Part shown: positions 1-64,000 of the stretch, in pieces | Position numbering within the stretch: the first letter of the stretch is position 1 | How the letters are laid out: every line of letters begins with the position of its first letter | DNA from: Kineosporia babensis | GTDB taxonomy: Bacteria; Actinomycetota; Actinomycetes; Actinomycetales; Kineosporiaceae | DNA: 64,000 nt | Direction of reading: 5' to 3' | Assembly (NCBI RefSeq): GCF_021129305.1 | Contig: NZ_JAJOMB010000004.1 | Span: forward strand, 310,001-374,000 | The notes under the pieces: model-generated | What the model was told of the DNA's origin: nothing | Databases searched by the model: none | What the model saw: only the letters and a program-made list of their open reading frames with translations | Made by a program: the position numbers and the translations under genes

Positions 1-792
1 GTAGATGACGATCTGCTTGCCGACGACCTTGGGGTCGGCGACCACCGGCAGCATCGGCACACCCGCGTTGGCGTAGTCGTCCTTGTACTTCATCGACAGC
101 GGCCAGTAGTGCGGCGGGGTCCACAGGAAGACGATGCCGAACAGGATGAACGGCGCCCAGCCGAGGCTGTTGGTGACCGCCGACCAGCCGATCAGGGTGG
201 GCAGGCAGCCGGCCACCCCGCCCCAGACGATGTTCTGCGGGGTGCGGCGCTTGAGGATCATCGTGTAGCCGACCACGTAGAGCAGGATCGCGGCCAGGGC
301 CAGGACCGCCGAGAGCACGTTGACCAGCACCGCCAGCACCGCGACGGCGATCGCGCCGAGCGCCAGGCCGAAGGTGAGTGCGCCGCGCGGGCTGACCTCG
401 CCGGTGACCAGCGGGCGCTTCACCGTCCGCTTCATCTCCGCGTCGATGTCGCGGTCGATGTACATGTTCAGCGCGTTGGCGCTGCCCGCGGCCAGCGAGC
501 CGCCGAACAGCGTGGCCAGCACCAGCCCGAGCGAGGGCACCCCGCGCTCGGCCAGCATCATCGCCGGCACCGTGGTGACCAGCAGCAGCTCGATGATCCG
601 GGGCTTGGTGAGCGCGATGTACGCCAGCACCGAGCGACGCAGGTTGTGCGAGCGCTTGGCCTGGACCAGGAAGAGCTCGCTCTCCCCCTCCAGCTCCGGG
701 AAGGCGGCCCGCAGCGCCGGCACGGTCGGGACATGCCTGGGCGGCGCCGTCAGCCCCGAAGGCGGCGCTTGGCGAGGTTCGACAGCAGTCAC
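1..792 (-). CDS. ctaB: Protoheme IX farnesyltransferase (heme O synthase), C-terminus cut by window edge
   Basis: Integral membrane prenyltransferase that adds a farnesyl group to heme B, giving heme O for cytochrome oxidase. The leftward reading frame runs off position 1 and shows 264 codons. It carries the prenyltransferase motif [15 protein letters not shown] (N-x2-D-x3-D type), then [12 protein letters not shown] and [10 protein letters not shown], all typical of CtaB, separated by hydrophobic helices. I chose the GTG at 792 because GAGGGA lies a few bases upstream. It is divergent from the transketolase operon, the arrangement common in actinobacteria. The last helices lie outside the window. 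The family call is firm; only the 3' end is missing. Confidence 0.93.
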
Positions 793-1178
793 AATTCCCT
801 CGATGTTCAAGTTCGGTCGGGCGTCACTCTACGCGGGGCCCCGGACCCGGAATGAGGCGGCACCCCGTAACGCTCTCCAAAGGTCGGCAGAACTGCACGG
901 TAACCCCAGCCCTGGGGGCGCACCGATCCGGGGCGGATCCAGGGATCATGCGTTGTCCCAGTTCAGCCCGGGCGGATGCGTTCCGAAGTCGGATGCGACG
1001 CCACTTCGTACCGCCTCGGGTAGGGCCGGAAGTCCACTCACCTACGGTTAGGTCTGTCCGGACATCAGGGTCGCTGCCCGGCCTGCAAGAGTGCACGCGC
1101 GCCTGGAACAGCTGTACCCCCTGGGCCGGACTAGGCTCGATCTTGAGAAAACCATGTAAGGGAAGGACCCAGATCGTC
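793..1178. promoter_or_regulatory. Divergent intergenic region ctaB / tkt
   Basis: These 386 bases separate ctaB (leftward) from tkt (rightward) and must hold both promoters. I see a 10-base palindrome TGTCCGGACA at 1055-1064 and a possible -10 hexamer TAGGCT at 1132-1137, but no convincing -35 at the right distance. Open frames that cross the region are probably chance products of high GC. No gene is supported here. Confidence 0.4.
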
Positions 1179-3281
1179 GTGACAGACACCGCGGCAACTA
1201 GCGCCACCTTCGAGTGGACCGACCTGGACAAGCGCGCGGTGGACACCGTGCGCCTGCTCGCCGCGGACGCGGTGCAGAAGGTCGGTAACGGTCACCCCGG
1301 CACGGCCATGAGCCTCGCGCCGGCGGCCTACATGCTCTACCACAAGGTCATGAAGCACGACCCGAGCGACCCGAACTGGGCCGGCCGGGACCGCTTCGTT
1401 CTGTCGGCCGGGCACTCCAGCATCACCCAGTACGTCCAGCTCTACATGGCCGGTTACGGCCTGGAGATGGACGACCTGAAGGCCCTGCGCACCTGGGGCT
1501 CGCTGACCCCCGGGCACCCCGAGTACGGCCACACGGCCGGCGTCGAGATCACCACCGGCCCGCTGGGTCAGGGTCTGGCCTCCGCGGTGGGCATGGCGAT
1601 GGCCGCCCGCCGCGAGCGTGGCCTGTTCGACCCGCAGGCGGCCGCGGGCGCCAGCCCGTTCGACCACCACGTGTACGTCATCGCCTCGGACGGCGACCTG
1701 CAGGAGGGCGTCACCGCCGAGGCCTCCTCGATCGCCGGTCACCAGGAGCTGGGCAACCTGGTCGTGGTCTACGACCAGAACCACATCTCCATCGAGGACG
1801 ACACCGACATCGCCTTCACCGAGGACGTGGCCAAGCGCTACGAGGCCTACAACTGGCACGTCCAGAAGGTCGACTGGACCGTCACCGGCGAGTACGTCGA
1901 AGACGTGAAGGCCCTGTGGGACGCGTTCGAGGCGGCCAAGGCCGAGACCTCGAAGCCGTCGATCATCCTGCTGCGCACCATCATCGCCTGGCCGGCCCCG
2001 ACCAAGCAGGGCACCGGCGCCTCGCACGGTTCCGCGCTCGGCGCGGACGAGATCAAGGCCACCAAGGAACTTCTCGGCTTCCCGGCCGACGAGGACTTCT
2101 ACATCGCGCCCGAGGTGTTCAAGCACGTTCGCGGCGCCGTCGAGCGGGGCGCGGCGACGAAGGCCGCCTGGCTCGAGGGCTTCGAGAAGTGGGCCGCGGC
2201 CAACCCGGAGCAGGCGCAGCTGCACGAGCGTCTGGCCGCGGGCCGGCTGCCCGACGGCTGGGAGAAGGCCCTTCCGGTCTTCCCGGCCGGCAAGGACGTC
2301 TCCACCCGTAAGGCCTCCGGCGCCGTCCTGGACGCCCTGGCCCCGGTGCTGCCCGAGCTGTGGGGCGGTTCGGCCGACCTGGCCGAGTCGAACAACACCA
2401 CGATGAAGGGCGAGCCGTCGTTCGTCCCGGCGCACCGTTCCACCGACACCTGGACCGGTAACCCGTACGGCCGCACGCTGCACTTCGGCATCCGCGAGCA
2501 CGCGATGGGCTCGATCCTGGCCGGGATCCGGCTGCACGGCAACACCCGCCCCTACGGCGGTACGTTCCTGCAGTTCAGCGACTACATGCGCGGCGCCGTC
2601 CGGCTCACCTCGCTGATGAACATCCCGGTCACCTACGTCTGGACCCACGACTCGATCGGTCTGGGCGAGGACGGCCCGACGCACCAGCCGGTCGAGCACC
2701 TGGCCGCGCTGCGGGCGATCCCGAACCTCTCGATCGTGCGTCCGGCCGACGCCAACGAGACGGCCTGGGCGTGGCGCGCCAACCTGGAGCGCAACTCCGG
2801 TCCGGTCGGCCTGATCCTGTCCCGCCAGAACCTGCCCACCTTCGACCGTGAGGCCCCCGGCTTCAACGGCGCCGAGGGCGTGGCCCGGGGCGGTTACGTC
2901 CTGGCCGAGGCCGACGGTGGCGACCCGAAGGTCATTCTGGTCGGCACCGGCTCGGAGGTTCAGCTGGCCGTTGAGGCGCGCGAGCGTCTGCAGGCCGAGG
3001 GAATCCCCACCCGGGTCGTGTCGTTGCCCTGCTTCGAGTGGTTCAACGAGCAGGACGCCAACTACAAGGCCAGCGTCTTCCCGCACACGGTCAAGGCGCG
3101 GGTCTCGGTCGAGGCCGGCCTGTCCCTGGGCTGGCGCGAGATCGTCGGCGACGCCGGCCGCAGCGTCTCGGTCGAGGGCTACGGCGCCTCCGCCGACTAC
3201 AAGCGCATCTTCAAGGAGTACGGCGTGACCGCGGACGCGGTCTACGAAGCCGCCAAGGAGAGCCTGCGCGGCGTCGAGTAA
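1179..3281 (+). CDS. tkt: Transketolase
   Basis: Thiamine-diphosphate enzyme that moves two-carbon units between sugar phosphates in the non-oxidative pentose phosphate pathway. The 700-residue length is normal. The N-terminal part shows GHPGTAMSLAPAAYMLY and the ThDP/metal motif SDGDLQEG; the centre shows the HGSALG and GSADL regions, and later FGIREHAMG and GEDGPTHQPVEHLA, the pyrimidine-domain signatures. The frame is open far upstream, but GTG at 1179 is preceded by GGAAGGA and matches the usual N-terminus of actinobacterial transketolases. It is the first gene of the sugar phosphate operon and is followed by tal after a 132-base gap containing two hairpins. Confidence 0.97.
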   Translation: MTDTAATSATFEWTDLDKRAVDTVRLLAADAVQKVGNGHPGTAMSLAPAAYMLYHKVMKHDPSDPNWAGRDRFVLSAGHSSITQYVQLYMAGYGLEMDDLKALRTWGSLTPGHPEYGHTAGVEITTGPLGQGLASAVGMAMAARRERGLFDPQAAAGASPFDHHVYVIASDGDLQEGVTAEASSIAGHQELGNLVVVYDQNHISIEDDTDIAFTEDVAKRYEAYNWHVQKVDWTVTGEYVEDVKALWDAFEAAKAETSKPSIILLRTIIAWPAPTKQGTGASHGSALGADEIKATKELLGFPADEDFYIAPEVFKHVRGAVERGAATKAAWLEGFEKWAAANPEQAQLHERLAAGRLPDGWEKALPVFPAGKDVSTRKASGAVLDALAPVLPELWGGSADLAESNNTTMKGEPSFVPAHRSTDTWTGNPYGRTLHFGIREHAMGSILAGIRLHGNTRPYGGTFLQFSDYMRGAVRLTSLMNIPVTYVWTHDSIGLGEDGPTHQPVEHLAALRAIPNLSIVRPADANETAWAWRANLERNSGPVGLILSRQNLPTFDREAPGFNGAEGVARGGYVLAEADGGDPKVILVGTGSEVQLAVEARERLQAEGIPTRVVSLPCFEWFNEQDANYKASVFPHTVKARVSVEAGLSLGWREIVGDAGRSVSVEGYGASADYKRIFKEYGVTADAVYEAAKESLRGVE

Positions 3282-3319
3282 CACCCAGCACCAACGCTTT
3301 TCCAGTACCACCCGGTCCG

Positions 3320-3347
3320 CCGCCTGTGCCGAGGTTGTCACAGGCGG
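3320..3347 (+). terminator. Hairpin after tkt (terminator or attenuator)
   Basis: CCGCCTGTG at 3320-3328 pairs perfectly with CACAGGCGG at 3339-3347 around a 10-base loop. There is no U tract. Since tal follows in the same direction, it may only attenuate or stabilise the transcript. Confidence 0.5.
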
Positions 3348-3367
3348 TCGGCCGGTCACGATGATGA

Positions 3368-3388
3368 GCCGTGCGGACGCCGCACGGC
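3368..3388 (+). promoter_or_regulatory. Palindrome just upstream of the tal ribosome binding site
   Basis: GCCGTGCGG and CCGCACGGC form 9-base perfect arms around ACG, ending about ten bases before the AGGAGG (3399-3404) of tal. It could be a regulator site or an RNA hairpin affecting tal translation. The role is inferred from position only. Confidence 0.35.
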
Positions 3389-3413
3389 GACCGTATGCAG
3401 GAGGCACATCTCA

Positions 3414-4529
3414 ATGAGCAACGCTGTCAAGGACCTTGCCGCCCACGGCGTCTCGGTCTGGCTGGACGACCTCTCCCGGGAACTGCTGGAGAGCGGCGAC
3501 CTGCAGAAGCTGATCGACGAGCGCAACATCCTCGGGGTCACCACCAACCCGACCATCTTCGCCAACGCCCTGGCCAAGGGTGACCGCTACCAGTCCCAGG
3601 TGGACGCGCTGGTCGCCAAGGGCGCCGACGTGGACTCCGCGGTCTTCGAGATCACCACCGACGACGTGCGCGCCGCGTCCGACGTGTTCAAGCCGGTCTT
3701 CGACGCCACGAACGGCCAGGACGGCCGGGTCTCGATCGAGGTCGACCCGCGTCTGGCCCGTGACACCGACGGCACGATCGCCTCGGCCAAGAAGCTGTGG
3801 GCCACGGTCGACCGCAAGAACGCGATGATCAAGATCCCGGCCAGCGTCGAGGGTCTGCCGGCGATCACCGCCGTGATCGCCGAGGGGATCAGCGTCAACG
3901 TCACGCTGATCTTCTCGCTCGAGCGTTACCGCGCGGTCATGGACGCCTACCAGGCCGGCCTGGAGCAGGCCAAGGCCAAGGGCATCGACCTGTCCACGAT
4001 CCGTTCCGTCGCCTCGTTCTTCGTGTCCCGGGTGGACACCGAGATCGACAAGCGCCTCACCGCGATCGGCACCGACGAGGCCCTGGCGCTGAAGAGCAAG
4101 GCCGGCGTGGCCAACGCCCAGCTCGCCTACCAGGCCTACGAAGAGGTCATCGCGGCCGCCCGCTGGCAGGAGCTGGCCGCGGCCGGCGCCCACGTGCAGC
4201 GTCCGCTGTGGGCCTCCACCGGTGTGAAGGACCCGTCCCTGCCGGACACCCTGTACGTCACCGAGCTGGTCGCCAAGGACACGGTGAACACCATGCCGGG
4301 CGCCACCCTCGAGGCCACCTTCGACCACGGCGTGATCAAGGGTGACTCGATCACCGGCAACTACGCCGCGGCCACCGAGACCATGAACGCCCTGGCCGGC
4401 GTGGGCATCGACTACAACGACGTGGTGAACCTGCTCGAGGTCGAGGGCCTGGACAAGTTCGAGAAGAGCTGGTCGGACCTGCTCGGCACGGTCACCGACG
4501 AGCTCGAGCGCGCCAAGGCCCGCGCATGA
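3414..4529 (+). CDS. tal: Transaldolase
   Basis: Transfers dihydroxyacetone units in the non-oxidative pentose phosphate pathway through a Schiff-base lysine. The 371 residues fit the longer actinobacterial/cyanobacterial Tal class. [16 protein letters not shown] near the N-terminus and [10 protein letters not shown], containing the Schiff-base lysine, are diagnostic; [16 protein letters not shown] and [10 protein letters not shown] follow. The ATG at 3414 has AGGAGG nine bases upstream. Its stop overlaps the pgi start by four bases, implying translational coupling. Cytosolic, second gene of the operon. Confidence 0.97.
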
Positions 4530-6196
4530 GTGACGCCGAGGTGTGGCCCGCCGACGACGTGGCGGCCGACGTGGTCGTCACGCCGGCCGGCGTGGACGCC
4601 CTGAAGGCGATCGAGAAGCACCTGCCCGCCCTGGTCGCGGACAAGGTGGCCTCCCGGATCGCGCAGAAGGACCCCACGCTGTGGGGCGAGGCCGCGGTCT
4701 CCGAGGCCTCGATCCGGCTGGGCTGGGTGGCCCTCGCCGACACCTCCCGGCCGCTGGTCGAGCCGATCGAGACGCTGCGGGCCGAGCTGCTGGCCGAGGG
4801 TGTCGACCGGGTCGTGCTGTGCGGCATGGGCGGCTCGTCGCTGGCCCCCGAGGTGATCACCAAGAGCGCCGGCGTGGAGCTGGTGGTGCTCGACACCACC
4901 GACCCCGGCCAGGTCCGCTCGGCCCTGGTCGAGCTGGAGCGCACGGTCATCGTGGTCTCCAGCAAGTCCGGCGGCACGGTCGAGACCGACAGCCAGCGCC
5001 GGGTTTTCGAGGCGGCCTTCACCGCCGCCGGGATCGACGCCAAGACCCGCATCGTGATCGTCACCGACCCGGGCTCGCCGCTGGAGAAGGCCTCGCAGGA
5101 GGCCGGCTACCGGGCGATCTTCCAGGCCGACCCGACGGTCGGCGGGCGCTACTCGGCGCTCACCGCGTTCGGGCTGGTGCCCTCCGGTCTGGCCGGGGCC
5201 GACATCGGTGCCCTGCTGGACGAGGCGGCCGGGGTCAGCGACCAGCTGGCCGAGGACGTCGAGGCCAACCCGGGCCTGGTGCTCGGTGCGGTGATCGGCG
5301 GCTCGCCGGCTTCGGGCGGCGGTTTCCGCGACAAGGTGGTCTTCGCCGACTACGGCTCGGGGATCAGCGGTTTCGGCGACTGGGCCGAGCAGCTGATCGC
5401 CGAGTCCACCGGCAAGGAAGGCACCGGCCTGCTGCCGGTCGTCGCCTCCCCCGCCGCGCCGGACGTCACCTCCCCCGGTGACGACACCGTCGTGGTGCGG
5501 CTCTCGCCGATCGGCTCGGACGCCACCACCGCCCCGGCGGACGCCCCCGCGGCGTCTGCGGTCACGGTGAACGGTCCGCTCGGGGCACAGTTCCTGCTCT
5601 GGGAGTACGCCACCTCGGTGGCCGGCCGCCTGGTCGGGATCAACCCGTTCGACCAGCCGGACGTGGAGAGCGCCAAGCAGGCCGCCCGCGGCATGCTCGA
5701 CGCCCGCCCGGAACCGGCCGCACCCGACGCGGTGGACGCCGGCATCGAGATCCGGGCCACGCCCGGCCTGCTCAAGGGCGCCACCACGGTCGAGGCGGCC
5801 GTGGACGCGCTGCTGGCCGAGCTGCCCAGCCGCGGCTACCTCGCGGTGATGGCCTACCTCGACCGGCTCGCCGAGAGCGAGCTGGAGAAGGTGCGCGACC
5901 CGCTGGCCAAGCGCACGAACCGGCCCGTCACCTTCGGGTGGGGGCCGCGGTTCCTGCACTCCACCGGGCAGTTCCACAAGGGTGGTGCCCCGGTCGGGGT
6001 CTACCTCCAGATCACCGCGGGCAACGCGAAGGACCTGGAGATCCCGGACCGGCCGTTCACCTTCGGGGAGCTGATCTCGGCGCAGGCCGCCGGGGACGCG
6101 ACCGTGCTGGCCGAGCACGACCGGCCGGTGCTGCGCCTGCACCTGGCCGACCGGGAAGCCGGTCTGGCCAAGCTGATCCAGGTGCTCAGCCGCTAG
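4526..6196 (+). CDS. pgi: Glucose-6-phosphate isomerase
   Basis: Interconverts glucose 6-phosphate and fructose 6-phosphate, linking glycolysis with the pentose phosphate genes around it. The 556-residue protein has the two SIS-type sugar isomerase lobes: [12 protein letters not shown] and [13 protein letters not shown] bind the phosphosugar, and [15 protein letters not shown] near the C-terminus is the conserved late signature. This is the divergent actinobacterial Pgi usually found between tal and zwf. ATG overlaps the tal stop (ATGA). A structured 380-base gap separates it from zwf. Confidence 0.92.
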
Positions 6197-6203
6197 GGCC
6201 CGG

Positions 6204-6235
6204 GTGCCGGCCACCGGTTCACCGGTGGCCGGCAC
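6204..6235 (+). terminator. Hairpin directly after pgi
   Basis: Perfect 15-base arms, GTGCCGGCCACCGGT at 6204-6218 and ACCGGTGGCCGGCAC at 6221-6235, start eight bases after the pgi stop. There is no U tract, as is usual in high-GC actinobacteria. Confidence 0.6.
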
Positions 6236-6380
6236 ACCACTTCCGAGCCCGGTCCGACGGGTTTCGCCGACGGCGGAATTCGCCGGCCCGGGCGCAGGTT
6301 CTGCGGGTGGCCGGCCGGTTCCGGAGAGGACTTCCCGCCGGAGCGCCCGGGCAGGCGCAGAACCACCACTGATCGCCCGC

Positions 6381-6426
6381 CGAAGGGTGGGCCGGCCGGT
6401 CCCAGGACCAGCTGGCCCACCCTTCG
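6381..6426 (+). terminator. Second hairpin in the pgi / zwf gap
   Basis: CGAAGGGTGGGCC (6381-6393) pairs with GGCCCACCCTTCG (6414-6426) across a 20-base loop. It is a second terminator or a leader structure for zwf. Confidence 0.5.
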
Positions 6427-6576
6427 CGTGCAGGTGACGGGAATGCCACCGGGCATCCTGAACTTGCTTGATCCTGTGTGCGAATGTCGGCGCCCGCCAC
6501 CTGCGCTGCGGGTCGGCACCCAAGGCGCCCGCAATCGTCCCCAATTCTGTTCTTGGAAGCTCCGAAAGGAAGATCG

Positions 6577-8121
6577 GTGAGCCCGACCCGGGTGAGTGCC
6601 AGCGAGAACCCGCTGCGCGACGACCGTGACCGCAGGCTCCCCAGGATCGCCGGGCCCTCCAGCCTGGTGATGTTCGGGGTCACCGGCGACCTGGCCCGCA
6701 AGAAGCTGATGCCGGCCATCTACGACCTGGCCAACCGCGGCCTGCTGCCGCCGGGCTTCTCCCTGGTCGGCTACGGCCGCCGGGAGTGGTCCGACGCGGA
6801 CTTCGCCGAGCAGGTGAAGGCCTCGGTGAGCCGCTACGCGCGTACCCCGTTCCGCACCGAGGTGTGGGACCAGCTGGCCGCCGGCCTGCGCTTCGTGACC
6901 GGCAACTTCGACGACGACGCCGCGTTCGACCGGCTCGCCGAGGTGCTCCGCGAGCTCGACGAGAGCCGGGGCACGGCCGGTAACCACGCGTTCTACCTGT
7001 CGATCCCGCCGAGCGCGTTCCCGGTGGTGACCAAGCAGCTGGCCCGCTCCGGGCTGTCCAGGCAGGACGGCGACAGCTGGCGCCGGGTGGTGATCGAGAA
7101 GCCGTTCGGTCACAACCTGGAGACCGCGCGCGAGCTGAACGAGGTCGTGGAGTCGGTGTTCCCGCCCGACTCGGTCTTCCGGATCGACCACTACCTGGGC
7201 AAGGAGACGGTCCAGAACCTGCTGGCGCTGCGCTTCGCCAACCAGCTGTGGGAGCCGATCTGGAACGCCCACTACGTGGACCACGTGCAGATCACAATGG
7301 CCGAGGACATCGGGATCGGCGGCCGGGCCGGGTACTACGACGGCATCGGCGCGGCCCGCGACGTGATCCAGAACCACCTGCTCCAGCTGCTCGCGCTGAC
7401 CGCGATGGAGGAGCCGATCTCGTTCGACGCCAAGGATCTGCGGGCGGAGAAGGAGAAGGTGCTCTCCGCGGTGCGGCCCCCGGCCGACCTGGACCAGGCG
7501 GCTGCGCGGGGCCAGTACTCCCGCGGCTACCAGGGCAACGAGGCGGTGGCCGGGTTCCTCGAGGAGGACGGCATCGCGCCGGACTCGATCACCGAGACCT
7601 TCGCCGCGCTGCGCCTGGACATCGACACCCGGCGCTGGGCCGGAGTGCCGTTCTACCTGCGGGCCGGCAAGCGCCTGGGCCGCCGGGTCACCGAGATCGC
7701 GGTGGTGTTCAAGCGGGCGCCGTTCCTGCCGTTCGACAACACCGCCACCGGTGAGCTGGGGCAGAACGCCATCGTCATCCGGGTGCAGCCGGACGAGGGC
7801 GTGACCATCCGGTTCGGCTCCAAGGTGCCGGGCACGGCGATGGAGGTGCGCGACGTGAACATGGACTTCAGCTACGGCGAGTCGTTCACCGAGTCCTCCC
7901 CCGAGGCGTACGAGCGGCTGATCCTGGACGTGCTGCTCGGCGACCCGCCGCTGTTCCCGCGGCACGAGGAGGTCGAGCTCTCCTGGAAGATCCTCGACCC
8001 GTTCACCAAGCACTGGGAAAGCAGCGGCAAGCAGCCGGAGGCCTACTACCCCGGCCAGTGGGGGCCCACCTCGGCCCACGACATGCTCGCGCGCGACGGA
8101 CGTAGCTGGAGGGTTCCGTGA
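6577..8121 (+). CDS. zwf: Glucose-6-phosphate 1-dehydrogenase
   Basis: Oxidises glucose 6-phosphate to 6-phosphogluconolactone with NAD(P)+, the entry to the oxidative pentose phosphate pathway. 514 residues from GTG 6577, which has GAAAGGAAG upstream. The dinucleotide-binding region FGVTGDLARKKLMPA lies about 30-45 residues in. VIEKPFGHNL and the active-site motif RIDHYLGKE follow, and FYLRAGKRL is in the C-terminal domain. The frame is open further upstream, but that extension lacks the family pattern. The stop overlaps the opcA GTG by four bases. Confidence 0.97.
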   Translation: MSPTRVSASENPLRDDRDRRLPRIAGPSSLVMFGVTGDLARKKLMPAIYDLANRGLLPPGFSLVGYGRREWSDADFAEQVKASVSRYARTPFRTEVWDQLAAGLRFVTGNFDDDAAFDRLAEVLRELDESRGTAGNHAFYLSIPPSAFPVVTKQLARSGLSRQDGDSWRRVVIEKPFGHNLETARELNEVVESVFPPDSVFRIDHYLGKETVQNLLALRFANQLWEPIWNAHYVDHVQITMAEDIGIGGRAGYYDGIGAARDVIQNHLLQLLALTAMEEPISFDAKDLRAEKEKVLSAVRPPADLDQAAARGQYSRGYQGNEAVAGFLEEDGIAPDSITETFAALRLDIDTRRWAGVPFYLRAGKRLGRRVTEIAVVFKRAPFLPFDNTATGELGQNAIVIRVQPDEGVTIRFGSKVPGTAMEVRDVNMDFSYGESFTESSPEAYERLILDVLLGDPPLFPRHEEVELSWKILDPFTKHWESSGKQPEAYYPGQWGPTSAHDMLARDGRSWRVP

Positions 8122-9044
8122 TCGTCGATCTGCCCAACACCACCACCAACGAGGTCAGCAAGCGTCTGGTGGTGGCCCGCGGTGAGAGCGGCGCGGTCGC
8201 CCTGGGCCGGGTGCTCACGCTGATCCTGGTCACCGACGAGGACGGCGCCAACGACGCGATCGGCACCGCCAACGACGCCAGCCGGGAACACCCTTCCCGG
8301 GTGCTGGTGATCGTCCGCGGCTCGACCGACGGCGACTCGCGGCTGGACGCCCAGATCCGGGTGGGCGGTGACGCCGGGGCCAGCGAGGTGATCGTGCTGC
8401 GCCTGTTCGGTGAGCTCGCCAACCACGGCTCGGCCCTGGTCACGCCGCTGCTGCTGCCGGACGCGCCGGTGGTGGTCTGGTGGGCCGGTGAGCCCCCGGC
8501 CGACCCGGCCAGCGAGCGGATCGGCACCATGGCCACCCGCCGGATCGTGGACACCGCCAAGGCCACCGACCCGGCCGAGGCGCTGCGCCAGCTGTCCCGG
8601 GTGGCGGCGCCCGGCACCACCGACCTGTCCTGGAGCCGGCTGACCCGCTGGCGGGCGCTGCTGGCGGCGGCCCTGGACCAGCCTCCGTACGAGGAGGTCA
8701 CCTCGGCCGTGGTGCGCGGTGCCTCGGACAAGCCGAGCGTCGAACTGATGGCCGCCTGGCTGGCTCTCGCGCTGAACTGCCCGGTGACGGTGGAGCACAC
8801 CGAACCCGGTACCGGCATGGTCGGCGTCTCGCTGACCCGGGCCTCGGGCGAGATCTCGATCGTCCGTGAGGACGGCACGGTGGCCACCATGACCCAGCCC
8901 GGTCAGCCGGTGCGCCGGGTGGCCCTGCACCGTCGTTCGGACGTGGAGTGCCTGACCGAGGAGCTGCGCCGGCTGGACCCGGACGAGCTGTTCACCGATG
9001 TGCTCACCAAGGGCATGCCGCTGGTGCAGGGGGTTTCGGCGTGA
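8118..9044 (+). CDS. opcA: Glucose-6-phosphate dehydrogenase assembly protein OpcA
   Basis: OpcA proteins promote assembly or redox control of glucose-6-phosphate dehydrogenase. This 308-residue cytosolic protein has the family's usual features, including LLLPDAPVVVWWAGEPP, SWSRLTRWRALLAAALDQPP and a C-terminal region with ALHRRSDVECLTEELRRLDPDE. The GTG start overlaps the zwf stop as GTGA, with GGAGGG at 8108-8113, and its own stop overlaps the pgl start the same way. The zwf-opcA-pgl order is the standard actinobacterial one. Confidence 0.93.
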   Translation: MIVDLPNTTTNEVSKRLVVARGESGAVALGRVLTLILVTDEDGANDAIGTANDASREHPSRVLVIVRGSTDGDSRLDAQIRVGGDAGASEVIVLRLFGELANHGSALVTPLLLPDAPVVVWWAGEPPADPASERIGTMATRRIVDTAKATDPAEALRQLSRVAAPGTTDLSWSRLTRWRALLAAALDQPPYEEVTSAVVRGASDKPSVELMAAWLALALNCPVTVEHTEPGTGMVGVSLTRASGEISIVREDGTVATMTQPGQPVRRVALHRRSDVECLTEELRRLDPDELFTDVLTKGMPLVQGVSA

Positions 9045-9763
9045 GCGCGCCCGAGAAGATCATCCTGGCCGACGGCGCTGCGCTGGCCAATGCCGCCGCC
9101 GCCCGGCTGATCACCGAGCTGGTAGACGCCCAGGCGGCGCGGGGCCAGGCGCACATCGTGCTCACCGGTGGGTCGAACGGCGGCGCTCTGCTCAAGGCCG
9201 TCGCCGCCTCGCCCGCCCGTGACGTGGTGGACTGGACGAGGGTGGACCTGTGGTGGGGCGATGAGCGCTTCCTGCCCGCCGGTGACGCCGAGCGCAACGA
9301 GACGCAGGCCCGCGAGTACCTGCTCGATGCACTGCCTTTGGAGCCGAAGCGGGTGCACGTGATGGCCCCCTCGGACGGCACTTACGGTGACGACGTGGAT
9401 GCCGCTGCGGCTGCTTACGCTGCGGAACTTGAGGCCGCCGGCAACCCAGCCTTCGACGTGCTGATGCTCGGCGTTGGTCCGGACGGTCACGTAGCCTCGC
9501 TGTTCCCGGGACACCCGGGGTATGCGGTGACCTCGGGAACGGTCATCGCCGTGCGCGAGTCGCCGAAGCCGCCGCCGGTGCGAATCTCCCTCACCCTCGG
9601 GGCGATTGGGAACGCTCGCCAGGTGTGGCTGCTCGCCGGAGGCGAGGGGAAGGCGGAGGCCGTGGCCGGCGCCCTCGGCGACGTCGACCTTCCGGCCGGG
9701 GCGGTGCGCGGTACCGAGCGCACGCTTTGGCTGCTGGACCGGGCTGCGGCTTCCAAGCTGTAA
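9041..9763 (+). CDS. pgl: 6-phosphogluconolactonase
   Basis: Hydrolyses 6-phosphogluconolactone to 6-phosphogluconate. 240 residues, of the DevB/Pgl type, with ALTGG-like HIVLTGGSNG near the N-terminus, LWWGDERFLPAGDAERN, and MLGVGPDGHVASLFPGH. GTG 9041 overlaps the opcA stop. From roughly position 9320 to the end the codons become noticeably less G/C-ending (for example repeated GCT, CTT, GTT) than in the first half and the rest of the operon. The change occurs next to the TIR/NACHT module and may mark a recombined tract. Last gene of the operon, followed by a strong hairpin. Confidence 0.95.
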   Translation: MSAPEKIILADGAALANAAAARLITELVDAQAARGQAHIVLTGGSNGGALLKAVAASPARDVVDWTRVDLWWGDERFLPAGDAERNETQAREYLLDALPLEPKRVHVMAPSDGTYGDDVDAAAAAYAAELEAAGNPAFDVLMLGVGPDGHVASLFPGHPGYAVTSGTVIAVRESPKPPPVRISLTLGAIGNARQVWLLAGGEGKAEAVAGALGDVDLPAGAVRGTERTLWLLDRAAASKL

Positions 9764-9775
9764 AAGCCGTTTAAG

Positions 9776-9818
9776 CAGAGGACGGGGTGGGCACCTTGGG
9801 TGCCCACCCCGTCCTCTG
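9776..9818 (+). terminator. Terminator after pgl; left copy of a duplicated hairpin flanking the TIR/NACHT module
   Basis: AGAGGACGGGGTGGGCAC (9777-9794) pairs perfectly with GTGCCCACCCCGTCCTCT (9800-9817) around a short loop. Almost the same 43-base sequence recurs at 14047-14089, beyond the NACHT gene, with about five mismatches. So the two-gene module sits between two terminator copies. Confidence 0.85.
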
Positions 9819-9904
9819 TGTTTGCCTGGTTTAAGTGCGGCATTGCCCCACCAACTGGCCAGTAGAGCCATTCCCGGCGCTGCGTGAAAGTAACGTGAGC
9901 GTCC

Positions 9905-10447
9905 GTGAGCGACAAGCCGATCGAACTGTTCGTCAGCTGGTCCCGGAAGGACAAGCTGCTGAAGAACGCACTGATCGGGTCCCTCGAAGACCACCTGGGC
10001 ATCATCGAGGGCCTGACCTTTTCCTTGTGGCAGGACGTCGAGCTGGCCGTCGGCCTGGACTGGGACGAACAACTGCAGCAGCGCCTGGCCGGCTGCGACT
10101 ACGGCCTACTGCTGCTCAGCCCGTCGTTCTTCAGCAGCGTGTACATCCGGGAACGGGAGCTGTCCTGGTTCACCGGGACCACTGGTAAGCCCATGCTGCC
10201 CGTGATGCTTCGGCAGGTCCCGCTCGACGGGTCTCGCCGGACCGGTGGCGTGGAGCTGCGGCAGATCTTTCATGATCCCCTGCACCACAGGGCTTTCGCA
10301 GACGCGCGTGATCGTGACGCTTTCGCTCGGGAGCTCGCCGAGGCCATCCGACGGCGGGTGTTGTCGGACCGGGCGGGCAGTCCGCCGACTTGGGGCGTGA
10401 TGTCCTGGCCGACCGGTGACAGCCCCTCGGAAGCTGCGGGCGCATGA
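9905..10447 (+). CDS. Stand-alone TIR-domain protein, probable immune NADase effector
   Basis: 180-residue protein whose first 140 residues form a TIR domain. LFVSWSRKD (8-16) is the first strand and box 1. FSLWQDVELAVGLDWDEQL (39-57) corresponds to the BB-loop region, CDYGLLLLSPSFFSSVYI (64-81) is the next strand, and REREL (82-86) contains Glu85 at the usual position of the catalytic NAD+-cleaving glutamate. No signal peptide or membrane helix. Start is GTG 9905; no strong ribosome binding site is visible. Its stop overlaps the following NACHT gene as ATGA, so the two are translated together. I infer an abortive-infection type effector that degrades NAD+ or makes a signalling nucleotide. 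The TIR assignment is firm; catalysis and role are inference. Confidence 0.82.
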   Translation: MSDKPIELFVSWSRKDKLLKNALIGSLEDHLGIIEGLTFSLWQDVELAVGLDWDEQLQQRLAGCDYGLLLLSPSFFSSVYIRERELSWFTGTTGKPMLPVMLRQVPLDGSRRTGGVELRQIFHDPLHHRAFADARDRDAFARELAEAIRRRVLSDRAGSPPTWGVMSWPTGDSPSEAAGA

Positions 10448-13400
10448 GGCCGATGAACAGTGCCGCGGTGCTCGCAGCCCGTGACCGCCTGGTCGAGGAG
10501 CTGACCGGGCTGCAGTACCAGCGGATCACCAAGCTGGTGGAGCTGATCGGCGATGATGGCCGGATCCGGCTGGATCTCGCGCTGGAAGCCGCTACCAGGC
10601 CCGGGGCGCTGCAGAAGCGTCAGGACGCGTTCCGTCAGTTTCGCCACGACCTGGCCGAGCGCACCGGCGGTCGTCTGCAGGTTGAGGTCGATGGCGACAA
10701 GGGGGCACCGACAGCGCGCTGGTGCTGGTTCGAGGGCGAGGACCGGACGGTCGCCGAACTCGGTGCCATGTCGGCCCAAGGCGCAGGACGCCGGCCGGAT
10801 GCGGTCACGGTACCGGCGGCTGCGGTCGAGGTGCTGCAGCGGCCCTACAACGTTTTCCTCAGCACCGGTGGTGAACCCGGCACGCCCCTGTACCGCGATG
10901 AGGCTGCCCTGCTGGAGTTGCTCCGTGAACGCTTCGACCCAGAGGACGTTCGGATCCAGTGGATCGGCGACGTCCAGTTGGGCACGGAGTTGAGCACCGA
11001 CCTGCGGGACCGGGCGGACCTTGTGGTCTGCCTGATCAGCGCCAGCTATCTGCAGCGCAACCACGCAGATTGCCTCTGGGGATCCGAAAACCCCCATCGC
11101 CGAATGCTCTTGGCCTTCGCCCAGCTGGTAGCCGGAGCCAGACTGCCGAGCGAACTGCCGATGGCCGAGGTGCACCTTTCCGCGAAGCCGTTCAAGTCCC
11201 GCGCCCGGGCTCAGGACAAGGAAAGCTACGCCAACGACTGCGTGCCATTGATCCGCTCGCACCTTACCCGGCTCTCGTCTCCCGGTGAGCCGATCACACC
11301 GGCCAAGTCCAGGGACGAGCGCTTTCGCGAGTTCTCGCTGCAACGGGCCCTCTCCCGGGGGAAACACCACCTGGTTCTCCCTGAGGCCGTCCAGTCCGAC
11401 TTCGATCGGGCTGCTCTCAGCGCGACCAGCCCCACGCGCCGTCTGGGTGAGAGCGAGCCGGCTGTGGAGCGGCTGGTGCGCTGGGCCTTGGACAGGACCG
11501 GGCCAGCGATGTGCGCGTTGCTCGGCGACGTAGGCATCGGCAAGACCACCACCACCAAACTCCTCACCGAAGAACTGCTGCGCCGGCACCAGACAGACGC
11601 CGACATCCCGTTGCCAATCTTGTTCGACCTTCGTGATCTGCCGCAGCAGACCCTCACCGATGAAGGGATTTCGCTGCGGCCGATCCTCGCCGCGTTGCTC
11701 AAGGCCAATGACCGTCGCGGAACCCTGCCGTCCGTGGACGACCTGCTCGACCTGGTCGATTCCGGCCGCGCCCTGCTGATCTTCGACGGTCTGGACGAAG
11801 TCATCGTCCGGATGCCGCCCGCCGATGCCCAGCGCTTCAGCCGAGTGCTCTGGCGGGCGGCCGAACCCACCTTCGAGGCGGCAGGACCGGTTCCGGCTCC
11901 GACCAGGCCACCGCGCAGCAAGCTCTTGCTCAGTTGTCGCACGCACTACTTCCGCTCGATCCGCGACGAGGTCAACCATTTCACCGGCCAGCAGCGTGAG
12001 AACAACCGTGGAGATTCGTATCTCGTCCTGCTGATGCAGCCCTTCGGCGACGAACAGATCCGCGAGTACCTGGCGAACAACGTGCCCGGCGTGGATGTGG
12101 AGCGGATGCTGGAGGTACTCAACGAGGTCCACAACCTGCGCGAGATCGCTGAGCGTCCGATGACTCTCACCCTGATCGCCGGGCAGCTCGAACGGATCGA
12201 GCACGCCAAGCTGACCGGCACCACGGTGTACGGGGCCGATCTGTACGCCGGGTTCGTGCAGGACTGGCTGGAGCGTGATGAGGGCAAGCACAGCTTGCTT
12301 CCGCAGCACAAGCAGGTATTGATGGAGCACCTGGCGGCAACACTCTGGCGCCAAGGTCTGAACTCGTGGTCAGCCGATCAGGTGGAGCAGTGGCTCCTGG
12401 AGTTCCTGGCTGACCGCCCCGACCTGCGGGTGCACTATGCCCAGCCGCTGCCCGATCTGTGGAAGGAAGATCTTCGTACCGCCACTTTTCTGGTGCGCAG
12501 TGACGACGACACCTTCCGCTTCGCCCACACCTCCCTTCGCGAGTTCTTCCTGGCCCGATACCTGCGCTCGGCCCTGGGCGGGCCCGGATCGCCGCAGGAT
12601 AGGGCCCTCGCCTGGGACCTGCCGGTGCCGAGTGCTGAAACCCTGGACTTCTTAGGGCAAATGATGGCTGGACTGCCTGATGCCGAACGTTCGGACCATC
12701 ATCTGAATAGCCTGACCGCGATCGCCCGCTCCGGCCGCGCTGGTGCTGCTTGTTTAGCGCTGGCCTATGCGATGCAGGCGCAGGGCACCTTGCCCAGCCC
12801 GGATCTGAGCGGAGCCGACTTCACCGACGCCCAGTTGAAGGGCTGGAAGATTCGATCGAAAGGCGGTGAACGCATGGATCTTCGCGGGGCCAAGTTCACC
12901 GACGCCGACCTGTCGGACGTCACCTTCACCGACCTGGAGTTGACCGGCGCGCATTTCTCGCGGGCCGACCTCACCCGGGCCGGGTTTCACACCTGCAACC
13001 TCGATGCGGCCGACTTCGACCAATCCTCTTTCGTGGGAACAGTTCTGCGCAGGTGCTCGGTGGCGGGGATTCGGTGGGAACAGGTTCACGCATACCGAGC
13101 GCAAGATCTGTTCTGTACGCCGCCGGTGCCGACGCAGTTCGAGGGCTGGCGCAGGGCTCCTGCGGCTAGTGGGAGCCCGACAAGCGGGCTTCAACTTCTC
13201 ACCGGCCACATCAGCGCCGTCACGGCCGTCGCCTACCACCCCACCGGCACCCACCTCGCCACTACCAGCCACGACCAGACCACCCGCATCTGGGACGCCA
13301 CCACCGGCCAGCACCTGCACACCCTCACCGGCCACACCAACACCGTCACGGCCGTCGCCTACCACCCCACCGGCACCCACCTCGCCACCACCAGCTGGGA

Positions 13401-14016
13401 CCAGACCACCCGCATCTGGGACGCCACCACCGGCCAGCACCTGCACACCCTCACCGGCCACACCGACGCTGTCACGGCCGTCGCCTACAACCCCACAGGA
13501 ACCCACCTCGCCACCACCAGCTGGGACGGCACCATCCGGATCTGGGACGCCACCACCGGCCAGCACCTGCACACCCTTGCCGACCACACGGACTGGGTCA
13601 GGGCCCTTACCTACAACCCCATAGGAACCCACCTCGCCACCACCAGCGACGACGGCACCATCCGGATCTGGGACGCCACCACCGGCCAGCACCTGCACAC
13701 CCTCACCGGCCACACCAGCTGGGTCACGGCCGTCGCCTACCACCCCACCGGCACCCACCTCGCCACCACCAGCGACGACGGAAGCATCCGCAACCGCAAC
13801 CTCGCCGACCAAACCAGCCTCGTCATCCAAACCCTGAACAACAGCGAATACACCGTGTGGCAAGAACACACCGAGCACGAGTCTCCCGTCTCGGTCCTCG
13901 TCCACGCCTCTCCCGGAGCTTGGCAATGGCTGGGTTATCCCACGGTGATTGACGGCCAGATCGACCGTCTCCCCGCTGAATCCTTCGGCCCTTTACCAAC
14001 TCTCGTCGATGAGTAA
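10444..14016 (+). CDS. NLR-like STAND protein: N-terminal domain, TIR-like domain, NACHT NTPase, pentapeptide repeats, WD40 repeats
   Basis: 1190 residues. Residues 1-105 form a helical region of unknown fold, possibly an effector-associated adaptor. Residues about 135-240 resemble a second TIR domain (YNVFLSTGG, DLVVCLISASYLQ), but no glutamate sits clearly in the catalytic slot. The NACHT NTPase follows, with Walker A GDVGIGKTTTT at 361-371 (Lys367) and Walker B LLIFDGLDEV (Asp448), and later FRFAHTSLREFFLARYL, typical of the end of NACHT helical domains. Residues about 785-880 are pentapeptide repeats (DLSGADF, DLRGAKF, DLTRAGF). From 921 there are five WD40 repeats of 42 residues, then a 70-residue tail. 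The architecture is that of an intracellular sensor that oligomerises on ligand recognition. The first ATG overlaps the TIR gene stop; an in-frame ATG at 10453 is an alternative. Confidence 0.85.
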   Translation: MRPMNSAAVLAARDRLVEELTGLQYQRITKLVELIGDDGRIRLDLALEAATRPGALQKRQDAFRQFRHDLAERTGGRLQVEVDGDKGAPTARWCWFEGEDRTVAELGAMSAQGAGRRPDAVTVPAAAVEVLQRPYNVFLSTGGEPGTPLYRDEAALLELLRERFDPEDVRIQWIGDVQLGTELSTDLRDRADLVVCLISASYLQRNHADCLWGSENPHRRMLLAFAQLVAGARLPSELPMAEVHLSAKPFKSRARAQDKESYANDCVPLIRSHLTRLSSPGEPITPAKSRDERFREFSLQRALSRGKHHLVLPEAVQSDFDRAALSATSPTRRLGESEPAVERLVRWALDRTGPAMCALLGDVGIGKTTTTKLLTEELLRRHQTDADIPLPILFDLRDLPQQTLTDEGISLRPILAALLKANDRRGTLPSVDDLLDLVDSGRALLIFDGLDEVIVRMPPADAQRFSRVLWRAAEPTFEAAGPVPAPTRPPRSKLLLSCRTHYFRSIRDEVNHFTGQQRENNRGDSYLVLLMQPFGDEQIREYLANNVPGVDVERMLEVLNEVHNLREIAERPMTLTLIAGQLERIEHAKLTGTTVYGADLYAGFVQDWLERDEGKHSLLPQHKQVLMEHLAATLWRQGLNSWSADQVEQWLLEFLADRPDLRVHYAQPLPDLWKEDLRTATFLVRSDDDTFRFAHTSLREFFLARYLRSALGGPGSPQDRALAWDLPVPSAETLDFLGQMMAGLPDAERSDHHLNSLTAIARSGRAGAACLALAYAMQAQGTLPSPDLSGADFTDAQLKGWKIRSKGGERMDLRGAKFTDADLSDVTFTDLELTGAHFSRADLTRAGFHTCNLDAADFDQSSFVGTVLRRCSVAGIRWEQVHAYRAQDLFCTPPVPTQFEGWRRAPAASGSPTSGLQLLTGHISAVTAVAYHPTGTHLATTSHDQTTRIWDATTGQHLHTLTGHTNTVTAVAYHPTGTHLATTSWDQTTRIWDATTGQHLHTLTGHTDAVTAVAYNPTGTHLATTSWDGTIRIWDATTGQHLHTLADHTDWVRALTYNPIGTHLATTSDDGTIRIWDATTGQHLHTLTGHTSWVTAVAYHPTGTHLATTSDDGSIRNRNLADQTSLVIQTLNNSEYTVWQEHTEHESPVSVLVHASPGAWQWLGYPTVIDGQIDRLPAESFGPLPTLVDE
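13204..13794 (+). repeat. Five tandem 126-bp WD40-coding repeats, nearly identical
   Basis: Units start at 13204, 13330, 13456, 13582 and 13708, each 42 codons; the fifth departs from the pattern after about 87 bases. Units 1 and 2 differ at only about seven of 126 bases. Changes cluster in codons 3-5, 12, 23, 25 and 27 of the unit, while blocks such as PTGTHLATTS and IWDATTGQHLHTL are constant even at silent positions. This indicates recent amplification or gene conversion with selected variation at few positions. Confidence 0.92.
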
Positions 14017-14046
14017 CTGCTCGACCGCATTCATAGGCCGCCCAAA

Positions 14047-14089
14047 CAGAGGACGGGGTGGACACCTAAGGTGCCCACCCCGCCCTCTG
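14047..14089. terminator. Right copy of the duplicated terminator hairpin
   Basis: Sequence CAGAGGACGGGGTGG followed by CACC and the complementary half ends at 14089. It copies the hairpin after pgl with compensating and non-compensating changes. It lies between the NACHT gene and the convergent quinone oxidoreductase and may work in both directions. Confidence 0.8.
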
Positions 14090-14102
14090 CTCATCCGGTC
14101 TT

Positions 14103-15080
14103 TCAGGGCCGCAGCATGATCTTGCCAACCCGCCCAGCCTGGAAGTTGGCCACGCTGGCGGCCCGCACCTCGTCGAACGGGTAAACCGCATCCACCGGCA
14201 GAGTCATCGAACCGTCCGTAGCCCGGGCGATCAGCTCGGCGAACAGCTGCGAGCGGTGCTCGGGGGCCATGGACGGGCCCATCTTGGCGCCCCAGAAGCC
14301 CTTCACCGTGATGTTCTTGAAGATGATGGTGCCCGAGCTCAGCTCCATCGTCGGTGAGGCCATGGCGCCGAACACCACCAGCGTGCCGTCCTGGGCGATC
14401 AGTGAGAGCACCTCACCGGCGGAAGAGCCACCCACCGAGTCGATGCCGACGACAACTGGTGCGTCGCCGGTGATCTCGGCCGCTCGCTCGCGCCAGTCCG
14501 AAGCGTCGGTGGCCACGACGTTGTCGATGCCCTGGGCCGCGAGTTCTTCCACTCCGGCCGCGCGGCGCACCAGGCCGAGCACGTTGATCCCGCGCGGCTT
14601 GGCCAGCTGGGCCACCAGGCGGCCGACCGCACCGTTGGCGGCGTTCTGGACGATCCAGTCGCCTTCCTTCAGGTTCAGCGAGTCGATCAGGCTCAGGGCG
14701 GAGAACGGCATGGCCACCAGCTGGGCGGCGACCTCGTCGGAGAGCTCGTCGCGCACCGGCACGAGGCGGGCGGCGGGGGCCACGAAGTACTCGGCCCAGA
14801 CGCCGAAGATGCTGCTGGCGACCACGCGCTGGCCGACCTGCAGGTGCTCGACGCCCTCGCCGAGCGCGTCCACGATGCCCACCGCTTCGGTACCGGTCCG
14901 GGCGGGCAGTTCCGGCTTGTAGCCGTAGGTGCCGCGGATCGTCCATAGGTCGTGGTTGTGCACCGCAGACAGCACGGTGCGGACGCGAGCTTCGCCGGGG
15001 CCGGGGTCGGGCGTGGGAACGTCCTCGACGGCCAGAACCTCGGAGGGGTCACCGAATTCGTGGTGGATGACGGCGCGCAT
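14103..15080 (-). CDS. Zinc-independent quinone oxidoreductase / MDR-family NADPH reductase
   Basis: 325-residue medium-chain dehydrogenase/reductase. The GroES-like N-terminal domain (PDPGPGEARVRTVLSAVHNHD, then LPARTGTEAVGIV) is followed by the NADPH-binding Rossmann domain with NAANGAVGRLVAQLAK. It lacks the zinc-ligand cysteines of alcohol dehydrogenases, so it fits quinone oxidoreductase or 2-enoyl thioester reductase subfamilies. The substrate cannot be read from the sequence. It lies ten bases downstream of the TetR gene in the same direction, so that regulator probably controls it, perhaps in response to a reactive quinone or enal. Confidence 0.88.
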   Translation of the reverse strand: MRAVIHHEFGDPSEVLAVEDVPTPDPGPGEARVRTVLSAVHNHDLWTIRGTYGYKPELPARTGTEAVGIVDALGEGVEHLQVGQRVVASSIFGVWAEYFVAPAARLVPVRDELSDEVAAQLVAMPFSALSLIDSLNLKEGDWIVQNAANGAVGRLVAQLAKPRGINVLGLVRRAAGVEELAAQGIDNVVATDASDWRERAAEITGDAPVVVGIDSVGGSSAGEVLSLIAQDGTLVVFGAMASPTMELSSGTIIFKNITVKGFWGAKMGPSMAPEHRSQLFAELIARATDGSMTLPVDAVYPFDEVRAASVANFQAGRVGKIMLRP

Positions 15081-15090
15081 GGGGGTGCCT

Positions 15091-15672
15091 CTACTTTCCG
15101 GTGGTGCGGTTGAAGATGAATGCGAAGATCTCGGCCAGGTCGGCTTCGGTGGGGCCTGGTTCTCCGGCGCACCAGGCGGCCAGCTGCCGGTTGATCACCC
15201 AGACCATCCCGGCGGCCAGGAATTCCCAGAACACCTCGTCGCGGTCGGACCAGGCCTGCAGCAGGGGCTCGCGGCGCAGTCGTTGCGCGGTGAAGGTGAC
15301 CACCTGCGCGTGGTACGCCGCTCCCCCGGAACTGGCGTGCACGCGGTGGAAGAACACGGCGTGCCGCTGCATCCGCTCGACGATGAGCGCGAGCACCGGG
15401 GCGAAGGCGTTCTGCAGACCCTCGGGCGCCTGCGAAGGCGGTTCGAGGTCGGCGAAGGACTCCTCCAGACGGGCCAGCCCGGCCGCCGCGAACACCGCGC
15501 CCAGGTCGGCGAAGTGCTGGTAGAAGGTCGGCCGGCTCATTCCGGCCGCCTCCACCACGTCCTTGATCGAGATCTGCGCGGCGCTGCGCTCGTCCAGCAG
15601 CGCGATCGCCGCCTCGGTCAGGGCGGCCCGCGACCGGGTGACGATCGGGTTCTCCCGACGAGTCTTACTCAC
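15091..15672 (-). CDS. TetR-family transcriptional regulator
   Basis: 193 residues with an N-terminal TetR helix-turn-helix: ALTEAAIALLDERSAAQISI, then DVVEAAGMSRPTFYQHFADL at about residues 38-57, where GMSRPTFYQHF is the recognition region. The rest is an all-helical ligand-binding domain. It starts at GTG 15672 and is followed after ten bases by the MDR oxidoreductase, so the pair forms an operon, most likely autorepressed. The region upstream is relatively A/T-rich (15673-15705), fitting a promoter with operator, but I see no clean palindrome. Confidence 0.9.
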   Translation of the reverse strand: MSKTRRENPIVTRSRAALTEAAIALLDERSAAQISIKDVVEAAGMSRPTFYQHFADLGAVFAAAGLARLEESFADLEPPSQAPEGLQNAFAPVLALIVERMQRHAVFFHRVHASSGGAAYHAQVVTFTAQRLRREPLLQAWSDRDEVFWEFLAAGMVWVINRQLAAWCAGEPGPTEADLAEIFAFIFNRTTGK

Positions 15673-15839
15673 GTAAAAACTTTAACACCTGTAAGACCTT
15701 AAGCAAGCCAGCCTCCCAAACCCCGCAAAGCCGACCGAAGACGTCCCCTTTTTGAGTGAAGTAACCCAGCTACGCACCAGTCCGAACGCCGTTCTTCCGA
15801 GTCCCTCCAGCGCACCACACCCCAGCTCTGGAGATCCTG

Positions 15840-16808
15840 ATGAAACGCGTCCATCCGTTCAGCGCGGCCCTGGCCGTCACTCTGGTGCTCCTCACCGGGG
15901 CGACTTCAGGACCCGCCTACGCGCGGAGCACGCCGAAGTACGCCTCGGGCCTGCCCTGGAGCGACGGCGGATTCTTCGAGCACTCGGCGGCCAAGGCCAG
16001 CGCTTTTGCCCAGTGGCGCGGCGCCCCGGTGGACAACATCACGGCCTACACCTCCCGGGCGACCTGGAATCAGCAGCTCAACGACTGGTGGGCCGGCACC
16101 GTCCCCTCGAGTTTCAAGCCTGCGCGCGACGACTTCATCCTCTCGGTGCCGTTGTGGACCGACGACGGTCAGGCCGGCACCGATCAGCAGTGGCAGGAGC
16201 TGGGCCGCAAGATCTCCGCGGTCGACCCCGACGGCCTGGTGCGGCTGGGCTGGGAGATGAACTGCTGCTTCTCCCATGCCACCGATGCCCAGAAGTGGCG
16301 AAAGCAGTTCTCCCGGGCCGTGACCCAGCTGCGCACCAGCGCCCCGCGCCTGCAGATCGTCTTCAACCCGAACGAGGGAGGTGCGCAGAACGGCACCACC
16401 CCGGCGATCGAGAAGCTCTACGTCAAGGGCAAGGTCGACATCATCGCGCTGGACAGCTACGACTGGTGGAAGCCCTTCACCACGGCCTCGAACATCAACA
16501 GCCACTTCACCAAGAAGTACGGCTGGAACTACTGGTACAAGTTCGCCCGGGACCGCGGGTTGCCGTTCGCCCTGGCCGAGTTCAGCGTCTCCTCGGCGTC
16601 TTCGGCCTCGGGCGGCGACAATCCGAAGTTCTTCGACGTGACCTACCGCTGGCTGCAGCAGAAGGCGAAGTCCGACCCGGGCTCGATCCGTTTCGTCTCA
16701 CTGTTCAACGAGAGCGCCCCGTACTGCGAATGTGCCCTTTCGGCCACCCAGAACCGTAAGGCCGCGGGCAAGTACAAGTCCCTGATCGCCCGGGCCCAGA
16801 AGAACTGA
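15840..16808 (+). CDS. Secreted GH26-like glycoside hydrolase (probable beta-mannanase type)
   Basis: 322 residues with a Sec signal peptide (MKRVHPFSAALAVTLVLLTG, cleavage near AYA-RS at about 29). The mature part is a single TIM-barrel-like domain: RLGWEMN holds the likely acid/base glutamate in the GH26 position, and FALAEFSVSS the likely nucleophile glutamate; LDSYDWW and FNPNEGG are further barrel-end motifs. No carbohydrate-binding module. Known GH26 enzymes cleave beta-1,4-mannan or mixed-linkage glucan; which one cannot be judged. ATG 15840 has GGAG about seven bases upstream. It is divergent from the TetR gene and ends at a 16-base hairpin. Confidence 0.75.
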   Translation: MKRVHPFSAALAVTLVLLTGATSGPAYARSTPKYASGLPWSDGGFFEHSAAKASAFAQWRGAPVDNITAYTSRATWNQQLNDWWAGTVPSSFKPARDDFILSVPLWTDDGQAGTDQQWQELGRKISAVDPDGLVRLGWEMNCCFSHATDAQKWRKQFSRAVTQLRTSAPRLQIVFNPNEGGAQNGTTPAIEKLYVKGKVDIIALDSYDWWKPFTTASNINSHFTKKYGWNYWYKFARDRGLPFALAEFSVSSASSASGGDNPKFFDVTYRWLQQKAKSDPGSIRFVSLFNESAPYCECALSATQNRKAAGKYKSLIARAQKN

Positions 16809-16813
16809 CAGCA

Positions 16814-16856
16814 ACGGACGTCCGTGGTCACCGGAACACCGACCACGGACGTCCGT
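16814..16856. terminator. Bidirectional terminator hairpin
   Basis: ACGGACGTCCGTGGTC (16814-16829) pairs perfectly with GACCACGGACGTCCGT (16841-16856), 11-base loop. It lies between the convergent GH26-like and PAP2 genes. Confidence 0.85.
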
Positions 16857-16869
16857 AAGCAGTAGGTCT

Positions 16870-18327
16870 TCAGCCCTTCCGGACGCGGGCCGGGCCACCG
16901 GTCGAGACCACCTTGACCTTGCCCGTCTTCTTGCTGACCTTGACGGTCGCGCTCATCGCGGCAGCCAGATCGAGTCGCTGCCACGACTTGCCCTTGTGAC
17001 CGCTGCGGTCCAGCGGATAGCCCGAGGGGATCTGGGTCTGGGCAAGGACGCTCGTGCGCTGGGTCTTGGTCAGGGTCGGGAAGGTGGTCAGCAGCAGATT
17101 GGCGGCGCCGGCCGGCACCGAGGCCTTGAACTTCTTCTTGCCCTCGCGCGGGAAGCCGTAGGTCAGGCGCTCGCGGTAGACCTTCAGTGCGCTCTTGCGG
17201 CCGGTGACCAGCTGCGCGGTGCCGCCCGGCATCTTCTTGCCGCCGTAGGGGTTGGAGCGGTAGCTCTTCTGCCGGGCGATGCACTTGGCCAGGGTGCTCT
17301 TGCAGCTCTGCTTCAGGTAGCGGACGAGCTCACGCCGGGCCGGCTCGAGAACCTTGGTGCGGTACTCCTTGTCGGACCACTGCGCGGCCAGGGAAGCCTG
17401 TGCGGCGATCCGGCCACCCATCACGTCGAGCGGGTAGTGCACGCCCAGGACCAGGCGGTTGTTGCCGGCCTCGGACGTGCGGGCGAGGATCTCCGGCGCC
17501 AGTTCGGGCAGCAGCGTGGCCAGCGTGAGGCCGGCCTGGTAGGCCGTGGTGCCGTGGCCGCTGGGGAAGGAACCACCGGTGCACAGACCGGCCGAACCGT
17601 AGCCCGCGGAGAGGTAGACGTCGTTCGGCGCGAACTGGTGCGTCGTGTCGTTGCGGTCCGTGACCCGCTTGATCCTCAGATTGCCCTTGGCGGTGGCGTA
17701 GGGCTGCTTCAGCCGGAGCCAGCGCAACGAGGAACCGCTCACCTTGGACGGGTCGCACTCCTCGGCGAAGCCCGGCACGGCGGCCGTGTCGGAGTTGCTG
17801 GGCAGGTAGGGGCGCGGGTAGCTGAACCTGGTCTTGAGCGGGTTCACGTTCAGGTGGGCGCCCGAGGTGCCGTCCGAGCTGTTGATCAGGGCACTGGTCA
17901 GCGGAAGGGCGCCGGAGGTGCGGCCTTTGCGGTAGAGCGGGCCGAGCACCGAGCCCAGGCCGGTGGACAGGGTGAGGGACTGGTCGTACGAGGTCGCGGT
18001 GCTGTTCTGGTACATCGCGTCCTGCAGGGCCCGGAACTGCTGCGCCTCGGTGGCGTTGCGGTTGATCCAGACGGCGAGCCGGTCGTTGCGGGCCAGGACC
18101 TTCTGGTTCTTGGCCCGGCCGTGCAGGTCGCCCTTGCCGCTGGCGGTCCAGAGCTCGGAGAAGCCGGCCAGGGCCGGGCCGAGATCCGGCTCGACGGCCG
18201 GGGCGGCCTCGGCTCCAGCCGGGGTGGCCAGAGTCAGCGTGGCGGCGGTGAGCACGCCGACACCGCCGCGCCAGACCCGGGAGCGGCGGGATTTCTGCAG
18301 GTGAACACGCGATCCGGTGATGAGCAC
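16870..18327 (-). CDS. Secreted PAP2-superfamily acid phosphatase
   Basis: About 485 residues. The N-terminus has a basic stretch (KSRRSRVWRGG) then a hydrophobic segment ending in GAEAAPA, a signal peptide. The vanadium-haloperoxidase/PAP2 signature is present in three parts: KTRFSYPRPY, GGSFPSGHGTTAY and GNNRLVLGVHYPLDVMGG, giving K-x6-RP, PSGH and SR/NR-x5-H-x3-D elements as in class A bacterial acid phosphatases. A 150-residue C-terminal extension rich in lysine has no family I recognise. The frame is open upstream to 18519; I chose GTG 18327 because it places the signal peptide near the start, but it has no clear ribosome binding site. Confidence 0.78.
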   Translation of the reverse strand: MLITGSRVHLQKSRRSRVWRGGVGVLTAATLTLATPAGAEAAPAVEPDLGPALAGFSELWTASGKGDLHGRAKNQKVLARNDRLAVWINRNATEAQQFRALQDAMYQNSTATSYDQSLTLSTGLGSVLGPLYRKGRTSGALPLTSALINSSDGTSGAHLNVNPLKTRFSYPRPYLPSNSDTAAVPGFAEECDPSKVSGSSLRWLRLKQPYATAKGNLRIKRVTDRNDTTHQFAPNDVYLSAGYGSAGLCTGGSFPSGHGTTAYQAGLTLATLLPELAPEILARTSEAGNNRLVLGVHYPLDVMGGRIAAQASLAAQWSDKEYRTKVLEPARRELVRYLKQSCKSTLAKCIARQKSYRSNPYGGKKMPGGTAQLVTGRKSALKVYRERLTYGFPREGKKKFKASVPAGAANLLLTTFPTLTKTQRTSVLAQTQIPSGYPLDRSGHKGKSWQRLDLAAAMSATVKVSKKTGKVKVVSTGGPARVRKG

Positions 18328-18533
18328 CGGGCGAGACTGCCACAGCGGAGGGATCTTCGTCACAAATCCGGTACAGGTGTTGTCAGAGTGAATGTCGTTG
18401 TGCAGTTCCCGGTTCCGGCGACTCCTCTTCCGGAATCGGCACTGCACCCGGGGGACAATCACGACCTGTCGGGCGTTCGTGATCATGCGGCTGACAACCG
18501 CATCGTGTCCGACGTTCATCGCAGGAGAAAAAC

Positions 18534-19622
18534 GTGGTCTTCAAGAAGATGCTGGGCGCCCTCGGAATCGGCGGCCCGAGCGTCGACACCGTGCTGTCCC
18601 AGCCGGGCGCCCAGCCCGGCGGGATGCTGGCCGGGCAGGTCAACCTCACCGGGGGCAGCACCGATGTGGAGATCGAGCACATCTCCCTCGGCCTCCTCAC
18701 CCGGATGGAACACGGTGAGCAGGACGCCGTGGGTGAGTTCCACCGGATCACCGTGAGCGGCCCGATGCGCCTGGCCGAGGGGCAGAACCTGTCTCTGCCG
18801 TTCCAGTTCGCGCTGCCCTGGGAGACGCCGTTCACCACGGTCTACGGCCAGCAGCTGCACGGCATGGTGATGGGCCTGCGCACCGAGGTGTCGATCGCCA
18901 AGGCCGTGGACAAGGGCGACCTGGACCCGGTGCAGGTGTACCCGCTGCCGGTGCAGCAGCGCATTCTGGACGCCTTCACCCAGCTCGGCTTCGTGTTCAA
19001 GTCGGCCGACCTGGAGATCGGGCAGCTGCACGGGGTGCACCAGAGCCTGCCGTTCTACCAGGAGGTCGAGTACTTCCCGGCCCAGCAGTACGCCGGGATG
19101 ATCAACGAGGTCGAGCTGACCTTCGTCGCCAGCCCGCACTCGGTGCAGGTGGTGCTGGAGTTCGACAAGCGCGGCGGGCTGTTCCGGCCCGGGCAGGACA
19201 GTTTCGGCCGCTACACCGTCTCGCACGGTGACGCCGAGGAGACCGACTGGCTGCAGACCGTGGACGGCTGGATCCAGCAGGCGCTCCAGCAGCGTCAGTC
19301 GATGTTCGGCCAGGGCGCGCCGGGTGGTTACGGGCAGCCGGGTTACGGCCAGGGTGGCTACGGCCAGCCCGGTTACGGTGGCCAGCCCGGCTACGGGCAG
19401 CAGGCCGGTTTCGGTCAGCAGGGTTATGGCCAGCCCGGTTACGGCCACCAGCCCTCGGGCGGCGGAATGGGCTCCGGCATGGCCGGGGTCGCGATGGGTG
19501 CGGTCGGTGGTCTGGCGGCCGGTTACCTGGCCAGCGAGATGATCGACGGCGCCTTCGGCGACGACGAGGAAGAGGGCAGCGACGAGGCCGGAGGCGAGGA
19601 AGAGGCGCCCGAGGAGGAGTAG
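18534..19622 (+). CDS. Spo0M-like sporulation-control protein with GYGQP repeats, glycine zipper and acidic tail
   Basis: 362 residues. Residues 1-250 match the arrestin-like Spo0M/SpoOM family (MVFKKMLGALGIGGPSVDTV start, LPFQFALPWETP, VYPLPVQQRILDAF), known as a regulator of stage 0 sporulation in Bacillus and widespread in actinobacteria. This is followed by a low-complexity region of GYGQPGYG repeats (about 262-305), then a glycine-rich hydrophobic segment (GMAGVAMGAVGGLAAGYLAS) like a glycine-zipper membrane insertion helix, and a Glu/Asp-rich tail. GTG 18534 follows AGGAGA. Divergent from the PAP2 gene; a hairpin follows the stop. Confidence 0.82.
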   Translation: MVFKKMLGALGIGGPSVDTVLSQPGAQPGGMLAGQVNLTGGSTDVEIEHISLGLLTRMEHGEQDAVGEFHRITVSGPMRLAEGQNLSLPFQFALPWETPFTTVYGQQLHGMVMGLRTEVSIAKAVDKGDLDPVQVYPLPVQQRILDAFTQLGFVFKSADLEIGQLHGVHQSLPFYQEVEYFPAQQYAGMINEVELTFVASPHSVQVVLEFDKRGGLFRPGQDSFGRYTVSHGDAEETDWLQTVDGWIQQALQQRQSMFGQGAPGGYGQPGYGQGGYGQPGYGGQPGYGQQAGFGQQGYGQPGYGHQPSGGGMGSGMAGVAMGAVGGLAAGYLASEMIDGAFGDDEEEGSDEAGGEEEAPEEE

Positions 19623-19631
19623 CCGCCTGAG

Positions 19632-19668
19632 TTGATCGGTCCCGGCGATGTCCGCCGGGACCGATCAA
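19632..19668. terminator. Terminator hairpin after the Spo0M-like gene
   Basis: TTGATCGGTCCCGGCG (19632-19647) pairs with CGCCGGGACCGATCAA (19653-19668), loop ATGTC. It lies between convergent genes. Confidence 0.85.
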
Positions 19669-19760
19669 GGCCTACTTGAAGACGCCTGGTCCTTGGGTCA
19701 GAGCCTGAAGACGTGGTGCATCAGTTGGTCTTTCGACCCGCCTTGGCTCAGATGCTGGGT

Positions 19761-20993
19761 TCAGGGCAGCAGACGCCGGTCCGCGTTCAGCGACTTCGGC
19801 AGCTCGATGGTGATCCACTCGTTGTTGTCGGCCTCGGTGGCGCTGCGGCCGGTGGAGAACGGGAAGTTGTTGTCGTTCAGCACGCCGATGGTGTGGTCGT
19901 CGAGGATCACCACGTCCTCGATGGTCTGGAACGGGAAGGTGAAGGTCTTGCCGAAACCGCCCACGCCCTTCGGGTTCGCCACGTTCATCAGGTCCACCAG
20001 CAGCGTCTTGTCCATCGCGCCGTCGCGGTCACGGTCGCGCTTGTCGGCCAGGTAGATCTTCTTGAACTTAGCGGTCGCACCCTGGCCGTTGTCCCGCTCG
20101 ATCACCAGGAAACGGTTGCTGTCCACGGCAATCGCGTCACCGATGGCGTTGGCCGGGTCCTCCAGCTGGTACCTGAACTTCTTGCCGGTGTACTTCTCCT
20201 TGCGCACGTCGAACTCGCTGAACCGCAGCGAGCCGGCCTTGTCCCCGGTCACCGTGCCCTCCAGCAGCGAGTACAGCAGGCGCCCGTCCGGAGACTGGGC
20301 CAGACCCTCGAAACCCTTGCTGCTGCCGAGGTTCGCGGTGGCCCCGGTGCGCTTGGCCGTCTCCGGCGACACCACACCCTCCAGCGCGATCGGGGCCGAG
20401 AGCAGTTTGCCGGTGCGGTCGAAGTGCAGCAGGTACGGCCCGAACTCCTCGCCGATCCAGTAGCTGCCGTCCGGGGTGCGCTGGATCGACTCGACGTCGA
20501 AGTCCGCCCCGGTCAGCACCCGGTCCTCGCGGGTCAGCTTCCATGGCACCTTGCTGTCCGGGTCGCGCAGATTGATCCCGCCCAGGACGTCCACCTGGTT
20601 CTTCGCGAACACCGGGGCAAGGCGGTGGATGCGCAGCAGGAAGTCGCCGGAGTTGGCCTGGTTGCCGTAGCCGTTGTCGGACAGCACGTCGAAGGTGCCG
20701 TCACCGTTGTCCACGATGCCCGAGAAACCCTGCACCGGCTGGTCCGCGAACGGCACGTTGAAGCCGTTGGTCTCACCGGTGATCAGCGAACCGGACGGCT
20801 CGCTGCCCGGCACGAAGGTCCCGGCCGGCAGCGAGGCCCAGCCGGTGAGCGTGGGCTGCTTCACCGGCTTGCTGTCGGTCTTGCCGGCGGTCTTGCTGTC
20901 GGCCTGCGACGCCGCCGCGCCGAGCGCGGTCAGGGACAGCGTGAGGGCCAGCACGCTGGTACCGGTCAAGGCATATCGGACGATTGTTCGCAT
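19761..20993 (-). CDS. Secreted esterase-like phytase-family protein
   Basis: 410 residues with a Sec signal peptide (MRTIVRYALTGTSVLALTLS, cleavage near AASQA). The mature domain is the beta-propeller family annotated as esterase-like activity of phytase: FSGIVDNGDGTFDVLSDNGYG, SYWIGEEFGPYLLHFDRTG and DDHTIGVLNDNNFPFS are its typical blocks. These proteins are thought to act on phosphate or ester substrates outside the cell, but the biochemistry is poorly defined. The coordination-like Asp/Asn-rich loops support metal binding. Monocistronic, leftward. Confidence 0.85.
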   Translation of the reverse strand: MRTIVRYALTGTSVLALTLSLTALGAAASQADSKTAGKTDSKPVKQPTLTGWASLPAGTFVPGSEPSGSLITGETNGFNVPFADQPVQGFSGIVDNGDGTFDVLSDNGYGNQANSGDFLLRIHRLAPVFAKNQVDVLGGINLRDPDSKVPWKLTREDRVLTGADFDVESIQRTPDGSYWIGEEFGPYLLHFDRTGKLLSAPIALEGVVSPETAKRTGATANLGSSKGFEGLAQSPDGRLLYSLLEGTVTGDKAGSLRFSEFDVRKEKYTGKKFRYQLEDPANAIGDAIAVDSNRFLVIERDNGQGATAKFKKIYLADKRDRDRDGAMDKTLLVDLMNVANPKGVGGFGKTFTFPFQTIEDVVILDDHTIGVLNDNNFPFSTGRSATEADNNEWITIELPKSLNADRRLLP

Positions 20994-21187
20994 GCCGCCA
21001 GACGCTAGGGAGGGCGGGTGAAGAGCAGAACACCAACGGCGGACGCGTGGACGTGCGCGGGGGTGCCAGAACCTGAACAGCCGGGCCGGTGACGCGGGTC
21101 ACCTGCCGGTTTGCCCAGGACGGGGTGCCTCTCGCCCGACGGGGAGACCTAGATTGATGACGTCCGTCCCCCGTTGCAAGGAGCGAA

Positions 21188-22048
21188 GTGTCGAGCCCCG
21201 CCGCATTCGTGTCGCCGTTCCCGTTCTCCGACCTCGATGTGCGGATGGTGGTCGCCGACATGGACGGCACCCTGCTCGACGGCAGCGGGCAGATCCCGGA
21301 CGCCTTCTGGCCCCTGCTGGAGCAGATGCAGGAACGGGGCATCGTCTTCGTACCGGCCAGCGGCCGGCAGTACGCCACCCTGGCCCGGCTCTTCGAGCGG
21401 GCTCCGGCCGACACCCCCTTCGTCGCCGAGAACGGCACCTACCTGCTGCGCGAGGGGGCCGAACTGGGCTCCACCACGCTCGGCCGGGCCGTCGTGGTGG
21501 ACGTCATCCAGCACCTACGTGACCTGACCCGGGCAGAGCTCGACCTCGGCGTGGTGCTGTGCGGCAAACGCTCGGCGTACGTGGAGCGTAAGGACGAGGC
21601 GTTCGTCGGCGAGGTGAGCAAGTACTACGCCGCACTGGAGATCGTCGACGACCTGCTGGTCCCGGAGGACGACGTGCTGAAGATCGCGGTGTACGACTTC
21701 GGCGACGCCGAGACCGGGGCCGGCCCCCGGCTGGAGGAGTTCGCGCGGACCGAGCAGGTCGTCATCTCCAACCACCACTGGGTGGACGTGATGGCCGCCG
21801 GAGCGAACAAGGGCGTGGCCGTCGGGCAGCTGCAGCGCAGCCTCGGCATCACCCGCGACCAGACCGTGGCCTTCGGCGACTACCTCAACGACCTGGAGAT
21901 GCTGGACGCCGCCACCTGGTCCTTCGCGATGGCCAACGCGCACCCCGAGGTGCTGGCCCGGGCCGCCGCGATCGCTCCCGCCAACACCGAGCAGGGGCTG
22001 ATCACCACGCTGGAGCAGCTACTGGCCGGAGGCCCCGGAGGGGTCTGA
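21188..22048 (+). CDS. HAD-superfamily phosphatase, Cof/IIB type
   Basis: 286 residues. The haloacid dehalogenase motifs are clear: motif I VVADMDGTLLDG (about residue 20, nucleophile Asp), motif II VPASGRQYATL, the IIB cap in the middle, motif III lysine in GANKGVAVGQL, and motif IV TVAFGDYLNDLEML. Members dephosphorylate small sugar phosphates or cofactors such as FMN or PLP. Cytosolic. GTG 21188 is preceded by AAGGAG. Its last 30 bases overlap the tail of the convergent gene ending at 22019. Confidence 0.9.
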   Translation: MSSPAAFVSPFPFSDLDVRMVVADMDGTLLDGSGQIPDAFWPLLEQMQERGIVFVPASGRQYATLARLFERAPADTPFVAENGTYLLREGAELGSTTLGRAVVVDVIQHLRDLTRAELDLGVVLCGKRSAYVERKDEAFVGEVSKYYAALEIVDDLLVPEDDVLKIAVYDFGDAETGAGPRLEEFARTEQVVISNHHWVDVMAAGANKGVAVGQLQRSLGITRDQTVAFGDYLNDLEMLDAATWSFAMANAHPEVLARAAAIAPANTEQGLITTLEQLLAGGPGGV

Positions 22049-23059
22049 GGCACCGAACTTCGAGCGCAGGAACTCGCCCTGCATGAGCAACTGCTGCTCG
22101 AGGTTGCTGCGGGACGGGCGCCGGACCAGGTCGGCGAGCGCGGTCTCGATCGCGCTCAGCTGGTCGGCGACCTCCTGCACGGCGGGCCGTTCGCGCACCA
22201 GGGCCTGGGTGTCGCGCATGGTCAGGAACGGCTCGAGGGTGTCCGGCAGGTAGCGCTCGACCGTAGCCTGGACCAGGTGCATGCCCTCGGCCTGCAGTTC
22301 GCCCTCGATCAGCCGGACCAGCAGGTCGTCCAGGTGGGCGTCGATCGCCTCCAGAGCGCTCAGCCCGCGCTGGTCCAGCCGGCCGGAGCTCCGGGCTCGC
22401 TGCAGCAGCGCGCGCCGGTCCCGGTCCAGACCGGGCACCTGCTGCGCTGCTCCGCTGCCGACCAGGTCGGCCTGGGTTAGGGCCTCGGCGATTGCCCCGA
22501 TCCGCTCGCGGCCCATCCGGCGGGTGCGGGCGCCGAGCACCACCGAGGCGGTGACCACGCCCGCCACCAGGCCGAGCAGAGCGGCGGCGAGTGGGCCGGT
22601 GATCAGCAGGAACACGCCGATCCAGCCGGCCAGGGCACCTACCGGGACGAGCACGTGCCAGGCCAGGTCCGGTCCGGCCAGCCGGGCCGCCGAGGCGTTG
22701 GCCAGGCTCTGCAGAGCGTCCTGGTAGGCGGTGGAACGCTGGGTCAGGCAGCGGGCCTGGACCACCGGCAGGCGCGGGGTGAGCAGTTCGACATCGGTCC
22801 GGGTGCGGGCCAGATCACGCCGGACCCGCCGGGCCCCGGAGGCCGACACGGCTCCCCGGACCGCCATCTGGGCCACCCGCTCGCGAGTACCGTCCAGCCG
22901 GGTCTCGACCGCGCGGGCCGCGCCGTCGGGGTCGGCGGCCATCAGCGGTCCGGCCACGGTGCGATAGGCCCGTTCGGACACAGCGGGCGCCCGGTCGTAC
23001 ACGACGTCGACCGCACCATCCAGCAGACGGCCCGCCCGTCTCGCCCCCGGCACCGCCAT
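22019..23059 (-). CDS. Conserved membrane protein of unknown function
   Basis: 346 residues starting at ATG 23059, chosen because AGGGGAGG stands four bases upstream. Two hydrophobic helices in the middle (around VLVPVGALAGWIGVFLLITG and LLGLVAGVVTASVVLG) form a hairpin. The flanking N-terminal (1-145) and C-terminal (200-346) parts are charged, helical and Arg/Glu-rich, probably cytoplasmic coiled coils. I recognise no family. It converges on the HAD gene with a 30-base overlap of coding ends. Only a membrane-attached role can be proposed. Confidence 0.7.
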   Translation of the reverse strand: MAVPGARRAGRLLDGAVDVVYDRAPAVSERAYRTVAGPLMAADPDGAARAVETRLDGTRERVAQMAVRGAVSASGARRVRRDLARTRTDVELLTPRLPVVQARCLTQRSTAYQDALQSLANASAARLAGPDLAWHVLVPVGALAGWIGVFLLITGPLAAALLGLVAGVVTASVVLGARTRRMGRERIGAIAEALTQADLVGSGAAQQVPGLDRDRRALLQRARSSGRLDQRGLSALEAIDAHLDDLLVRLIEGELQAEGMHLVQATVERYLPDTLEPFLTMRDTQALVRERPAVQEVADQLSAIETALADLVRRPSRSNLEQQLLMQGEFLRSKFGASDPSGASGQ

Positions 23060-23133
23060 CGAACCTCCCCTTGTGCGCATCCCTGTGCAGTATCCGCCTA
23101 ACCCAACGCACTGGTCGAGGTGAACGTGCCCAC

Positions 23134-23901
23134 TCAAGGCTCCCGAACGTCCATAGGTCCTGATAACCACTCGGCCAGCAACGCAGGATCCGCCACCGCC
23201 GCCCGGGCACCCTCTCGCTCGGCCTCGGACAGCTCCAGTCCGCGCAGCCGGGTGCCGTGCTCAGCCACCGCATCGGTCTTCCCGAGCGCGGTGCAGACCT
23301 CGATCAACCCGGCCAGAGCCACCGCGATCTCACCGACGGACGCCCCCTGCGAGTGCCGCTTCAGGCCCGACTGCAGCGCCCGGGCGGCCGCGAGGTCGTC
23401 GTTCTTGAACTCGCGCAGGATCCGGGCGTTGTCGATGGCCCGGGCCAGCCCGGTGAGGTCCTTCGCGCCGCCGTACTCCAGCTCCAGCGGCTCGTCCCGG
23501 CCGATCACGATGATCGAGTTGCCGTTCGGGTCCATGATCGTGAATCGCGAGGCCCCGGGCCGGAACCGGGTCATCCGGGGCAGTCCTTTGGCCAGCAGCC
23601 TGCCGTGCGCCGCGCGCATCGCGGCGGCGAAAGCGGCGTGGTAGGCGGCGACATCGTCCACCATCACCAGGCAGCCGCCGCTGTTCTCCTCGGCCGGTCT
23701 CACCCCGGCCGCGGCGGTGCCGTAGTGCAGGTCGATACCGCTCCAGCGAAAGGCCAGGTACAGATAGGGTTTGCGCTGCCGGTAGGTCACCGCGAACCCG
23801 AGCGACTCCCAGAAGGCCAGGGTCGTGTCGGCGTCCACGCACGGCAGCAGCGGCACGATGCTCTCGTTGGCGATGATTCCCCGGTTCTCGTCGGTGGTCA
23901 T
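23134..23901 (-). CDS. VOC-family (glyoxalase/bleomycin-resistance fold) protein with C-terminal helical extension
   Basis: 255 residues. The N-terminal 130 residues form a VOC module: VPLLPCVDADTTLAFWESLG, YLYLAFRWSGIDLHYG with the strand-ending His, and FTIMDPNGNSIIVIGRDEP. Such proteins bind small molecules or catalyse metal-dependent reactions. The remaining 110 residues are helical (AAARALQSGLKRHSQGASVG, then LSEAEREGARAAVADPALL), an extension I cannot name. Function unknown; it could be a resistance or detoxification protein. Confidence 0.8.
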   Translation of the reverse strand: MTTDENRGIIANESIVPLLPCVDADTTLAFWESLGFAVTYRQRKPYLYLAFRWSGIDLHYGTAAAGVRPAEENSGGCLVMVDDVAAYHAAFAAAMRAAHGRLLAKGLPRMTRFRPGASRFTIMDPNGNSIIVIGRDEPLELEYGGAKDLTGLARAIDNARILREFKNDDLAAARALQSGLKRHSQGASVGEIAVALAGLIEVCTALGKTDAVAEHGTRLRGLELSEAEREGARAAVADPALLAEWLSGPMDVREP

Positions 23902-23946
23902 GAACTCAGGGTGCCGCTTCTCGCCGCCGGGCGCCTATGAACGCAC

Positions 23947-23977
23947 GGACGGGCCGGGAGGAGTTCCCGGCCCGTCC
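23947..23977 (-). terminator. Terminator hairpin downstream of the lipoprotein gene
   Basis: GGACGGGCCGGGA (23947-23959) pairs with TCCCGGCCCGTCC (23965-23977) with a short loop, just after the stop of the leftward gene ending at 23989. Confidence 0.8.
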
Positions 23978-23988
23978 GGGCTCACGAA

Positions 23989-24657
23989 TCAGGCGTTGAC
24001 CCGGAACTTCGTGGACTTGGTGTCGCTGTACTCCAGGCCGTTGCTGCCCAGGGTGATGCTGCCGCTGCCCTCGCGGCTGATCACGTAGCCCGCGCCGGAC
24101 TTGACGATCTTGAACGCCTGCGTCTTCTTGCTGGTGTCGCACTCCCCGGCCACGATCGGCGAGGGGCTGATCTCGTCGGCGTCGGGCGCCCGCCAGCACA
24201 GCGGGTCGTTCTCGCCGGAGCTGTCGGTGCCCTTGACCTGGTAGAGGTCACCACCCAGGGACTTGAAGGTGAACAGCTGCCGGCCGCTGTCGTCGTCGGT
24301 CATCGACAGGCCCTCGTCCTCCAGGGTCAGGCCGCCCTCGAAACCGTCCACCGGCACGATGGTCGCGCCCTTGCCGCTGGAGGGCAGGCCCGGGTCGCCC
24401 GCGGCGGGCTCGGTGGTCTCTTCGGGGGCCGGCGCCTTGGTGGTCTCGGCCGTGCCCGGCTCCTCGGTGGTGTTCGAGGCTTCGGTCGCTTCGGTGGACT
24501 CCGGCGCTTCGGTGGTGGAAGTGGTGGCGCTGGAGGGGGTCACCTTGGTGACCGTGCCCTCGATCGCGCGCTCGTCCGAGTCGGATCCGCAGGCCGAGGT
24601 GACCAGCGCACCGATGACGAGGATCCCCGCCGCGGTAACTCCCCTGAGCCGTGCCAT
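23989..24657 (-). CDS. Secreted lipoprotein of unknown function
   Basis: 222 residues. The lipobox LVTSAC at about 18-23 directs lipidation. It is followed by a Thr/Glu/Pro/Ala-rich linker (about 40-90) typical of wall-spanning tethers, and then a compact 125-residue domain with two cysteines (PLCWRAPDADE and AGECDTSKK), perhaps a disulfide, and an SGAGYVISREGSGSITLG segment suggestive of a beta-trefoil-like or ricin-B-like fold (uncertain). ATG 24657 has a perfect GAAGGAG. No adjacent partner. Confidence 0.75.
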   Translation of the reverse strand: MARLRGVTAAGILVIGALVTSACGSDSDERAIEGTVTKVTPSSATTSTTEAPESTEATEASNTTEEPGTAETTKAPAPEETTEPAAGDPGLPSSGKGATIVPVDGFEGGLTLEDEGLSMTDDDSGRQLFTFKSLGGDLYQVKGTDSSGENDPLCWRAPDADEISPSPIVAGECDTSKKTQAFKIVKSGAGYVISREGSGSITLGSNGLEYSDTKSTKFRVNA

Positions 24658-24763
24658 GGTTCCAACTCCTTCTCCGTGGTCGCCGCGGTCTCCTCGACCG
24701 CCGTACAGAGAGTGAGATGCGGGCCGGGCGGATTTGGGTCGGAAGAATCTTGGTGACGCCGGT

Positions 24764-24798
24764 CATACCGGGTGGGGCTCCAGGCCCCACCCGGTATG
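24764..24798 (-). terminator. Terminator hairpin for the CocE-type hydrolase gene
   Basis: CATACCGGGTGGGGC (24764-24778) pairs with GCCCCACCCGGTATG (24784-24798), loop TCCAG, directly beyond the stop of the leftward gene ending at 24802. Confidence 0.85.
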
Positions 24799-24801
24799 CG
24801 A

Positions 24802-26604
24802 TCAGCTGCTGGTGCGCGGGCCGAGCGGGAAGGTGCCCGCGCCGACCTCGGTCAGAGTGCGGGTGTACTGCCGCAGGTAGGTGTCCAGGAACGGCGAGCG
24901 GTCGCCCTGCGCGGCCTTGTCGCCCTTGGGGTTCTGCAGCTCCAGGTCCAGCTGGGCCTTGGTCACCCGAATCGTGTTGCCACTGGGCACGTCCCGCCAG
25001 CTGCCGCTGCCGATCGTGCCGATCTGGACGCCGAGCTGGTGGTCCTTCTCGAAGGTCCAGTCGGTGGACTTCAGGTCGAAGCTGACCTTGCCCTTCTTCG
25101 TGATCAGCGCGACGTTCTCGTCGAACATCACCGCGGTACCGTCCGGCGCGACGTCCCACAGTTTCACCATCACGTTGCCGGTGGCCCCGGCGTTGAACGT
25201 GATTCCCGGGGTCGCGGTGATCCGGGTGCGCTGGGTGGCCGGTTTGGACCAGCTGAAGTAGCTGTTCGTGGTGGCGGCCAGCTCAGTGGCGGTGCGGGCG
25301 GCGGACGGCGCCGGGTCGGTGTAGTTCTCCATGTCGAAGCCCTCGTCCCCGGGCGCCGAGCGGGCCGCCAGCGTCGTCGCGGCGCCGTTGTCGAGGTACT
25401 CGCCGTTGGGCAGGCTCGCCGAGAGGGTGGAGGTGTTCTTCGGCCAGGTCGACTGCTCACGCCACTGCCCGGTGTTGTCCTCGACCAGGTAGGCCGGGTC
25501 CTTGACGGCCGGCTTGACGCCCTTCAGGTGCTGGTCGTAGAAGCGCATCACCTCGTCGAAGAACCCGGCGCGGCCCATCAGCAGCTGCCCGGCGCTGTTG
25601 GTCTCGTTGCCGCGCACGTGTTCCCACTGCCCGACCCAGCCGCGCTCGATGCCCTGGTGGTTGTCCAGGAAGAGCTCCATCTCCTCGGGCTTGGTGTTGT
25701 TCTCGATGAAGCCCTGGGTGACGAACAGCGGCGTGTTCGTGCCCTTCGCGTCCTTCGCCAGGTCGCGCTCGCGCCAGTACGCCGACTCCGGATCAGGGTT
25801 GTTGTTGTTCGTCAGGTTGTCGGCCGTGCACTCCGGATGTGCCTGTTCGTAGCGGGCGTTGGCCTTGTACCGGTCGGTGTCGTCGGCCAGCGGCGCCATC
25901 GTGACGATCGAGTTGTAGGCGTTGGGCGTACCGGTCACGTTCGGCCGCGGCACCCCGTTGCTGAACAGGTACGGATACATGTCCCACAGCGGCTCCTGCG
26001 CCACGACCGCCTTCAGCGCGGGCAGTTTCAGGTTGTTCCCGGCCAGTCCGGTGACCGCGTCGTAGGACTTGCCGTACATCCCGACCTTGCCGGTCGACCA
26101 GGGCTGCTTGGCCGCCCACTGCACCGCGGCCTTGATGTCGGCCTGCTCGCCGTCGCCCATCCAGTCCAGGCAGCCGGTGCTGCCGCCGAATCCGCGCAGG
26201 TCGACCATGACGTAGGTGTAGCCCTTGGCGAAAATGTCGGCGCCGCTGGTGAAGTCCTCGAAGCGGGCGGAGGGGCCGGTCTGGGTGAAACCCTCGGGAC
26301 CGGTCTGGCCGGCATGGCTGAAGTACGGCCCGACCGCCAGGATCACCGGCGTCTTCGCCTTGGCCGACAGGCCTTCCGGGCGCAGGACGTCGGCGTGCAG
26401 TTCGACGCCGCTGCCGTCGGAGGAGGGGAAGTACTCCTCGGTCCAGACGGCCCCCTCGGGGACCCGGGGGTTCTCCGCGTGCGTCACCCCGTCCGGGGGC
26501 GCCGCCGTGGTGGCGCTGGCCGTGGCCGTGCTGCTCAGGCCGAGCGATGCAATGGCGACCAGCGCGCCGATGGTCGCGACGGTCGTCCGTTTGCGTGAGT
26601 TCAC
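24802..26604 (-). CDS. Secreted CocE/NonD-family serine hydrolase (S15 X-Pro dipeptidyl-peptidase type)
   Basis: 600 residues with a signal peptide (KRTTVATIGALVAIASLGLS, cleavage near TATASA). An alpha/beta hydrolase with the nucleophile in MYGKSYDAVTG, an acidic-residue segment LFVTQGFIENN where S15 relatives usually have GWND-type Asp, and QWEHVRGNE carrying the likely His. The C-terminal 230 residues form the jelly-roll domain of this superfamily (FSWSKPATQRT onward). Probable peptidase or acyl esterase outside the cell. GTG 26604 follows GGAGG; the frame is open upstream but without such a site. The LacI gene lies just upstream, same direction. Confidence 0.83.
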   Translation of the reverse strand: MNSRKRTTVATIGALVAIASLGLSSTATASATTAAPPDGVTHAENPRVPEGAVWTEEYFPSSDGSGVELHADVLRPEGLSAKAKTPVILAVGPYFSHAGQTGPEGFTQTGPSARFEDFTSGADIFAKGYTYVMVDLRGFGGSTGCLDWMGDGEQADIKAAVQWAAKQPWSTGKVGMYGKSYDAVTGLAGNNLKLPALKAVVAQEPLWDMYPYLFSNGVPRPNVTGTPNAYNSIVTMAPLADDTDRYKANARYEQAHPECTADNLTNNNNPDPESAYWRERDLAKDAKGTNTPLFVTQGFIENNTKPEEMELFLDNHQGIERGWVGQWEHVRGNETNSAGQLLMGRAGFFDEVMRFYDQHLKGVKPAVKDPAYLVEDNTGQWREQSTWPKNTSTLSASLPNGEYLDNGAATTLAARSAPGDEGFDMENYTDPAPSAARTATELAATTNSYFSWSKPATQRTRITATPGITFNAGATGNVMVKLWDVAPDGTAVMFDENVALITKKGKVSFDLKSTDWTFEKDHQLGVQIGTIGSGSWRDVPSGNTIRVTKAQLDLELQNPKGDKAAQGDRSPFLDTYLRQYTRTLTEVGAGTFPLGPRTSS

Positions 26605-26714
26605 CGAACCTCCAGGAGCGATGACATGAACACGTTCCGCGAGCTGACACCGTAACGTGCAGATGTACCTTTTGACCTTTTTGTGGGACATCTCGCTTTG
26701 GGACGGACCTGGGC

Positions 26715-27719
26715 TCAGGCCGAGGAACGCACCAGCAGGTCGGTGGTCAGCATCGCGATCGGCGGCTTCTCGCCGGCCAGCAGAACTTCGGCCTGGGACA
26801 CCGCGAGCTCGCCCATCCGGTACTTGTCGATGTTGATCGTGGTCAGCGGCGGGTCGAGGTTGTCGCCGAAGCTCAGGCCGTCGAAGCCGACCAGCGCGAG
26901 GTCGCCGGGGATACTCAGGCCGAGGCTGCGGGCGGAGCGATAGACGCCCATGGCCACGATGTCGTTGAAGGCCAGGACCGCGGTGACGTCCGGGTCGCAC
27001 TTCAGCAGCCGGGACAGTCCCTGCGCACCGCCGTCCTGGGACTGATCGGCATCGGTCACGACCGGCTCCGGAAGACCTTGGGCGGCAGCAACTTCCCGCA
27101 GGACGTCGAGCCGCACCGGGTAGTCCGCGCCCGGGCAGTCGACCATGCCGATCCGTCGATGACCGTGAGCGATCAGGCGCTCGACGGCAGCCTGGATCCC
27201 GGGACGCGGGTCGATCTCGACCGCGGCGAAGACGGGGTGATCGGGCCGGCCGTGCATGACGACCAGCGGCACGCCCTCCACCGCAGCGGCGACGGCTTCG
27301 TCCGGCTGCGACAAGTAGCCGATCAGCGCGTCGACCTGCCCGGCCAGTGAGCGCAGCAACTCCAGTTCCTTCGACGGGCTCTTCTGGGTAGTACTGATCA
27401 GCACCGTCCAGGAGCGCTGCTCGGCGGCACTGATCACGCCGGCGATCAGTTCGGGGAAGAACGGGTTCAGAATGTCGTCGACGATCAGGCCGATGGTGGT
27501 CGTGGCGGGCCGGACCAGGCCACGGGCGAAACGCGAGGGCCGGTACTTCAGCTGCTGGGCCACCTCGAGAACCCGGCGCCGGGTCTCCGGATCGATTTCG
27601 CCCTTGTCGTTGATCGCCCGGGAGACGGTCTGGTGCGAGACCCCGGCGAGGCGGGCCACATCGCGCAGGGTGGGCCGCTGCGGGCTCGCGCGCCGGGCGC
27701 CTGGTTTCTCGTTCTCCAC
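26715..27719 (-). CDS. LacI-family transcriptional regulator
   Basis: 334 residues. The N-terminal LacI helix-turn-helix reads TLRDVARLAGVSHQTVSRAI followed by the hinge YRPSRFARGLVR. The sugar-binding periplasmic-protein fold follows (TIGLIVDDILNPFFPELIAG, VLAFNDIVAMGVYR, VGFDGLSFGDNLDPPLTTI). Members repress carbohydrate genes until a sugar binds. An ideal operator-like inverted repeat lies 70 bases upstream (27788-27811), suggesting autoregulation and possible control of the small rightward gene. The downstream hydrolase is another possible target. Confidence 0.93.
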   Translation of the reverse strand: MENEKPGARRASPQRPTLRDVARLAGVSHQTVSRAINDKGEIDPETRRRVLEVAQQLKYRPSRFARGLVRPATTTIGLIVDDILNPFFPELIAGVISAAEQRSWTVLISTTQKSPSKELELLRSLAGQVDALIGYLSQPDEAVAAAVEGVPLVVMHGRPDHPVFAAVEIDPRPGIQAAVERLIAHGHRRIGMVDCPGADYPVRLDVLREVAAAQGLPEPVVTDADQSQDGGAQGLSRLLKCDPDVTAVLAFNDIVAMGVYRSARSLGLSIPGDLALVGFDGLSFGDNLDPPLTTINIDKYRMGELAVSQAEVLLAGEKPPIAMLTTDLLVRSSA

Positions 27720-27828
27720 GGTCCGGCCAGTCTAGACGGCCTCTTGCGGACCTTGTGGTTATCCCCTATCTGTCCGCGCACATGCCTGTTACCGTTCACG
27801 TTAACGGTAACGGGAGATGGAGCGGGCC
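27720..27828. promoter_or_regulatory. Divergent promoter region lacI-family gene / small protein
   Basis: 109 bases between the LacI-family gene and a rightward small reading frame. It holds a LacI-type operator (next entry). No clear -35/-10 pair is visible in either direction. Confidence 0.4.
27788..27811. promoter_or_regulatory. LacI-type operator, perfect inverted repeat
   Basis: GTTACCGTT (27788-27796) and AACGGTAAC (27803-27811) are exact inverted copies separated by CACGTT. LacI-family regulators bind such A/T-bearing palindromes; it is the most striking palindrome near the regulator gene. Target assignment is inference from position. Confidence 0.65.
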
Positions 27829-28014
27829 ATGGACTGGGCAGCTTTGGTGATCAGCCGGGAACGAGCACTACGGGAGAACAGGTCGGCGCTGCCGGACGCC
27901 GAGGTGCGGCCGGAGCGGGCTGGAAGGAAGTTTCGGCCCTTCGCCTGGAGCGCCCGGCGGCTGCGCCGGTTCCGGGCCGGGAGTGGTGCCGAAGGCGACC
28001 ACGCAAACGACTGA
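27829..28014 (+). CDS. Putative small arginine-rich protein
   Basis: 61 residues from ATG 27829, preceded by GGAGCGGG; an in-frame ATG at 27817 is an alternative. The sequence has an acidic/basic helix (LVISRERALRENRSALPDAE) and a strongly basic aromatic segment (RKFRPFAWSARRLRRFR). No family recognised. Third-position G/C is about 80 percent, lower than in firm genes here, so it may be non-coding. The position directly behind the LacI-type operator, divergent from the regulator, is the main argument for it. Confidence 0.4.
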   Translation: MDWAALVISRERALRENRSALPDAEVRPERAGRKFRPFAWSARRLRRFRAGSGAEGDHAND

Positions 28015-28063
28015 GGACGCCGGCGGCCGAAGCCACCAGCGTCCCCAGACGACTTGTCGCTCG

Positions 28064-29035
28064 TCAGCCGGCGGCGACGAAGCCCTTCTCGGTCAGCCAG
28101 TCGGTGGCCACCTGCTCCGGGGTCTCGCCGTCGGCGTCGACCTTTCCGTTTAGCGACTGCAGGGTGGCGTCGTCCAGTGCCTCGGCGATCGGCTTGAGAA
28201 CCTCACGCAGTTCCGGCTTCTCGGCCAGCACCTCGTCCCGGACCGTCACGGCCGGGTTGTACGGGGTGAAGAACTGCTGGTCGTCCTCGAGCTGCACCAG
28301 GTCGAGGGCGGCGATCCGGCCGTCGGTGGCGAAGACCGTGCCGAAGGCACACGGGTCGCCCTTGGCCACCGAGTCGTAGACCACGCCGGCGGCCACCTCG
28401 GAGCGGTTCTTGGAGGGCAGCTCGAAGCCGTAGGCCTCCTGCACGCCCGGCCAGCCGTCGTCGCGGGCCAGGAACTCGGCGGCTGCGCAGTACGAGGCGG
28501 CGGCCGGGTCCTTCTTCGCCAGCGCGGCGTACTCGGAAATGGTCGTGACACCGAGCTTCTCGGCGTTCTCGCGGTTGGTCGCGATCGCGTAGGTGTTGTT
28601 GGCCGGTGAGGGGTCGAGCCAGGTGATCTGGTTCTCGGCCTGGTCCCGCTCGGCCACCGCCTGGTACAGCTCGGCCGGGTCGGCCAGCGGCTCGGTCTCG
28701 CCCAGGTGGGTGATCCAGCCGGTACCGGTGTACTCCCAGTACAGGTCGATCTGGTCGCTGGTCAGCGCCGAGCGGACGGTGCTGGAACCGGACATCCCGC
28801 ACTTGCGCTCGACCTCGGCGCCGACCGACTGCAGGGCCTGCGCGGTGAGCTCGCACAGCACGAGCTGCTCGGTGAACTCCTTGCCACCCACGGCCACGCT
28901 CAGACCCTCGAGCGTGTCGGCCGCGCCCAGGGAGCCGGAGCTGACCTCGGTCGCGGGCTGCTGGTCACCCAGCGAGCAGCCGGTCATCAGCAGGGTCGCG
29001 GCACCCAGGGCCGCCACCATTCGGGTCTTCTTCAT
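28064..29035 (-). CDS. opuCC: Osmoprotectant ABC transporter, substrate-binding lipoprotein (ProX/OpuCC type)
   Basis: 323 residues with lipobox LLMTGC at about 15-20. The mature part is the type II solute-binding domain of glycine betaine/choline transporters (VGGKEFTEQLVLCELTAQAL, SGSSTVRSALTSDQIDLYWE, YTGTGW, NNTYAIATN). It captures the osmolyte outside and delivers it to the two permeases. Last gene of the leftward operon; ATG 29035 abuts the upstream stop and has AAAGGAA. The ligand (betaine, choline, carnitine) cannot be decided by eye. The gene symbol is by analogy to the Bacillus OpuC system. Confidence 0.9.
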   Translation of the reverse strand: MKKTRMVAALGAATLLMTGCSLGDQQPATEVSSGSLGAADTLEGLSVAVGGKEFTEQLVLCELTAQALQSVGAEVERKCGMSGSSTVRSALTSDQIDLYWEYTGTGWITHLGETEPLADPAELYQAVAERDQAENQITWLDPSPANNTYAIATNRENAEKLGVTTISEYAALAKKDPAAASYCAAAEFLARDDGWPGVQEAYGFELPSKNRSEVAAGVVYDSVAKGDPCAFGTVFATDGRIAALDLVQLEDDQQFFTPYNPAVTVRDEVLAEKPELREVLKPIAEALDDATLQSLNGKVDADGETPEQVATDWLTEKGFVAAG

Positions 29036-29788
29036 TCAGATTCCTTTCGGGCTCAGTGCGCGCTCTGCGGTCCCGGCCAGCCAGTCGACGAGCAGGGCCA
29101 GAGCGATGGTCAAAGCGCAGCCGACGGCCAGGACGGGCATCCGGTTGGTCGCGATGCCGCCCTCGATCAGGTCTCCCAGACCGCCGGCGTTGGTGAAGGT
29201 GGCGAGCGTGGCCACGCCCACGTTGAGGATCAGGGCCACCCGGATCCCGGCGAGCATCACCGGCACGGCCAGCGGCAGCTCCACCTTCCACAGCAGCCGG
29301 GCCGGGCTCATCCCCATGCCGCGGGCCGCGTCGATCACGGCCGGATCGACCTGCTGCAGGCCGACGATGGTGTTGCGCAGGATCGGCAGCAGGGCGTAGG
29401 CCACGAGCGCGACCACCGCCATCCGGAAGCCCACGCCGACCGCGATCGCCAGCAGCACCAGGATCCCGACCGAGGGGACGGCCTGCCCCGCGTTGGCCAC
29501 GAGCAGCACCGGCGGCCGCACGAAACGGGCCCAGCGGCGGCTCAGGACGATCCCCAGCGGTACCCCCAGGGCGATCACCACGGCGGTGGAGACCAGCACC
29601 AGACGGACGTGCTGCCAGGTCTTCTCGACAATGTTGGACGCTTCGAGCGCGCGGCTCTCGATCGAGTCGAGTTCGGCGCCGGCGATGTACCCGGCCACCG
29701 CCGCCACCAGCAGCACCACGATCAGCGGCAGGATCCAGCGGGAGCCCGCCTTCGGCTCCTCGGCCTGGTTCACCGCGACCATGCTCAT
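29036..29788 (-). CDS. Osmoprotectant ABC transporter permease (OpuCD/ProW type)
   Basis: 250 residues with about six membrane helices. The cytoplasmic EAA-like loop reads VDPAVIDAARGMGMSPARLL, the contact site for the ATPase, and is almost the same as in the partner permease (VDPSVIDAARGMGMSATRRL). The start overlaps the ATPase stop by four bases. Works as a heterodimer with the permease at 30758-31405. Confidence 0.92.
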   Translation of the reverse strand: MSMVAVNQAEEPKAGSRWILPLIVVLLVAAVAGYIAGAELDSIESRALEASNIVEKTWQHVRLVLVSTAVVIALGVPLGIVLSRRWARFVRPPVLLVANAGQAVPSVGILVLLAIAVGVGFRMAVVALVAYALLPILRNTIVGLQQVDPAVIDAARGMGMSPARLLWKVELPLAVPVMLAGIRVALILNVGVATLATFTNAGGLGDLIEGGIATNRMPVLAVGCALTIALALLVDWLAGTAERALSPKGI

Positions 29789-30765
29789 GCCGGGTCCTGC
29801 CGGTCACCGGTGCTGGCGAACAGCAGGTCCTGGGCCAGCACCCGCTTGCCGCCGACCTCGAGGATCTGCCGGTTCTGGGTGAGCATCCGGTCGAGCACGG
29901 CCGAGACCGGTTCCTCCGGCTGGGCGCTCAGTGCCTCGCCCGGCCGGTCGGTGGCCGGGGCGCGCCCGGCGACCTCGCCGACGGTGACCACCGAGAGCAG
30001 GCGGATGGCCGCGCGCTCGCCGATGAACGAGCGCACGAAGTCGTCGGCCGGGCGGCTGAGGATCTCGCGGGGCGTGTCGAACTGGGCCAGCCGGGAGCCC
30101 TCGGCGAAGATCGCGATCCGGTCCCCCAGCTTCAGCGCCTCGTCGATGTCGTGGGTGACGAAGACGATGGTCTTGCGGATGCGTTCCTGCAGGGCCAGGA
30201 ACTCGTCCTGCAGGCGGTCCCGGGCGATCGGGTCGATCGCCCCGAACGGCTCGTCCATCAGCATCAGCGGCGGGTCGGCGGCCAGCGCCCGGGCCACCCC
30301 GACGCGCTGCTGCTGCCCGCCGGAGAGCTGCTTGGGGTAACGGGCACGGAAGGTGCCCGGCTCCAGGCCGACCAGGTCCAGCAGCTCGTCCACCCGGGCC
30401 GCGGTGCGGCGCTTGTCCCAGCCGAGCATCTCCGGCACCAGCGAGATGTTGCGCGCCACGCTCATGTGCGGCATCAGCCCGACCTGTTGGATCACGTAGC
30501 CGATGTGCCGGCGCAGCTCGTCCGGGTCGGTGTGGGTGACGTCCCGGCCGTCGATCCAGATCTGCCCGGCGGTGGGCTCGATCAGCCGGTTGATCATCCG
30601 CAGCATGGTGGTCTTGCCGCAGCCGGAGGGGCCGACGAAGACCACGAACTCACCGCGCCGGATCTCCATCGACAGCGGCCGGACGGCGTCGGCCGGGGTG
30701 TTCGGGTAGCGCTTGGTGACCTCGACCAGGCGGATCATGCTCTCGGTCGCGACGGAGTCAGACAT
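29785..30765 (-). CDS. opuCA: Osmoprotectant ABC transporter ATP-binding protein (OpuCA/ProV type)
   Basis: 326 residues. Walker A GPSGCGKTTMLRM, signature LSGGQQQRVGVARALA, Walker B LMLMDEPFGAIDP and the switch FVTHDIDEAL are all intact. The C-terminal 75 residues resemble the CBS-containing accessory region of OpuCA-type ATPases, which senses ionic strength, but appear shorter than a full CBS pair. Energises import of betaine-like osmolytes at the inner membrane face. Overlaps the upstream permease by eight bases and the downstream one by four. Confidence 0.94.
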   Translation of the reverse strand: MSDSVATESMIRLVEVTKRYPNTPADAVRPLSMEIRRGEFVVFVGPSGCGKTTMLRMINRLIEPTAGQIWIDGRDVTHTDPDELRRHIGYVIQQVGLMPHMSVARNISLVPEMLGWDKRRTAARVDELLDLVGLEPGTFRARYPKQLSGGQQQRVGVARALAADPPLMLMDEPFGAIDPIARDRLQDEFLALQERIRKTIVFVTHDIDEALKLGDRIAIFAEGSRLAQFDTPREILSRPADDFVRSFIGERAAIRLLSVVTVGEVAGRAPATDRPGEALSAQPEEPVSAVLDRMLTQNRQILEVGGKRVLAQDLLFASTGDRQDPA

Positions 30766-31405
30766 GGAGACCTTTCGAGGTGGTGAGCTTGCCGATGGCG
30801 ACGAAGATCAGGTCGAGCACGGCGGCCACGACCGCGATCGCCACCACCCCGCTCAGGGCCTCGTTGAGGGCGTTGGCCCCGCCGATCCGGGAGAGCCCGC
30901 GGAAGATCAGCTCGCCCAGGCCCGGGCCGTTGACCGCGGCGCCGATCGCCGCGGTGGCCACCACCATGATCGTGGCCACCCGAAACCCGTTGAGAATGAC
31001 CGGCCAGGCCAGCGGCAGCCGGACCAGGAACAGCCGCCGGGTGGCGCTCATGCCCATCCCCCGGGCGGCGTCGATCACGCTGGGGTCGACCCCCTCCAGG
31101 CCGGTCACCGTGTTGCGGGCGATCGGGAACACGGCGTAGACGGTCAGCGCCAGGATGGTGGGCAGCACCCCCAGGCCGAAGACCGGGATCAGCAGGGCGA
31201 AGAGGGCGAAGGAGGGGATGGTCAGCAACGTTCCGGTGAACGAGAGCAGGGCGGCGCGCACCCGGGGCAGGCGCTCGGTGGCCGCGACGAGCCCCAGGCT
31301 CACCACGCCGGCGCACAGCACCGCGATCAGGACGAGCTGGAGATGCTGCATCCCGAGGAACGAGATGCGCTCCCAGTGCTGCGAGACGTAACTGAAGAAA
31401 TCCAT
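30758..31405 (-). CDS. Osmoprotectant ABC transporter permease, first gene of the operon (OpuCB/ProW type)
   Basis: 215 residues, about five to six helices, with the EAA-like loop VDPSVIDAARGMGMSATRRL. The ATG at 31405 follows GAAGGAAG. As the first gene of the four-gene leftward operon (permease, ATPase, permease, binding protein) it defines where the promoter must lie, in the 557 bases to its right. Confidence 0.92.
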   Translation of the reverse strand: MDFFSYVSQHWERISFLGMQHLQLVLIAVLCAGVVSLGLVAATERLPRVRAALLSFTGTLLTIPSFALFALLIPVFGLGVLPTILALTVYAVFPIARNTVTGLEGVDPSVIDAARGMGMSATRRLFLVRLPLAWPVILNGFRVATIMVVATAAIGAAVNGPGLGELIFRGLSRIGGANALNEALSGVVAIAVVAAVLDLIFVAIGKLTTSKGLHV

Positions 31406-31962
31406 CAGCTTCCTTCGGACAGGGCGGAACCAGGATCCGAGGCACCCGGATCTGGCGTTACTGAAACGTGACGGTCGACGTCGGATTTCGCCTCACCCGC
31501 GCCGGTGCGCGAACTCTGACGACGCCCGTGCCGTCACGGACAGCAGCGAACCGGTAGCAGAGCCGGTCTTCGCCGCGGCGGGCTACGATGTGACCTGCGC
31601 CTCAAGCACTCCCACGCGCCGGTGGACGGGAGTCGGTGAATCGGCGCGCGAAGGACGCTTTTTCGGGACTAGCAGTGCAGAGCCTCCCGATCTGCGGCCG
31701 CCCGGGCCGACTTCCCAGGGTCACCGCGGCGGCCGATCGGCCGCTCCGGGCGCCGGTGGAAATCATTCACGCAACGGAGCCTACCCAGTTTCGTCACCGT
31801 GACGAGGAAACAGAAGCATCTCATCACTGCGGGTAATCGCCCGGATTGCGCCATCCGGGGCCCGATAACCGACAAACGCCAACACTCTTGACATTCCGGT
31901 CCGGCCCGCATGAACTGTGGGCGCTCCCCCATGCCCCGTGCAACCGCCCCCGGAGGTCGTCG
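31406..31962. promoter_or_regulatory. Divergent intergenic region osmoprotectant operon / GH53 gene
   Basis: 557 bases without a supported gene. Near the right end a TTGACA at 31888-31893 stands 17 bases before TGAACT (31911-31916), a candidate promoter for the galactanase gene. A 13-base palindrome CGTCACCGTGACG lies at 31792-31804 and may be an operator. Promoter of the osmoprotectant operon not identified. Short open frames here do not look coding. Confidence 0.4.
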
Positions 31963-33108
31963 ATGCCCTCTCCCTTGTCCCGCCGCTCCGTCTTCGCCGC
32001 CGCAGCCGGCGGCCTGGTCCTGAGCGGGACCGGAACGCTGTCCGCGCAGGCTCAGGGAAAGAGGCAGGGCCTGAGCGTGCGCGGGGCCGACCTGTCGTTC
32101 CTGCTGCAACTCGAGGAAGCGGGGGTCCGCTACCGCGACCGACAGGGCCGGACCGGCACCGCGGAGAAGATTCTCGCCGCCGCCGGGGCCAACTATCAGC
32201 GCATCCGGGTGTGGGTCGATCCGCCGGAGGGCTACACCGACCGCGAGCGCGCCCTCGCCCTGGGCCGGCGAGCCAAGCGGGCCGGGCTGAAAATCGTCCT
32301 CGATCCGCACTATTGCGACTTCTGGGCCGACCCCGGCAAGCATCCGATCCCGGCCGGGTGGCCCACCGAGCTACCGGCCCTGGCCGAGAAGGTGCGCACC
32401 TACACCCGGGACCTGATCCGGGCGTTCGCGGCCCAGGGCACCCCGGTGGACATCTTTCAGATGGGTAACGAGATCACCGCCGGGATCCTCTGGCCGGTCG
32501 GGCAGCTCTACCCGGCCGAAGGCCCGCAGCGCTGGAGCGAGTTCGCCACCCTGCTCAAGGCCGGGATCACCGGTGCCCGTCAGGGTTCCGCCGGGCGGCC
32601 GCTGCCGGTGATGCTGCACATCGATCGCGGCGGCAAGCTGGAGGACACCCGCTGGTTCTTCGACAACATCACCGAGCTGGACGTGCCTTTCGACATCATC
32701 GGCCAGTCGTACTACCCGATGTGGCACGGTTCGCTGGCCGATCTCGAGGCCAACCTGAGGGATTCGGTGAGCCGCTACCGAAAGCCGGTGCTGGTGGCCG
32801 AGACCAGCTACCCCTGGACGCTGGAGGACGGCGACGGCTACGAGAACCTGATCACCGACGACTCGGCGCTGCCGGACGTGGGCCGCTTTCCGGCCACCGA
32901 GGCGGGCCAGGCCGGTTACTACGAAGCGCTGCGCAAGGTGCTGGCCGGGATCCCGGGCGGCCGGGGACTGGGATTCCTGGCCTGGGAACCGGCGTGGATC
33001 CCGGGGGTGGGCTGGGAGCCCGGCGCGGGGGCACCCAACGACAACCTCACCCAGTTCGACTTCACCGGCCGCGCCCTGGCCTCGATCCGCGCCTACCGAC
33101 GTCCCTGA
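31963..33108 (+). CDS. Tat-exported GH53 arabinogalactan endo-beta-1,4-galactanase
   Basis: 381 residues. A twin-arginine signal (SRRSVFAAAAGGLVLSG) indicates folded export. The mature protein is a complete GH53 barrel: GADLSFLLQLEEAGVRYRD start motif, IRVWVDP, IVLDPHYCDFWADPGK, VDIFQMGNEITAGILWP with the acid/base Glu, and KPVLVAETSYPW with the nucleophile Glu, ending with FLAWEPAWIPG. These enzymes cut the beta-1,4-galactan side chains of pectin. ATG 31963 follows GGAGG. Separate promoter, see the intergenic entry. Confidence 0.92.
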   Translation: MPSPLSRRSVFAAAAGGLVLSGTGTLSAQAQGKRQGLSVRGADLSFLLQLEEAGVRYRDRQGRTGTAEKILAAAGANYQRIRVWVDPPEGYTDRERALALGRRAKRAGLKIVLDPHYCDFWADPGKHPIPAGWPTELPALAEKVRTYTRDLIRAFAAQGTPVDIFQMGNEITAGILWPVGQLYPAEGPQRWSEFATLLKAGITGARQGSAGRPLPVMLHIDRGGKLEDTRWFFDNITELDVPFDIIGQSYYPMWHGSLADLEANLRDSVSRYRKPVLVAETSYPWTLEDGDGYENLITDDSALPDVGRFPATEAGQAGYYEALRKVLAGIPGGRGLGFLAWEPAWIPGVGWEPGAGAPNDNLTQFDFTGRALASIRAYRRP

Positions 33109-33120
33109 TCGGTTCAGCCA

Positions 33121-34137
33121 TCAGCCCATCTCGGCGAGGATGCCCGCGACGTCGACCGCAACGGCGTCCTTGGGCGCCTGGACGGTGTTGGCCTGCTGGT
33201 CGATCTTCACGTCGAGCGCCAGGTTCGCCCCCTCGACCGGCTGGTCCAGGAACTGCACCAGGTCCAGGTTGACCCCGCTCAGCTTGCCGTCCTGGAGGAA
33301 CACGTCCACGGTGACGTCCCGGTCGGGCAGCGCCTCGATCTCCTGCTTGATCGCGTCGCTCTCACCGTCACCGGCCAGCGCCACCAGGTCGTCCTGCACA
33401 GCCTGGGCGATCTGCTTGGCCGGGGCGCTCACCCGGTAACCGCCGTCGATCGCGGTGACCTCGGTCTCCTGCTCGAACGAGGCCTGCAGGGACTGCATCA
33501 GGGCGTAGCCCCGCTCCAGGTCCGGTTCGGAGCCGAGCAGCTCGTCCAGGTCGTTCGTCTGCAGGGCCTTCTCGGCCTCGGCCAGGTCGATCGAGATCCA
33601 CTGGTGCTCCAGCAGGGCGTTGGCCGGGTCGGCGAGCAGCGGGTCGGCGCCTTCGAAGGCCCCGCGCAGGTCGTCCGTGCTCGAGTCGAACTGCTGGGCG
33701 ATCCAATCTGCGTCCAGCTTCAGGTAGAAGTCGTCGTCAACCCCCACCAGATCGACCAGCGAGGCCTCCTTGAGCTGCACCGACACCTGGTAGGAGCTCG
33801 GGCCCTCGGCCAGCGTCTCACCGTCGGCGGCGCTGAAGCTGGACAGGATCCGGCCGTCCAGCGCGGCCACGGCCAGGTCGAGGTCGGCCTGGTTCATCTG
33901 CTCGGCCTTCGGCTGCGCGGCGTTCACCTTCTCCAGATCCGCCCGCGAGCTGTCCAGCTTCACCTCCAGGCCGACCCCCTGGGACTGCGACATCGAGTCG
34001 AAGGCCTCGAGCAGCGCCGACTTCGGCCCACCGCTGCCGGTGGTGGCCGGGGCCGCCTCGCTCCCGCAGCCGGCGACCACCGTGGTGGCCAGCAACCCGA
34101 AACCGGCGAACAGCGTGAGTCCAGTGCGCTTCATCAT
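33121..34137 (-). CDS. Lipoprotein of unknown function (LppX/DUF-type surface lipoprotein candidate)
   Basis: 338 residues from the double ATG at 34137/34134, preceded by AGGAAA. Lipobox VVAGC at about 19-23. The mature part alternates beta strands and helices (LLEAFDSMSQSQGVGLEVKL, VSVQLKEASLVDLVGVDDDFYLKLD, DGGYRVSAPAKQIAQAVQDDL, VDVFLQDGKLSGVNLDLVQFL), similar in layout to actinobacterial lipoproteins with a curved sheet, but I cannot assign a family. Convergent with the galactanase gene. Confidence 0.75.
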   Translation of the reverse strand: MMKRTGLTLFAGFGLLATTVVAGCGSEAAPATTGSGGPKSALLEAFDSMSQSQGVGLEVKLDSSRADLEKVNAAQPKAEQMNQADLDLAVAALDGRILSSFSAADGETLAEGPSSYQVSVQLKEASLVDLVGVDDDFYLKLDADWIAQQFDSSTDDLRGAFEGADPLLADPANALLEHQWISIDLAEAEKALQTNDLDELLGSEPDLERGYALMQSLQASFEQETEVTAIDGGYRVSAPAKQIAQAVQDDLVALAGDGESDAIKQEIEALPDRDVTVDVFLQDGKLSGVNLDLVQFLDQPVEGANLALDVKIDQQANTVQAPKDAVAVDVAGILAEMG

Positions 34138-34433
34138 GGTCGTTTCCTGCCTCTGGTAGCGATTTTCCGTGTGCCAGAAGGCTATGAAGCGAGTCACGGG
34201 CGGCGCGTCGCCCCGAAGTCGCAGAACCGCTACTCATCCGAAAGTTGCAAGCACGCTCCGGATTCACGGCGCACCGGCGGTAACCGCACCCGAACCGCCC
34301 CCGCACCGCACCGCGATCGGTGCGTCGGGCGTCTCCAATTCGGTCTTTGATCTGAGCCTTACCACAACGACAGGGGTTTCATCCGCGAAAAGGTCAAATT
34401 GCCCTTAAGGCTCCTTAAGTTTTATGGTGCGCC

Positions 34434-36155
34434 GTGGCCTCTACAGCAACAAAAGCCCCGGAGTGCTCCAGATCACCCGAACCTGGAGACCGGCCGCGGA
34501 TCGGCGCCCGGCACAGTTCCGGATCGGAACGAGCCGGATTCGCCGGACACTGGATCGAATTGGCCCTCGGACAGCGGGGTCTCGGCCTGATCAGCGGCCT
34601 GCTGGCCACCGCGTTCCTCGGCTGGGGCCTGGCCCGCACCGCGTTCTGGCTCGACGAGGGCGCGACTGTGGTTGCCACGCAGCGCAGCTGGGACGATCTC
34701 TGGACGCTCAAGGACGGCCCCGAAGCACCCCTCCTGCCGTACTACGTCCTGCTGAAGCTCTTCCGCAGCGCCGCCCGTGCGCTGGCGCCTTTCCTGTCCG
34801 ACCATCCCGAGTTGCTGCTGCGCCTGCCCTCGGCCGTCGTCACCGTGCTCGCGGTCTGGATCCTGGCCGCCTGGCTGAGCCGGCTGACCTCGGCCCACCT
34901 CACCGTGACCACTTCGGTGATGCTGCTTCTGATCAGCGGGTTCTCGCGGTACGGCCAGGAGGCCCGGCCCTACGCGCTGGTGGCCTTCCTGGCGGTGGTC
35001 GCGACTGTGGTGTGGCACACCATGACCACCGATTCCCGCTGGCGCTGGAGTGTGCTGTACGCGTTCACCGTGAGTGCGATGATCGTGATGCACACGCTGA
35101 GCGCCCCTCTCGTCGGCGCGCACCTGCTGGCCTCGGTGATCTGCCTCAGCGGCCAGGGCCGTTGGCCCGTGTTCTGGCGCACAGCAGTCGCCGGGACCGT
35201 GGGTGCCCTGCTCGCCTCACCCCTGGCCCTGCTGTCCTCCAGCAACGGCACCGGGCCGACCACGGTCTACGACAACATCACGCCACGCTACGTGCTCTAC
35301 ATCTTCACCCGGCTGTTCACCGAGAATCCCACACCCCTGCTCGGTATCGGCCCGGTGATCCTGCTCGCCCTGATCGGCCTGGTGCAGGTGCGCGCCGGGC
35401 AGTACCAGTTCGTCGCCCGCCTGGCCGCCGGCTGGGCCCTGGTCCCGCTGGTGGCGATGATCCCGGTGCTGATCGTGTACCCCAACCTGCTGCTCGGCCG
35501 GTACGTGGTCTTCGTGCTGCCGGCCTGGGCGATCCTGGCCGGGCTCGGGGTCACGTTCCTGGCCGATGCCGTGTCCCGGCGGGTGAGCCAGCGCCAGGTC
35601 GTGGCGGCAACCGTTGCGGTGGCCCTGATCCTGGGTACCGCAGTGCTGCAGTTCGAGTCGCTGAACAAGATCCGGCAGTCGGCCGGGCACGGTGAGGACA
35701 TCCGGCCGGCCCTGGAGATCGCGCAACGGCCGGAGTACCGCAAGCTCGGGATCGTGGTCTCCACCCGGTTCGGCTCGGTGATGGTCGGGGCCTACGACCG
35801 CGAGCAGGAGGACCGGCTGGTCTCCCAGCGGATGCAGCGGGACCAGAACGTGATCTGGCCGGCGGCGGTACCGCAGAAGGAGGCCGGGCGTTCGCTGCGC
35901 GGCAAACAGCGGGTGATCCTGCTGCAGCGGGCCCGGCCCGAGGAAGGTTGCTCGCAGGTGGTCCAGCCGGTCACCCCGGCCGAGATCGAGTACTGCAAGC
36001 CGCCGCTGCTGAAACGCCTGAACTTCCAGGTGGAGCAGATCGTGTCGGCCGAGGGCGGCTGGGTGTTCGCGGTGATGAAACGCCAGCGGGTCGAACTGGC
36101 GCCGCTGGGGCAGCCGCGGCGGAACCCGATTCCCGCGGCCATCGCGGCCCGGTAG
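34434..36155 (+). CDS. GT39-like polytopic membrane glycosyltransferase
   Basis: 573 residues with about ten membrane helices. The external loop FWLDEGATVV carries the acidic pair that in GT-C enzymes such as protein mannosyltransferases and ArnT binds the lipid-linked donor, and SRYGQEARPYAL is a second hallmark. The C-terminal 150 residues are soluble. Probably transfers a sugar from polyprenyl phosphate to a wall polymer or protein outside the membrane. GTG 34434 is the most upstream start consistent with the family but has no good ribosome binding site. The Fpg gene follows 27 bases later. Confidence 0.8.
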   Translation: MASTATKAPECSRSPEPGDRPRIGARHSSGSERAGFAGHWIELALGQRGLGLISGLLATAFLGWGLARTAFWLDEGATVVATQRSWDDLWTLKDGPEAPLLPYYVLLKLFRSAARALAPFLSDHPELLLRLPSAVVTVLAVWILAAWLSRLTSAHLTVTTSVMLLLISGFSRYGQEARPYALVAFLAVVATVVWHTMTTDSRWRWSVLYAFTVSAMIVMHTLSAPLVGAHLLASVICLSGQGRWPVFWRTAVAGTVGALLASPLALLSSSNGTGPTTVYDNITPRYVLYIFTRLFTENPTPLLGIGPVILLALIGLVQVRAGQYQFVARLAAGWALVPLVAMIPVLIVYPNLLLGRYVVFVLPAWAILAGLGVTFLADAVSRRVSQRQVVAATVAVALILGTAVLQFESLNKIRQSAGHGEDIRPALEIAQRPEYRKLGIVVSTRFGSVMVGAYDREQEDRLVSQRMQRDQNVIWPAAVPQKEAGRSLRGKQRVILLQRARPEEGCSQVVQPVTPAEIEYCKPPLLKRLNFQVEQIVSAEGGWVFAVMKRQRVELAPLGQPRRNPIPAAIAAR

Positions 36156-36182
36156 AACCGGACTTCGTGCAAAGCTTCCCGG

Positions 36183-36986
36183 GTGCCGGAACTACCTGAA
36201 GTCGAGTCCGCCCGAGCCGTGATCGAGCGGGCCGGTCTGCACCGCACCATCGTCGACGTGGACGACTCGGACTCCTACGAGTGCCGTCCGCACTCCCCCG
36301 GGCAGATCCGCACGGCCCTGCTCGGGCGCACCCTGACCGCCGCGCACCGGCGGGGCAAGAGCATGTGGGTGGACTCCTCCGACGCCGGCCCGGTGCTGGG
36401 CATCCACCTGGGCATGTCCGGCAAGATCGTGATCGGCGACGCCGAGGGCACCGAGGTCGACGGCGGTGACTACTGGGAACGCGGGCGGCAGGCCGGTGAC
36501 CACCGGTTCACCCGCTTCGGCCTGACCTTCGAGGACGGCGGCCGCCTGCTGCTGATCGATCCGCGCCGGCTGGGCCGGGTCCGCCTGGATCCGCCGGTCG
36601 AGAAGCTCGGGCCGGACGCGCAGTTCATCAAGCCACCGGCCTTCCGCGCGCTCCTGGAGACCAGCGCAGCCCCGGTCAAGGCCCGGCTGATGGACCAGGA
36701 CCGGATCGCCGGGATCGGTAATCTGCTGGCCGACCAGATTCTCTGGGCCGCGCGGATCAGCCCGGCCCGGCCGGCCGACGAACTCGACAGCGACGAGGTC
36801 AGCCGGTTGCTGCGGGCCACCCGGGCGGCCATCCGGGACGCGATCGCCGGTGGCGGGGTGCACACCCTCAAGGTGGTCGCGCACCGCAAGAAGGTGGCTC
36901 GCTGCCCGCGCTGCAAGGCCGAGATGTCCCAGGGGACGGTCGGCGGGCGCACGACCTGGTGGTGCAGCCGGGAACAGGCTCAGTAG
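36183..36986 (+). CDS. Fpg/Nei-family DNA glycosylase with incomplete zinc finger
   Basis: 267 residues. N-terminal MPELPEVESARAVIE supplies the catalytic Pro2 and Glu3; RRGKSMW holds the beta-hairpin lysine; QDRIAGIGNLLADQILW is the helix-two-turn-helix. The C-terminal zinc finger has CPRC and GGRTTWWC, but where family members end in CPRCQ this one reads CSREQ, so the fourth cysteine is replaced. It removes oxidised bases in base excision repair. Fpg or Nei subtype uncertain; likely a second paralogue. Its last seven bases overlap the convergent L,D-transpeptidase. Confidence 0.88.
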   Translation: MPELPEVESARAVIERAGLHRTIVDVDDSDSYECRPHSPGQIRTALLGRTLTAAHRRGKSMWVDSSDAGPVLGIHLGMSGKIVIGDAEGTEVDGGDYWERGRQAGDHRFTRFGLTFEDGGRLLLIDPRRLGRVRLDPPVEKLGPDAQFIKPPAFRALLETSAAPVKARLMDQDRIAGIGNLLADQILWAARISPARPADELDSDEVSRLLRATRAAIRDAIAGGGVHTLKVVAHRKKVARCPRCKAEMSQGTVGGRTTWWCSREQAQ

Positions 36987-37705
36987 ACCCAGACCTTGGT
37001 CCCGATCGGCATCTTGCCGGTGTCCCAGATCCAGTCGGCAGCAGCATTGCTCACCCGCACGCAGCCGTGCGAGGCCGGGTAGGTGGGCACGCTGTTCGCG
37101 CCGTGCACCGCGATCCCGCCGTTGAAGTACTTCGGCCGGTAGAGCAGGCCCAGCGGTGCGTGCCGGTAGCCGTCGATCTGCCGGAACACCCGGTAGTGGC
37201 CCTTGGGGGTGCTGGCGATGTGGGTGGATCCCCCGCTGACATACCGTTCGCCGCTGCCGGTGGACGTGTTCAGCGTGTACCTGACCTTGCCGTCCTTGAC
37301 GATCTTCAGCACCTGGCGCTTCTTGTCGACCTCGACGACCGTACCCCGGCTGCTGCGGGCCCGGGGCCGGACCTGCTCCTCCAGCGCCCGCCAGACCTTC
37401 GGCCCGACCACCCCGTCCGGCTTCAGCCGGGCCACCTTCTCCAGCGCGAACACCGCCTGCTCGGTGTTGCCGCCGAACTCGCCGTCGGCCTTGCCACCGG
37501 TCCAATAGCCCAGCGCATTAAGCTTTTTCTGCAGCTGGCGCACGGCCGGGCCGGAGTCTCCCCGGTCCAGCGTCGGCCGGGTCTGGATCACAACCATGGA
37601 CGTCTGAACCGAGGACGTGGGGACGCTCGCCGGTGCGCTGACCGGGTTGGTGACGACCAGGGCCGACGCCAGCAGCGCGGCCGTCGACGGTGTCTTCCAG
37701 TTCAT
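36980..37705 (-). CDS. L,D-transpeptidase with N-terminal peptidoglycan-binding domain
   Basis: 241 residues. Signal peptide (STAALLASALVVTNPVSAPA), then a PG_binding_1 domain (DSGPAVRQLQKKLNALGYW ... DGVVGPKVWRAL, about 50-110), then a YkuD catalytic domain with IAVHGANSVP and YPASHGCVRVSN, containing the active-site Cys and His. It makes 3-3 crosslinks in the peptidoglycan or attaches proteins to it. A pair of CGATATCG palindromes lies 35-75 bases upstream and could be its operator. Confidence 0.93.
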   Translation of the reverse strand: MNWKTPSTAALLASALVVTNPVSAPASVPTSSVQTSMVVIQTRPTLDRGDSGPAVRQLQKKLNALGYWTGGKADGEFGGNTEQAVFALEKVARLKPDGVVGPKVWRALEEQVRPRARSSRGTVVEVDKKRQVLKIVKDGKVRYTLNTSTGSGERYVSGGSTHIASTPKGHYRVFRQIDGYRHAPLGLLYRPKYFNGGIAVHGANSVPTYPASHGCVRVSNAAADWIWDTGKMPIGTKVWVY

Positions 37706-37739
37706 GTCCGGCTCCCCACGTCAGCGGGCGCGCAGCCTT

Positions 37740-37779
37740 GCGCGATATCGACAATTAAGACATTAACTCGATATCGCGC
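37740..37779. promoter_or_regulatory. Twin CGATATCG palindromes in a 12-base inverted repeat upstream of the L,D-transpeptidase
   Basis: GCGCGATATCGA (37740-37751) and TCGATATCGCGC (37768-37779) are exact inverted copies, and each arm holds the self-palindrome CGATATCG, centres 26 bases apart. The 16-base middle is A/T-rich. It may be a hairpin terminator for helD, or a double operator for the L,D-transpeptidase; the internal palindromes and the A/T-rich spacer favour DNA binding. Confidence 0.55.
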
Positions 37780-37796
37780 TGCGGGCAGCCGAATGT

Positions 37797-40040
37797 TCAC
37801 TCCTCGCGCAGGCGCTCCAGCTCGTCCGCGAAGGCATCGACAATGGCGTTCCACAAGCGGGGCTGCGCCGCGGCGGCCACATCTGCGGCCAGCCGAACAC
37901 CCATCGCCGCAGCCCAGTCGGCGCTGAACTTGTCCAGGGCAGCGTCCGGCACCGGCACTGCCCGGGGCGCCGGCCGGGGCTTCTTCTCGTCCGCGCTCGC
38001 CTTCTGCAGCGCCGGTACCTCGACCGGGTCCGACCCGGGGATCGGCAGCACCACGCCCGAGTGCACCACCGTGAGGAATTTCGTGGTCCGGGTCAGCGCG
38101 ACGTAGAGCAGCCGCAGGCCGTGCGCCCCCTGCCCCGCGATCGCCTGCGGTTCGACCACGACAACGGCCTCGAACTCAAGGCCTTTCGCATCCACCGCGC
38201 CGACCAGGTTGATGCTCGAGCCCAGTGCCCCGACCCGGGTGTCCTGGTACTGCACATCGTTGTGATCGAGCACCGCGACGACGCCCGGGCGCTGCTCATC
38301 CGCGCAGATGATGCCGACGAACAAGCCCCGGGCCGCATAGTCCCGGGCCGCCCGCACCGCCTCGGCGCCCAGCTCACCGGCCAGGACCTGGCGCAGATCA
38401 GGTTCGGCCGGCCCGATCCGGACCACCGACAGCGGCTCGACGGCGGGGGCGGAATGCGCAAGCAGCTGCGCGGCCAGCGCATACACCTGCTGCGGCACCC
38501 GGTAACCGAACTTCAGCGGCGCGATCGAGGCCGGGTGCCGGAACATCAGTTCCCGGACCAGGTCGTCCCAGCTGTCCCGGGCCCACGGCCCGGTCGACTG
38601 GGCCAGATCGCCCAGCACGGTGTACGAGCCGGACCGGCTTCGGCGGCGGACCGAGCGCAGCTGCATCGGCGAAAGATCCTGCGCCTCATCGACAACGATG
38701 TGCTCGAACAGCACCCCGTTGCCGTTCAGCAGCTTCTCGGCCTCGTCCAGCAACGCGACATCGGTCAGGCTCCAGCGCTCGTCCGACACGCGTTCGGCGG
38801 CCGGCCGGAACAGCATCCGCACCTCGGCGGCGGTGAAGTCCTCCCCCGCCGCCGCCAGCAGCCGGTCCCGCGACCCGAACAGATCCCGCAGGAACATCTG
38901 CGGGGTGAGTGAGGGCCAGACCCGCTCCAGCGCAGCATCAATCGCGGTCGAAGGCACCTGTACCCCGCGGCGCGCCCGGATCGACACCATCGACGTCAGC
39001 CAGCTGCGCATCGCCGCCCGGCCGGCGTTGTAGCTGCGGGCCTGGTTCAGCGAACGCGACAGCGCTCCCTCCACCTCGACCCGGTCGAAGGAGGCGGCGA
39101 CATCGGTGGCCGGGCCTACATCCAGCTGGGCAGCCCGCTCGGGGAACCGGATCCGCTGCACCAGACCGCGGGTGAGCAGCTGGGCCATCCGCAGCTGGCC
39201 CTTGATCCGGGCCACGTCGGCGTGTTCCTCGCGGCCGGTGCTGCCCTGCGGGCCGAGGCCCCGCAGGTCCCGGTGCTCGATCTGGTGATCGCCCAGACCG
39301 GGCAGCACCTGCCGGATGTAGCGGGTGAAGGTCGGGTTCGGCCCGATCACCAGCACGTCCGCGGGCGTGAGCTGCTCGGCGTGGTTGAACAGCAGCCACG
39401 AGACCCGGTGCAGGCCGACCACCGTCTTGCCGGTGCCCGGGCCGCCCTGGACGATCAGCAGCTGCTCCAGGTCGCTGCGCACCAGCTCGTACTGCATCGA
39501 GTGGATGGTCTGGACGATGTCGCGCATCTCGCCGTCGCGGCCGGCTTCGAGATCACGCAGCACCGCGTCGTCGATGCCCTCGTGCTCCAGGGCAGTGAGC
39601 TCGCCGACCCGCTCGGCCAGGTCGGCGAAGACCACGTCGTCGAAGCTGACGATGCGGTTGCGCTCCACCTCGAACGTCCGCTTGCGCGCCACGCCCTTAC
39701 GGTCGTCGTAACTGGCCGTGAAGTACGGGGCCGCGCCCGGCGCCTTCCAGCTGATCACCAGCAGCTCGCCGTCGCCGTCGCGGATGACGGCCTTACCCAC
39801 GTAATAGGTCTCGCCGTCGTCCTGGTCGAAGCGGCCCATCGCCACGGCCTCGTCCGGATCGCCCAGCTGCTCGATCTGGGCCTTGGCCGCCTGCCCGACG
39901 GCGATGCTGGCCTTGCCCCCGACCGCTGCGCCGGCCGCGCCGCCCAGCGTCTGGCGTTTGTGCTCCCGGGCTTCCCAGGCCGCGTCGAAGTACTTCTGCT
40001 CGCTGGCGATCTCGTCCTGGTCAGCGGCGCCGACGCTCAT
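37797..40040 (-). CDS. helD: HelD-like RNA polymerase-recycling ATPase (UvrD/superfamily 1 helicase fold)
   Basis: About 747 residues. The N-terminal helical arm (EIASEQKYFDAAWEAREHKR) is typical of HelD and inserts into RNA polymerase channels. Then come Walker A GGPGTGKT at about 200, IVVDEAQDLSPMQ (motif II), TVLGDLAQSTG (motif III), VDAKGLEFEAVVVVEP and LYVALTRTT (motifs V-VI). HelD frees stalled RNA polymerase and in actinobacteria can protect against rifamycins. I chose ATG 40040, eleven bases after GGGAGG; GTG 40049 is in frame but too close to it. Confidence 0.9.
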   Translation of the reverse strand: MSVGAADQDEIASEQKYFDAAWEAREHKRQTLGGAAGAAVGGKASIAVGQAAKAQIEQLGDPDEAVAMGRFDQDDGETYYVGKAVIRDGDGELLVISWKAPGAAPYFTASYDDRKGVARKRTFEVERNRIVSFDDVVFADLAERVGELTALEHEGIDDAVLRDLEAGRDGEMRDIVQTIHSMQYELVRSDLEQLLIVQGGPGTGKTVVGLHRVSWLLFNHAEQLTPADVLVIGPNPTFTRYIRQVLPGLGDHQIEHRDLRGLGPQGSTGREEHADVARIKGQLRMAQLLTRGLVQRIRFPERAAQLDVGPATDVAASFDRVEVEGALSRSLNQARSYNAGRAAMRSWLTSMVSIRARRGVQVPSTAIDAALERVWPSLTPQMFLRDLFGSRDRLLAAAGEDFTAAEVRMLFRPAAERVSDERWSLTDVALLDEAEKLLNGNGVLFEHIVVDEAQDLSPMQLRSVRRRSRSGSYTVLGDLAQSTGPWARDSWDDLVRELMFRHPASIAPLKFGYRVPQQVYALAAQLLAHSAPAVEPLSVVRIGPAEPDLRQVLAGELGAEAVRAARDYAARGLFVGIICADEQRPGVVAVLDHNDVQYQDTRVGALGSSINLVGAVDAKGLEFEAVVVVEPQAIAGQGAHGLRLLYVALTRTTKFLTVVHSGVVLPIPGSDPVEVPALQKASADEKKPRPAPRAVPVPDAALDKFSADWAAAMGVRLAADVAAAAQPRLWNAIVDAFADELERLREE

Positions 40041-40197
40041 CCGTGTCACGTCCTCCCGGTACGCGGCCCGAGGGCGGCGGTCAGGTGCCCACGGTCGGCC
40101 GGAACGTCTCCCGCCGCCGACCGGGGCATACCGTCACATCATCTGGCACAAGGTGCGCAAATGAACCAGGAAAAGGTCACGAATCAGTCAAGCCAGC

Positions 40198-41427
40198 TCA
40201 CCCGGAGTTCGGCACTCCCCGCAACCGGGCCATCACCTCGGCCGGTACCGGTTTGCCGAGCATCCGGCAGACGGCCGTCTCCTCGGCCGCCGCGACCACC
40301 TCGTCCCAGCGCCGCGTGCCGTCGTTCGGATTCTCACTCATCGGCACCGCCGTGAGATCCATGACCACGGTGCCCACACCGTCCTCAGTTACCGCCGACA
40401 GACTGCGGTGACCTTCGGTCTGACCTCCGTGCCCCCATACCGTTCCGCAGGAATTCGTGCTCTTGAGCAGGCCCAGGCCGTAGCCGCTTCCGACCGGGAA
40501 GTCCGCCGGCCGGTCCACCACGGTTTTCATCTGGGCGAGCTGCTCGGCGGAGAAGAGTTTGCCGGTGAGCAGGGCGGAGAAGAAGGTGGCGACGTCGTCC
40601 TGGTCGGCGACCATCGCCCCGGCCGCTCCGGACAGACCGTCCACCGGCCAGGACACGGTGTCGGTGTAGTTCGGCTTGGTCCCGATGAACCTGAGCACGT
40701 ACCCGTGGGCATAACCCGGACCGGTGTCGGTGGCGACCGGGCGGGGCAGGTACGTCCGCTTCAGGCCGAGCGGGCCGGTGATCCGCTGCTCGAGAAGCTC
40801 GGACAGGGTCTGGCCGGTGCGCTCCTGCAGCATCATCCCGATCACGGTGTACCCGGTGTTGGAGTACGAATAGTTCTCTCCAGGAACGAAGTTGAGCCCC
40901 TTGTCGACCGCGATCTGCACCAGTTCCTTCTCGGTCCACAGGCGCTGCGGGTCGGCTTCCCACGCTCGCCAGTAGCCGTCGTCCTCGGTGTAGTTGTAGA
41001 GCCCACTGGTGTGGTTGAGCAGCATCCGCACGGTGATGTCCGCGCCGTCGGGCAGGAGACCGGGCAGGTACTCCTCGATCGGGGCGTCCAAATCGACCTT
41101 GCCCTCGTCGACCAGCTGCAGAGTCAGCGTGGCCATGAAAGTCTTCGTGGCGCTGCCGATCTGGAACTGGTCCGTGGCCTTCATCGCCCGCTCGGTCTGC
41201 CGGTCGGCAACACCCAGCGCGGTGTACTGCACCTCCTGACCGTTGCCGATCCGGGCCATGAACCCGGGAACGTTGGCCTCCAAAACCTCCCGGGCCACTT
41301 CCTGCATGACGTCGTTCGTCGGTTCCGGGGCACTGGCCTTTTCGGGGGAGACAGTACACGCGGCAAGCAGCAAGGCGGCCAGGATCCACCCTCTCCGGAT
41401 CGACTTCGCGCCGGACCAGACGGCCAT
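40198..41427 (-). CDS. Beta-lactamase-fold serine hydrolase lipoprotein (class C / DD-peptidase type)
   Basis: 409 residues. Lipobox LLLAAC at about 18-23. The penicillin-binding triad is visible: IGSATKTF (Ser-x-x-Lys), YSYSNTGY (Tyr-x-Asn) and WGHGGQ (His-x-Gly replacing Lys-Thr-Gly), as in class C-like esterases and D-alanyl-D-alanine carboxypeptidases of the EstB/AmpC group. Surface-anchored; substrate unknown. ATG 41427 follows GGGAGGG. Not clearly in an operon with HelD or the GH92 gene. Confidence 0.87.
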   Translation of the reverse strand: MAVWSGAKSIRRGWILAALLLAACTVSPEKASAPEPTNDVMQEVAREVLEANVPGFMARIGNGQEVQYTALGVADRQTERAMKATDQFQIGSATKTFMATLTLQLVDEGKVDLDAPIEEYLPGLLPDGADITVRMLLNHTSGLYNYTEDDGYWRAWEADPQRLWTEKELVQIAVDKGLNFVPGENYSYSNTGYTVIGMMLQERTGQTLSELLEQRITGPLGLKRTYLPRPVATDTGPGYAHGYVLRFIGTKPNYTDTVSWPVDGLSGAAGAMVADQDDVATFFSALLTGKLFSAEQLAQMKTVVDRPADFPVGSGYGLGLLKSTNSCGTVWGHGGQTEGHRSLSAVTEDGVGTVVMDLTAVPMSENPNDGTRRWDEVVAAAEETAVCRMLGKPVPAEVMARLRGVPNSG

Positions 41428-41566
41428 GAAGCCCTCCCAGAATTCAACCCTGTGCAATCAAGAGGACGCTCAGAGTACCCGGGGAGGGTGGCCAATCTCT
41501 TCGGTGGGAAGCGGGCGGCTGCCCCGGATCGGTGTGGCTCGACCACCCGCGTCCCACCTCGAAGCG

Positions 41567-44467
41567 TCAGCTCACCGCGACGTCGAAGATGTGCATGATG
41601 CCCTTGTCGGTCTGTTCCGGCAGGGTCACCGACTCGACCACCTTGTCCGCGGCCAGGGTCACCGGTGCCGAGGCGAAGACCCGGAAGGTCCCGCTACCGG
41701 CCGTGCCGTTGACGTTGTTGCGGCCGTTGACCGTGGCCACAACGGTTTCGCCGGTCGCCGGGTTCGCAGCCCAGTCGCTCAGCGCGAACGGCACCTCCTG
41801 GGTGCTGCCGTCGGTGTAGGTCACCACAGCCGTCCCGGAGGCCGGGCCGTTCGTGGCCAGCCCGAGGAACGACAACTGCTCGCCCTTGACCGAACTGGGC
41901 TTGATCTTCTGGCCGTGCGGGATCCAGTTGTCCGGCTCGCCGGCCCGGGCCGCGGGCCAGGTAAAGCTGGTGCCGGCAACGGTTTCGCCCGGCTTGAGAC
42001 CTGCGGAGGCCAGGGACTCGCGGGAGAGCGACCAGTCGCTGAGGTCGATCGAGCCCAGGTTGCCCTGACCGTCCGGGGTGGTGCCGATGCTGTTGCGGGC
42101 ATTCGCGCCGTCGGTGTACGAGGGCGGAACGTCGGCTGCGGCGGTGCCCCAGGAGTTGGCCGTGGCCTTCATCGTGAAGTCCAGGGTGCCGCCCGAGCGC
42201 GCGAACGAGGCGGGCAGCCAGGACTTCTGGCGCTGCTTGCCGTCGACCTTGAGCCCGTTGACGTACTTGGCGCCCTTGGCCACGCCCTGCGCCCTGATCG
42301 TGATCTTACGCTTGACCCCGGCCGGCTCGATCACGATCCGGTCGAACATCGGGGCGCTGATCACCAGGTCACCGGTACCGTAGATCGCCGGGTAGAAGCC
42401 CAGATTGGCGAACACGTACCAGGCGCTCAACGCGCCTTGGTCGTCGTTCCCGGGCAGGCCCGACGATGTTGTGTCGTACATTTCGGCAACGGCCCGATAG
42501 AGGACGTCCGTGGTCCTGGAGGGCGTCTGCAGCCAGTTGTAGACCCACGGAGTTCCGAAAGCGGGCTGGTTGGAGAGGTAGTTGCCGGTCTGGGTGTAGG
42601 CGCCGGCGTCCAGTTGTTCCATCAGCTGGTCCAGTTGCGCACTCGCCTGGTCCACGCCGCCGCGTTTGTCGATCAGGGTGGACAGGTTGTGCGGAACCAG
42701 CCAGCCGTACTGGTAACCGGTGGACTGGTTGAACTGGCCGCGCCCGGACGAGTCGTCCCGTACCCGAAGGTCGAAGCTCCGGTCGAAACCGCTGCGGGAG
42801 CGCGGCCGCACGTGCTGGGTCTGCGGGTCGAAGACGTTCATCCAGTTCTGCGAGCGGGCCGAGAAGAACGCGTACGCCTCGTCGTCCCCGAGTCGCCGGG
42901 CCAGCTGGGCGATCGCAAAGTCGTCGATGGAGTACTCCAGCACCCGTGAGGTGGCGAAGTCGCCCTTGGCGTTCTCGATCATGCCGGTGGCGAAGTACTG
43001 GTATCCGTCCGATCGCGAGGTCCTGGTGGCGGGCAGCACCTGAGTGGCCTTCATCGAGGCCAGCGCGGCCTGGCGGTCGTAGCCGGTGGCGCCCAGGTCG
43101 TCCAGGGTGGAGAGGATGACCTGGTAGTTGTCGCCCTGCATGCGGGCCGCGCCGGGTGCCCAGGAGCCGCGTTGCTCGACCAGTTTCATGATCGAGCGGT
43201 TGATGTCGGTGGCCACCTCAGGGAAGGTCAGGGCGATCAGCTGCACCTGGCTGCGGTAGGCGTCCCAGCCCGAGCCGGCCCAGTTGATGTTCCGGTAGAA
43301 ATGGTGGCCCTTCTCGATCGTGTGCTGCTTGCCGTCGAAGCCGATGTACTGGCCGTTGACGTCCTCACGCACGTTCGGGTTGCCGAAGACCCGGAACAGC
43401 GCGCTGTAGAACTTGATCCGCTGCTCGGTCGTGCCGCCCTGGGCCTGGACCGTGGCCAGAGCCTGTTTCCAGAGCTTCTTGGCGTCGTTCTTGACGTCGT
43501 TGAAACCGTCCTTGCCCACTTCGGATTCCCGGTTGAGCGCGGCGTTCTCCACGCTGACGTAACTGAAACCGGTCTTGGCGAGCACTTTCGCGCCCTGCTG
43601 GAAGGTCAGCCAGGCACCGGTGTCGTGGCGGTAGTCCACCCCGACGTCCTCAGTGCTCTTGATCGCGTGCGTCGAGCCCTGGGTCAGGGCCTCGTCGGTC
43701 CAGGTGCCGTAGGACTCGAACGGCTTGTCGTAGACGGTGGAGAAGTAGGCCTTGTAGTAGTTGCCGTTGTCGCAGACGTCGACGCCGTACATCCACCCGG
43801 AAACCGTGCGGGTCTTCGGGTCGATGGTCACCTCGCTGCCGAACGTCCGGTTGTTCGGGCCGGAGACATCCAGAATCAGGGACGATTCACCGCTCTTGGG
43901 AAAGTCGTAGCGGCTTACGGAGGTGCGGGCGGTGGCGGTCAGTTCCGCCTCCACACCGTTGTCCACCTTCACACCGTAGAACCCCGGCTGCGAGGTCTCG
44001 TTGTCGTGACTGAACGGAAGGTAGTAGTCCCGGATACTGGACGCGGGGCTGGAAGGCAGCGCGCCGTCCGTCAATGATCCGGCGTACGGGATGGTCGGGA
44101 ACTCGTACCCGCCGAACCGGCCGGTGCACCCCGTCCCCTCGTAGCGGGTCATCCCGAACCCCCGGATCAGCGAGGCGGTGTACTCGTAACCGCCCTTCTG
44201 CCCGACGTTGGCGTTGCCGTCGGCCCAGGTGGTCGGGCTGGGCTGGATCATCCCGAAGGGGACGCCGGCTCCGGGAAAGGTGTTGCCGTAGGCGTCGTTG
44301 CTCTTGTTCTGGCCGGTGTCCAGTTCGGTACCGATGAACTGGTTCACCGCGTCGAACGGTGAGATCTCGGCGGCCTGGGCCGTGGTGGTGGGCAGCAGGG
44401 CACTCAGGCAGGCAACGGTCACCGCGACCGTTCCGGCCCGGCGCCACCGGGACTTGCGTGGGGGCAT
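41567..44467 (-). CDS. Secreted GH92 alpha-mannosidase
   Basis: 966 residues with signal peptide (RAGTVAVTVACLSALLPTTT, cleavage near AQA-AE). The N-terminal beta-sandwich begins VNQFIGTELDTGQNKSNDAY, and the (alpha/alpha)6 catalytic barrel carries NINWAGSGWDAYRSQ and GLPGNDDQGALSAWYVF, where GNDDQG holds the GH92 catalytic acids. The last 200 residues (from about SIDLSDWSLSRESLASAGL) are an extra beta domain with NEW3/galactose-binding-like features. GH92 enzymes are calcium-dependent exo-alpha-mannosidases acting on fungal mannoproteins or N-glycans. The frame is open upstream, but ATG 44467 fits the signal peptide. Confidence 0.93.
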   Translation of the reverse strand: MPPRKSRWRRAGTVAVTVACLSALLPTTTAQAAEISPFDAVNQFIGTELDTGQNKSNDAYGNTFPGAGVPFGMIQPSPTTWADGNANVGQKGGYEYTASLIRGFGMTRYEGTGCTGRFGGYEFPTIPYAGSLTDGALPSSPASSIRDYYLPFSHDNETSQPGFYGVKVDNGVEAELTATARTSVSRYDFPKSGESSLILDVSGPNNRTFGSEVTIDPKTRTVSGWMYGVDVCDNGNYYKAYFSTVYDKPFESYGTWTDEALTQGSTHAIKSTEDVGVDYRHDTGAWLTFQQGAKVLAKTGFSYVSVENAALNRESEVGKDGFNDVKNDAKKLWKQALATVQAQGGTTEQRIKFYSALFRVFGNPNVREDVNGQYIGFDGKQHTIEKGHHFYRNINWAGSGWDAYRSQVQLIALTFPEVATDINRSIMKLVEQRGSWAPGAARMQGDNYQVILSTLDDLGATGYDRQAALASMKATQVLPATRTSRSDGYQYFATGMIENAKGDFATSRVLEYSIDDFAIAQLARRLGDDEAYAFFSARSQNWMNVFDPQTQHVRPRSRSGFDRSFDLRVRDDSSGRGQFNQSTGYQYGWLVPHNLSTLIDKRGGVDQASAQLDQLMEQLDAGAYTQTGNYLSNQPAFGTPWVYNWLQTPSRTTDVLYRAVAEMYDTTSSGLPGNDDQGALSAWYVFANLGFYPAIYGTGDLVISAPMFDRIVIEPAGVKRKITIRAQGVAKGAKYVNGLKVDGKQRQKSWLPASFARSGGTLDFTMKATANSWGTAAADVPPSYTDGANARNSIGTTPDGQGNLGSIDLSDWSLSRESLASAGLKPGETVAGTSFTWPAARAGEPDNWIPHGQKIKPSSVKGEQLSFLGLATNGPASGTAVVTYTDGSTQEVPFALSDWAANPATGETVVATVNGRNNVNGTAGSGTFRVFASAPVTLAADKVVESVTLPEQTDKGIMHIFDVAVS

Positions 44468-44603
44468 CAGGATTCCCAACAAGATGGGCAAATGGGGCGG
44501 GCTCACGTTGTCATCCTCACCCCGCCGGTCCAGGACGGACAGATGTCCTGCGGGCAACGGACGGGGCAACATCCCGTACCACCGGCCCGACCTCGAGCCG
44601 CTT

Positions 44604-47072
44604 TCAGGCGGCTCGTTCGCAGCGGGGCCGATAGTCGTTGTCCGGCAGGATGATTTTCCATTCGTGTTCGGTGAGTGATCGCGAGGCCCGCCGGCACAGG
44701 TGCGGCAGCCACTTCTCGCGGTCCAGGTTCCAAAGGCGGACCGTTGCATCATCACCGCCGGTGAAGGCGGTACGGGTGGCCGGGTCGACGGCGACCGCGT
44801 CCGCCCAGCCCGTGTGCCCCTTCATCGGCGCGCCGACCAGGGCGCGGTTCCTGACGTCCCACAGGCGGATCAGACCATCACCGTTCGTGGCGACCACGTG
44901 ATCGGCGCCGGCGAAAGCCACATCGTCGACCGGAGCGTCGTCGTTGTCGAGTTCCGCCACCAGAGCACGGTTCCCGACGTTCCAGACCCGCACGGTCCCG
45001 TCCTGGCCGGAAGCAGCCAGCCGCGAACCGTCGGGAGAGAAGGCCACTCCCCAGACCCGGACCCCCGGCTTGTCGAGCAGGACCGGACCCAACGGTGCGT
45101 GCGAGTTGACGTCCCACAACCGTACGGTGCCGTCGTTGCCGGAACTGGCCAGAACGGCGCCGTCGGGGCTGAACGCCACGTCCTGCACCGGTTCACCGTG
45201 GCCCGTCAAGGTCGCGGTCTGCTCACCGGAGGACAGATTCCAGAGCCGGATCAGGTGGTCGTCACCGGCAGTGGCCAGGGTCTGCCCATCGCGCGCCAGG
45301 CTGATGCCCCAGACCTTCGCCGTCTTTCCGGGGGTGGTCATCCGTTGCCGCACAGCGTGGGTCTGGGCGTCCAGCACCTTCAGGACACCGTTCTCGTGCG
45401 CCACCACGAGCACCTGGTCCTGCCGATCCAGGGCCAGGCCGGTGACCGGGCTCTTCTCGTCGTCGAGCACCGGATCCCCCAGTCGTTCCCGGCTGGCGAG
45501 GTCCCAGAAAAGAAGCTTGCCAGCGGCATCGCCGGAGATCAGAGTCCGCCGGTCAGAGCTGAGGACGATGGCGTTCACCGGTGCCCGATGGCCGATCAGC
45601 GGCTGCCCGAGAACCTGTTCCGAGGAGGCGGCCCAGGACGTGAGGACCGGCTCGCTCCCGGACGAGGTCCAGACCTGTTCTCCCTGCTCGGCGAAGACCA
45701 CGGCATTCACCGGACCGGCCAGGTCACCCAGGCGCTCGGCCGAAACCTGGGGCTGGTCCAGACGCCAGAGCACGGCCGAGCGGTCCTGCGCGCCGCTCAC
45801 GAGCTGCTTGCCTTCCGGCTCGAAGGCCAGCGCAGTGACCGCGCCGGTGTGCTGTCCGTCGAGGTTCCGAAGGTGCTCGAGGCCCTCGACCTGCCACAGG
45901 TCGAGGTCGTTGGCGGTGGTCGCAGCCGCGAAGCTCTGGCCGTCCGGAGCGAAGGCGATCACGCTCACCGCGGCGTAGTAGCGCGGCTGGGTGAACTCGC
46001 CGACCAGCCCTCCGTCGTCAGCCTGCCAGTTCGCGGTGTCCCACAACCGCAGCATCCCGTTGGGCGCACCGCTGACCAGCCGGTCACCCTCGGGACTGGC
46101 GCCCAGGGCAGTGATTCCCTTGGACTGCGTGGGCATGTCACCGATCCGCTCCAGACCGCCCGGACCCAACTGCCAGACGGTGAGCTTGCCGTCCACACCA
46201 CCGCCGACCATCGTGTTGTCGTCGACCACGGCGGCCAGCGAGACGATCTCGTCGAGCCCCTGCCCCGACGCCTCGCCGATCAACTCCAGATTCTTGGCGT
46301 CCCACAGGCGCAGGACCCGGTCGGCTCCGGCGCTGAGCAGCCAGGTGCCGTCCCGGCTGAAGGCCAGGGCGCTCACCCTCCCGTCGTGTGCGCCCAGGTG
46401 CGTGGCGATCGGCGGATCCTGCTGCGAATCCGTCTTGCGCACCTGAAGGCCGCCGGCCGCGTCGGCAGAGGCCACGAACCGGCCGCCGGGAGACGGGACC
46501 AGCGCGGTCAGCGGATGGTTGGTGGCGACGGTCGAGACCTTGTGCAGGGGCGCACCCAGAGCGTCCATGGCAACCGCGACGCTTCGGGAATTCTCCTGCA
46601 GCGCAAGAGCATCCGCAGCCACCGACTGGGCCAGAGCAGGATCGCTGGCCAGCCGCAGCGCTGCGTCGGTGGAGAGCGCGGCCGCACCGGCGACCTGGCG
46701 CAGGTGCCCGTTCTGATCGGCCTTCCACCAGCCGAACCCGGAAGTGACGAGGGCAATCGCCAACAGCCCGAAGATCATCTTCCAGGGCCTACCGCCCTGC
46801 GAAACGCCTCGGACAGAGGGTATTCCACCGAAACGGCCAGACCTGCTGCGGCGTTCGGAGCGCTTCAGCAAGAACGGGGCAAGCGCCTGGTAGAGCGCCA
46901 CCGACGTCGCCGCCCAGCTCACCAGAAGAGACACGACACCGATCAACTGATCAGCCACGTCGCGCCGGACCAGGACGAGGCAGAGCATCGCGATGGACAC
47001 CACCGCCGACCCGACAGTCCAAATGATGGCCAGCCGATGGTGTTCAAGCTCGGCGGAATCCCCCGTCACCAC
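44604..47072 (-). CDS. Membrane-anchored protein with two WD40 propellers and STAND-like C-terminus, no NTPase
   Basis: 822 residues from GTG 47072 (GGGGAGG upstream; GTG 47069 equally possible). Three hydrophobic helices lie at the N-terminus: LAIIWTVGSAVVSIAMLCLV, LIGVVSLLVSWAATSVALYQ, and after a basic loop MIFGLLAIALVTSGFGWW. A linker (AAALSTDAALRLASDPALAQ) is of the kind that precedes WD40 propellers in STAND proteins. I count about 14 WD40 repeats, enough for two seven-bladed propellers. The end, HLCRRASRSLTEHEWKIILP and a final Cys, is the tail common to bacterial STAND-WD40 proteins. The NTPase and effector are absent. Possible outer sensor or scaffold. Confidence 0.8.
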   Translation of the reverse strand: MVTGDSAELEHHRLAIIWTVGSAVVSIAMLCLVLVRRDVADQLIGVVSLLVSWAATSVALYQALAPFLLKRSERRSRSGRFGGIPSVRGVSQGGRPWKMIFGLLAIALVTSGFGWWKADQNGHLRQVAGAAALSTDAALRLASDPALAQSVAADALALQENSRSVAVAMDALGAPLHKVSTVATNHPLTALVPSPGGRFVASADAAGGLQVRKTDSQQDPPIATHLGAHDGRVSALAFSRDGTWLLSAGADRVLRLWDAKNLELIGEASGQGLDEIVSLAAVVDDNTMVGGGVDGKLTVWQLGPGGLERIGDMPTQSKGITALGASPEGDRLVSGAPNGMLRLWDTANWQADDGGLVGEFTQPRYYAAVSVIAFAPDGQSFAAATTANDLDLWQVEGLEHLRNLDGQHTGAVTALAFEPEGKQLVSGAQDRSAVLWRLDQPQVSAERLGDLAGPVNAVVFAEQGEQVWTSSGSEPVLTSWAASSEQVLGQPLIGHRAPVNAIVLSSDRRTLISGDAAGKLLFWDLASRERLGDPVLDDEKSPVTGLALDRQDQVLVVAHENGVLKVLDAQTHAVRQRMTTPGKTAKVWGISLARDGQTLATAGDDHLIRLWNLSSGEQTATLTGHGEPVQDVAFSPDGAVLASSGNDGTVRLWDVNSHAPLGPVLLDKPGVRVWGVAFSPDGSRLAASGQDGTVRVWNVGNRALVAELDNDDAPVDDVAFAGADHVVATNGDGLIRLWDVRNRALVGAPMKGHTGWADAVAVDPATRTAFTGGDDATVRLWNLDREKWLPHLCRRASRSLTEHEWKIILPDNDYRPRCERAA

Positions 47073-47209
47073 GCCCCCTCCCCGCGAGTTGGATGGCGAC
47101 ACTAGCTGTCAAATCAGCGAGAGAAGCACGAAAACTCCAAAAATGGTCCGAACACTCCTGCAACCCGACCCCCAGCCCTCACCTTCCCAAGGAGCAAGCA
47201 CTTGCCCGC

Positions 47210-47245
47210 TAGGAAAGTGGCGAGTACTTTCTTGTTAGGAAAGTA
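47210..47245 (+). promoter_or_regulatory. Double operator upstream of the membrane protein/HTH pair
   Basis: TAGGAAAGT occurs at 47210-47218 and again at 47236-47244, 26 bases apart. The second copy belongs to a perfect inverted repeat TACTTTC (47225-47231) / GAAAGTA (47239-47245). It lies 22 bases before the ribosome binding site region of the gene at 47268 and is the likely binding site of the HTH protein encoded by the second gene. Confidence 0.65.
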
Positions 47246-47267
47246 ATTGCCCAGAGAGGAGAGAACC

Positions 47268-47759
47268 ATGACGACGCCCGTGAACCCGCCCAGCCCTGAG
47301 GAAGCCACCCACCTGCTGCAGGAGAACCAGAACCGACGCCAGCAGGTCGGCACGACCTCGGTGCCGACCTGGCTCTGGGTCGCACAGTGCGTGGTCATCG
47401 CCGCCTCCGGCGTCTCGCGGGACATCTGGGAGGGCAACTCCTGGTCGACCTGGCTGCTCCTGATTCCGCTGGCCGTGCTGTATCTGTCGCAGAATCGGTG
47501 GGTCGGCGCCCGGATGGGCCTGCAGATGGCCCCGCACACCCTGGCCCGGGGTGGGGCGGTGACCCCGTGGAACCGCTCGCGGCTGCTGGGAACGCTCAGC
47601 CTGGCGGTGCTGATGATCGCCGCCGCAGTGGCCGCCACCCGCATGGAAGACGCCGGGGTGGAGTGGGGCAACTCGATCGCCTGGAGCGTGCTGGCGGTAT
47701 TGCTGATCGGCGCCTGGCCTCTGGTGCGGCGCCTGTACTACGGTCCCCGGCATGGCTGA
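47268..47759 (+). CDS. Small integral membrane protein of unknown function
   Basis: 163 residues with four membrane helices (around VAQCVVIAASGVS, WLLLIPLAVLYLS, LLGTLSLAVLMIAAAVAA and IAWSVLAVLLIGAWPLV). The N-terminal 40 residues are polar and Gln/Asn-rich. ATG 47268 has GAGAGGAGA. It overlaps the following HTH gene by eight bases, forming a two-gene operon of the common form integral membrane protein plus winged-helix regulator. Its role is unknown; it may be a stress or transport component controlled by the partner. Confidence 0.75.
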   Translation: MTTPVNPPSPEEATHLLQENQNRRQQVGTTSVPTWLWVAQCVVIAASGVSRDIWEGNSWSTWLLLIPLAVLYLSQNRWVGARMGLQMAPHTLARGGAVTPWNRSRLLGTLSLAVLMIAAAVAATRMEDAGVEWGNSIAWSVLAVLLIGAWPLVRRLYYGPRHG

Positions 47760-48093
47760 GGGCACCTTCGACCCGGCCCTGATGGACGTGACCCGCTTCG
47801 GGATCGTGTCGCTCCTGGCCGCAACTCACTGGGCCGAGTTCCCGTTCGTCCGGGACTCGATGGGGCTGAGCGACTCCGCCTTGTCCAAGCAGACCTCGTA
47901 CCTGAGCAAAGCCGGATACGTCGAGGTGCACAAGGGTTATGTGGGTAAGCGGCCCCGCACTTGGCTGCGGCTCAGCCCGCAAGGACGCACCGCCCTGACC
48001 GGGCACATCGAGTATCTGCAGGGCGTGGCCCGGGCAGTCCAGGAGCAGGGCGCCTCGCACCAGCCGGACGAGCTGCCCGACGGTGCGGCCTGA
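47752..48093 (+). CDS. Winged-helix transcriptional regulator (HTH_27/MarR-like)
   Basis: 113 residues. A winged helix: RFGIVSLLAATHWAEFPFVR, then DSALSKQTSYLSKAGYVEVH (recognition helix), and a wing GYVGKRPRTWLRLSPQGRTAL. It belongs to the short DNA-binding family found beside small membrane proteins in actinobacteria, often autoregulating. The operator-like repeats at 47210-47245 are its probable target. Confidence 0.85.
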   Translation: MAEGTFDPALMDVTRFGIVSLLAATHWAEFPFVRDSMGLSDSALSKQTSYLSKAGYVEVHKGYVGKRPRTWLRLSPQGRTALTGHIEYLQGVARAVQEQGASHQPDELPDGAA

Positions 48094-48161
48094 CCTCGTC
48101 GCCTGACCGTGGGTCACGCTTCGATTACCACTCAGCCGACCGGCTCCGCCAAACTCCTGCC

Positions 48162-49688
48162 ATGAGCCCGAGGAAGCGACGCACCGGTCCGACGTCTGCC
48201 GACGACATCCAGGTGAGCCGGCTGTCAGTGGTCAGAGATCCGGACGAGACCTGCGACTGCGAGGTCTGCAAGGGCGAGAATCTCGATCCCGAGGCCCTGC
48301 TCGCCAGCATCGTCGACGACGTTGCGCTCCTTGCCGACGAGGAGGACCCGCTCTCGGCGGAGCTGGCGGGGGCGGCGTTCCTGTCACTGTCCTCGTCCTT
48401 GGGCGACGAGGCTCTGGACGCCCTGCTGGAGATCGTCCCGGCCATCGAAGCGCGCGGCTCCCGCGAGGCCCTGACCCTGCTCACCGCGATCGCAGCCATG
48501 GCCGGGGCCACCGCACCACCGGTCGCGACCGCTGCCCAGGCCGCCGCCGACCGGCTCGCGGCCACCGGTATCACGGCGCCGGCCTGGGCGGACGAGCTGA
48601 CCCAGCCCTTGACCGCAGGGCCGTTCTCCGAACTGAGCGACGCCGCCCGCACCCTGTCCATCCTGGTCCTCCCCCTACAGCGAGCCGAGCGACAGCACAC
48701 CCTGATCATCATGGTCGACCACGAGAACTGCGGTGCGGCCGGGCAGATCATGCTGGTCGACGCCGAGGACCTGGTGTCCCTGGTGGCGGCCCTTCAGATG
48801 AGTACTCAGCAGGGCGGAATCACGTTACGCACCAAGAAGCTGAGCGCCCCGGCGTTTCGCTGGCACGCAGAACAGGCTCTGGACTCCCGGGCCGTGCATG
48901 ACCAAGAGAACGGTGGGCCGGCCGACCCAGACCTGCTGGACGACGAGGACGGGCCGGGCTACGCCACCCTCGCGCTGCTCACCCGCGCCCGGCTCGCCAC
49001 CCTGCCGGCGGCCCGGCGTCCGAAGGGTGCTCCAGATCCGGCACATGTCACCGGTTTCAGCGCCTTGGATGTTCTCCGTGAGTTCGCTGCCCTGACCGAC
49101 GCAGCGCAGCCACCGGCCCGGCGCCGGAAGTCGGACGGCCCGGCCCCCGTCTACCAGATCAAAGTCGGCCTGCGCGATGCCAAACCGCCGATCTGGCGGC
49201 GTCTTCTGGTTCCCGCAGACGTAACCCTCGCGGACCTTCACAAGGTGATCCAATCGTCCTTCAATTGGGACGACAGCCACTTGCACGCCTTCGAGACCCC
49301 CTACGGGGACTTCGGTCACGCCGATCCCGAACTCGGGCACCAGGCCGACAGTTCCATCACGCTGGAACAGGTCGCTCCCTCGGTCAAGGACAAGATCGTC
49401 TACACCTACGACTTCGGTGACGACTGGGAACATCAGATCCTGGTCGAAAAGATCTCCCCCGCCGACCCTATGGTCGAGTATCCAGTCTGCACCGGTGGAC
49501 GCCGCGCGGCTCCGCCCGAAGACTGCGGCGGCATCTGGGGCTACCAGGAGACGATCGAGGCCCTTGCCGATCCCTCTCATCCTGAGCACGCCGTGCAGCT
49601 GGAATGGATGGGGCTTGCCGACCCCGATGACTTCGACCCCGCGGCTTTCGACCTCGGTGAGATCAACGAACGGTTGCGCGGCCTCTGA
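48162..49688 (+). CDS. Plasmid pRiA4b ORF-3-like family protein
   Basis: 508 residues. The C-terminal 190 residues form the pRiA4b ORF-3 domain (YQIKVGLRDAKPPIWRRLLV, FNWDDSHLHAFETPYGDFG, IVYTYDFGDDWEHQILVEKI, YPVCTGGRRAAPPEDCGG). Before it is a long helical, alanine-rich region (about 60-170) and a segment with LSILVLPLQRAERQHTLIIM. A small Cys cluster (CDCEVCKGEN) near the N-terminus could bind zinc. The family is widespread but its molecular role is unknown; some members occur with mobile or defence elements. ATG 48162 used; no good ribosome binding site seen. Confidence 0.82.
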   Translation: MSPRKRRTGPTSADDIQVSRLSVVRDPDETCDCEVCKGENLDPEALLASIVDDVALLADEEDPLSAELAGAAFLSLSSSLGDEALDALLEIVPAIEARGSREALTLLTAIAAMAGATAPPVATAAQAAADRLAATGITAPAWADELTQPLTAGPFSELSDAARTLSILVLPLQRAERQHTLIIMVDHENCGAAGQIMLVDAEDLVSLVAALQMSTQQGGITLRTKKLSAPAFRWHAEQALDSRAVHDQENGGPADPDLLDDEDGPGYATLALLTRARLATLPAARRPKGAPDPAHVTGFSALDVLREFAALTDAAQPPARRRKSDGPAPVYQIKVGLRDAKPPIWRRLLVPADVTLADLHKVIQSSFNWDDSHLHAFETPYGDFGHADPELGHQADSSITLEQVAPSVKDKIVYTYDFGDDWEHQILVEKISPADPMVEYPVCTGGRRAAPPEDCGGIWGYQETIEALADPSHPEHAVQLEWMGLADPDDFDPAAFDLGEINERLRGL

Positions 49689-49778
49689 CCTCAGATCGTC
49701 GGCGGGGCGGCCGGTAAGCTCACGGGCGTAAAACACCCATAACGCCCAGACCCGTCCCCGATGAAGGACCCGCCTGCC

Positions 49779-50930
49779 GTGAGCGACGACCGACCGGATC
49801 ACACCCAGATCTCCGCCCCGGAAGACGAGGACGTTCCAGACCCGGCGGAGACCGAGGGAGAGTCCACCTGGGCGGACCTGGTCCAGAAGCGGTTCGACCG
49901 CTGGGACACGACCTGGGTCTGGCTCGGGGTGTTCATCCTGGTCGCTGTTCTCGGTGGCGCCCTGACCCGGTGGGACACCCTGAGACACCTTGCCCTGGAG
50001 CAGGAGACCGGACCCGGCGGCCGGGAGATCATTGTCTCGGTGGCGGCCTACACCCTCCCGCTGACCGTCGGTTTCGCCCTGGTGGCGTTCATCGCCTTCA
50101 CCCTTAAGCTGAGCCAGCTGATCACCCCGATCTTCATCGGCTTCACCGCCCTCGTGCTGTGGCTCACCGGTCTCCTGGCCCGCACCCTGGGGGTCGGGCT
50201 GCTGCCGGACTACGCCGAGTTCGAGTTCACCTATGATCCGCGCGATCTGACCGGCGCGGTCTTCGCGGCCTACCTCAACTCCTACAGTTATCCGCTGGTG
50301 CTGTGTGCGTTGCTGATCGGGACGGCCGGAGCCCTGCAGATCTGGAAATGGATTCTGCCGGCGCCGGACTCGACCCTGACCGGCAACAGCGACGCCAACC
50401 GGCTGATGGAGATCCGCAGCCCCGAGTTCCAGGCCATGTCCGAGCGGGTGCTCAAGGCCAACGAACTCACTGCGCAACTGAACGGCCTGCCCTTCGGCGA
50501 CGAGAAGGGCCGGGCAGATCTGCTCGAGCAGATCCTGGGGCAGCCGCTCCCGGCGGATGTCACGATCTACCCGCCCTTCTTCACCGATCACGGACTGAAG
50601 CTGGAACTGGGCGAACGCGTCTTCGTCAACCAGAACTGCACGTTCCTGGACTACGCAGGGATCCGGATCGGGCCCCGGACGATGATCGGCCCCAACGTCA
50701 CCTTCATCACCGCCGGCCATCCGGTCGACCCGGCCGAGCGCAAGCTCTTCCTCACCGGCGCACCGATCGACGTGGCCGAGAACGTGTGGATCGGCGCGGG
50801 AGCGACCATCCTGCCTGGTGTGAGCATCGGACGGGACGCCGTCATCGCGGCCGGCGCCATCGTCGCCGAAGACGTTCCGGCGGCCAGCCTCGTCACCGGC
50901 CCCAAGGCCACCGTCCGCCGGGAATGGTGA
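49779..50930 (+). CDS. Fusion of a four-helix membrane domain with a LacA/NodL-type sugar O-acetyltransferase
   Basis: About 383 residues. Residues 1-40 are acidic and disordered. Residues about 45-205 hold four hydrophobic helices (VWLGVFILVAVLGGALT, VAAYTLPLTVGFALVAFIAF, LITPIFIGFTALVLWL, YPLVLCALLIGTAGAL). The last 175 residues are a complete left-handed beta-helix acetyltransferase of the maltose/galactoside group: FVNQNCTFLDYAGIRIG, FITAGHPVDPAER with the catalytic His, NVWIGAGATILPGVSIG. It may acetylate membrane-linked sugars. GTG 49779 has AAGGA ten bases upstream; ATG 49761 is the alternative start. Confidence 0.85.
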   Translation: MSDDRPDHTQISAPEDEDVPDPAETEGESTWADLVQKRFDRWDTTWVWLGVFILVAVLGGALTRWDTLRHLALEQETGPGGREIIVSVAAYTLPLTVGFALVAFIAFTLKLSQLITPIFIGFTALVLWLTGLLARTLGVGLLPDYAEFEFTYDPRDLTGAVFAAYLNSYSYPLVLCALLIGTAGALQIWKWILPAPDSTLTGNSDANRLMEIRSPEFQAMSERVLKANELTAQLNGLPFGDEKGRADLLEQILGQPLPADVTIYPPFFTDHGLKLELGERVFVNQNCTFLDYAGIRIGPRTMIGPNVTFITAGHPVDPAERKLFLTGAPIDVAENVWIGAGATILPGVSIGRDAVIAAGAIVAEDVPAASLVTGPKATVRREW

Positions 50931-51580
50931 GGCCTTCGCACGCCGTGGGCTGATCGGGCACCGGCCCGGAATGCCCGGGCGCGCTATGTTGCGCTGCTGG
51001 TCGAGGAGTACCGGGGCCGAATGACCGGGCTGGGTGGACCGGATCACGATCGATCAGCGCGTAGGGCCTGAGCAGACGCATCTCTGACCATGGGGCCCCG
51101 GGATTGACGGCCTTCCCGGGGCCCCACTTCATCGTTCACATGCTGACAGCGGACGCCCCGGGGACGCGGGCGGACGGGGGGATGGCCCGAGAGGGCGTCC
51201 GCTGGTTCGTGGGAGGCTTCCGAAACCTGCCTTGACTGGACGCGACGCAAGTGCCGCCCCTCCCCAAGGTTGCACCTAGCCTGGGCATAGATTCGGATAT
51301 TCCGATCCGAAACCGATAATTCCCATAATCTTCGGCGCTGTCAACTCCGTAGAAGCTGACAGACAGGGTGTAGTGCGAGCGCGACCAGTTGGCCCGGCCG
51401 TTCACGGTGATGATCTCCTTGGACAGATCACTCTCGGAGGTTCGACGCTGGGCGTGGGCATTCCCTCCAGTCACGACCGGTCGATGATCATGATGGCAGG
51501 GACCACCGACAGGATGGCCGGTGCGAGAACCTCGCCGGTGCTGCGCTTGCGGATCTGCGGATTCACGGTGAAGTAAGGAC
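50931..51580. other. 650-base region without a supported gene
   Basis: It contains a strong hairpin (51091-51126), an A/T-richer patch with the inverted repeat TTCGGAT / ATCCGAA (51292-51311), and on the minus strand about 51280-51440 a reading frame fragment whose text (GRANWSRSHYTLSVSFYG, EDYGNYRFRIG) weakly resembles the end of formylglycine-generating-enzyme domains. That may be a gene remnant; see findings. No intact gene. Confidence 0.5.
51091..51126. terminator. Terminator-like hairpin
   Basis: TGGGGCCCCGGGA (51091-51103) pairs with TCCCGGGGCCCCA (51114-51126). It lies about 160 bases after the acetyltransferase stop. Confidence 0.7.
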
Positions 51581-52045
51581 ATGAGTGGATCGGACATATC
51601 GACCCTGCTCGGTTCCGTGCTGCAGTTCGTCGGCCTTCTCCTGGTGATACCTGGGCTGATCGCCTGGTACCGAAACACGATGAAGGAGGCCGAAGAACGG
51701 CGCGCGGCGGGCCTCTCCCCGGAGGCGCCGCCCGCCCTCATTCAGCGAGCCGAACTCGAACGCGCGCTCGAGCAGGAACCGAGCCCCGCTGAGTTGACCG
51801 ACCTGCGGCTTCAGGCTCAGGCGCTCCGCAAGAACCACTCGGTTCAGCTGTTCTTCGCGGCTGGGCTGATCATCCAGGTGGGAGCGATGATCGCAGATCC
51901 TGGCCTCGGTCGGGCTGCCTTTGCCGTGCTGGCGGCCTTGATCATCGGACCGGCCGTCCTCCGGGTCGAGCGGAACGTGCGAGTTGCCAAGGCTTTTCTG
52001 CTTCGGTACCCGCCGGAAGCCAGCCAGAGCATGCCCACCCGGTGA
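51581..52045 (+). CDS. Small membrane protein, first of a related pair
   Basis: 154 residues. One helix at the N-terminus (LQFVGLLLVIPGLIAWY) and two near the C-terminus (LFFAAGLIIQVGAMIA, AAFAVLAALIIGPAVL), with a charged loop between them rich in Glu and Arg. It ends VRVAKAFLLRYPPE, a phrase echoed by VRLGREFLDRYPEP at the end of the next protein. ATG 51581 follows AAGGAC. Overlaps the next gene by four bases. No family recognised. Confidence 0.7.
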   Translation: MSGSDISTLLGSVLQFVGLLLVIPGLIAWYRNTMKEAEERRAAGLSPEAPPALIQRAELERALEQEPSPAELTDLRLQAQALRKNHSVQLFFAAGLIIQVGAMIADPGLGRAAFAVLAALIIGPAVLRVERNVRVAKAFLLRYPPEASQSMPTR

Positions 52046-52272
52046 ACGGGCTGCTCTGGCTGGGCACAGCCTTTGGCCTCGTGGGCCACTGCCTTCTGTT
52101 CGTCGGGGTCTTCATCCTGAACCCCAACCCCTTCAGCGGCGCGGTCGCGGGTGTGATGAGCGTTCTCGTCCTGGTGAGCTTTGCCATGACGCAGCCCCAG
52201 GTCCGCCTGGGCCGGGAGTTTCTCGATCGCTATCCCGAGCCGGGTGACGGGCCACCGGTTGAGGCAGTCTGA
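52042..52272 (+). CDS. Small membrane protein, second of the pair
   Basis: 76 residues with two helices (LWLGTAFGLVGHCLLFVGVFIL and VAGVMSVLVLVSFAMT separated by NPNPFSG). The C-terminal phrase VRLGREFLDRYPEP resembles the end of the preceding protein, so they are probably related or form a complex. GTG start overlaps the preceding stop as GTGA. Confidence 0.65.
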   Translation: MNGLLWLGTAFGLVGHCLLFVGVFILNPNPFSGAVAGVMSVLVLVSFAMTQPQVRLGREFLDRYPEPGDGPPVEAV

Positions 52273-52289
52273 CCTGCGACAATCGTTGA

Positions 52290-52664
52290 ATGCGGGTCAG
52301 TGTGTGGATCGACGCCGGGCAGCAGCAGTGTTGCGGCGAGCCGTTCCGGACCGGCGAAGTCGTGTCCTGGGAGGTCAACGAGAAGCCGGGATACGAAGGT
52401 CTGGCCGTACGGATGAACGCCGAGTACGCCGGTGGCGTGCGCTACGTGCAGGAGCACCACGGCGATGATCCCGACGGCGCGGTGACCGGCCGGATCTCGC
52501 ACATCGACGTGGTGGCCTGCCTCCGCGAAAATGGCACCTTGCTGGTGGGTTCCGGACGTCCGCTGCCGGTGGCGGCCGACACGGACGTTCCGGAAGGGCT
52601 TCAGGGCGACGAACTATGGACGCTTGAGGGCTGGGTGGTCCGGTTGGATCTCCTGACCTCGTGA
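52290..52664 (+). CDS. Conserved actinobacterial protein, DUF6578-like
   Basis: 124 residues. The N-terminus MRVSVWIDAGQQQCCGEPF with VVSWEV is the pattern I recall for the DUF6578 family of actinobacteria, whose role is unknown. A pair of adjacent cysteines may bind metal or form a redox site. Soluble, cytosolic. It lies 17 bases after the small membrane pair, possibly in the same transcript, and converges on the GH6 gene. The family name is from memory and less sure than the gene itself. Confidence 0.7.
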   Translation: MRVSVWIDAGQQQCCGEPFRTGEVVSWEVNEKPGYEGLAVRMNAEYAGGVRYVQEHHGDDPDGAVTGRISHIDVVACLRENGTLLVGSGRPLPVAADTDVPEGLQGDELWTLEGWVVRLDLLTS

Positions 52665-52687
52665 TCCGGTTTTCGGGCGGGTGAGGA

Positions 52688-53746
52688 TCATTTGCCCTTC
52701 ACCAGGCTGACGGCGATCTTCGGGTCGAAGACGCCGGCGGCGGCGTTGGGGGCGATACCGCAGTTGCCGTCCGACTCGCCCGGGGTCTTGATCCACAGCC
52801 GGGCCTCGGGGCTCTTGGCCGTGGGCGTCTGGTTGACGCGGGAGGTGACGCCGAGCTTGCGGCCGCTCGGGTTGCACCATTCGCCGCTGCTGCCCTTGCC
52901 GTTGCGGCTGGTGTCGACCACGTAGGGCTTGGCCTTGGCCCCCTTCTTGCGCAGTTGGGCGTTCACCTTGGCGGCGTAGGCGTTCTCCTGCGCGGTGGTG
53001 CGGTAGTTGGACACGTTCAGCGAGAAGCCGCGCACGTTCTTCAGGCCGGACTTGATCAGCCGGGTCGACATGTCCTGCGCGGAGGCCCAGTTCGAGTTGC
53101 CGGCGTCGAGGTAGACGAGGGCGTTCGGGGCGCTCTTCTTGAACTGCTCGGTGGCGTAGGTGAGCAGCTTCTGCCGGGCGTTGGCGTCGGCGGTGCTCAT
53201 GCACTGGAAGTCGGCCAGCGAGTCGGGCTCGAGGATGACCAGGGCCTTGCGTTTTCCGATTCCGCCGGCGAATCCCTTGATCCAGGTGCGGTACTGGGCG
53301 GCCGAGGTACCGCCCGCGGAGTGCCCGCCGCAGGCGTCCCGGCCGGGGATGTTGTAGGCCACCAGGATCGGGGTCTTCTTCTTTTTCGCCGCGGCCGTGA
53401 CGTAGGTGTTCACGGCCGCCTTGGGCGCGCCGGACCAGCCGCCGATCCACTTGGCCATCGGCTTGGACGACACCCCGGACCGGATCGTGGCGGCGCGGGA
53501 ATCGCTCTTGTTCTGGGCGACCCAGGTGGCCGGGCCCGACTTCGGGTCGACGTAGAATGTCATGCTCTTGGGCAGCGACTTGACCGCCGCCGCCGACACG
53601 GCCGAGGGTGCGGCGGCGGCCTGGGACAGCGATGACGCAGCGGCCGGGGCAGCGGGTTCGGCGTGGCTGACCAGCCCCTGGGCTACGGCACCGGTGACGG
53701 CGAGAGAGGCTGCGGCGGCAAGGATCACGCTGGTACGTCGCTTCAC
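52688..53746 (-). CDS. Secreted GH6 cellulase (endoglucanase or cellobiohydrolase)
   Basis: 352 residues with a signal peptide (TSVILAAAASLAVTGAVAQG) and an Ala/Ser-rich linker. All GH6 blocks are present: VAYNIPGRDACGGHSAGG, VILEPDSLA containing the catalytic acid, YLDAGNSNW, VDTSRNGKGSSGEWCNPSGR and WIKTPGESDGNCG. Inverting enzyme that cuts beta-1,4-glucan. No cellulose-binding module is attached, so it is a catalytic domain only. The short form fits endoglucanases rather than cellobiohydrolases. Confidence 0.94.
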   Translation of the reverse strand: MKRRTSVILAAAASLAVTGAVAQGLVSHAEPAAPAAASSLSQAAAAPSAVSAAAVKSLPKSMTFYVDPKSGPATWVAQNKSDSRAATIRSGVSSKPMAKWIGGWSGAPKAAVNTYVTAAAKKKKTPILVAYNIPGRDACGGHSAGGTSAAQYRTWIKGFAGGIGKRKALVILEPDSLADFQCMSTADANARQKLLTYATEQFKKSAPNALVYLDAGNSNWASAQDMSTRLIKSGLKNVRGFSLNVSNYRTTAQENAYAAKVNAQLRKKGAKAKPYVVDTSRNGKGSSGEWCNPSGRKLGVTSRVNQTPTAKSPEARLWIKTPGESDGNCGIAPNAAAGVFDPKIAVSLVKGK

Positions 53747-53813
53747 GGATGAAAGCTAGAGCTTGTCCGGTTATGTCACCCTTCAGGCAGTCTCAGGATT
53801 GGATCATGCCGGG

Positions 53814-55376
53814 CTACCGGCCCTGTTCCCCCAGCCAGTCCCAGGCCTCGGCCAGCCGGCCGTCCAGGTCGCTGCTGCGCAGTTCGTCGACCATGGCCTG
53901 CGGGATCGGGTACCGGGCGTCTTCCGTGCGCGAGGCCAGCAGGGCGGCGAACAGCGCGTTCTCGCCCAGTGTGCGCCGCAGGGCGGGCACCAGCTCGTCG
54001 TACTGATTGCGGGCCAGTTCTTCCAGGGCTTCTACCGCTCCGGGGGGCTCGGCCTGCGGATCGAGCGGGGCGTCGAACGTGGCATCAGACCCGGCGTGCA
54101 CGCCGATCCAGAACGGTTCGGCCCGGGGGTAACGGCCGACCAGAGACGCAGAAGGGAACTGATAATCGTCCTCTGCTTCTCCCCCACCGAAGGCGTACCC
54201 GTGGAACCGGGAGCGCAGCTTGTGCAGAGCCAGCACGGAAGCCACCGCCCGCACGTGCTCGACCTGGGTGCGGTGTCGGACCAGACCCTTCGCATCCAGG
54301 ACGGACCACAGGAAGACGAGGAGATCGTCCTCTGGTTCGGGCAGCCAGGTCGGCGGCAGATCGGCCAGGAGCTCGGCCAGGTCGCCCATCACCTCTTCGG
54401 CGTCGAGCGGCTCGTGCTCCTCCAGATCGTCCTGGGCGAAGACCAGCGAAGGCAGTTCGGGAGCGACCGGCTCACCGGGACCCTGGCGCAGGTAGGCCAG
54501 GCTGCGCTCGACGAGGATGTCGCTGACCTCCTCGTCCAGGGCGGCGAAGTCCATGATCTGCTCGAGCGCGGGGATCCACCAGGTGCTCAGGCGCTCGCTC
54601 AGTTCCTCGGCGGAGAAACCGGGGGGCAGCACGCTGTTCACCACGTGCTGCAGACCCGGCTCGCTCTTGTCGAGGAACACGAACCAGTACGGGAACTGCG
54701 CGTCCAGGTGCTGCAGGAAGGTGCTGACCTCGGCGATCTCCCACAGCTCCTGCGGGCGGTCCTCGAAGCCGATGATGTCCAGGCTCACCGACTCCACGCT
54801 CCGGCGGGCCAGCACCGGGCTGGTCAGCATCGGGGCGAGCACCCGCAGCACCCCGGAGACGTCGCGGGAGCGGATCTCCACCCGCGAGACCACCACCGAC
54901 CAGCGGTCCTGCCCGGAGGCGAGCATCCGGTTGGCGGAGGGGTCGGGGATCTCGGCGGGCAGCAGCTGCTCGACGTGCAGCAACGCCTCGTTGCAGGCGC
55001 GCAGCACCGCGGTGCCCAGGGTGCGGGCGTCCTGCGCGCTGGTGGTCCGCAGCTCGGTGAACCGGCCGTTGGAGTGCTCGACGTCGGCGCGGTGACCGAT
55101 TCCGTCCTGGGTGAGCTCGGCCCGCACGACGGTGAGGATCTCGAAGGCGGAGGCGATGCTCTGCGCCCGCTTGTCGAAGGAGATGCAGCGCTGCTGGGTG
55201 ACCACGTGCAATCGGCGCTGGGAATGGTCCTCGGCCACCACGGCCCGGATCTTCTCGCCGGTGCGCAGCAGGGGCTGTACGGCCAGGGCCACCACCCCGG
55301 CCGCCATCGGATCGAGAGTTGCCCCGGTGATCATCCGCTGCGGTGGTGTTTCATCCCGTCCGATCCCTTCGGACAT
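53814..55376 (-). CDS. Uncharacterised protein of about 520 residues
   Basis: I do not recognise a family. The protein is soluble, acidic, mixed alpha/beta, without signal peptide, membrane helix or nucleotide-binding motif. Segments worth noting: RRLHVVTQQRCISFDKRAQS, GQDRWSVVVSRVEIRSRDVSG, STFLQHLDAQFPYWFVFLDK, and an acidic middle (LEEHEPLDAEEVMGDLAELL). The frame extends upstream to a TTG at 55415; ATG 55376 is my choice, though its ribosome binding site (GAAGG) is too close. lexA lies upstream in the same orientation, about 95 bases away. Confidence 0.65.
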   Translation of the reverse strand: MSEGIGRDETPPQRMITGATLDPMAAGVVALAVQPLLRTGEKIRAVVAEDHSQRRLHVVTQQRCISFDKRAQSIASAFEILTVVRAELTQDGIGHRADVEHSNGRFTELRTTSAQDARTLGTAVLRACNEALLHVEQLLPAEIPDPSANRMLASGQDRWSVVVSRVEIRSRDVSGVLRVLAPMLTSPVLARRSVESVSLDIIGFEDRPQELWEIAEVSTFLQHLDAQFPYWFVFLDKSEPGLQHVVNSVLPPGFSAEELSERLSTWWIPALEQIMDFAALDEEVSDILVERSLAYLRQGPGEPVAPELPSLVFAQDDLEEHEPLDAEEVMGDLAELLADLPPTWLPEPEDDLLVFLWSVLDAKGLVRHRTQVEHVRAVASVLALHKLRSRFHGYAFGGGEAEDDYQFPSASLVGRYPRAEPFWIGVHAGSDATFDAPLDPQAEPPGAVEALEELARNQYDELVPALRRTLGENALFAALLASRTEDARYPIPQAMVDELRSSDLDGRLAEAWDWLGEQGR

Positions 55377-55471
55377 GCCTTCGTGCACAATTTCCACACA
55401 TGCGACTTTAAGCAAGTCCGGGGCTCTGCACCGAGTCCGCCTCGCCCAGGCATCGAACCTTCTGTGTGGGA

Positions 55472-56104
55472 TCAGGTACGTCGCAGGACGGAGACGACCT
55501 TGCCGAGGATGGTGGCCCGGTCGCCGTCGATGTCCTCGTAGGCGGGGTTGCGGGGTTCCAGGACGACGTGGCCGTGCCGGCGGCGGAACACCTTGACGGT
55601 GGCCTCGTCGTCGATCATGGCGGCCACGATCTCGCCGTTGTAGGCCTCGGACTGCTGCTTGACCACCACGATGTCACCGTCGCAGATGGCCGCGTCGATC
55701 ATCGAGTCGCCCCGGACCCGCAGGCCGAACAGGGTTCCCTTGCCGACCAGTTCGCGCGGCAGCGACAGGACCTCGTCGGAGTTCACCTCGGCCAGGATCG
55801 GCGCGCCGGCGGCGATGTCACCGAGCACCGGCACCCCGATCGCCTCCGGTTTGGTGGGGGCTTCCTCGGGGGCCAGAAACATCCGGACGTCGACGGGGCG
55901 GGTGGCGCGGCCCCGACGCAGGAAGCCGTGCTCCTCGAGCAGACGCAGGTGCCGGCTGACCGTGGACGTGGAGGCCAGGCCGACCGCGTCGGCGATCTCG
56001 CGGGTGGAGGGTGAGTAGCCGTTACGCAGCGCAGACTTCTGGATGACGGCCAGGATCTGCCGTTGGCGGTCGTTCAGGATCGACGTGTCCAGATGGTCAA
56101 GCAC
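55472..56104 (-). CDS. lexA: LexA SOS repressor
   Basis: 210 residues. N-terminal winged helix ([20 protein letters not shown], then [20 protein letters not shown]), cleavage site IAAGAP with the Ala99-Gly100 bond, and the Ser/Lys dyad Ser134 ([10 protein letters not shown]) and Lys171 (ATVKVF). On DNA damage RecA filaments trigger self-cleavage and release the SOS genes. Within the 45 bases upstream, up to the AraC stop, I see no actinobacterial SOS box (CGAAC-N4-GTTCG), so autoregulation, if any, must use a weaker site or the upstream promoter. GTG start. Confidence 0.96.
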
Positions 56105-56149
56105 TTCCGAATTCTGACAGATGCGCCGGGCTCGTCCGGCGGCAGGCGG

Positions 56150-57130
56150 TCACTTCTGCAGCGTCACGCTCGGATGCACGCCGTACGCCCGGTGGTAGGC
56201 GATGGTGAACCGGCCCGGGCTGGCATACCCCCAGCGCCGGGCGATCTCGGTGACCGTGTCGCCGTAGGTCGGGTCGGCTGCCTGCAGTTCTCGATGGGCC
56301 TGCTCCAGCCGCAGCCCTTGGAGGAACTTCATCGGGGTGCATTCGTAGTGCCGGACGAAGGCTCGCTGCAGGGCCCGGGCGCTGATCCCGGCCGCGAGCG
56401 CGATCTGGCCGAGGGTCAGCGGCTGAGCGCTGTGCGTGTACATGTACGCCACCGCGCGGCGCAGGGTGGCCGGGCCGACCTGGCCGCTGTCCCGCAGGTA
56501 CTGACTGGTCAGGGTGCTGTTCGGGAAAACGTTCAGGGCCGCGGTGGTGAGGGTGCGGATCAGGTGGGCCCGCAGGATCGGGCTGGCCAGGCCGGACTGC
56601 GCGGCGATGGCCTCGCGGTAGGTCATCCGCATCAGATCGGCCCAGTAACGTCCGCACGCCGCGTCCACCGGGGTGTTGTCCAGGAAGCGCACCTCGGCGC
56701 CCGGGCCGTCGGCCCGTTCCTCGGCGGCCTGGGCGATGCTGGCCAACGGCAGATGGACGGTGGTGAACGTGGAGTGCGGGGTCCAGGTGGCGTTGGTCGC
56801 CTGGACGGTGTCGCTGCGCCACACCTGGCCCGGGCCCAGGACGAGGTCCGGGCGGCCGGGGCGGGCCTGGCTCATCGACCCGCCGGTGACCAGGATCGTG
56901 GCGAACGTGCTGAGCGGCTCGGAGACCGAGCGGCCGGTGAAACCCCACTGCTGGATGCCGCAGGCCAGTTCGCCGGCCTCGGCCCGGACCACCCGGAACT
57001 CGAAGTCCTCGTCCACGGCATCCAGGTCCAGCCGGGTGCGGGCGAAGATCCGCCCGATCAGCTCGCCGGCCACGTCGGGCCGGTCGGTCACCACGGACGA
57101 CGTGCGGACGCCGCCTTCGGAATGTGCCAT
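56150..57130 (-). CDS. AraC-family transcriptional regulator
   Basis: 326 residues. The C-terminal 100 residues hold the two AraC helix-turn-helices: LTLGQIALAAGISARALQRA and TVTEIARRWGYASPGRFTIA with HRAYGVHPS. The N-terminal 210 residues match the long AraC_binding_2-like sensing domain. Ligand unknown. It is followed 45 bases later by lexA in the same direction; the two may share transcripts but are not functionally linked by sequence. Confidence 0.9.
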   Translation of the reverse strand: MAHSEGGVRTSSVVTDRPDVAGELIGRIFARTRLDLDAVDEDFEFRVVRAEAGELACGIQQWGFTGRSVSEPLSTFATILVTGGSMSQARPGRPDLVLGPGQVWRSDTVQATNATWTPHSTFTTVHLPLASIAQAAEERADGPGAEVRFLDNTPVDAACGRYWADLMRMTYREAIAAQSGLASPILRAHLIRTLTTAALNVFPNSTLTSQYLRDSGQVGPATLRRAVAYMYTHSAQPLTLGQIALAAGISARALQRAFVRHYECTPMKFLQGLRLEQAHRELQAADPTYGDTVTEIARRWGYASPGRFTIAYHRAYGVHPSVTLQK

Positions 57131-57373
57131 GGGACGCCCCCGCCTTCGCGAACTGACGAAGCGTCATCGTATAGCTACGCACCGATGACGACGGGGGCCT
57201 TCGGAAAACGAACATCTGGAGCCGGGAAGTGGTCGCCGGCCAGGCAGGTCGGGTACTCAAGGGGCACCCACCACCCTCGGTCGGGTCGCCATACCTGCCG
57301 GGTCGCCTCGTCCATCACCCTCCACCGGGACGCGGCAGCCCGGCAGGCCCGTTACTGCGAGGGACGCCGCGGA

Positions 57374-58156
57374 TCAGACCGCCGGGAGCTGCTTCTTGCC
57401 CTTCTGCACCTTCGTGGAGATCTTGATGCCCTTGTCCACCAGGCGGTTGCCCTTCACGTCGGTGATCCGGATCGTGTTGCCGCAGCCCTTGCCGTTCTTC
57501 GACTCGAAGAAGTTGTAGTCGCGGCGGGCGACCTTGTGCCAGCCGCCGGCCGTCTTGAACTCGACCGTGCGGATCGGGTTGCGGTGGTTACGCACCTGCA
57601 CGCCGCACCACCACTTGGTCGAGCCCTTCTCGTACACGTACTGCACCGGGCCCTTCAGCTTCGGGCTGACCAGACGCCAGGTGACGTTGATCTTGCCCTG
57701 GCCCGGGGCCAGCTTGTTCATCGCCTGCCGGGACAGGTCGAGCTGGTTCACCCGGCAGCCGGAGGTACCGGTACCGGACGGGCAGCGGTCGACGATCTTG
57801 ACCCGGATGCTCTTGCCGCCCGGGCCGGTCACCTTGACGTAGGCGCCGCACATCAGGGCGCCCTGGTAGTCGGGGGCGTTCAGCGCGGCGATCATCATGC
57901 TGCCGCCCGGCTTGAAGTTGCAGGCCCCGGAACCGTCGGCGGCGTAGGACGTGGCCACGCCCTGGTACTTCTTGCCGAACTTGATCCGGTCCTTCGAGTC
58001 GGTGGCCGCGGCGCTGACCGTGGAGCCAGTGGCAGCAGGCTCGGCCGCCGGATTGGCGGCCGAACTGGACTGGGCGAAGTACACGCCGCCACCCACCAGG
58101 GCCAGGGCGGCCACCGCAGCCGCGGCCCTGATACCGAATACCCGAGAACGTGTCAC
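57374..58156 (-). CDS. Secreted bacterial expansin (EXLX1-type)
   Basis: 260 residues. Signal anchor or peptide (AAAAVAALALVGGGVYF), then a double-psi beta-barrel (GVATSYAADGSGACNF, VKIVDRCPSGTGTSG with the conserved Asp, LDLSRQAMNKLAPGQG) and the expansin C-terminal domain (YVYEKGSTKWWCGVQVRNHR, then IRITD) with surface tryptophans for cellulose binding. Expansins loosen cellulose networks without hydrolysis. GTG 58156 follows GGAAGGA. It complements the GH6 cellulase nearby. Confidence 0.9.
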   Translation of the reverse strand: MTRSRVFGIRAAAAVAALALVGGGVYFAQSSSAANPAAEPAATGSTVSAAATDSKDRIKFGKKYQGVATSYAADGSGACNFKPGGSMMIAALNAPDYQGALMCGAYVKVTGPGGKSIRVKIVDRCPSGTGTSGCRVNQLDLSRQAMNKLAPGQGKINVTWRLVSPKLKGPVQYVYEKGSTKWWCGVQVRNHRNPIRTVEFKTAGGWHKVARRDYNFFESKNGKGCGNTIRITDVKGNRLVDKGIKISTKVQKGKKQLPAV

Positions 58157-58327
58157 CGAAATCCTTCCGCGCCGATCAACAAATCGGGACGCTACCAGTG
58201 GATTCCGGCGATTCCGGGCCGTGCGTGGTGGTTTAGGGAATTCTTAGCGCTCCGGCTGGATCTTCTTACAGCAAGCCGGTTTTGCGACGTCACCGTGGGT
58301 GGCCGGGCTGGGCCCTAAGACCCAGCT

Positions 58328-58732
58328 TCAGACGTGGTCGTGGGTGACCGCCTCGAGGTTGATGCCGTGCGGATCGAGGACGAAGCCCCCGTAGTAGCCG
58401 GGATGGTAAGCAGGATGATCGCCCGGGGCGTGCAGACTCGTGGCCCCGTGCGCCAGGGCGGTGTCGTAGAAGGTGCGTACCTGCTCGGCGGTGTCCACGG
58501 TGAAGGCCAGATGCATGTTCGTGCCCACCTGGCCGTCGGCGACGAGCCAGAAGTACGGCTTGTGTTCCCAGCCGAACCCGTGCATCGCCGCCAGTTCCGG
58601 CGAGGCGGGCACCGTCATCATCGTGACGATGCCGATCGAGGCCAGGACCGGCTCGTAGAAGGCCACCGCGGCCGGCAGGTCGGGCACGGCGAGGTTGAGA
58701 TGGTCGATGCGGGATCCGGTGAATCGGCTCAT
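58328..58732 (-). CDS. VOC-family protein (glyoxalase fold)
   Basis: 134 residues, a single VOC module pair: IDHLNLAVPDLPAAVAFYEP with the metal-type His at the start, FWLVADGQVGTNMHLAFTVD, and GGFVLDPHGINLEAVTH with the final acidic ligand. Such short proteins are usually metal-dependent enzymes or antibiotic-binding proteins; the substrate is unknown. Divergent from the WYL regulator, which may control it. The MITE-like element lies in the space between. Confidence 0.88.
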   Translation of the reverse strand: MSRFTGSRIDHLNLAVPDLPAAVAFYEPVLASIGIVTMMTVPASPELAAMHGFGWEHKPYFWLVADGQVGTNMHLAFTVDTAEQVRTFYDTALAHGATSLHAPGDHPAYHPGYYGGFVLDPHGINLEAVTHDHV

Positions 58733-58775
58733 GGACCAAGGCTGGCAGGGGTGGCGGACACCGAGCGTCCGCCTT

Positions 58776-58936
58776 GGGCCTGTCCTGTGGATCAGGGCCG
58801 TAGCGACGAGGCGCCCGGACGTCGGCTGACGTGGCCGGTGGGGCCCCTCGCAATGGTTTTGCGTGGGGCCACGCCGGACGCGGTCAGACGGCGTTCCGGG
58901 TGCCCCGCAGTAGGCAAAGATCCACAGGACAGGCCC
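58776..58936. mobile_element. 161-bp foldback, MITE-like element with 18-base perfect terminal inverted repeats
   Basis: GGGCCTGTCCTGTGGATC (58776-58793) and its exact inverse GATCCACAGGACAGGCCC (58919-58936) bound the element. The interior is also an imperfect palindrome: CGAGGCGCCCGGA and CGGCTGAC in the left half match the inverse of the right half, and GGCCCCTCGCAA / TTGCGTGGGGCC fold at the centre. No transposase. Flanks show only a possible TT duplication. It ends 12 bases before the WYL gene start, so it now supplies that gene's leader. Confidence 0.7.
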
Positions 58937-58948
58937 TTGTCAGGCACC

Positions 58949-59920
58949 ATGAGGTTTATGGCCACGACCTCTGCCCGCGCGCTCAAACTGCTTTCGCTGC
59001 TGCAGTCGCGCCGGGAATGGTCCGGTCCCGAACTGTCCGAGCGGCTGCAGGTCAGTACCCGCACGCTGCGCCGCGACGTGGAGTCCTTGCGGGAACTGGG
59101 ATATCCGGTGCAGACGCGGCTGGGCCCGGACGGCGGGTACCGGCTCGGTGCCGGAACCAGCCTGCCGCCGCTGCTGTTCGACGATGAGCAGGCGGTGGCC
59201 CTGGCTCTGGCGTTGCAGACCGCCCCGGTCACAGTTTCCGGTGTGGACGAGGGTGCCACCCGGGCCCTGACCACCTTGACCCAGGTGATGCCGGCCCGGC
59301 TGCGGGCACAGGTCGAGGCCGTCCGGGTGACCGCGATCCGCAACTACTGGGACTTCGCCGCGCCGCCGATCGACCCTGCGGTGCTGAAAGCGGTCGGGAC
59401 GGCCGTGCACCGAGAACACCTGCTGCGCTTCGATTATCTGGGCCCGGACGGCAGCCGGCAGGATCCGCCGCTGCGCGTCGAACCCCACCACCTCGTGCTC
59501 TGGGCCGGACGGTGGTACCTGATCGCCCACAGCCGGGAGGCCGACTGGGCCATCTACCGCGTGGACCGCATCCGCCCGTCCGATCCCACCGGACTACCCT
59601 TCACCCGCAAGGCGCTCCCGGATCCCGACGTCCGGCGTTATCTGATGACCAGGCACGATCGCGGTGACACCCCCGCCCCGTGGCAGTGCCTGGGAACGGT
59701 GGTGATCGATCTGCCGTCGGACGTGGTGGCCCGCTGGGCCCCGGGCGGCTCGGTGGTCGAGCGGATCGGCCCGCAGCAGAGCCGTTTCACCGTCGGAGCC
59801 TGGTCCTGGGCCGGGATCGCCGGGATCCTGGCCACTTTCGACGCCGACTTCACGGTGGTCGAACCCGATGAACTCCGCCTCGCCTGCCGCCGGATCGGCC
59901 GACGCCTCGACCACGCCTGA
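58949..59920 (+). CDS. WYL-domain, DeoR-like transcriptional regulator
   Basis: 323 residues. N-terminal HTH_11 (RALKLLSLLQSRREWSGPEL, QVSTRTLRRDVESLRELGY), then a WYL domain (WYLIAHSREADWAIYRVDRI) and a C-terminal WCX extension. WYL modules bind small nucleotides, nucleic acids or metabolites and are common in actinobacterial DNA-damage and defence regulators. ATG 58949 is used; ATG 58958 is in frame. Adjacent divergent VOC gene is the probable target, as in many HTH-WYL/VOC pairs. Confidence 0.9.
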   Translation: MRFMATTSARALKLLSLLQSRREWSGPELSERLQVSTRTLRRDVESLRELGYPVQTRLGPDGGYRLGAGTSLPPLLFDDEQAVALALALQTAPVTVSGVDEGATRALTTLTQVMPARLRAQVEAVRVTAIRNYWDFAAPPIDPAVLKAVGTAVHREHLLRFDYLGPDGSRQDPPLRVEPHHLVLWAGRWYLIAHSREADWAIYRVDRIRPSDPTGLPFTRKALPDPDVRRYLMTRHDRGDTPAPWQCLGTVVIDLPSDVVARWAPGGSVVERIGPQQSRFTVGAWSWAGIAGILATFDADFTVVEPDELRLACRRIGRRLDHA

Positions 59921-59922
59921 AA

Positions 59923-59984
59923 CCGCTGGGGCCGGGCGATCGCACTCCCCTCCGCAACCAGTGCGAGCGCTCCGCCCCCAGCGG
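59923..59984. terminator. Composite hairpin between convergent genes
   Basis: CCGCTGGGG (59923-59931) pairs with CCCCAGCGG (59976-59984), enclosing a second stem TCGCACT (59940-59946) / AGTGCGA (59960-59966). It serves the WYL gene and the DUF899 gene from both sides. Confidence 0.7.
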
Positions 59985-59996
59985 CGATCTGCGGGA

Positions 59997-60680
59997 TCAG
60001 GCTTCGTCGCGCGGCCGCCACCATTCGTAAGGTGGCGTCTGGGGCCAGCCTTCGGGTGAGTCCTCCCAGGTCTCGCCGCGACCGTAGGGTGCCAGATCCA
60101 TCATGTTGAAGTCGAACCGCACCCGGTCACCGGCCCGGCCCGAGGCGAAGTAGGTCTGGTTCACCCCCTCGGCCGTGCGCAGAAAGGCACTCAGGCCGAA
60201 GTACTCGCCCGCTCCGCAGTCGGCGCTGAACGTGGTACCGGCCGAGGATGCGTAGGGGAATTTCCAGCCGAAGCGCCCGGCCAGGGTCTGGAGCCGGTCG
60301 ATCGGGATGTTGGAGACCATCCACCAGCTGATGTCCCGCCGGTTCAGATGGTCCAGGTGCGGCACGTTGTCCATCATCGTGCTGCAGCCGGGGCACAGTG
60401 CATCGGGCCCGGAGTCCATGAACTGGTAAACAATCAGCTGACGTTTGCCCGCGAACAGGTCGGACAACTTCAGCGGGCCGTCCGGACCGGCGAACTCATA
60501 ATCCGGCATGGCCACCATGGGCAGCCGCCTACGCCGGGCGGCCAGCGCGTCCAGCGCCCGGGTCAGCTTCTTCTCCTCGACCAGCAGCTCGGCCAGGGAC
60601 CGTTGCCATTCCTCGCGGGAGACCACCGGCGGCGCCGCCTTCGGGACCGCCGGGTCCAGATGAGATGGTGTGGTGATCAT
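59997..60680 (-). CDS. DUF899-family thioredoxin-like protein
   Basis: 227 residues. Typical DUF899: an N-terminal helical part (REEWQRSLAELLVEEKKLTR, ALAARRRRLPMV), then a thioredoxin-like fold with LCPGCSTMMDN carrying the CPGC cysteine pair, LIVYQFMDSGPDA, and the end YGRGETWEDSPEGWPQTPPY. The pair is placed as in redox-active thioredoxin-like proteins, but the biological role is unknown. Cytosolic; converges on the WYL gene. Confidence 0.9.
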   Translation of the reverse strand: MITTPSHLDPAVPKAAPPVVSREEWQRSLAELLVEEKKLTRALDALAARRRRLPMVAMPDYEFAGPDGPLKLSDLFAGKRQLIVYQFMDSGPDALCPGCSTMMDNVPHLDHLNRRDISWWMVSNIPIDRLQTLAGRFGWKFPYASSAGTTFSADCGAGEYFGLSAFLRTAEGVNQTYFASGRAGDRVRFDFNMMDLAPYGRGETWEDSPEGWPQTPPYEWWRPRDEA

Positions 60681-60726
60681 ACGTCGATAGACCGGTCGCG
60701 GCCGCGAAACTCATCGGTGGGCGGAC

Positions 60727-62289
60727 TCAGTGGCCCCGTACCCGGTTTCGTCCGGCTGATTTGGCCTCGTACAGGCGAGCATCCGCGCGGGAGAGCAGGC
60801 TGGCCCGGGTGTCGCCGGGCCCAGCGACGGCGGTGCCGGCGCTGAAGGTCACCACCCGGCCCGGGGTGAGGCCGGACCAGTCCTGCGCCTCGATCTGGAC
60901 CCGGGCCCGTTCGGCGACCTCGCGAACACCGCGGGCAGCGTCTGCCATCACCAGCAGCAGTTCCTCGCCGCCCAGCCGGGCCGCGAACGACGGCGGGCCT
61001 CCGGCCTCGCTGACGCAGGCCTGCAGGACCCGGGCCACCACCCGCAGCACCTCGTCGCCGACCTGGTGCGAGAACGTGTCGTTGATGGACTTGAAGTGGT
61101 CCAGGTCGATCAGGGCCACGCCGATCGAGTCCGCCTTCTCCAGCAGCTGGTTCAGGTGTTCCTCGACGTAGAGCCGATTGCGCAGGCCGGTCAGCGGGTC
61201 CCGGCGGGCCTCCTCCCGGTACCGCGCGGCCTCCTCGCGGGCCTTGTCGGTCTCGAAGAGGGTCTGGCGGGAACGGGCCGCGGCCTCGCGCTGGGCCGAG
61301 AGCAGTTCCTCGTACGCGGTGTGAAATGTCTTGTAGGCGTGAAAGGCGCCCTCGAAGTTGCCCAGGTCGGCGAGCACCTCGGCCTCCTGCTCGAGGATGC
61401 GCACCTTCACCCGGCCGTGGCCTTCCGGGCCGCAGGCCGCGCGGGCCCGCCGCAGGGTGTGCCCGGCCTCGGCGGCCTGGGCCAGGCGCCGTTGCGCCAC
61501 GGCCAGCGTGAGCAGGTACTCGGGCGGCGCGTCGGCGACCTTCGTGTCCATGGCCGCCGTGGCGTCCACTGCTTTCTGGGCGGTTTCGGCGGCGGCCCGC
61601 GGATCGCCGCTCAGCAGGTGCACATTGGCGATGGTGTCCAGGAAACCGGCGTTCAGCGGCCGGTTGTGCCTGCGGCTGAGTTCGGTGAGCACCTCGGCCT
61701 GGGCCTGCGCGTCGGCCGCATCACCGGCGGTGAGCGAGCTGTAGGCCCGGTTGTTCGCGACCAGAATGCTCATGTGGATGTCGCCCTCGGCCAGTTCGGA
61801 GGCGCGGGAGTACCAGATCAGGCTGTCCTCGCGGGCTCCCAGGTCGTCGAGCAGGTCGGCGCCGGTGAGCATCACCCGGGTGCGCAGGCGGCGGGAGACC
61901 TCCGGGCCGAAGGCGGCGACCGCGTCCATCACGCATTCCAGGGCCGCGGCCTGGTCTCCAAGGTCGTTGTAGACCCGCGACATCACCCAGGCCCCGCGCA
62001 CCACGAGTTCCGGTTCCAGGGGAGCGCCGCTCTCCCGGCTGCGGTTGACCAGCTCGGCGGCGGTGGCCTGATGCCCTTCCCGGCCCGCGGCCTCGGCCTG
62101 CCAGATCAGCGAACTGGCCACCGCGGCCGCATCACCCAGGTCCTCGGCCTGCTTCTGCAGTTCGTGCGCGAGCTTGCGGGCCTGCGAGGGCTGGGAGCCG
62201 ATCAGCTCGTCCAGCGCCGCGAGTTCGGCCCGGATCCGGGCCGGTTCGCCGGGCACCCCGGTCAGGAGATCCTGCTGGCCCTCGCTCAC
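60727..62289 (-). CDS. TPR-GGDEF diguanylate cyclase, second of a tandem pair
   Basis: 520 residues. Residues 1-320 are helical repeats of TPR type (for example AAWVMSRVYNDLGDQAAALE-like units), then a coiled coil (REAAARSRQTLFETDKAREE) and a GGDEF domain opening RDPLTGLRNRLYVEEHL with DLDHFKSINDTFSHQVGDEV. The active site reads GGEEL at 440-444, an accepted variant of GG(D/E)EF. No RxxD inhibitory site is found at the usual place five residues before it. It likely makes cyclic di-GMP in response to a protein partner held by the TPR part. No membrane helix. GTG 62289 overlaps the first cyclase gene by four bases. Confidence 0.87.
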   Translation of the reverse strand: MSEGQQDLLTGVPGEPARIRAELAALDELIGSQPSQARKLAHELQKQAEDLGDAAAVASSLIWQAEAAGREGHQATAAELVNRSRESGAPLEPELVVRGAWVMSRVYNDLGDQAAALECVMDAVAAFGPEVSRRLRTRVMLTGADLLDDLGAREDSLIWYSRASELAEGDIHMSILVANNRAYSSLTAGDAADAQAQAEVLTELSRRHNRPLNAGFLDTIANVHLLSGDPRAAAETAQKAVDATAAMDTKVADAPPEYLLTLAVAQRRLAQAAEAGHTLRRARAACGPEGHGRVKVRILEQEAEVLADLGNFEGAFHAYKTFHTAYEELLSAQREAAARSRQTLFETDKAREEAARYREEARRDPLTGLRNRLYVEEHLNQLLEKADSIGVALIDLDHFKSINDTFSHQVGDEVLRVVARVLQACVSEAGGPPSFAARLGGEELLLVMADAARGVREVAERARVQIEAQDWSGLTPGRVVTFSAGTAVAGPGDTRASLLSRADARLYEAKSAGRNRVRGH

Positions 62290-63905
62290 CCGGCACCCGA
62301 CGTCTTTCCATCGGTGCAGATCCGGTTGCGCCCGGCCGATTTCGCCGCGTACAGCTGGGCATCGGCCCGGGCCAGCAACGACGAGCGGGTGTCCTCCGGG
62401 CCGGCGGTGGCCATTCCTCCGCTCAGCGTCACGATCCGGCCGGGGGTGATCTTCGTCCATGGGTAGTTCTCCACCGACCGACGCAGACCGTCGACGATCG
62501 CCAAAGCCTGCGCAACGTCTGCGGTCACCACGATCAGCAGCAGCTCCTCGCCGCCCAGGCGCGCCGCGAACGATCCGGCCCCGGGCGCCTCGGCGGCCTC
62601 TTCCAGCAGAGTCGCCACGATCCGGAGCACCTCGTCGCCGACCTCGTGCGAGAAGGTGTCGTTCACCAGCTTGAAGTGGTCCAGGTCGAGCAGCGCCACG
62701 CTGACCTGACCCGGCGCCGTCAGCTGGTCGTCGAGCAGGCCGGGCAGGCGTTCCTCCACGTACAGCCGGTTGCGCAGGCCGGTCAGCGGATCCCGCCGGG
62801 CCTCCTCCCGGTAGCGCGCCGCCTCCTCGCGGGCGGTGATCGTCTCGTAGATCGTCTGCCGGGCCTTGGCCTGGGCCTCACGCTGCTGGTAGAGCAGTTC
62901 CTGATCGGCCGCGTAGAACGCCTTGTGGGTCTGGAAGGCAGCCTTGAAATCCCCCAGCGCGGCCTGGACCTCGGCCTCCTCCTCGAGAATCCGGGCCCGG
63001 GTGCGGGCGTAGGCCTCGGTCCCGCACATCTGCCCGGCGCGTTTCAGCGTCGCCGAGGCCACCTCGGGCAGGCCGAGCTGGCGCTGCGAAACGGCGAGGG
63101 TGAGCAGGTACTCGGGCAGCGCATCGGCGACCTTCGTCTCCAGCTGCTGGGCGGCGTCCACCGCCTGCTGGGCGGTCTCGGCGGCGGCGCCGGGATTGCG
63201 GCGCAGCAGATGGATCCGGGCGATCGTGTCCAGCGCATCGGCGTTGAGCGGGCGCTGGTAGCGGGTGCTGAGCGTCATCAGCGCCTGGGCCTCGTGCAGC
63301 GCCACCTGGGCCTCGCCGGCCTCCAGAGCGCCGTAGGCCCGGTTGTTGACCACCAGCATGTGCATCCGGCCGTCCCCGACCGCCAGTTCCTCGGCCCGGC
63401 CGTACCAGATCAGCGAGTCCTCGCGGGCACCGAGCTCGTCGAGCAGGTCACCGACCTTGATCAGCACCCGGGTGCGCAGCCGGCGCGAGACGTCCTCACC
63501 GAAAGCGGCCACCGAGTCCATCGCGTGTTCCAGGGCGGCGGGCCGGTCGCCGAGGTCGGTGTAGACCCGGGACATCAGCCAGGCGGCCCGCACCGTGTGT
63601 TCCGCGCTGAGCGGGGCGAAGGCGTCGCGGACCTGGTTGATCAGGACCGACGCGGCGGCCGGCTCACCGTCGCGCTGAGAGGCCTCGGCCTGCCACAGGA
63701 TCGCGCTGACGGTGGCGTCGTGATCGGCCAGCTCCTCCGCCCGGGCCCGCAGCGCGGTGGCCTGCCGGAGCGCACCGGCCGGATCGAAGCCGACCACGTC
63801 GTCCAGGGCCGCCAGCTCCTGGGTCAGCTGGGCCGGGGTCAGCAGTACGGCCGGCGGTGAGGGAGTCACCGTCAGGCCGTCACGGGGTTGCTTCACCTCG
63901 ATCAC
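62286..63905 (-). CDS. TPR-GGDEF diguanylate cyclase, first of a tandem pair
   Basis: 539 residues with the same design as its neighbour: about 330 residues of TPR-like helices (AAWLMSRVYTDLGDRPAALE, LNADALDTIARIHLLRRNPG), a coiled coil, and a GGDEF domain (RDPLTGLRNRLYVEERL, DLDHFKLVNDTFSHEVGDEV, GGEEL at 451-455) that again lacks the RxxD inhibitory site. The two proteins are clear paralogues over their whole length, so the pair comes from a tandem duplication. GTG 63905 has GGAAGG upstream. Cytosolic synthesis of cyclic di-GMP is likely. Confidence 0.87.
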   Translation of the reverse strand: MIEVKQPRDGLTVTPSPPAVLLTPAQLTQELAALDDVVGFDPAGALRQATALRARAEELADHDATVSAILWQAEASQRDGEPAAASVLINQVRDAFAPLSAEHTVRAAWLMSRVYTDLGDRPAALEHAMDSVAAFGEDVSRRLRTRVLIKVGDLLDELGAREDSLIWYGRAEELAVGDGRMHMLVVNNRAYGALEAGEAQVALHEAQALMTLSTRYQRPLNADALDTIARIHLLRRNPGAAAETAQQAVDAAQQLETKVADALPEYLLTLAVSQRQLGLPEVASATLKRAGQMCGTEAYARTRARILEEEAEVQAALGDFKAAFQTHKAFYAADQELLYQQREAQAKARQTIYETITAREEAARYREEARRDPLTGLRNRLYVEERLPGLLDDQLTAPGQVSVALLDLDHFKLVNDTFSHEVGDEVLRIVATLLEEAAEAPGAGSFAARLGGEELLLIVVTADVAQALAIVDGLRRSVENYPWTKITPGRIVTLSGGMATAGPEDTRSSLLARADAQLYAAKSAGRNRICTDGKTSGAG

Positions 63906-64000
63906 ACCCCGCGCCTTCCTGAAGATCTGCTCATGAGGACCATCGGTCGCTGGAATGCCGTTCTTGACCGGTCAGGCCCGCTGCCCGCCGCCGTGGTGCA
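63906..64000. promoter_or_regulatory. Right edge, presumed promoter of the cyclase pair
   Basis: 95 bases to the window end. The leftward cyclase operon must start here or beyond. No promoter motif stands out and nothing coding is supported. Confidence 0.3.

Follow-up and report, generated by a model that had tools for sequence, protein, structure and literature searches.

The locus lies in a 64,000-nucleotide stretch of a Kineosporia babensis contig (hereafter the window) and consists of two genes on the forward strand, a small one encoding a TIR protein and a large one encoding a STAND protein, which share the tetranucleotide ATGA as the stop of the former and the start of the latter (Table 1). 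The open reading frames are as given in the preliminary description of this DNA, and the overlap suggests translational coupling of the two genes. On its 5' side the module is preceded by an operon read by eye as pgi-zwf-opcA-pgl, and its 3' neighbour is a convergent oxidoreductase gene. The GC content of the module (64-68%) is slightly below that of the operon (about 70-74%). No defence genes were noted near the module in a by-eye survey of window positions 6-18 kb.

Table 1. Features of the TIR-STAND locus (positions within the window)
Feature	Positions	Strand	Details
Hairpin in the spacer from pgl to the module, 20-bp arms without mismatch	9776-9818	.	Terminator-like by position only
Small TIR gene	9905-10447	+	180 aa; GTG start; ORF list, Pfam TIR_2
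Codon of E85 of the small TIR	10157-10159	+	Catalytic-type Glu, by alignment
ATGA overlap, 4 nt (TIR stop/STAND start)	10444-10447	+	Junctions compared in relatives too
STAND gene	10444-14016	+	1190 aa; ORF list
NNH6 (NACHT N-terminal helical domain 6, PF22737), residues 7-108	10462-10767	+	Pfam, 68 bits, cut-off 27
In-chain TIR-like domain (residues about 133-283), catalytic-type Glu lost	10840-11292	+	Model fold search, profile-profile comparison
NACHT NTPase domain, residues 357-544	11512-12075	+	Pfam
Pentapeptide repeats, residues about 789-878	12808-13077	+	Pfam
WD40 array, five 42-aa units from residue 921, 126-bp DNA period	13198-13833	+	Fifth unit diverges at its end
C-terminal tail, common WxWLG...LPAExxGPL pattern	13834-14013	+	Own locus, G073 and G323, by eye
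Second hairpin region	14037-14089	.	85% identical to 9766-9818

Based on Pfam matches and structure models, the STAND protein comprises, from N- to C-terminus, NNH6, a degenerate TIR-like domain, a NACHT domain, pentapeptide repeats, WD40 repeats and a 60-residue tail. The NACHT, pentapeptide and WD40 parts had been proposed before and each is matched by Pfam, and the N-terminal domain formerly left as unknown belongs to a named family, NNH6; searches of the open-licence literature on the NNH name returned nothing relevant. The NACHT domain displays a Walker A motif around G361-T370 and a Walker B motif (FDGLDE, 447-452), and the motif columns are invariant in 13 aligned rows. With these motifs and C-terminal repeats of the superstructure-forming kind, the protein is assigned by sequence to the NACHT clade (NLR-like) of STAND proteins.

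The small protein matched the Pfam TIR_2 model (38.6 bits, cut-off 28, E 1.7e-9), and no adaptor domain was found on it in the Pfam search. Of its five structure models the best reached a pLDDT of 80.8 and the other four 54-58; in a fold search with the best model all 50 listed PDB matches were TIR domains or TIR-containing proteins, including the NADases SARM1, AbTir and BtTir and likewise MAL and TLRs, which are adaptor or receptor TIRs. Every one of the 14 rows of the TIR alignment (13 small TIRs plus the TIR of L009, a MAG labelled Proteobacteria) carries E85, which was also seen by eye in five further small TIRs of genome G780, the catalytic-type Glu being retained in 18 of 18 small TIRs of the loci read in the window's phylum. 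In alignment this residue falls on the Glu of BtTir's EL pair, and presumably it is the catalytic one, equivalent to SARM1 E642. The small TIR is a predicted NAD+-cleaving effector. More TIR-like matches, distant from the modules, were observed in G263 and G288 (L052, L053).

The pair recurs in other genera and is for this reason beyond chance, which supports the earlier proposal of a candidate NLR-type two-gene module. Of 296 class genomes searched, 11 gave an NNH6 match at E up to 1e-3, and the small TIR, at E up to 1e-6, was detected in exactly these 11, that of the window included; absences in this search are not absolute, because its first pass scores at most 14 or 11 candidates per genome. 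For G073, which we take to be Frankia alni ACN14a, a mycelial Frankia, 8 of 13 genomes of the genus and 11 of 35 of the family were positive, two sets that overlap; they added G323 and G327. A sample of the phylum gave NNH6 in 5 of 396 genomes at E up to 1e-3, three of them above the cut-off, and added G780. Five divergent TIR plus NNH6-NACHT pairs occur in this single genome (L109-L113).

In the 18 loci read in the phylum (the window's own, ten class relatives, G323, G327 and five of G780) the small TIR gene lies, without exception, directly upstream of the NNH6-NACHT gene, so that the two-gene order is indeed found elsewhere. Picking the start codon closest to a 4-nt overlap, this overlap was obtained at eight junctions (own, G053, G296, G241, G327, L110, L111 and L113) and a 1-nt overlap at another eight (G263, G073, G213, G288, G194, G323, L109 and L112), and at the remaining two (G155 and G255) the start lies 15 nt beyond the TIR stop. 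Trees of 13 TIRs and of the 13 corresponding NACHT parts, rooted with L009, have their main groups in common and differ in inner branching. The modules of G263, G073, G194, G155 and G255 occupy a common site; for G288, G053, G296 and G241, with the G213 locus left out, eight neighbour proteins were tested and each matched its own locus only. In the phylum of the MAG, NNH6 was detected in 7 of 398 genomes (four above the cut-off), and loci L088-L092 were read besides the MAG, L091 and L092 being below the NNH6 cut-off. Matches below the cut-off in G925, G1069 and G338 were left out of the locus reading, and the NNH6 match of L102 (G833) was rejected as an unrelated regulator on by-eye reading.

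The interval 9776-14089 includes one hairpin at either end. A terminator scan of the region returned 1 site versus 2.0 in shuffled sequences, and no promoter. A GAGGACGGGGTGGNCACC-like motif present at 9766-9818 and 14037-14089 is dispersed, with 37 matches in the genome (up to 2 mismatches) versus 1 for the reversed motif; four of the 37 fall in the two flanking hairpins, and the motif forms hairpins at both module ends and at C5:45748-45788. The reading of the two 53-nt hairpin regions (85% alike) as a duplicated insertion site or cassette boundaries was dropped because of this dispersal and of the hairpins seen by eye after pgl in G003 and G004, whose sequence is different. A mobile origin was also rejected, since the small TIR had no match in 72,556 plasmid records and its 33 pattern matches in viral contigs included no relatives. 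Plasmid and phage matches to the N-terminal part of the STAND protein were partial, covering the NACHT-to-pentapeptide or the pentapeptide part. In four of five genus relatives the 8.9-13.2 kb downstream of pgl contained no match to the TIR, the STAND N-terminal part or three genes taken from the downstream side of the module in the window (in the fifth, G005, pgl lies near a contig end), and no match in the genus relatives extended into the NNH6 part.

The WD40 part, suggested previously as a sensing part, is present and probably belongs to a near-identical, hypervariable class. Mean pairwise DNA identity between units is 87-96% across seven arrays; at the amino acid level identity amounts to 88-92% in five of the seven, 83% in G241 and a mean of 81% in the own array (4 units kept). 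For high internal conservation of the units, as in HNWD-like hypervariable WD40 receptors, PMC4986451 gives more than 85% identity over at least 100 aa, and positions 10, 11, 12, 14, 30, 32 and 39 of the Podospora HNWD unit are presented with high dN/dS in PMC12222747. In the register of the GH unit these positions are 3, 4, 5, 7, 23, 25 and 32; the register was set via a HET-E unit and is consistent with the S/W/D/K table row in PMC2873952.

These seven of 42 positions concentrate 52% of the amino acid differences between units, and none of 200,000 random sets of positions was as high. In pairwise, non-independent counts, codon differences were 347 nonsynonymous and 4 synonymous at the seven positions and 219 and 171 elsewhere. 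In an event count across eight arrays the seven positions carried 76 nonsynonymous and 12 synonymous changes and the other positions 56 and 39, giving a pN/pS of 2.13 versus 0.48; the count is a simple one, and the arrays are related and in part truncated. In the own array 6 of 13 variable positions are within the seven, which 195 of 100,000 random sets match, and pN/pS is 1.24 versus 0.41. The most variable positions in the GH register are 4, 23, 5 and 25; position 6 comes 5th and position 8 comes 7th, neither being among the seven, and position 32, which is one of them, comes 16th. These counts exclude units less than 75% identical to the array consensus (the fifth own unit included), cut units, the arrays of G155, G288, G194 and G296 (fewer than two full units) and that of G323. 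By contrast, of three further WD40 loci from the genome of the window only L002 has enough units (five), with a mean identity of 42%.

The pattern might also be explained by neutral drift at tolerant surface positions after a recent amplification of the units, without selection for recognition. Such drift would be in keeping with the general exposure of the seven positions in WD40 propellers, with the ratio of 1.24 in the own array taken alone and with the ranks of positions 6, 8 and 32, but the ratio of 2.13 against 0.48 over eight arrays makes it a rather unlikely explanation.

Regarding array length, the arrays that reach the conserved tail, those of G073 and G323 (the latter counted by hand), contain 14 units each, enough for two 7-blade propellers. 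A contig end or a run of N lies inside the array in 9 of 12 relatives, the exceptions being G073, G263 and G323. According to PMC12222747, WD40 arrays of this kind are not reliably assembled from short reads, and the five-unit array of the own locus may be under-assembled. In L060 of G263, a one-contig genome, the reading frame shifts within the WD40 array, as could result from sequencing error, decay or switching.

The preliminary description had counted two TIRs in the module. This holds for the small protein, whose fold is confirmed by Pfam and the best model; the in-chain copy is unequal, having lost the Glu, and none of its 13 members is matched by the Pfam TIR models. In a profile-profile comparison the in-chain domain aligned with the small TIRs over 118 collinear columns (prob 76, E 2.2e-5). 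The structure model of STAND residues 1-345 was moderate (pLDDT 66), and 9 of the first 10 matches in its fold search were TIR/TLR entries (E 3.3e-3 to 7.6e-3), a beta-glucoside phosphorylase taking rank 4; none of the 1241 matches was under E 1e-3 and the 50 listed included many non-TIR folds, e.g., G proteins. Where the small TIRs carry the Glu, the in-chain domain has a different segment at 13 loci (11 alignment rows plus G323 and G327, by eye). L009 encodes a one-gene form in which NNH6 and NACHT flank an intact TIR (42.8 bits).

That the in-chain domain is some other alpha/beta domain, not derived from a TIR, with the small protein as the only TIR, would account for the lack of Pfam TIR matches in the 13 members, the moderate model and the many non-TIR folds among its listed matches, as well as for the fact that neither the small-TIR profile nor the in-chain profile detects such a domain in the STAND ORFs of G780. 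It is nevertheless unlikely, considering the TIR/TLR entries that dominate the first ten fold matches, the collinear profile match and the true TIR that L009 bears in the same slot. Two of the five copies in G780 have NNH6 and NACHT about 120 residues closer together, as measured on coordinates, so that the domain seems to be absent there while the small TIR is retained; in the other three the slot is of full length, yet the in-chain profile does not match. Because two copies seem to lack the domain and this profile matches no G780 ORF, the in-chain domain is recognised in only 13 of the 18 loci; the small TIR is present in all of them, which points to NNH6 as the more likely, candidate dock for the small TIR.

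An in-frame stop is present in L009 (8372-8440) between the NACHT and pentapeptide parts and may reflect a split gene, decay or an assembly error. In L088-L092 the slot between NNH6 and NACHT is occupied by another, EAL-like domain, scored by Pfam in L092 alone (26.1 bits, below the cut-off of 31.3) and recognised by eye in the other four; no small TIR was found at these loci by tblastn or profile in flanks of 2-6 kb. Together with the TIR of L009, it is as if the slot accepts different effector-type domains.

As anticipated, no described system of this exact form was found in PADLOC, NCBIfam or the open-licence literature. No PADLOC-DB 2.0 system matched the locus, which gave partial TIR matches (19-25 bits), a match to the WD40 part and one match of 11 bits, and in NCBIfam EruA scored 18.8 bits against a cut-off of 1000. 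Among the open-licence papers listed, none described the two-gene form. Thoeris also combines a small TIR gene with an adjoining large gene, and ThsB scored weakly (25.3 bits, 98 of 319 model positions), but the partner here is a NACHT STAND protein matched by no PADLOC model of ThsA at E up to 1, and an identity with Thoeris was dropped on this ground. In bNACHT antiphage proteins an effector part precedes the NACHT NTPase and a sensor part follows it. The present protein likewise has its NACHT between an N-terminal part and a predicted C-terminal sensor part, but its effector would act in trans, a form without a model in PADLOC-DB 2.0.

The closest account found is that of the TIR-STAND/WRAP operons present in cyanobacteria, Nostoc among them (Dunin-Horkawicz 2014, as summarized in PMC9218822), in which a recently amplified 14-blade WD40 domain resides on a STAND protein and the WD40 STAND gene is coupled to a TIR-bearing gene, comparable to the 14 units of G073 and G323. 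There, however, the TIR is on a second STAND protein, whereas in the present pairs it stands alone as a protein of about 150-180 aa, and the STAND protein with the WD40 part bears NNH6, pentapeptide repeats and the dead TIR-like domain. The HNWD proteins of Podospora (HET-D/E/R) have in common with the module a NACHT domain and near-identical 42-aa WD40 units that differ at the same unit positions, suggested to form two 7-blade propellers and mostly not rebuilt from short reads (PMC12222747, PMC2873952 and PMC4986451). They differ in being fungal, in carrying the effector domain in-chain and in responding to HET-C, and they are not known to have a partner gene or pentapeptide repeats. Systems in which the STAND protein and its effector bear paired adaptor domains, such as bDLD3-STAND plus bDLD3-TIR (PMC8195603 and PMC7159879), also have adjoining STAND and TIR genes; in the present pair, by contrast, Pfam found no adaptor domain on the small TIR and the common element is the TIR fold itself, one copy being dead. 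The nearest kin are the cyanobacterial TIR-STAND/WRAP operons, fungal HNWD and bacterial NACHT systems.

Based on the gene structure, the conserved adjacency, the domain content, the Glu kept or lost and the pattern of WD40 variation, we infer, with a probability of about 0.6, that the locus encodes an NLR-like two-protein module for cell suicide or defence in which a separately encoded TIR enzyme is switched on in trans by the STAND protein; binding between TIR and STAND, enzyme activity, trigger and outcome are parts of this inference. Sensing of an invader or a foreign protein would fall to the WD40 propeller, perhaps together with the pentapeptide repeats, and NACHT would respond by exchanging nucleotide and oligomerising. 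The clustered N-termini (NNH6, aided where present by the dead TIR-like domain) might then recruit and align the small TIR, and the assembled TIR would cleave NAD+ or produce a nucleotide signal, leading to cell arrest. Judging by the families concerned (PMC8195603 and PMC7159879), this course from propeller sensing through NACHT oligomerisation, TIR gathering and NAD+ cleavage to cell arrest is the likely one.

The same biochemistry could respond to another trigger and serve to recognise kin, or self as against non-self, or to kill cells during development, and not to exclude phages. HNWD genes serve self/non-self recognition in Podospora, and the WD40 variation follows the HNWD positions; the position of the module on a one-contig genome of 7.5 Mb both in G073, presumably a mycelial Frankia, and in G263, as well as the TIR without plasmid match or confirmed viral relative, would agree with such a role. 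The scattered distribution, with 11 of the 296 class genomes and 8 of the 13 in G073's genus positive, however, suits defence too, and we consider a trigger of this kind improbable. Still less credence is due to the small TIR being a non-enzymatic adaptor, with killing by another route, as MAL and TLRs among its listed fold matches might suggest, given that 18 of 18 small TIRs possess the Glu that aligns with that of BtTir.

Within the preferred reading, an NLR-like switch acting on a separate TIR enzyme, a more specific and tentative version, to which we give somewhat less than an even chance, is that the module is a bacterial counterpart of HNWD. Its propeller would be kept near-identical by unit exchange and diversify at the same positions, acting in trans on a separate TIR; an ancestral in-chain TIR would have been duplicated out, leaving the internal copy as a dead scaffold, sometimes lost, and NNH6 as docking adaptor. 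The module would offer a compact two-gene model of an NLR-like switch that controls a TIR enzyme not carried in its own chain, with natural variants for comparison, in which the in-chain TIR is intact, dead or apparently missing. Should the WD40 pattern be under selection, one and the same strategy of recognition would have arisen in fungi and in presumably mycelial bacteria, and the trigger would be open to direct search.

On the reverse strand of the window, an 832-aa ORF (44604-47102) was read by eye as having hydrophobic N-terminal stretches and divergent WD40 repeats, which differ from the near-identical array of the STAND protein.
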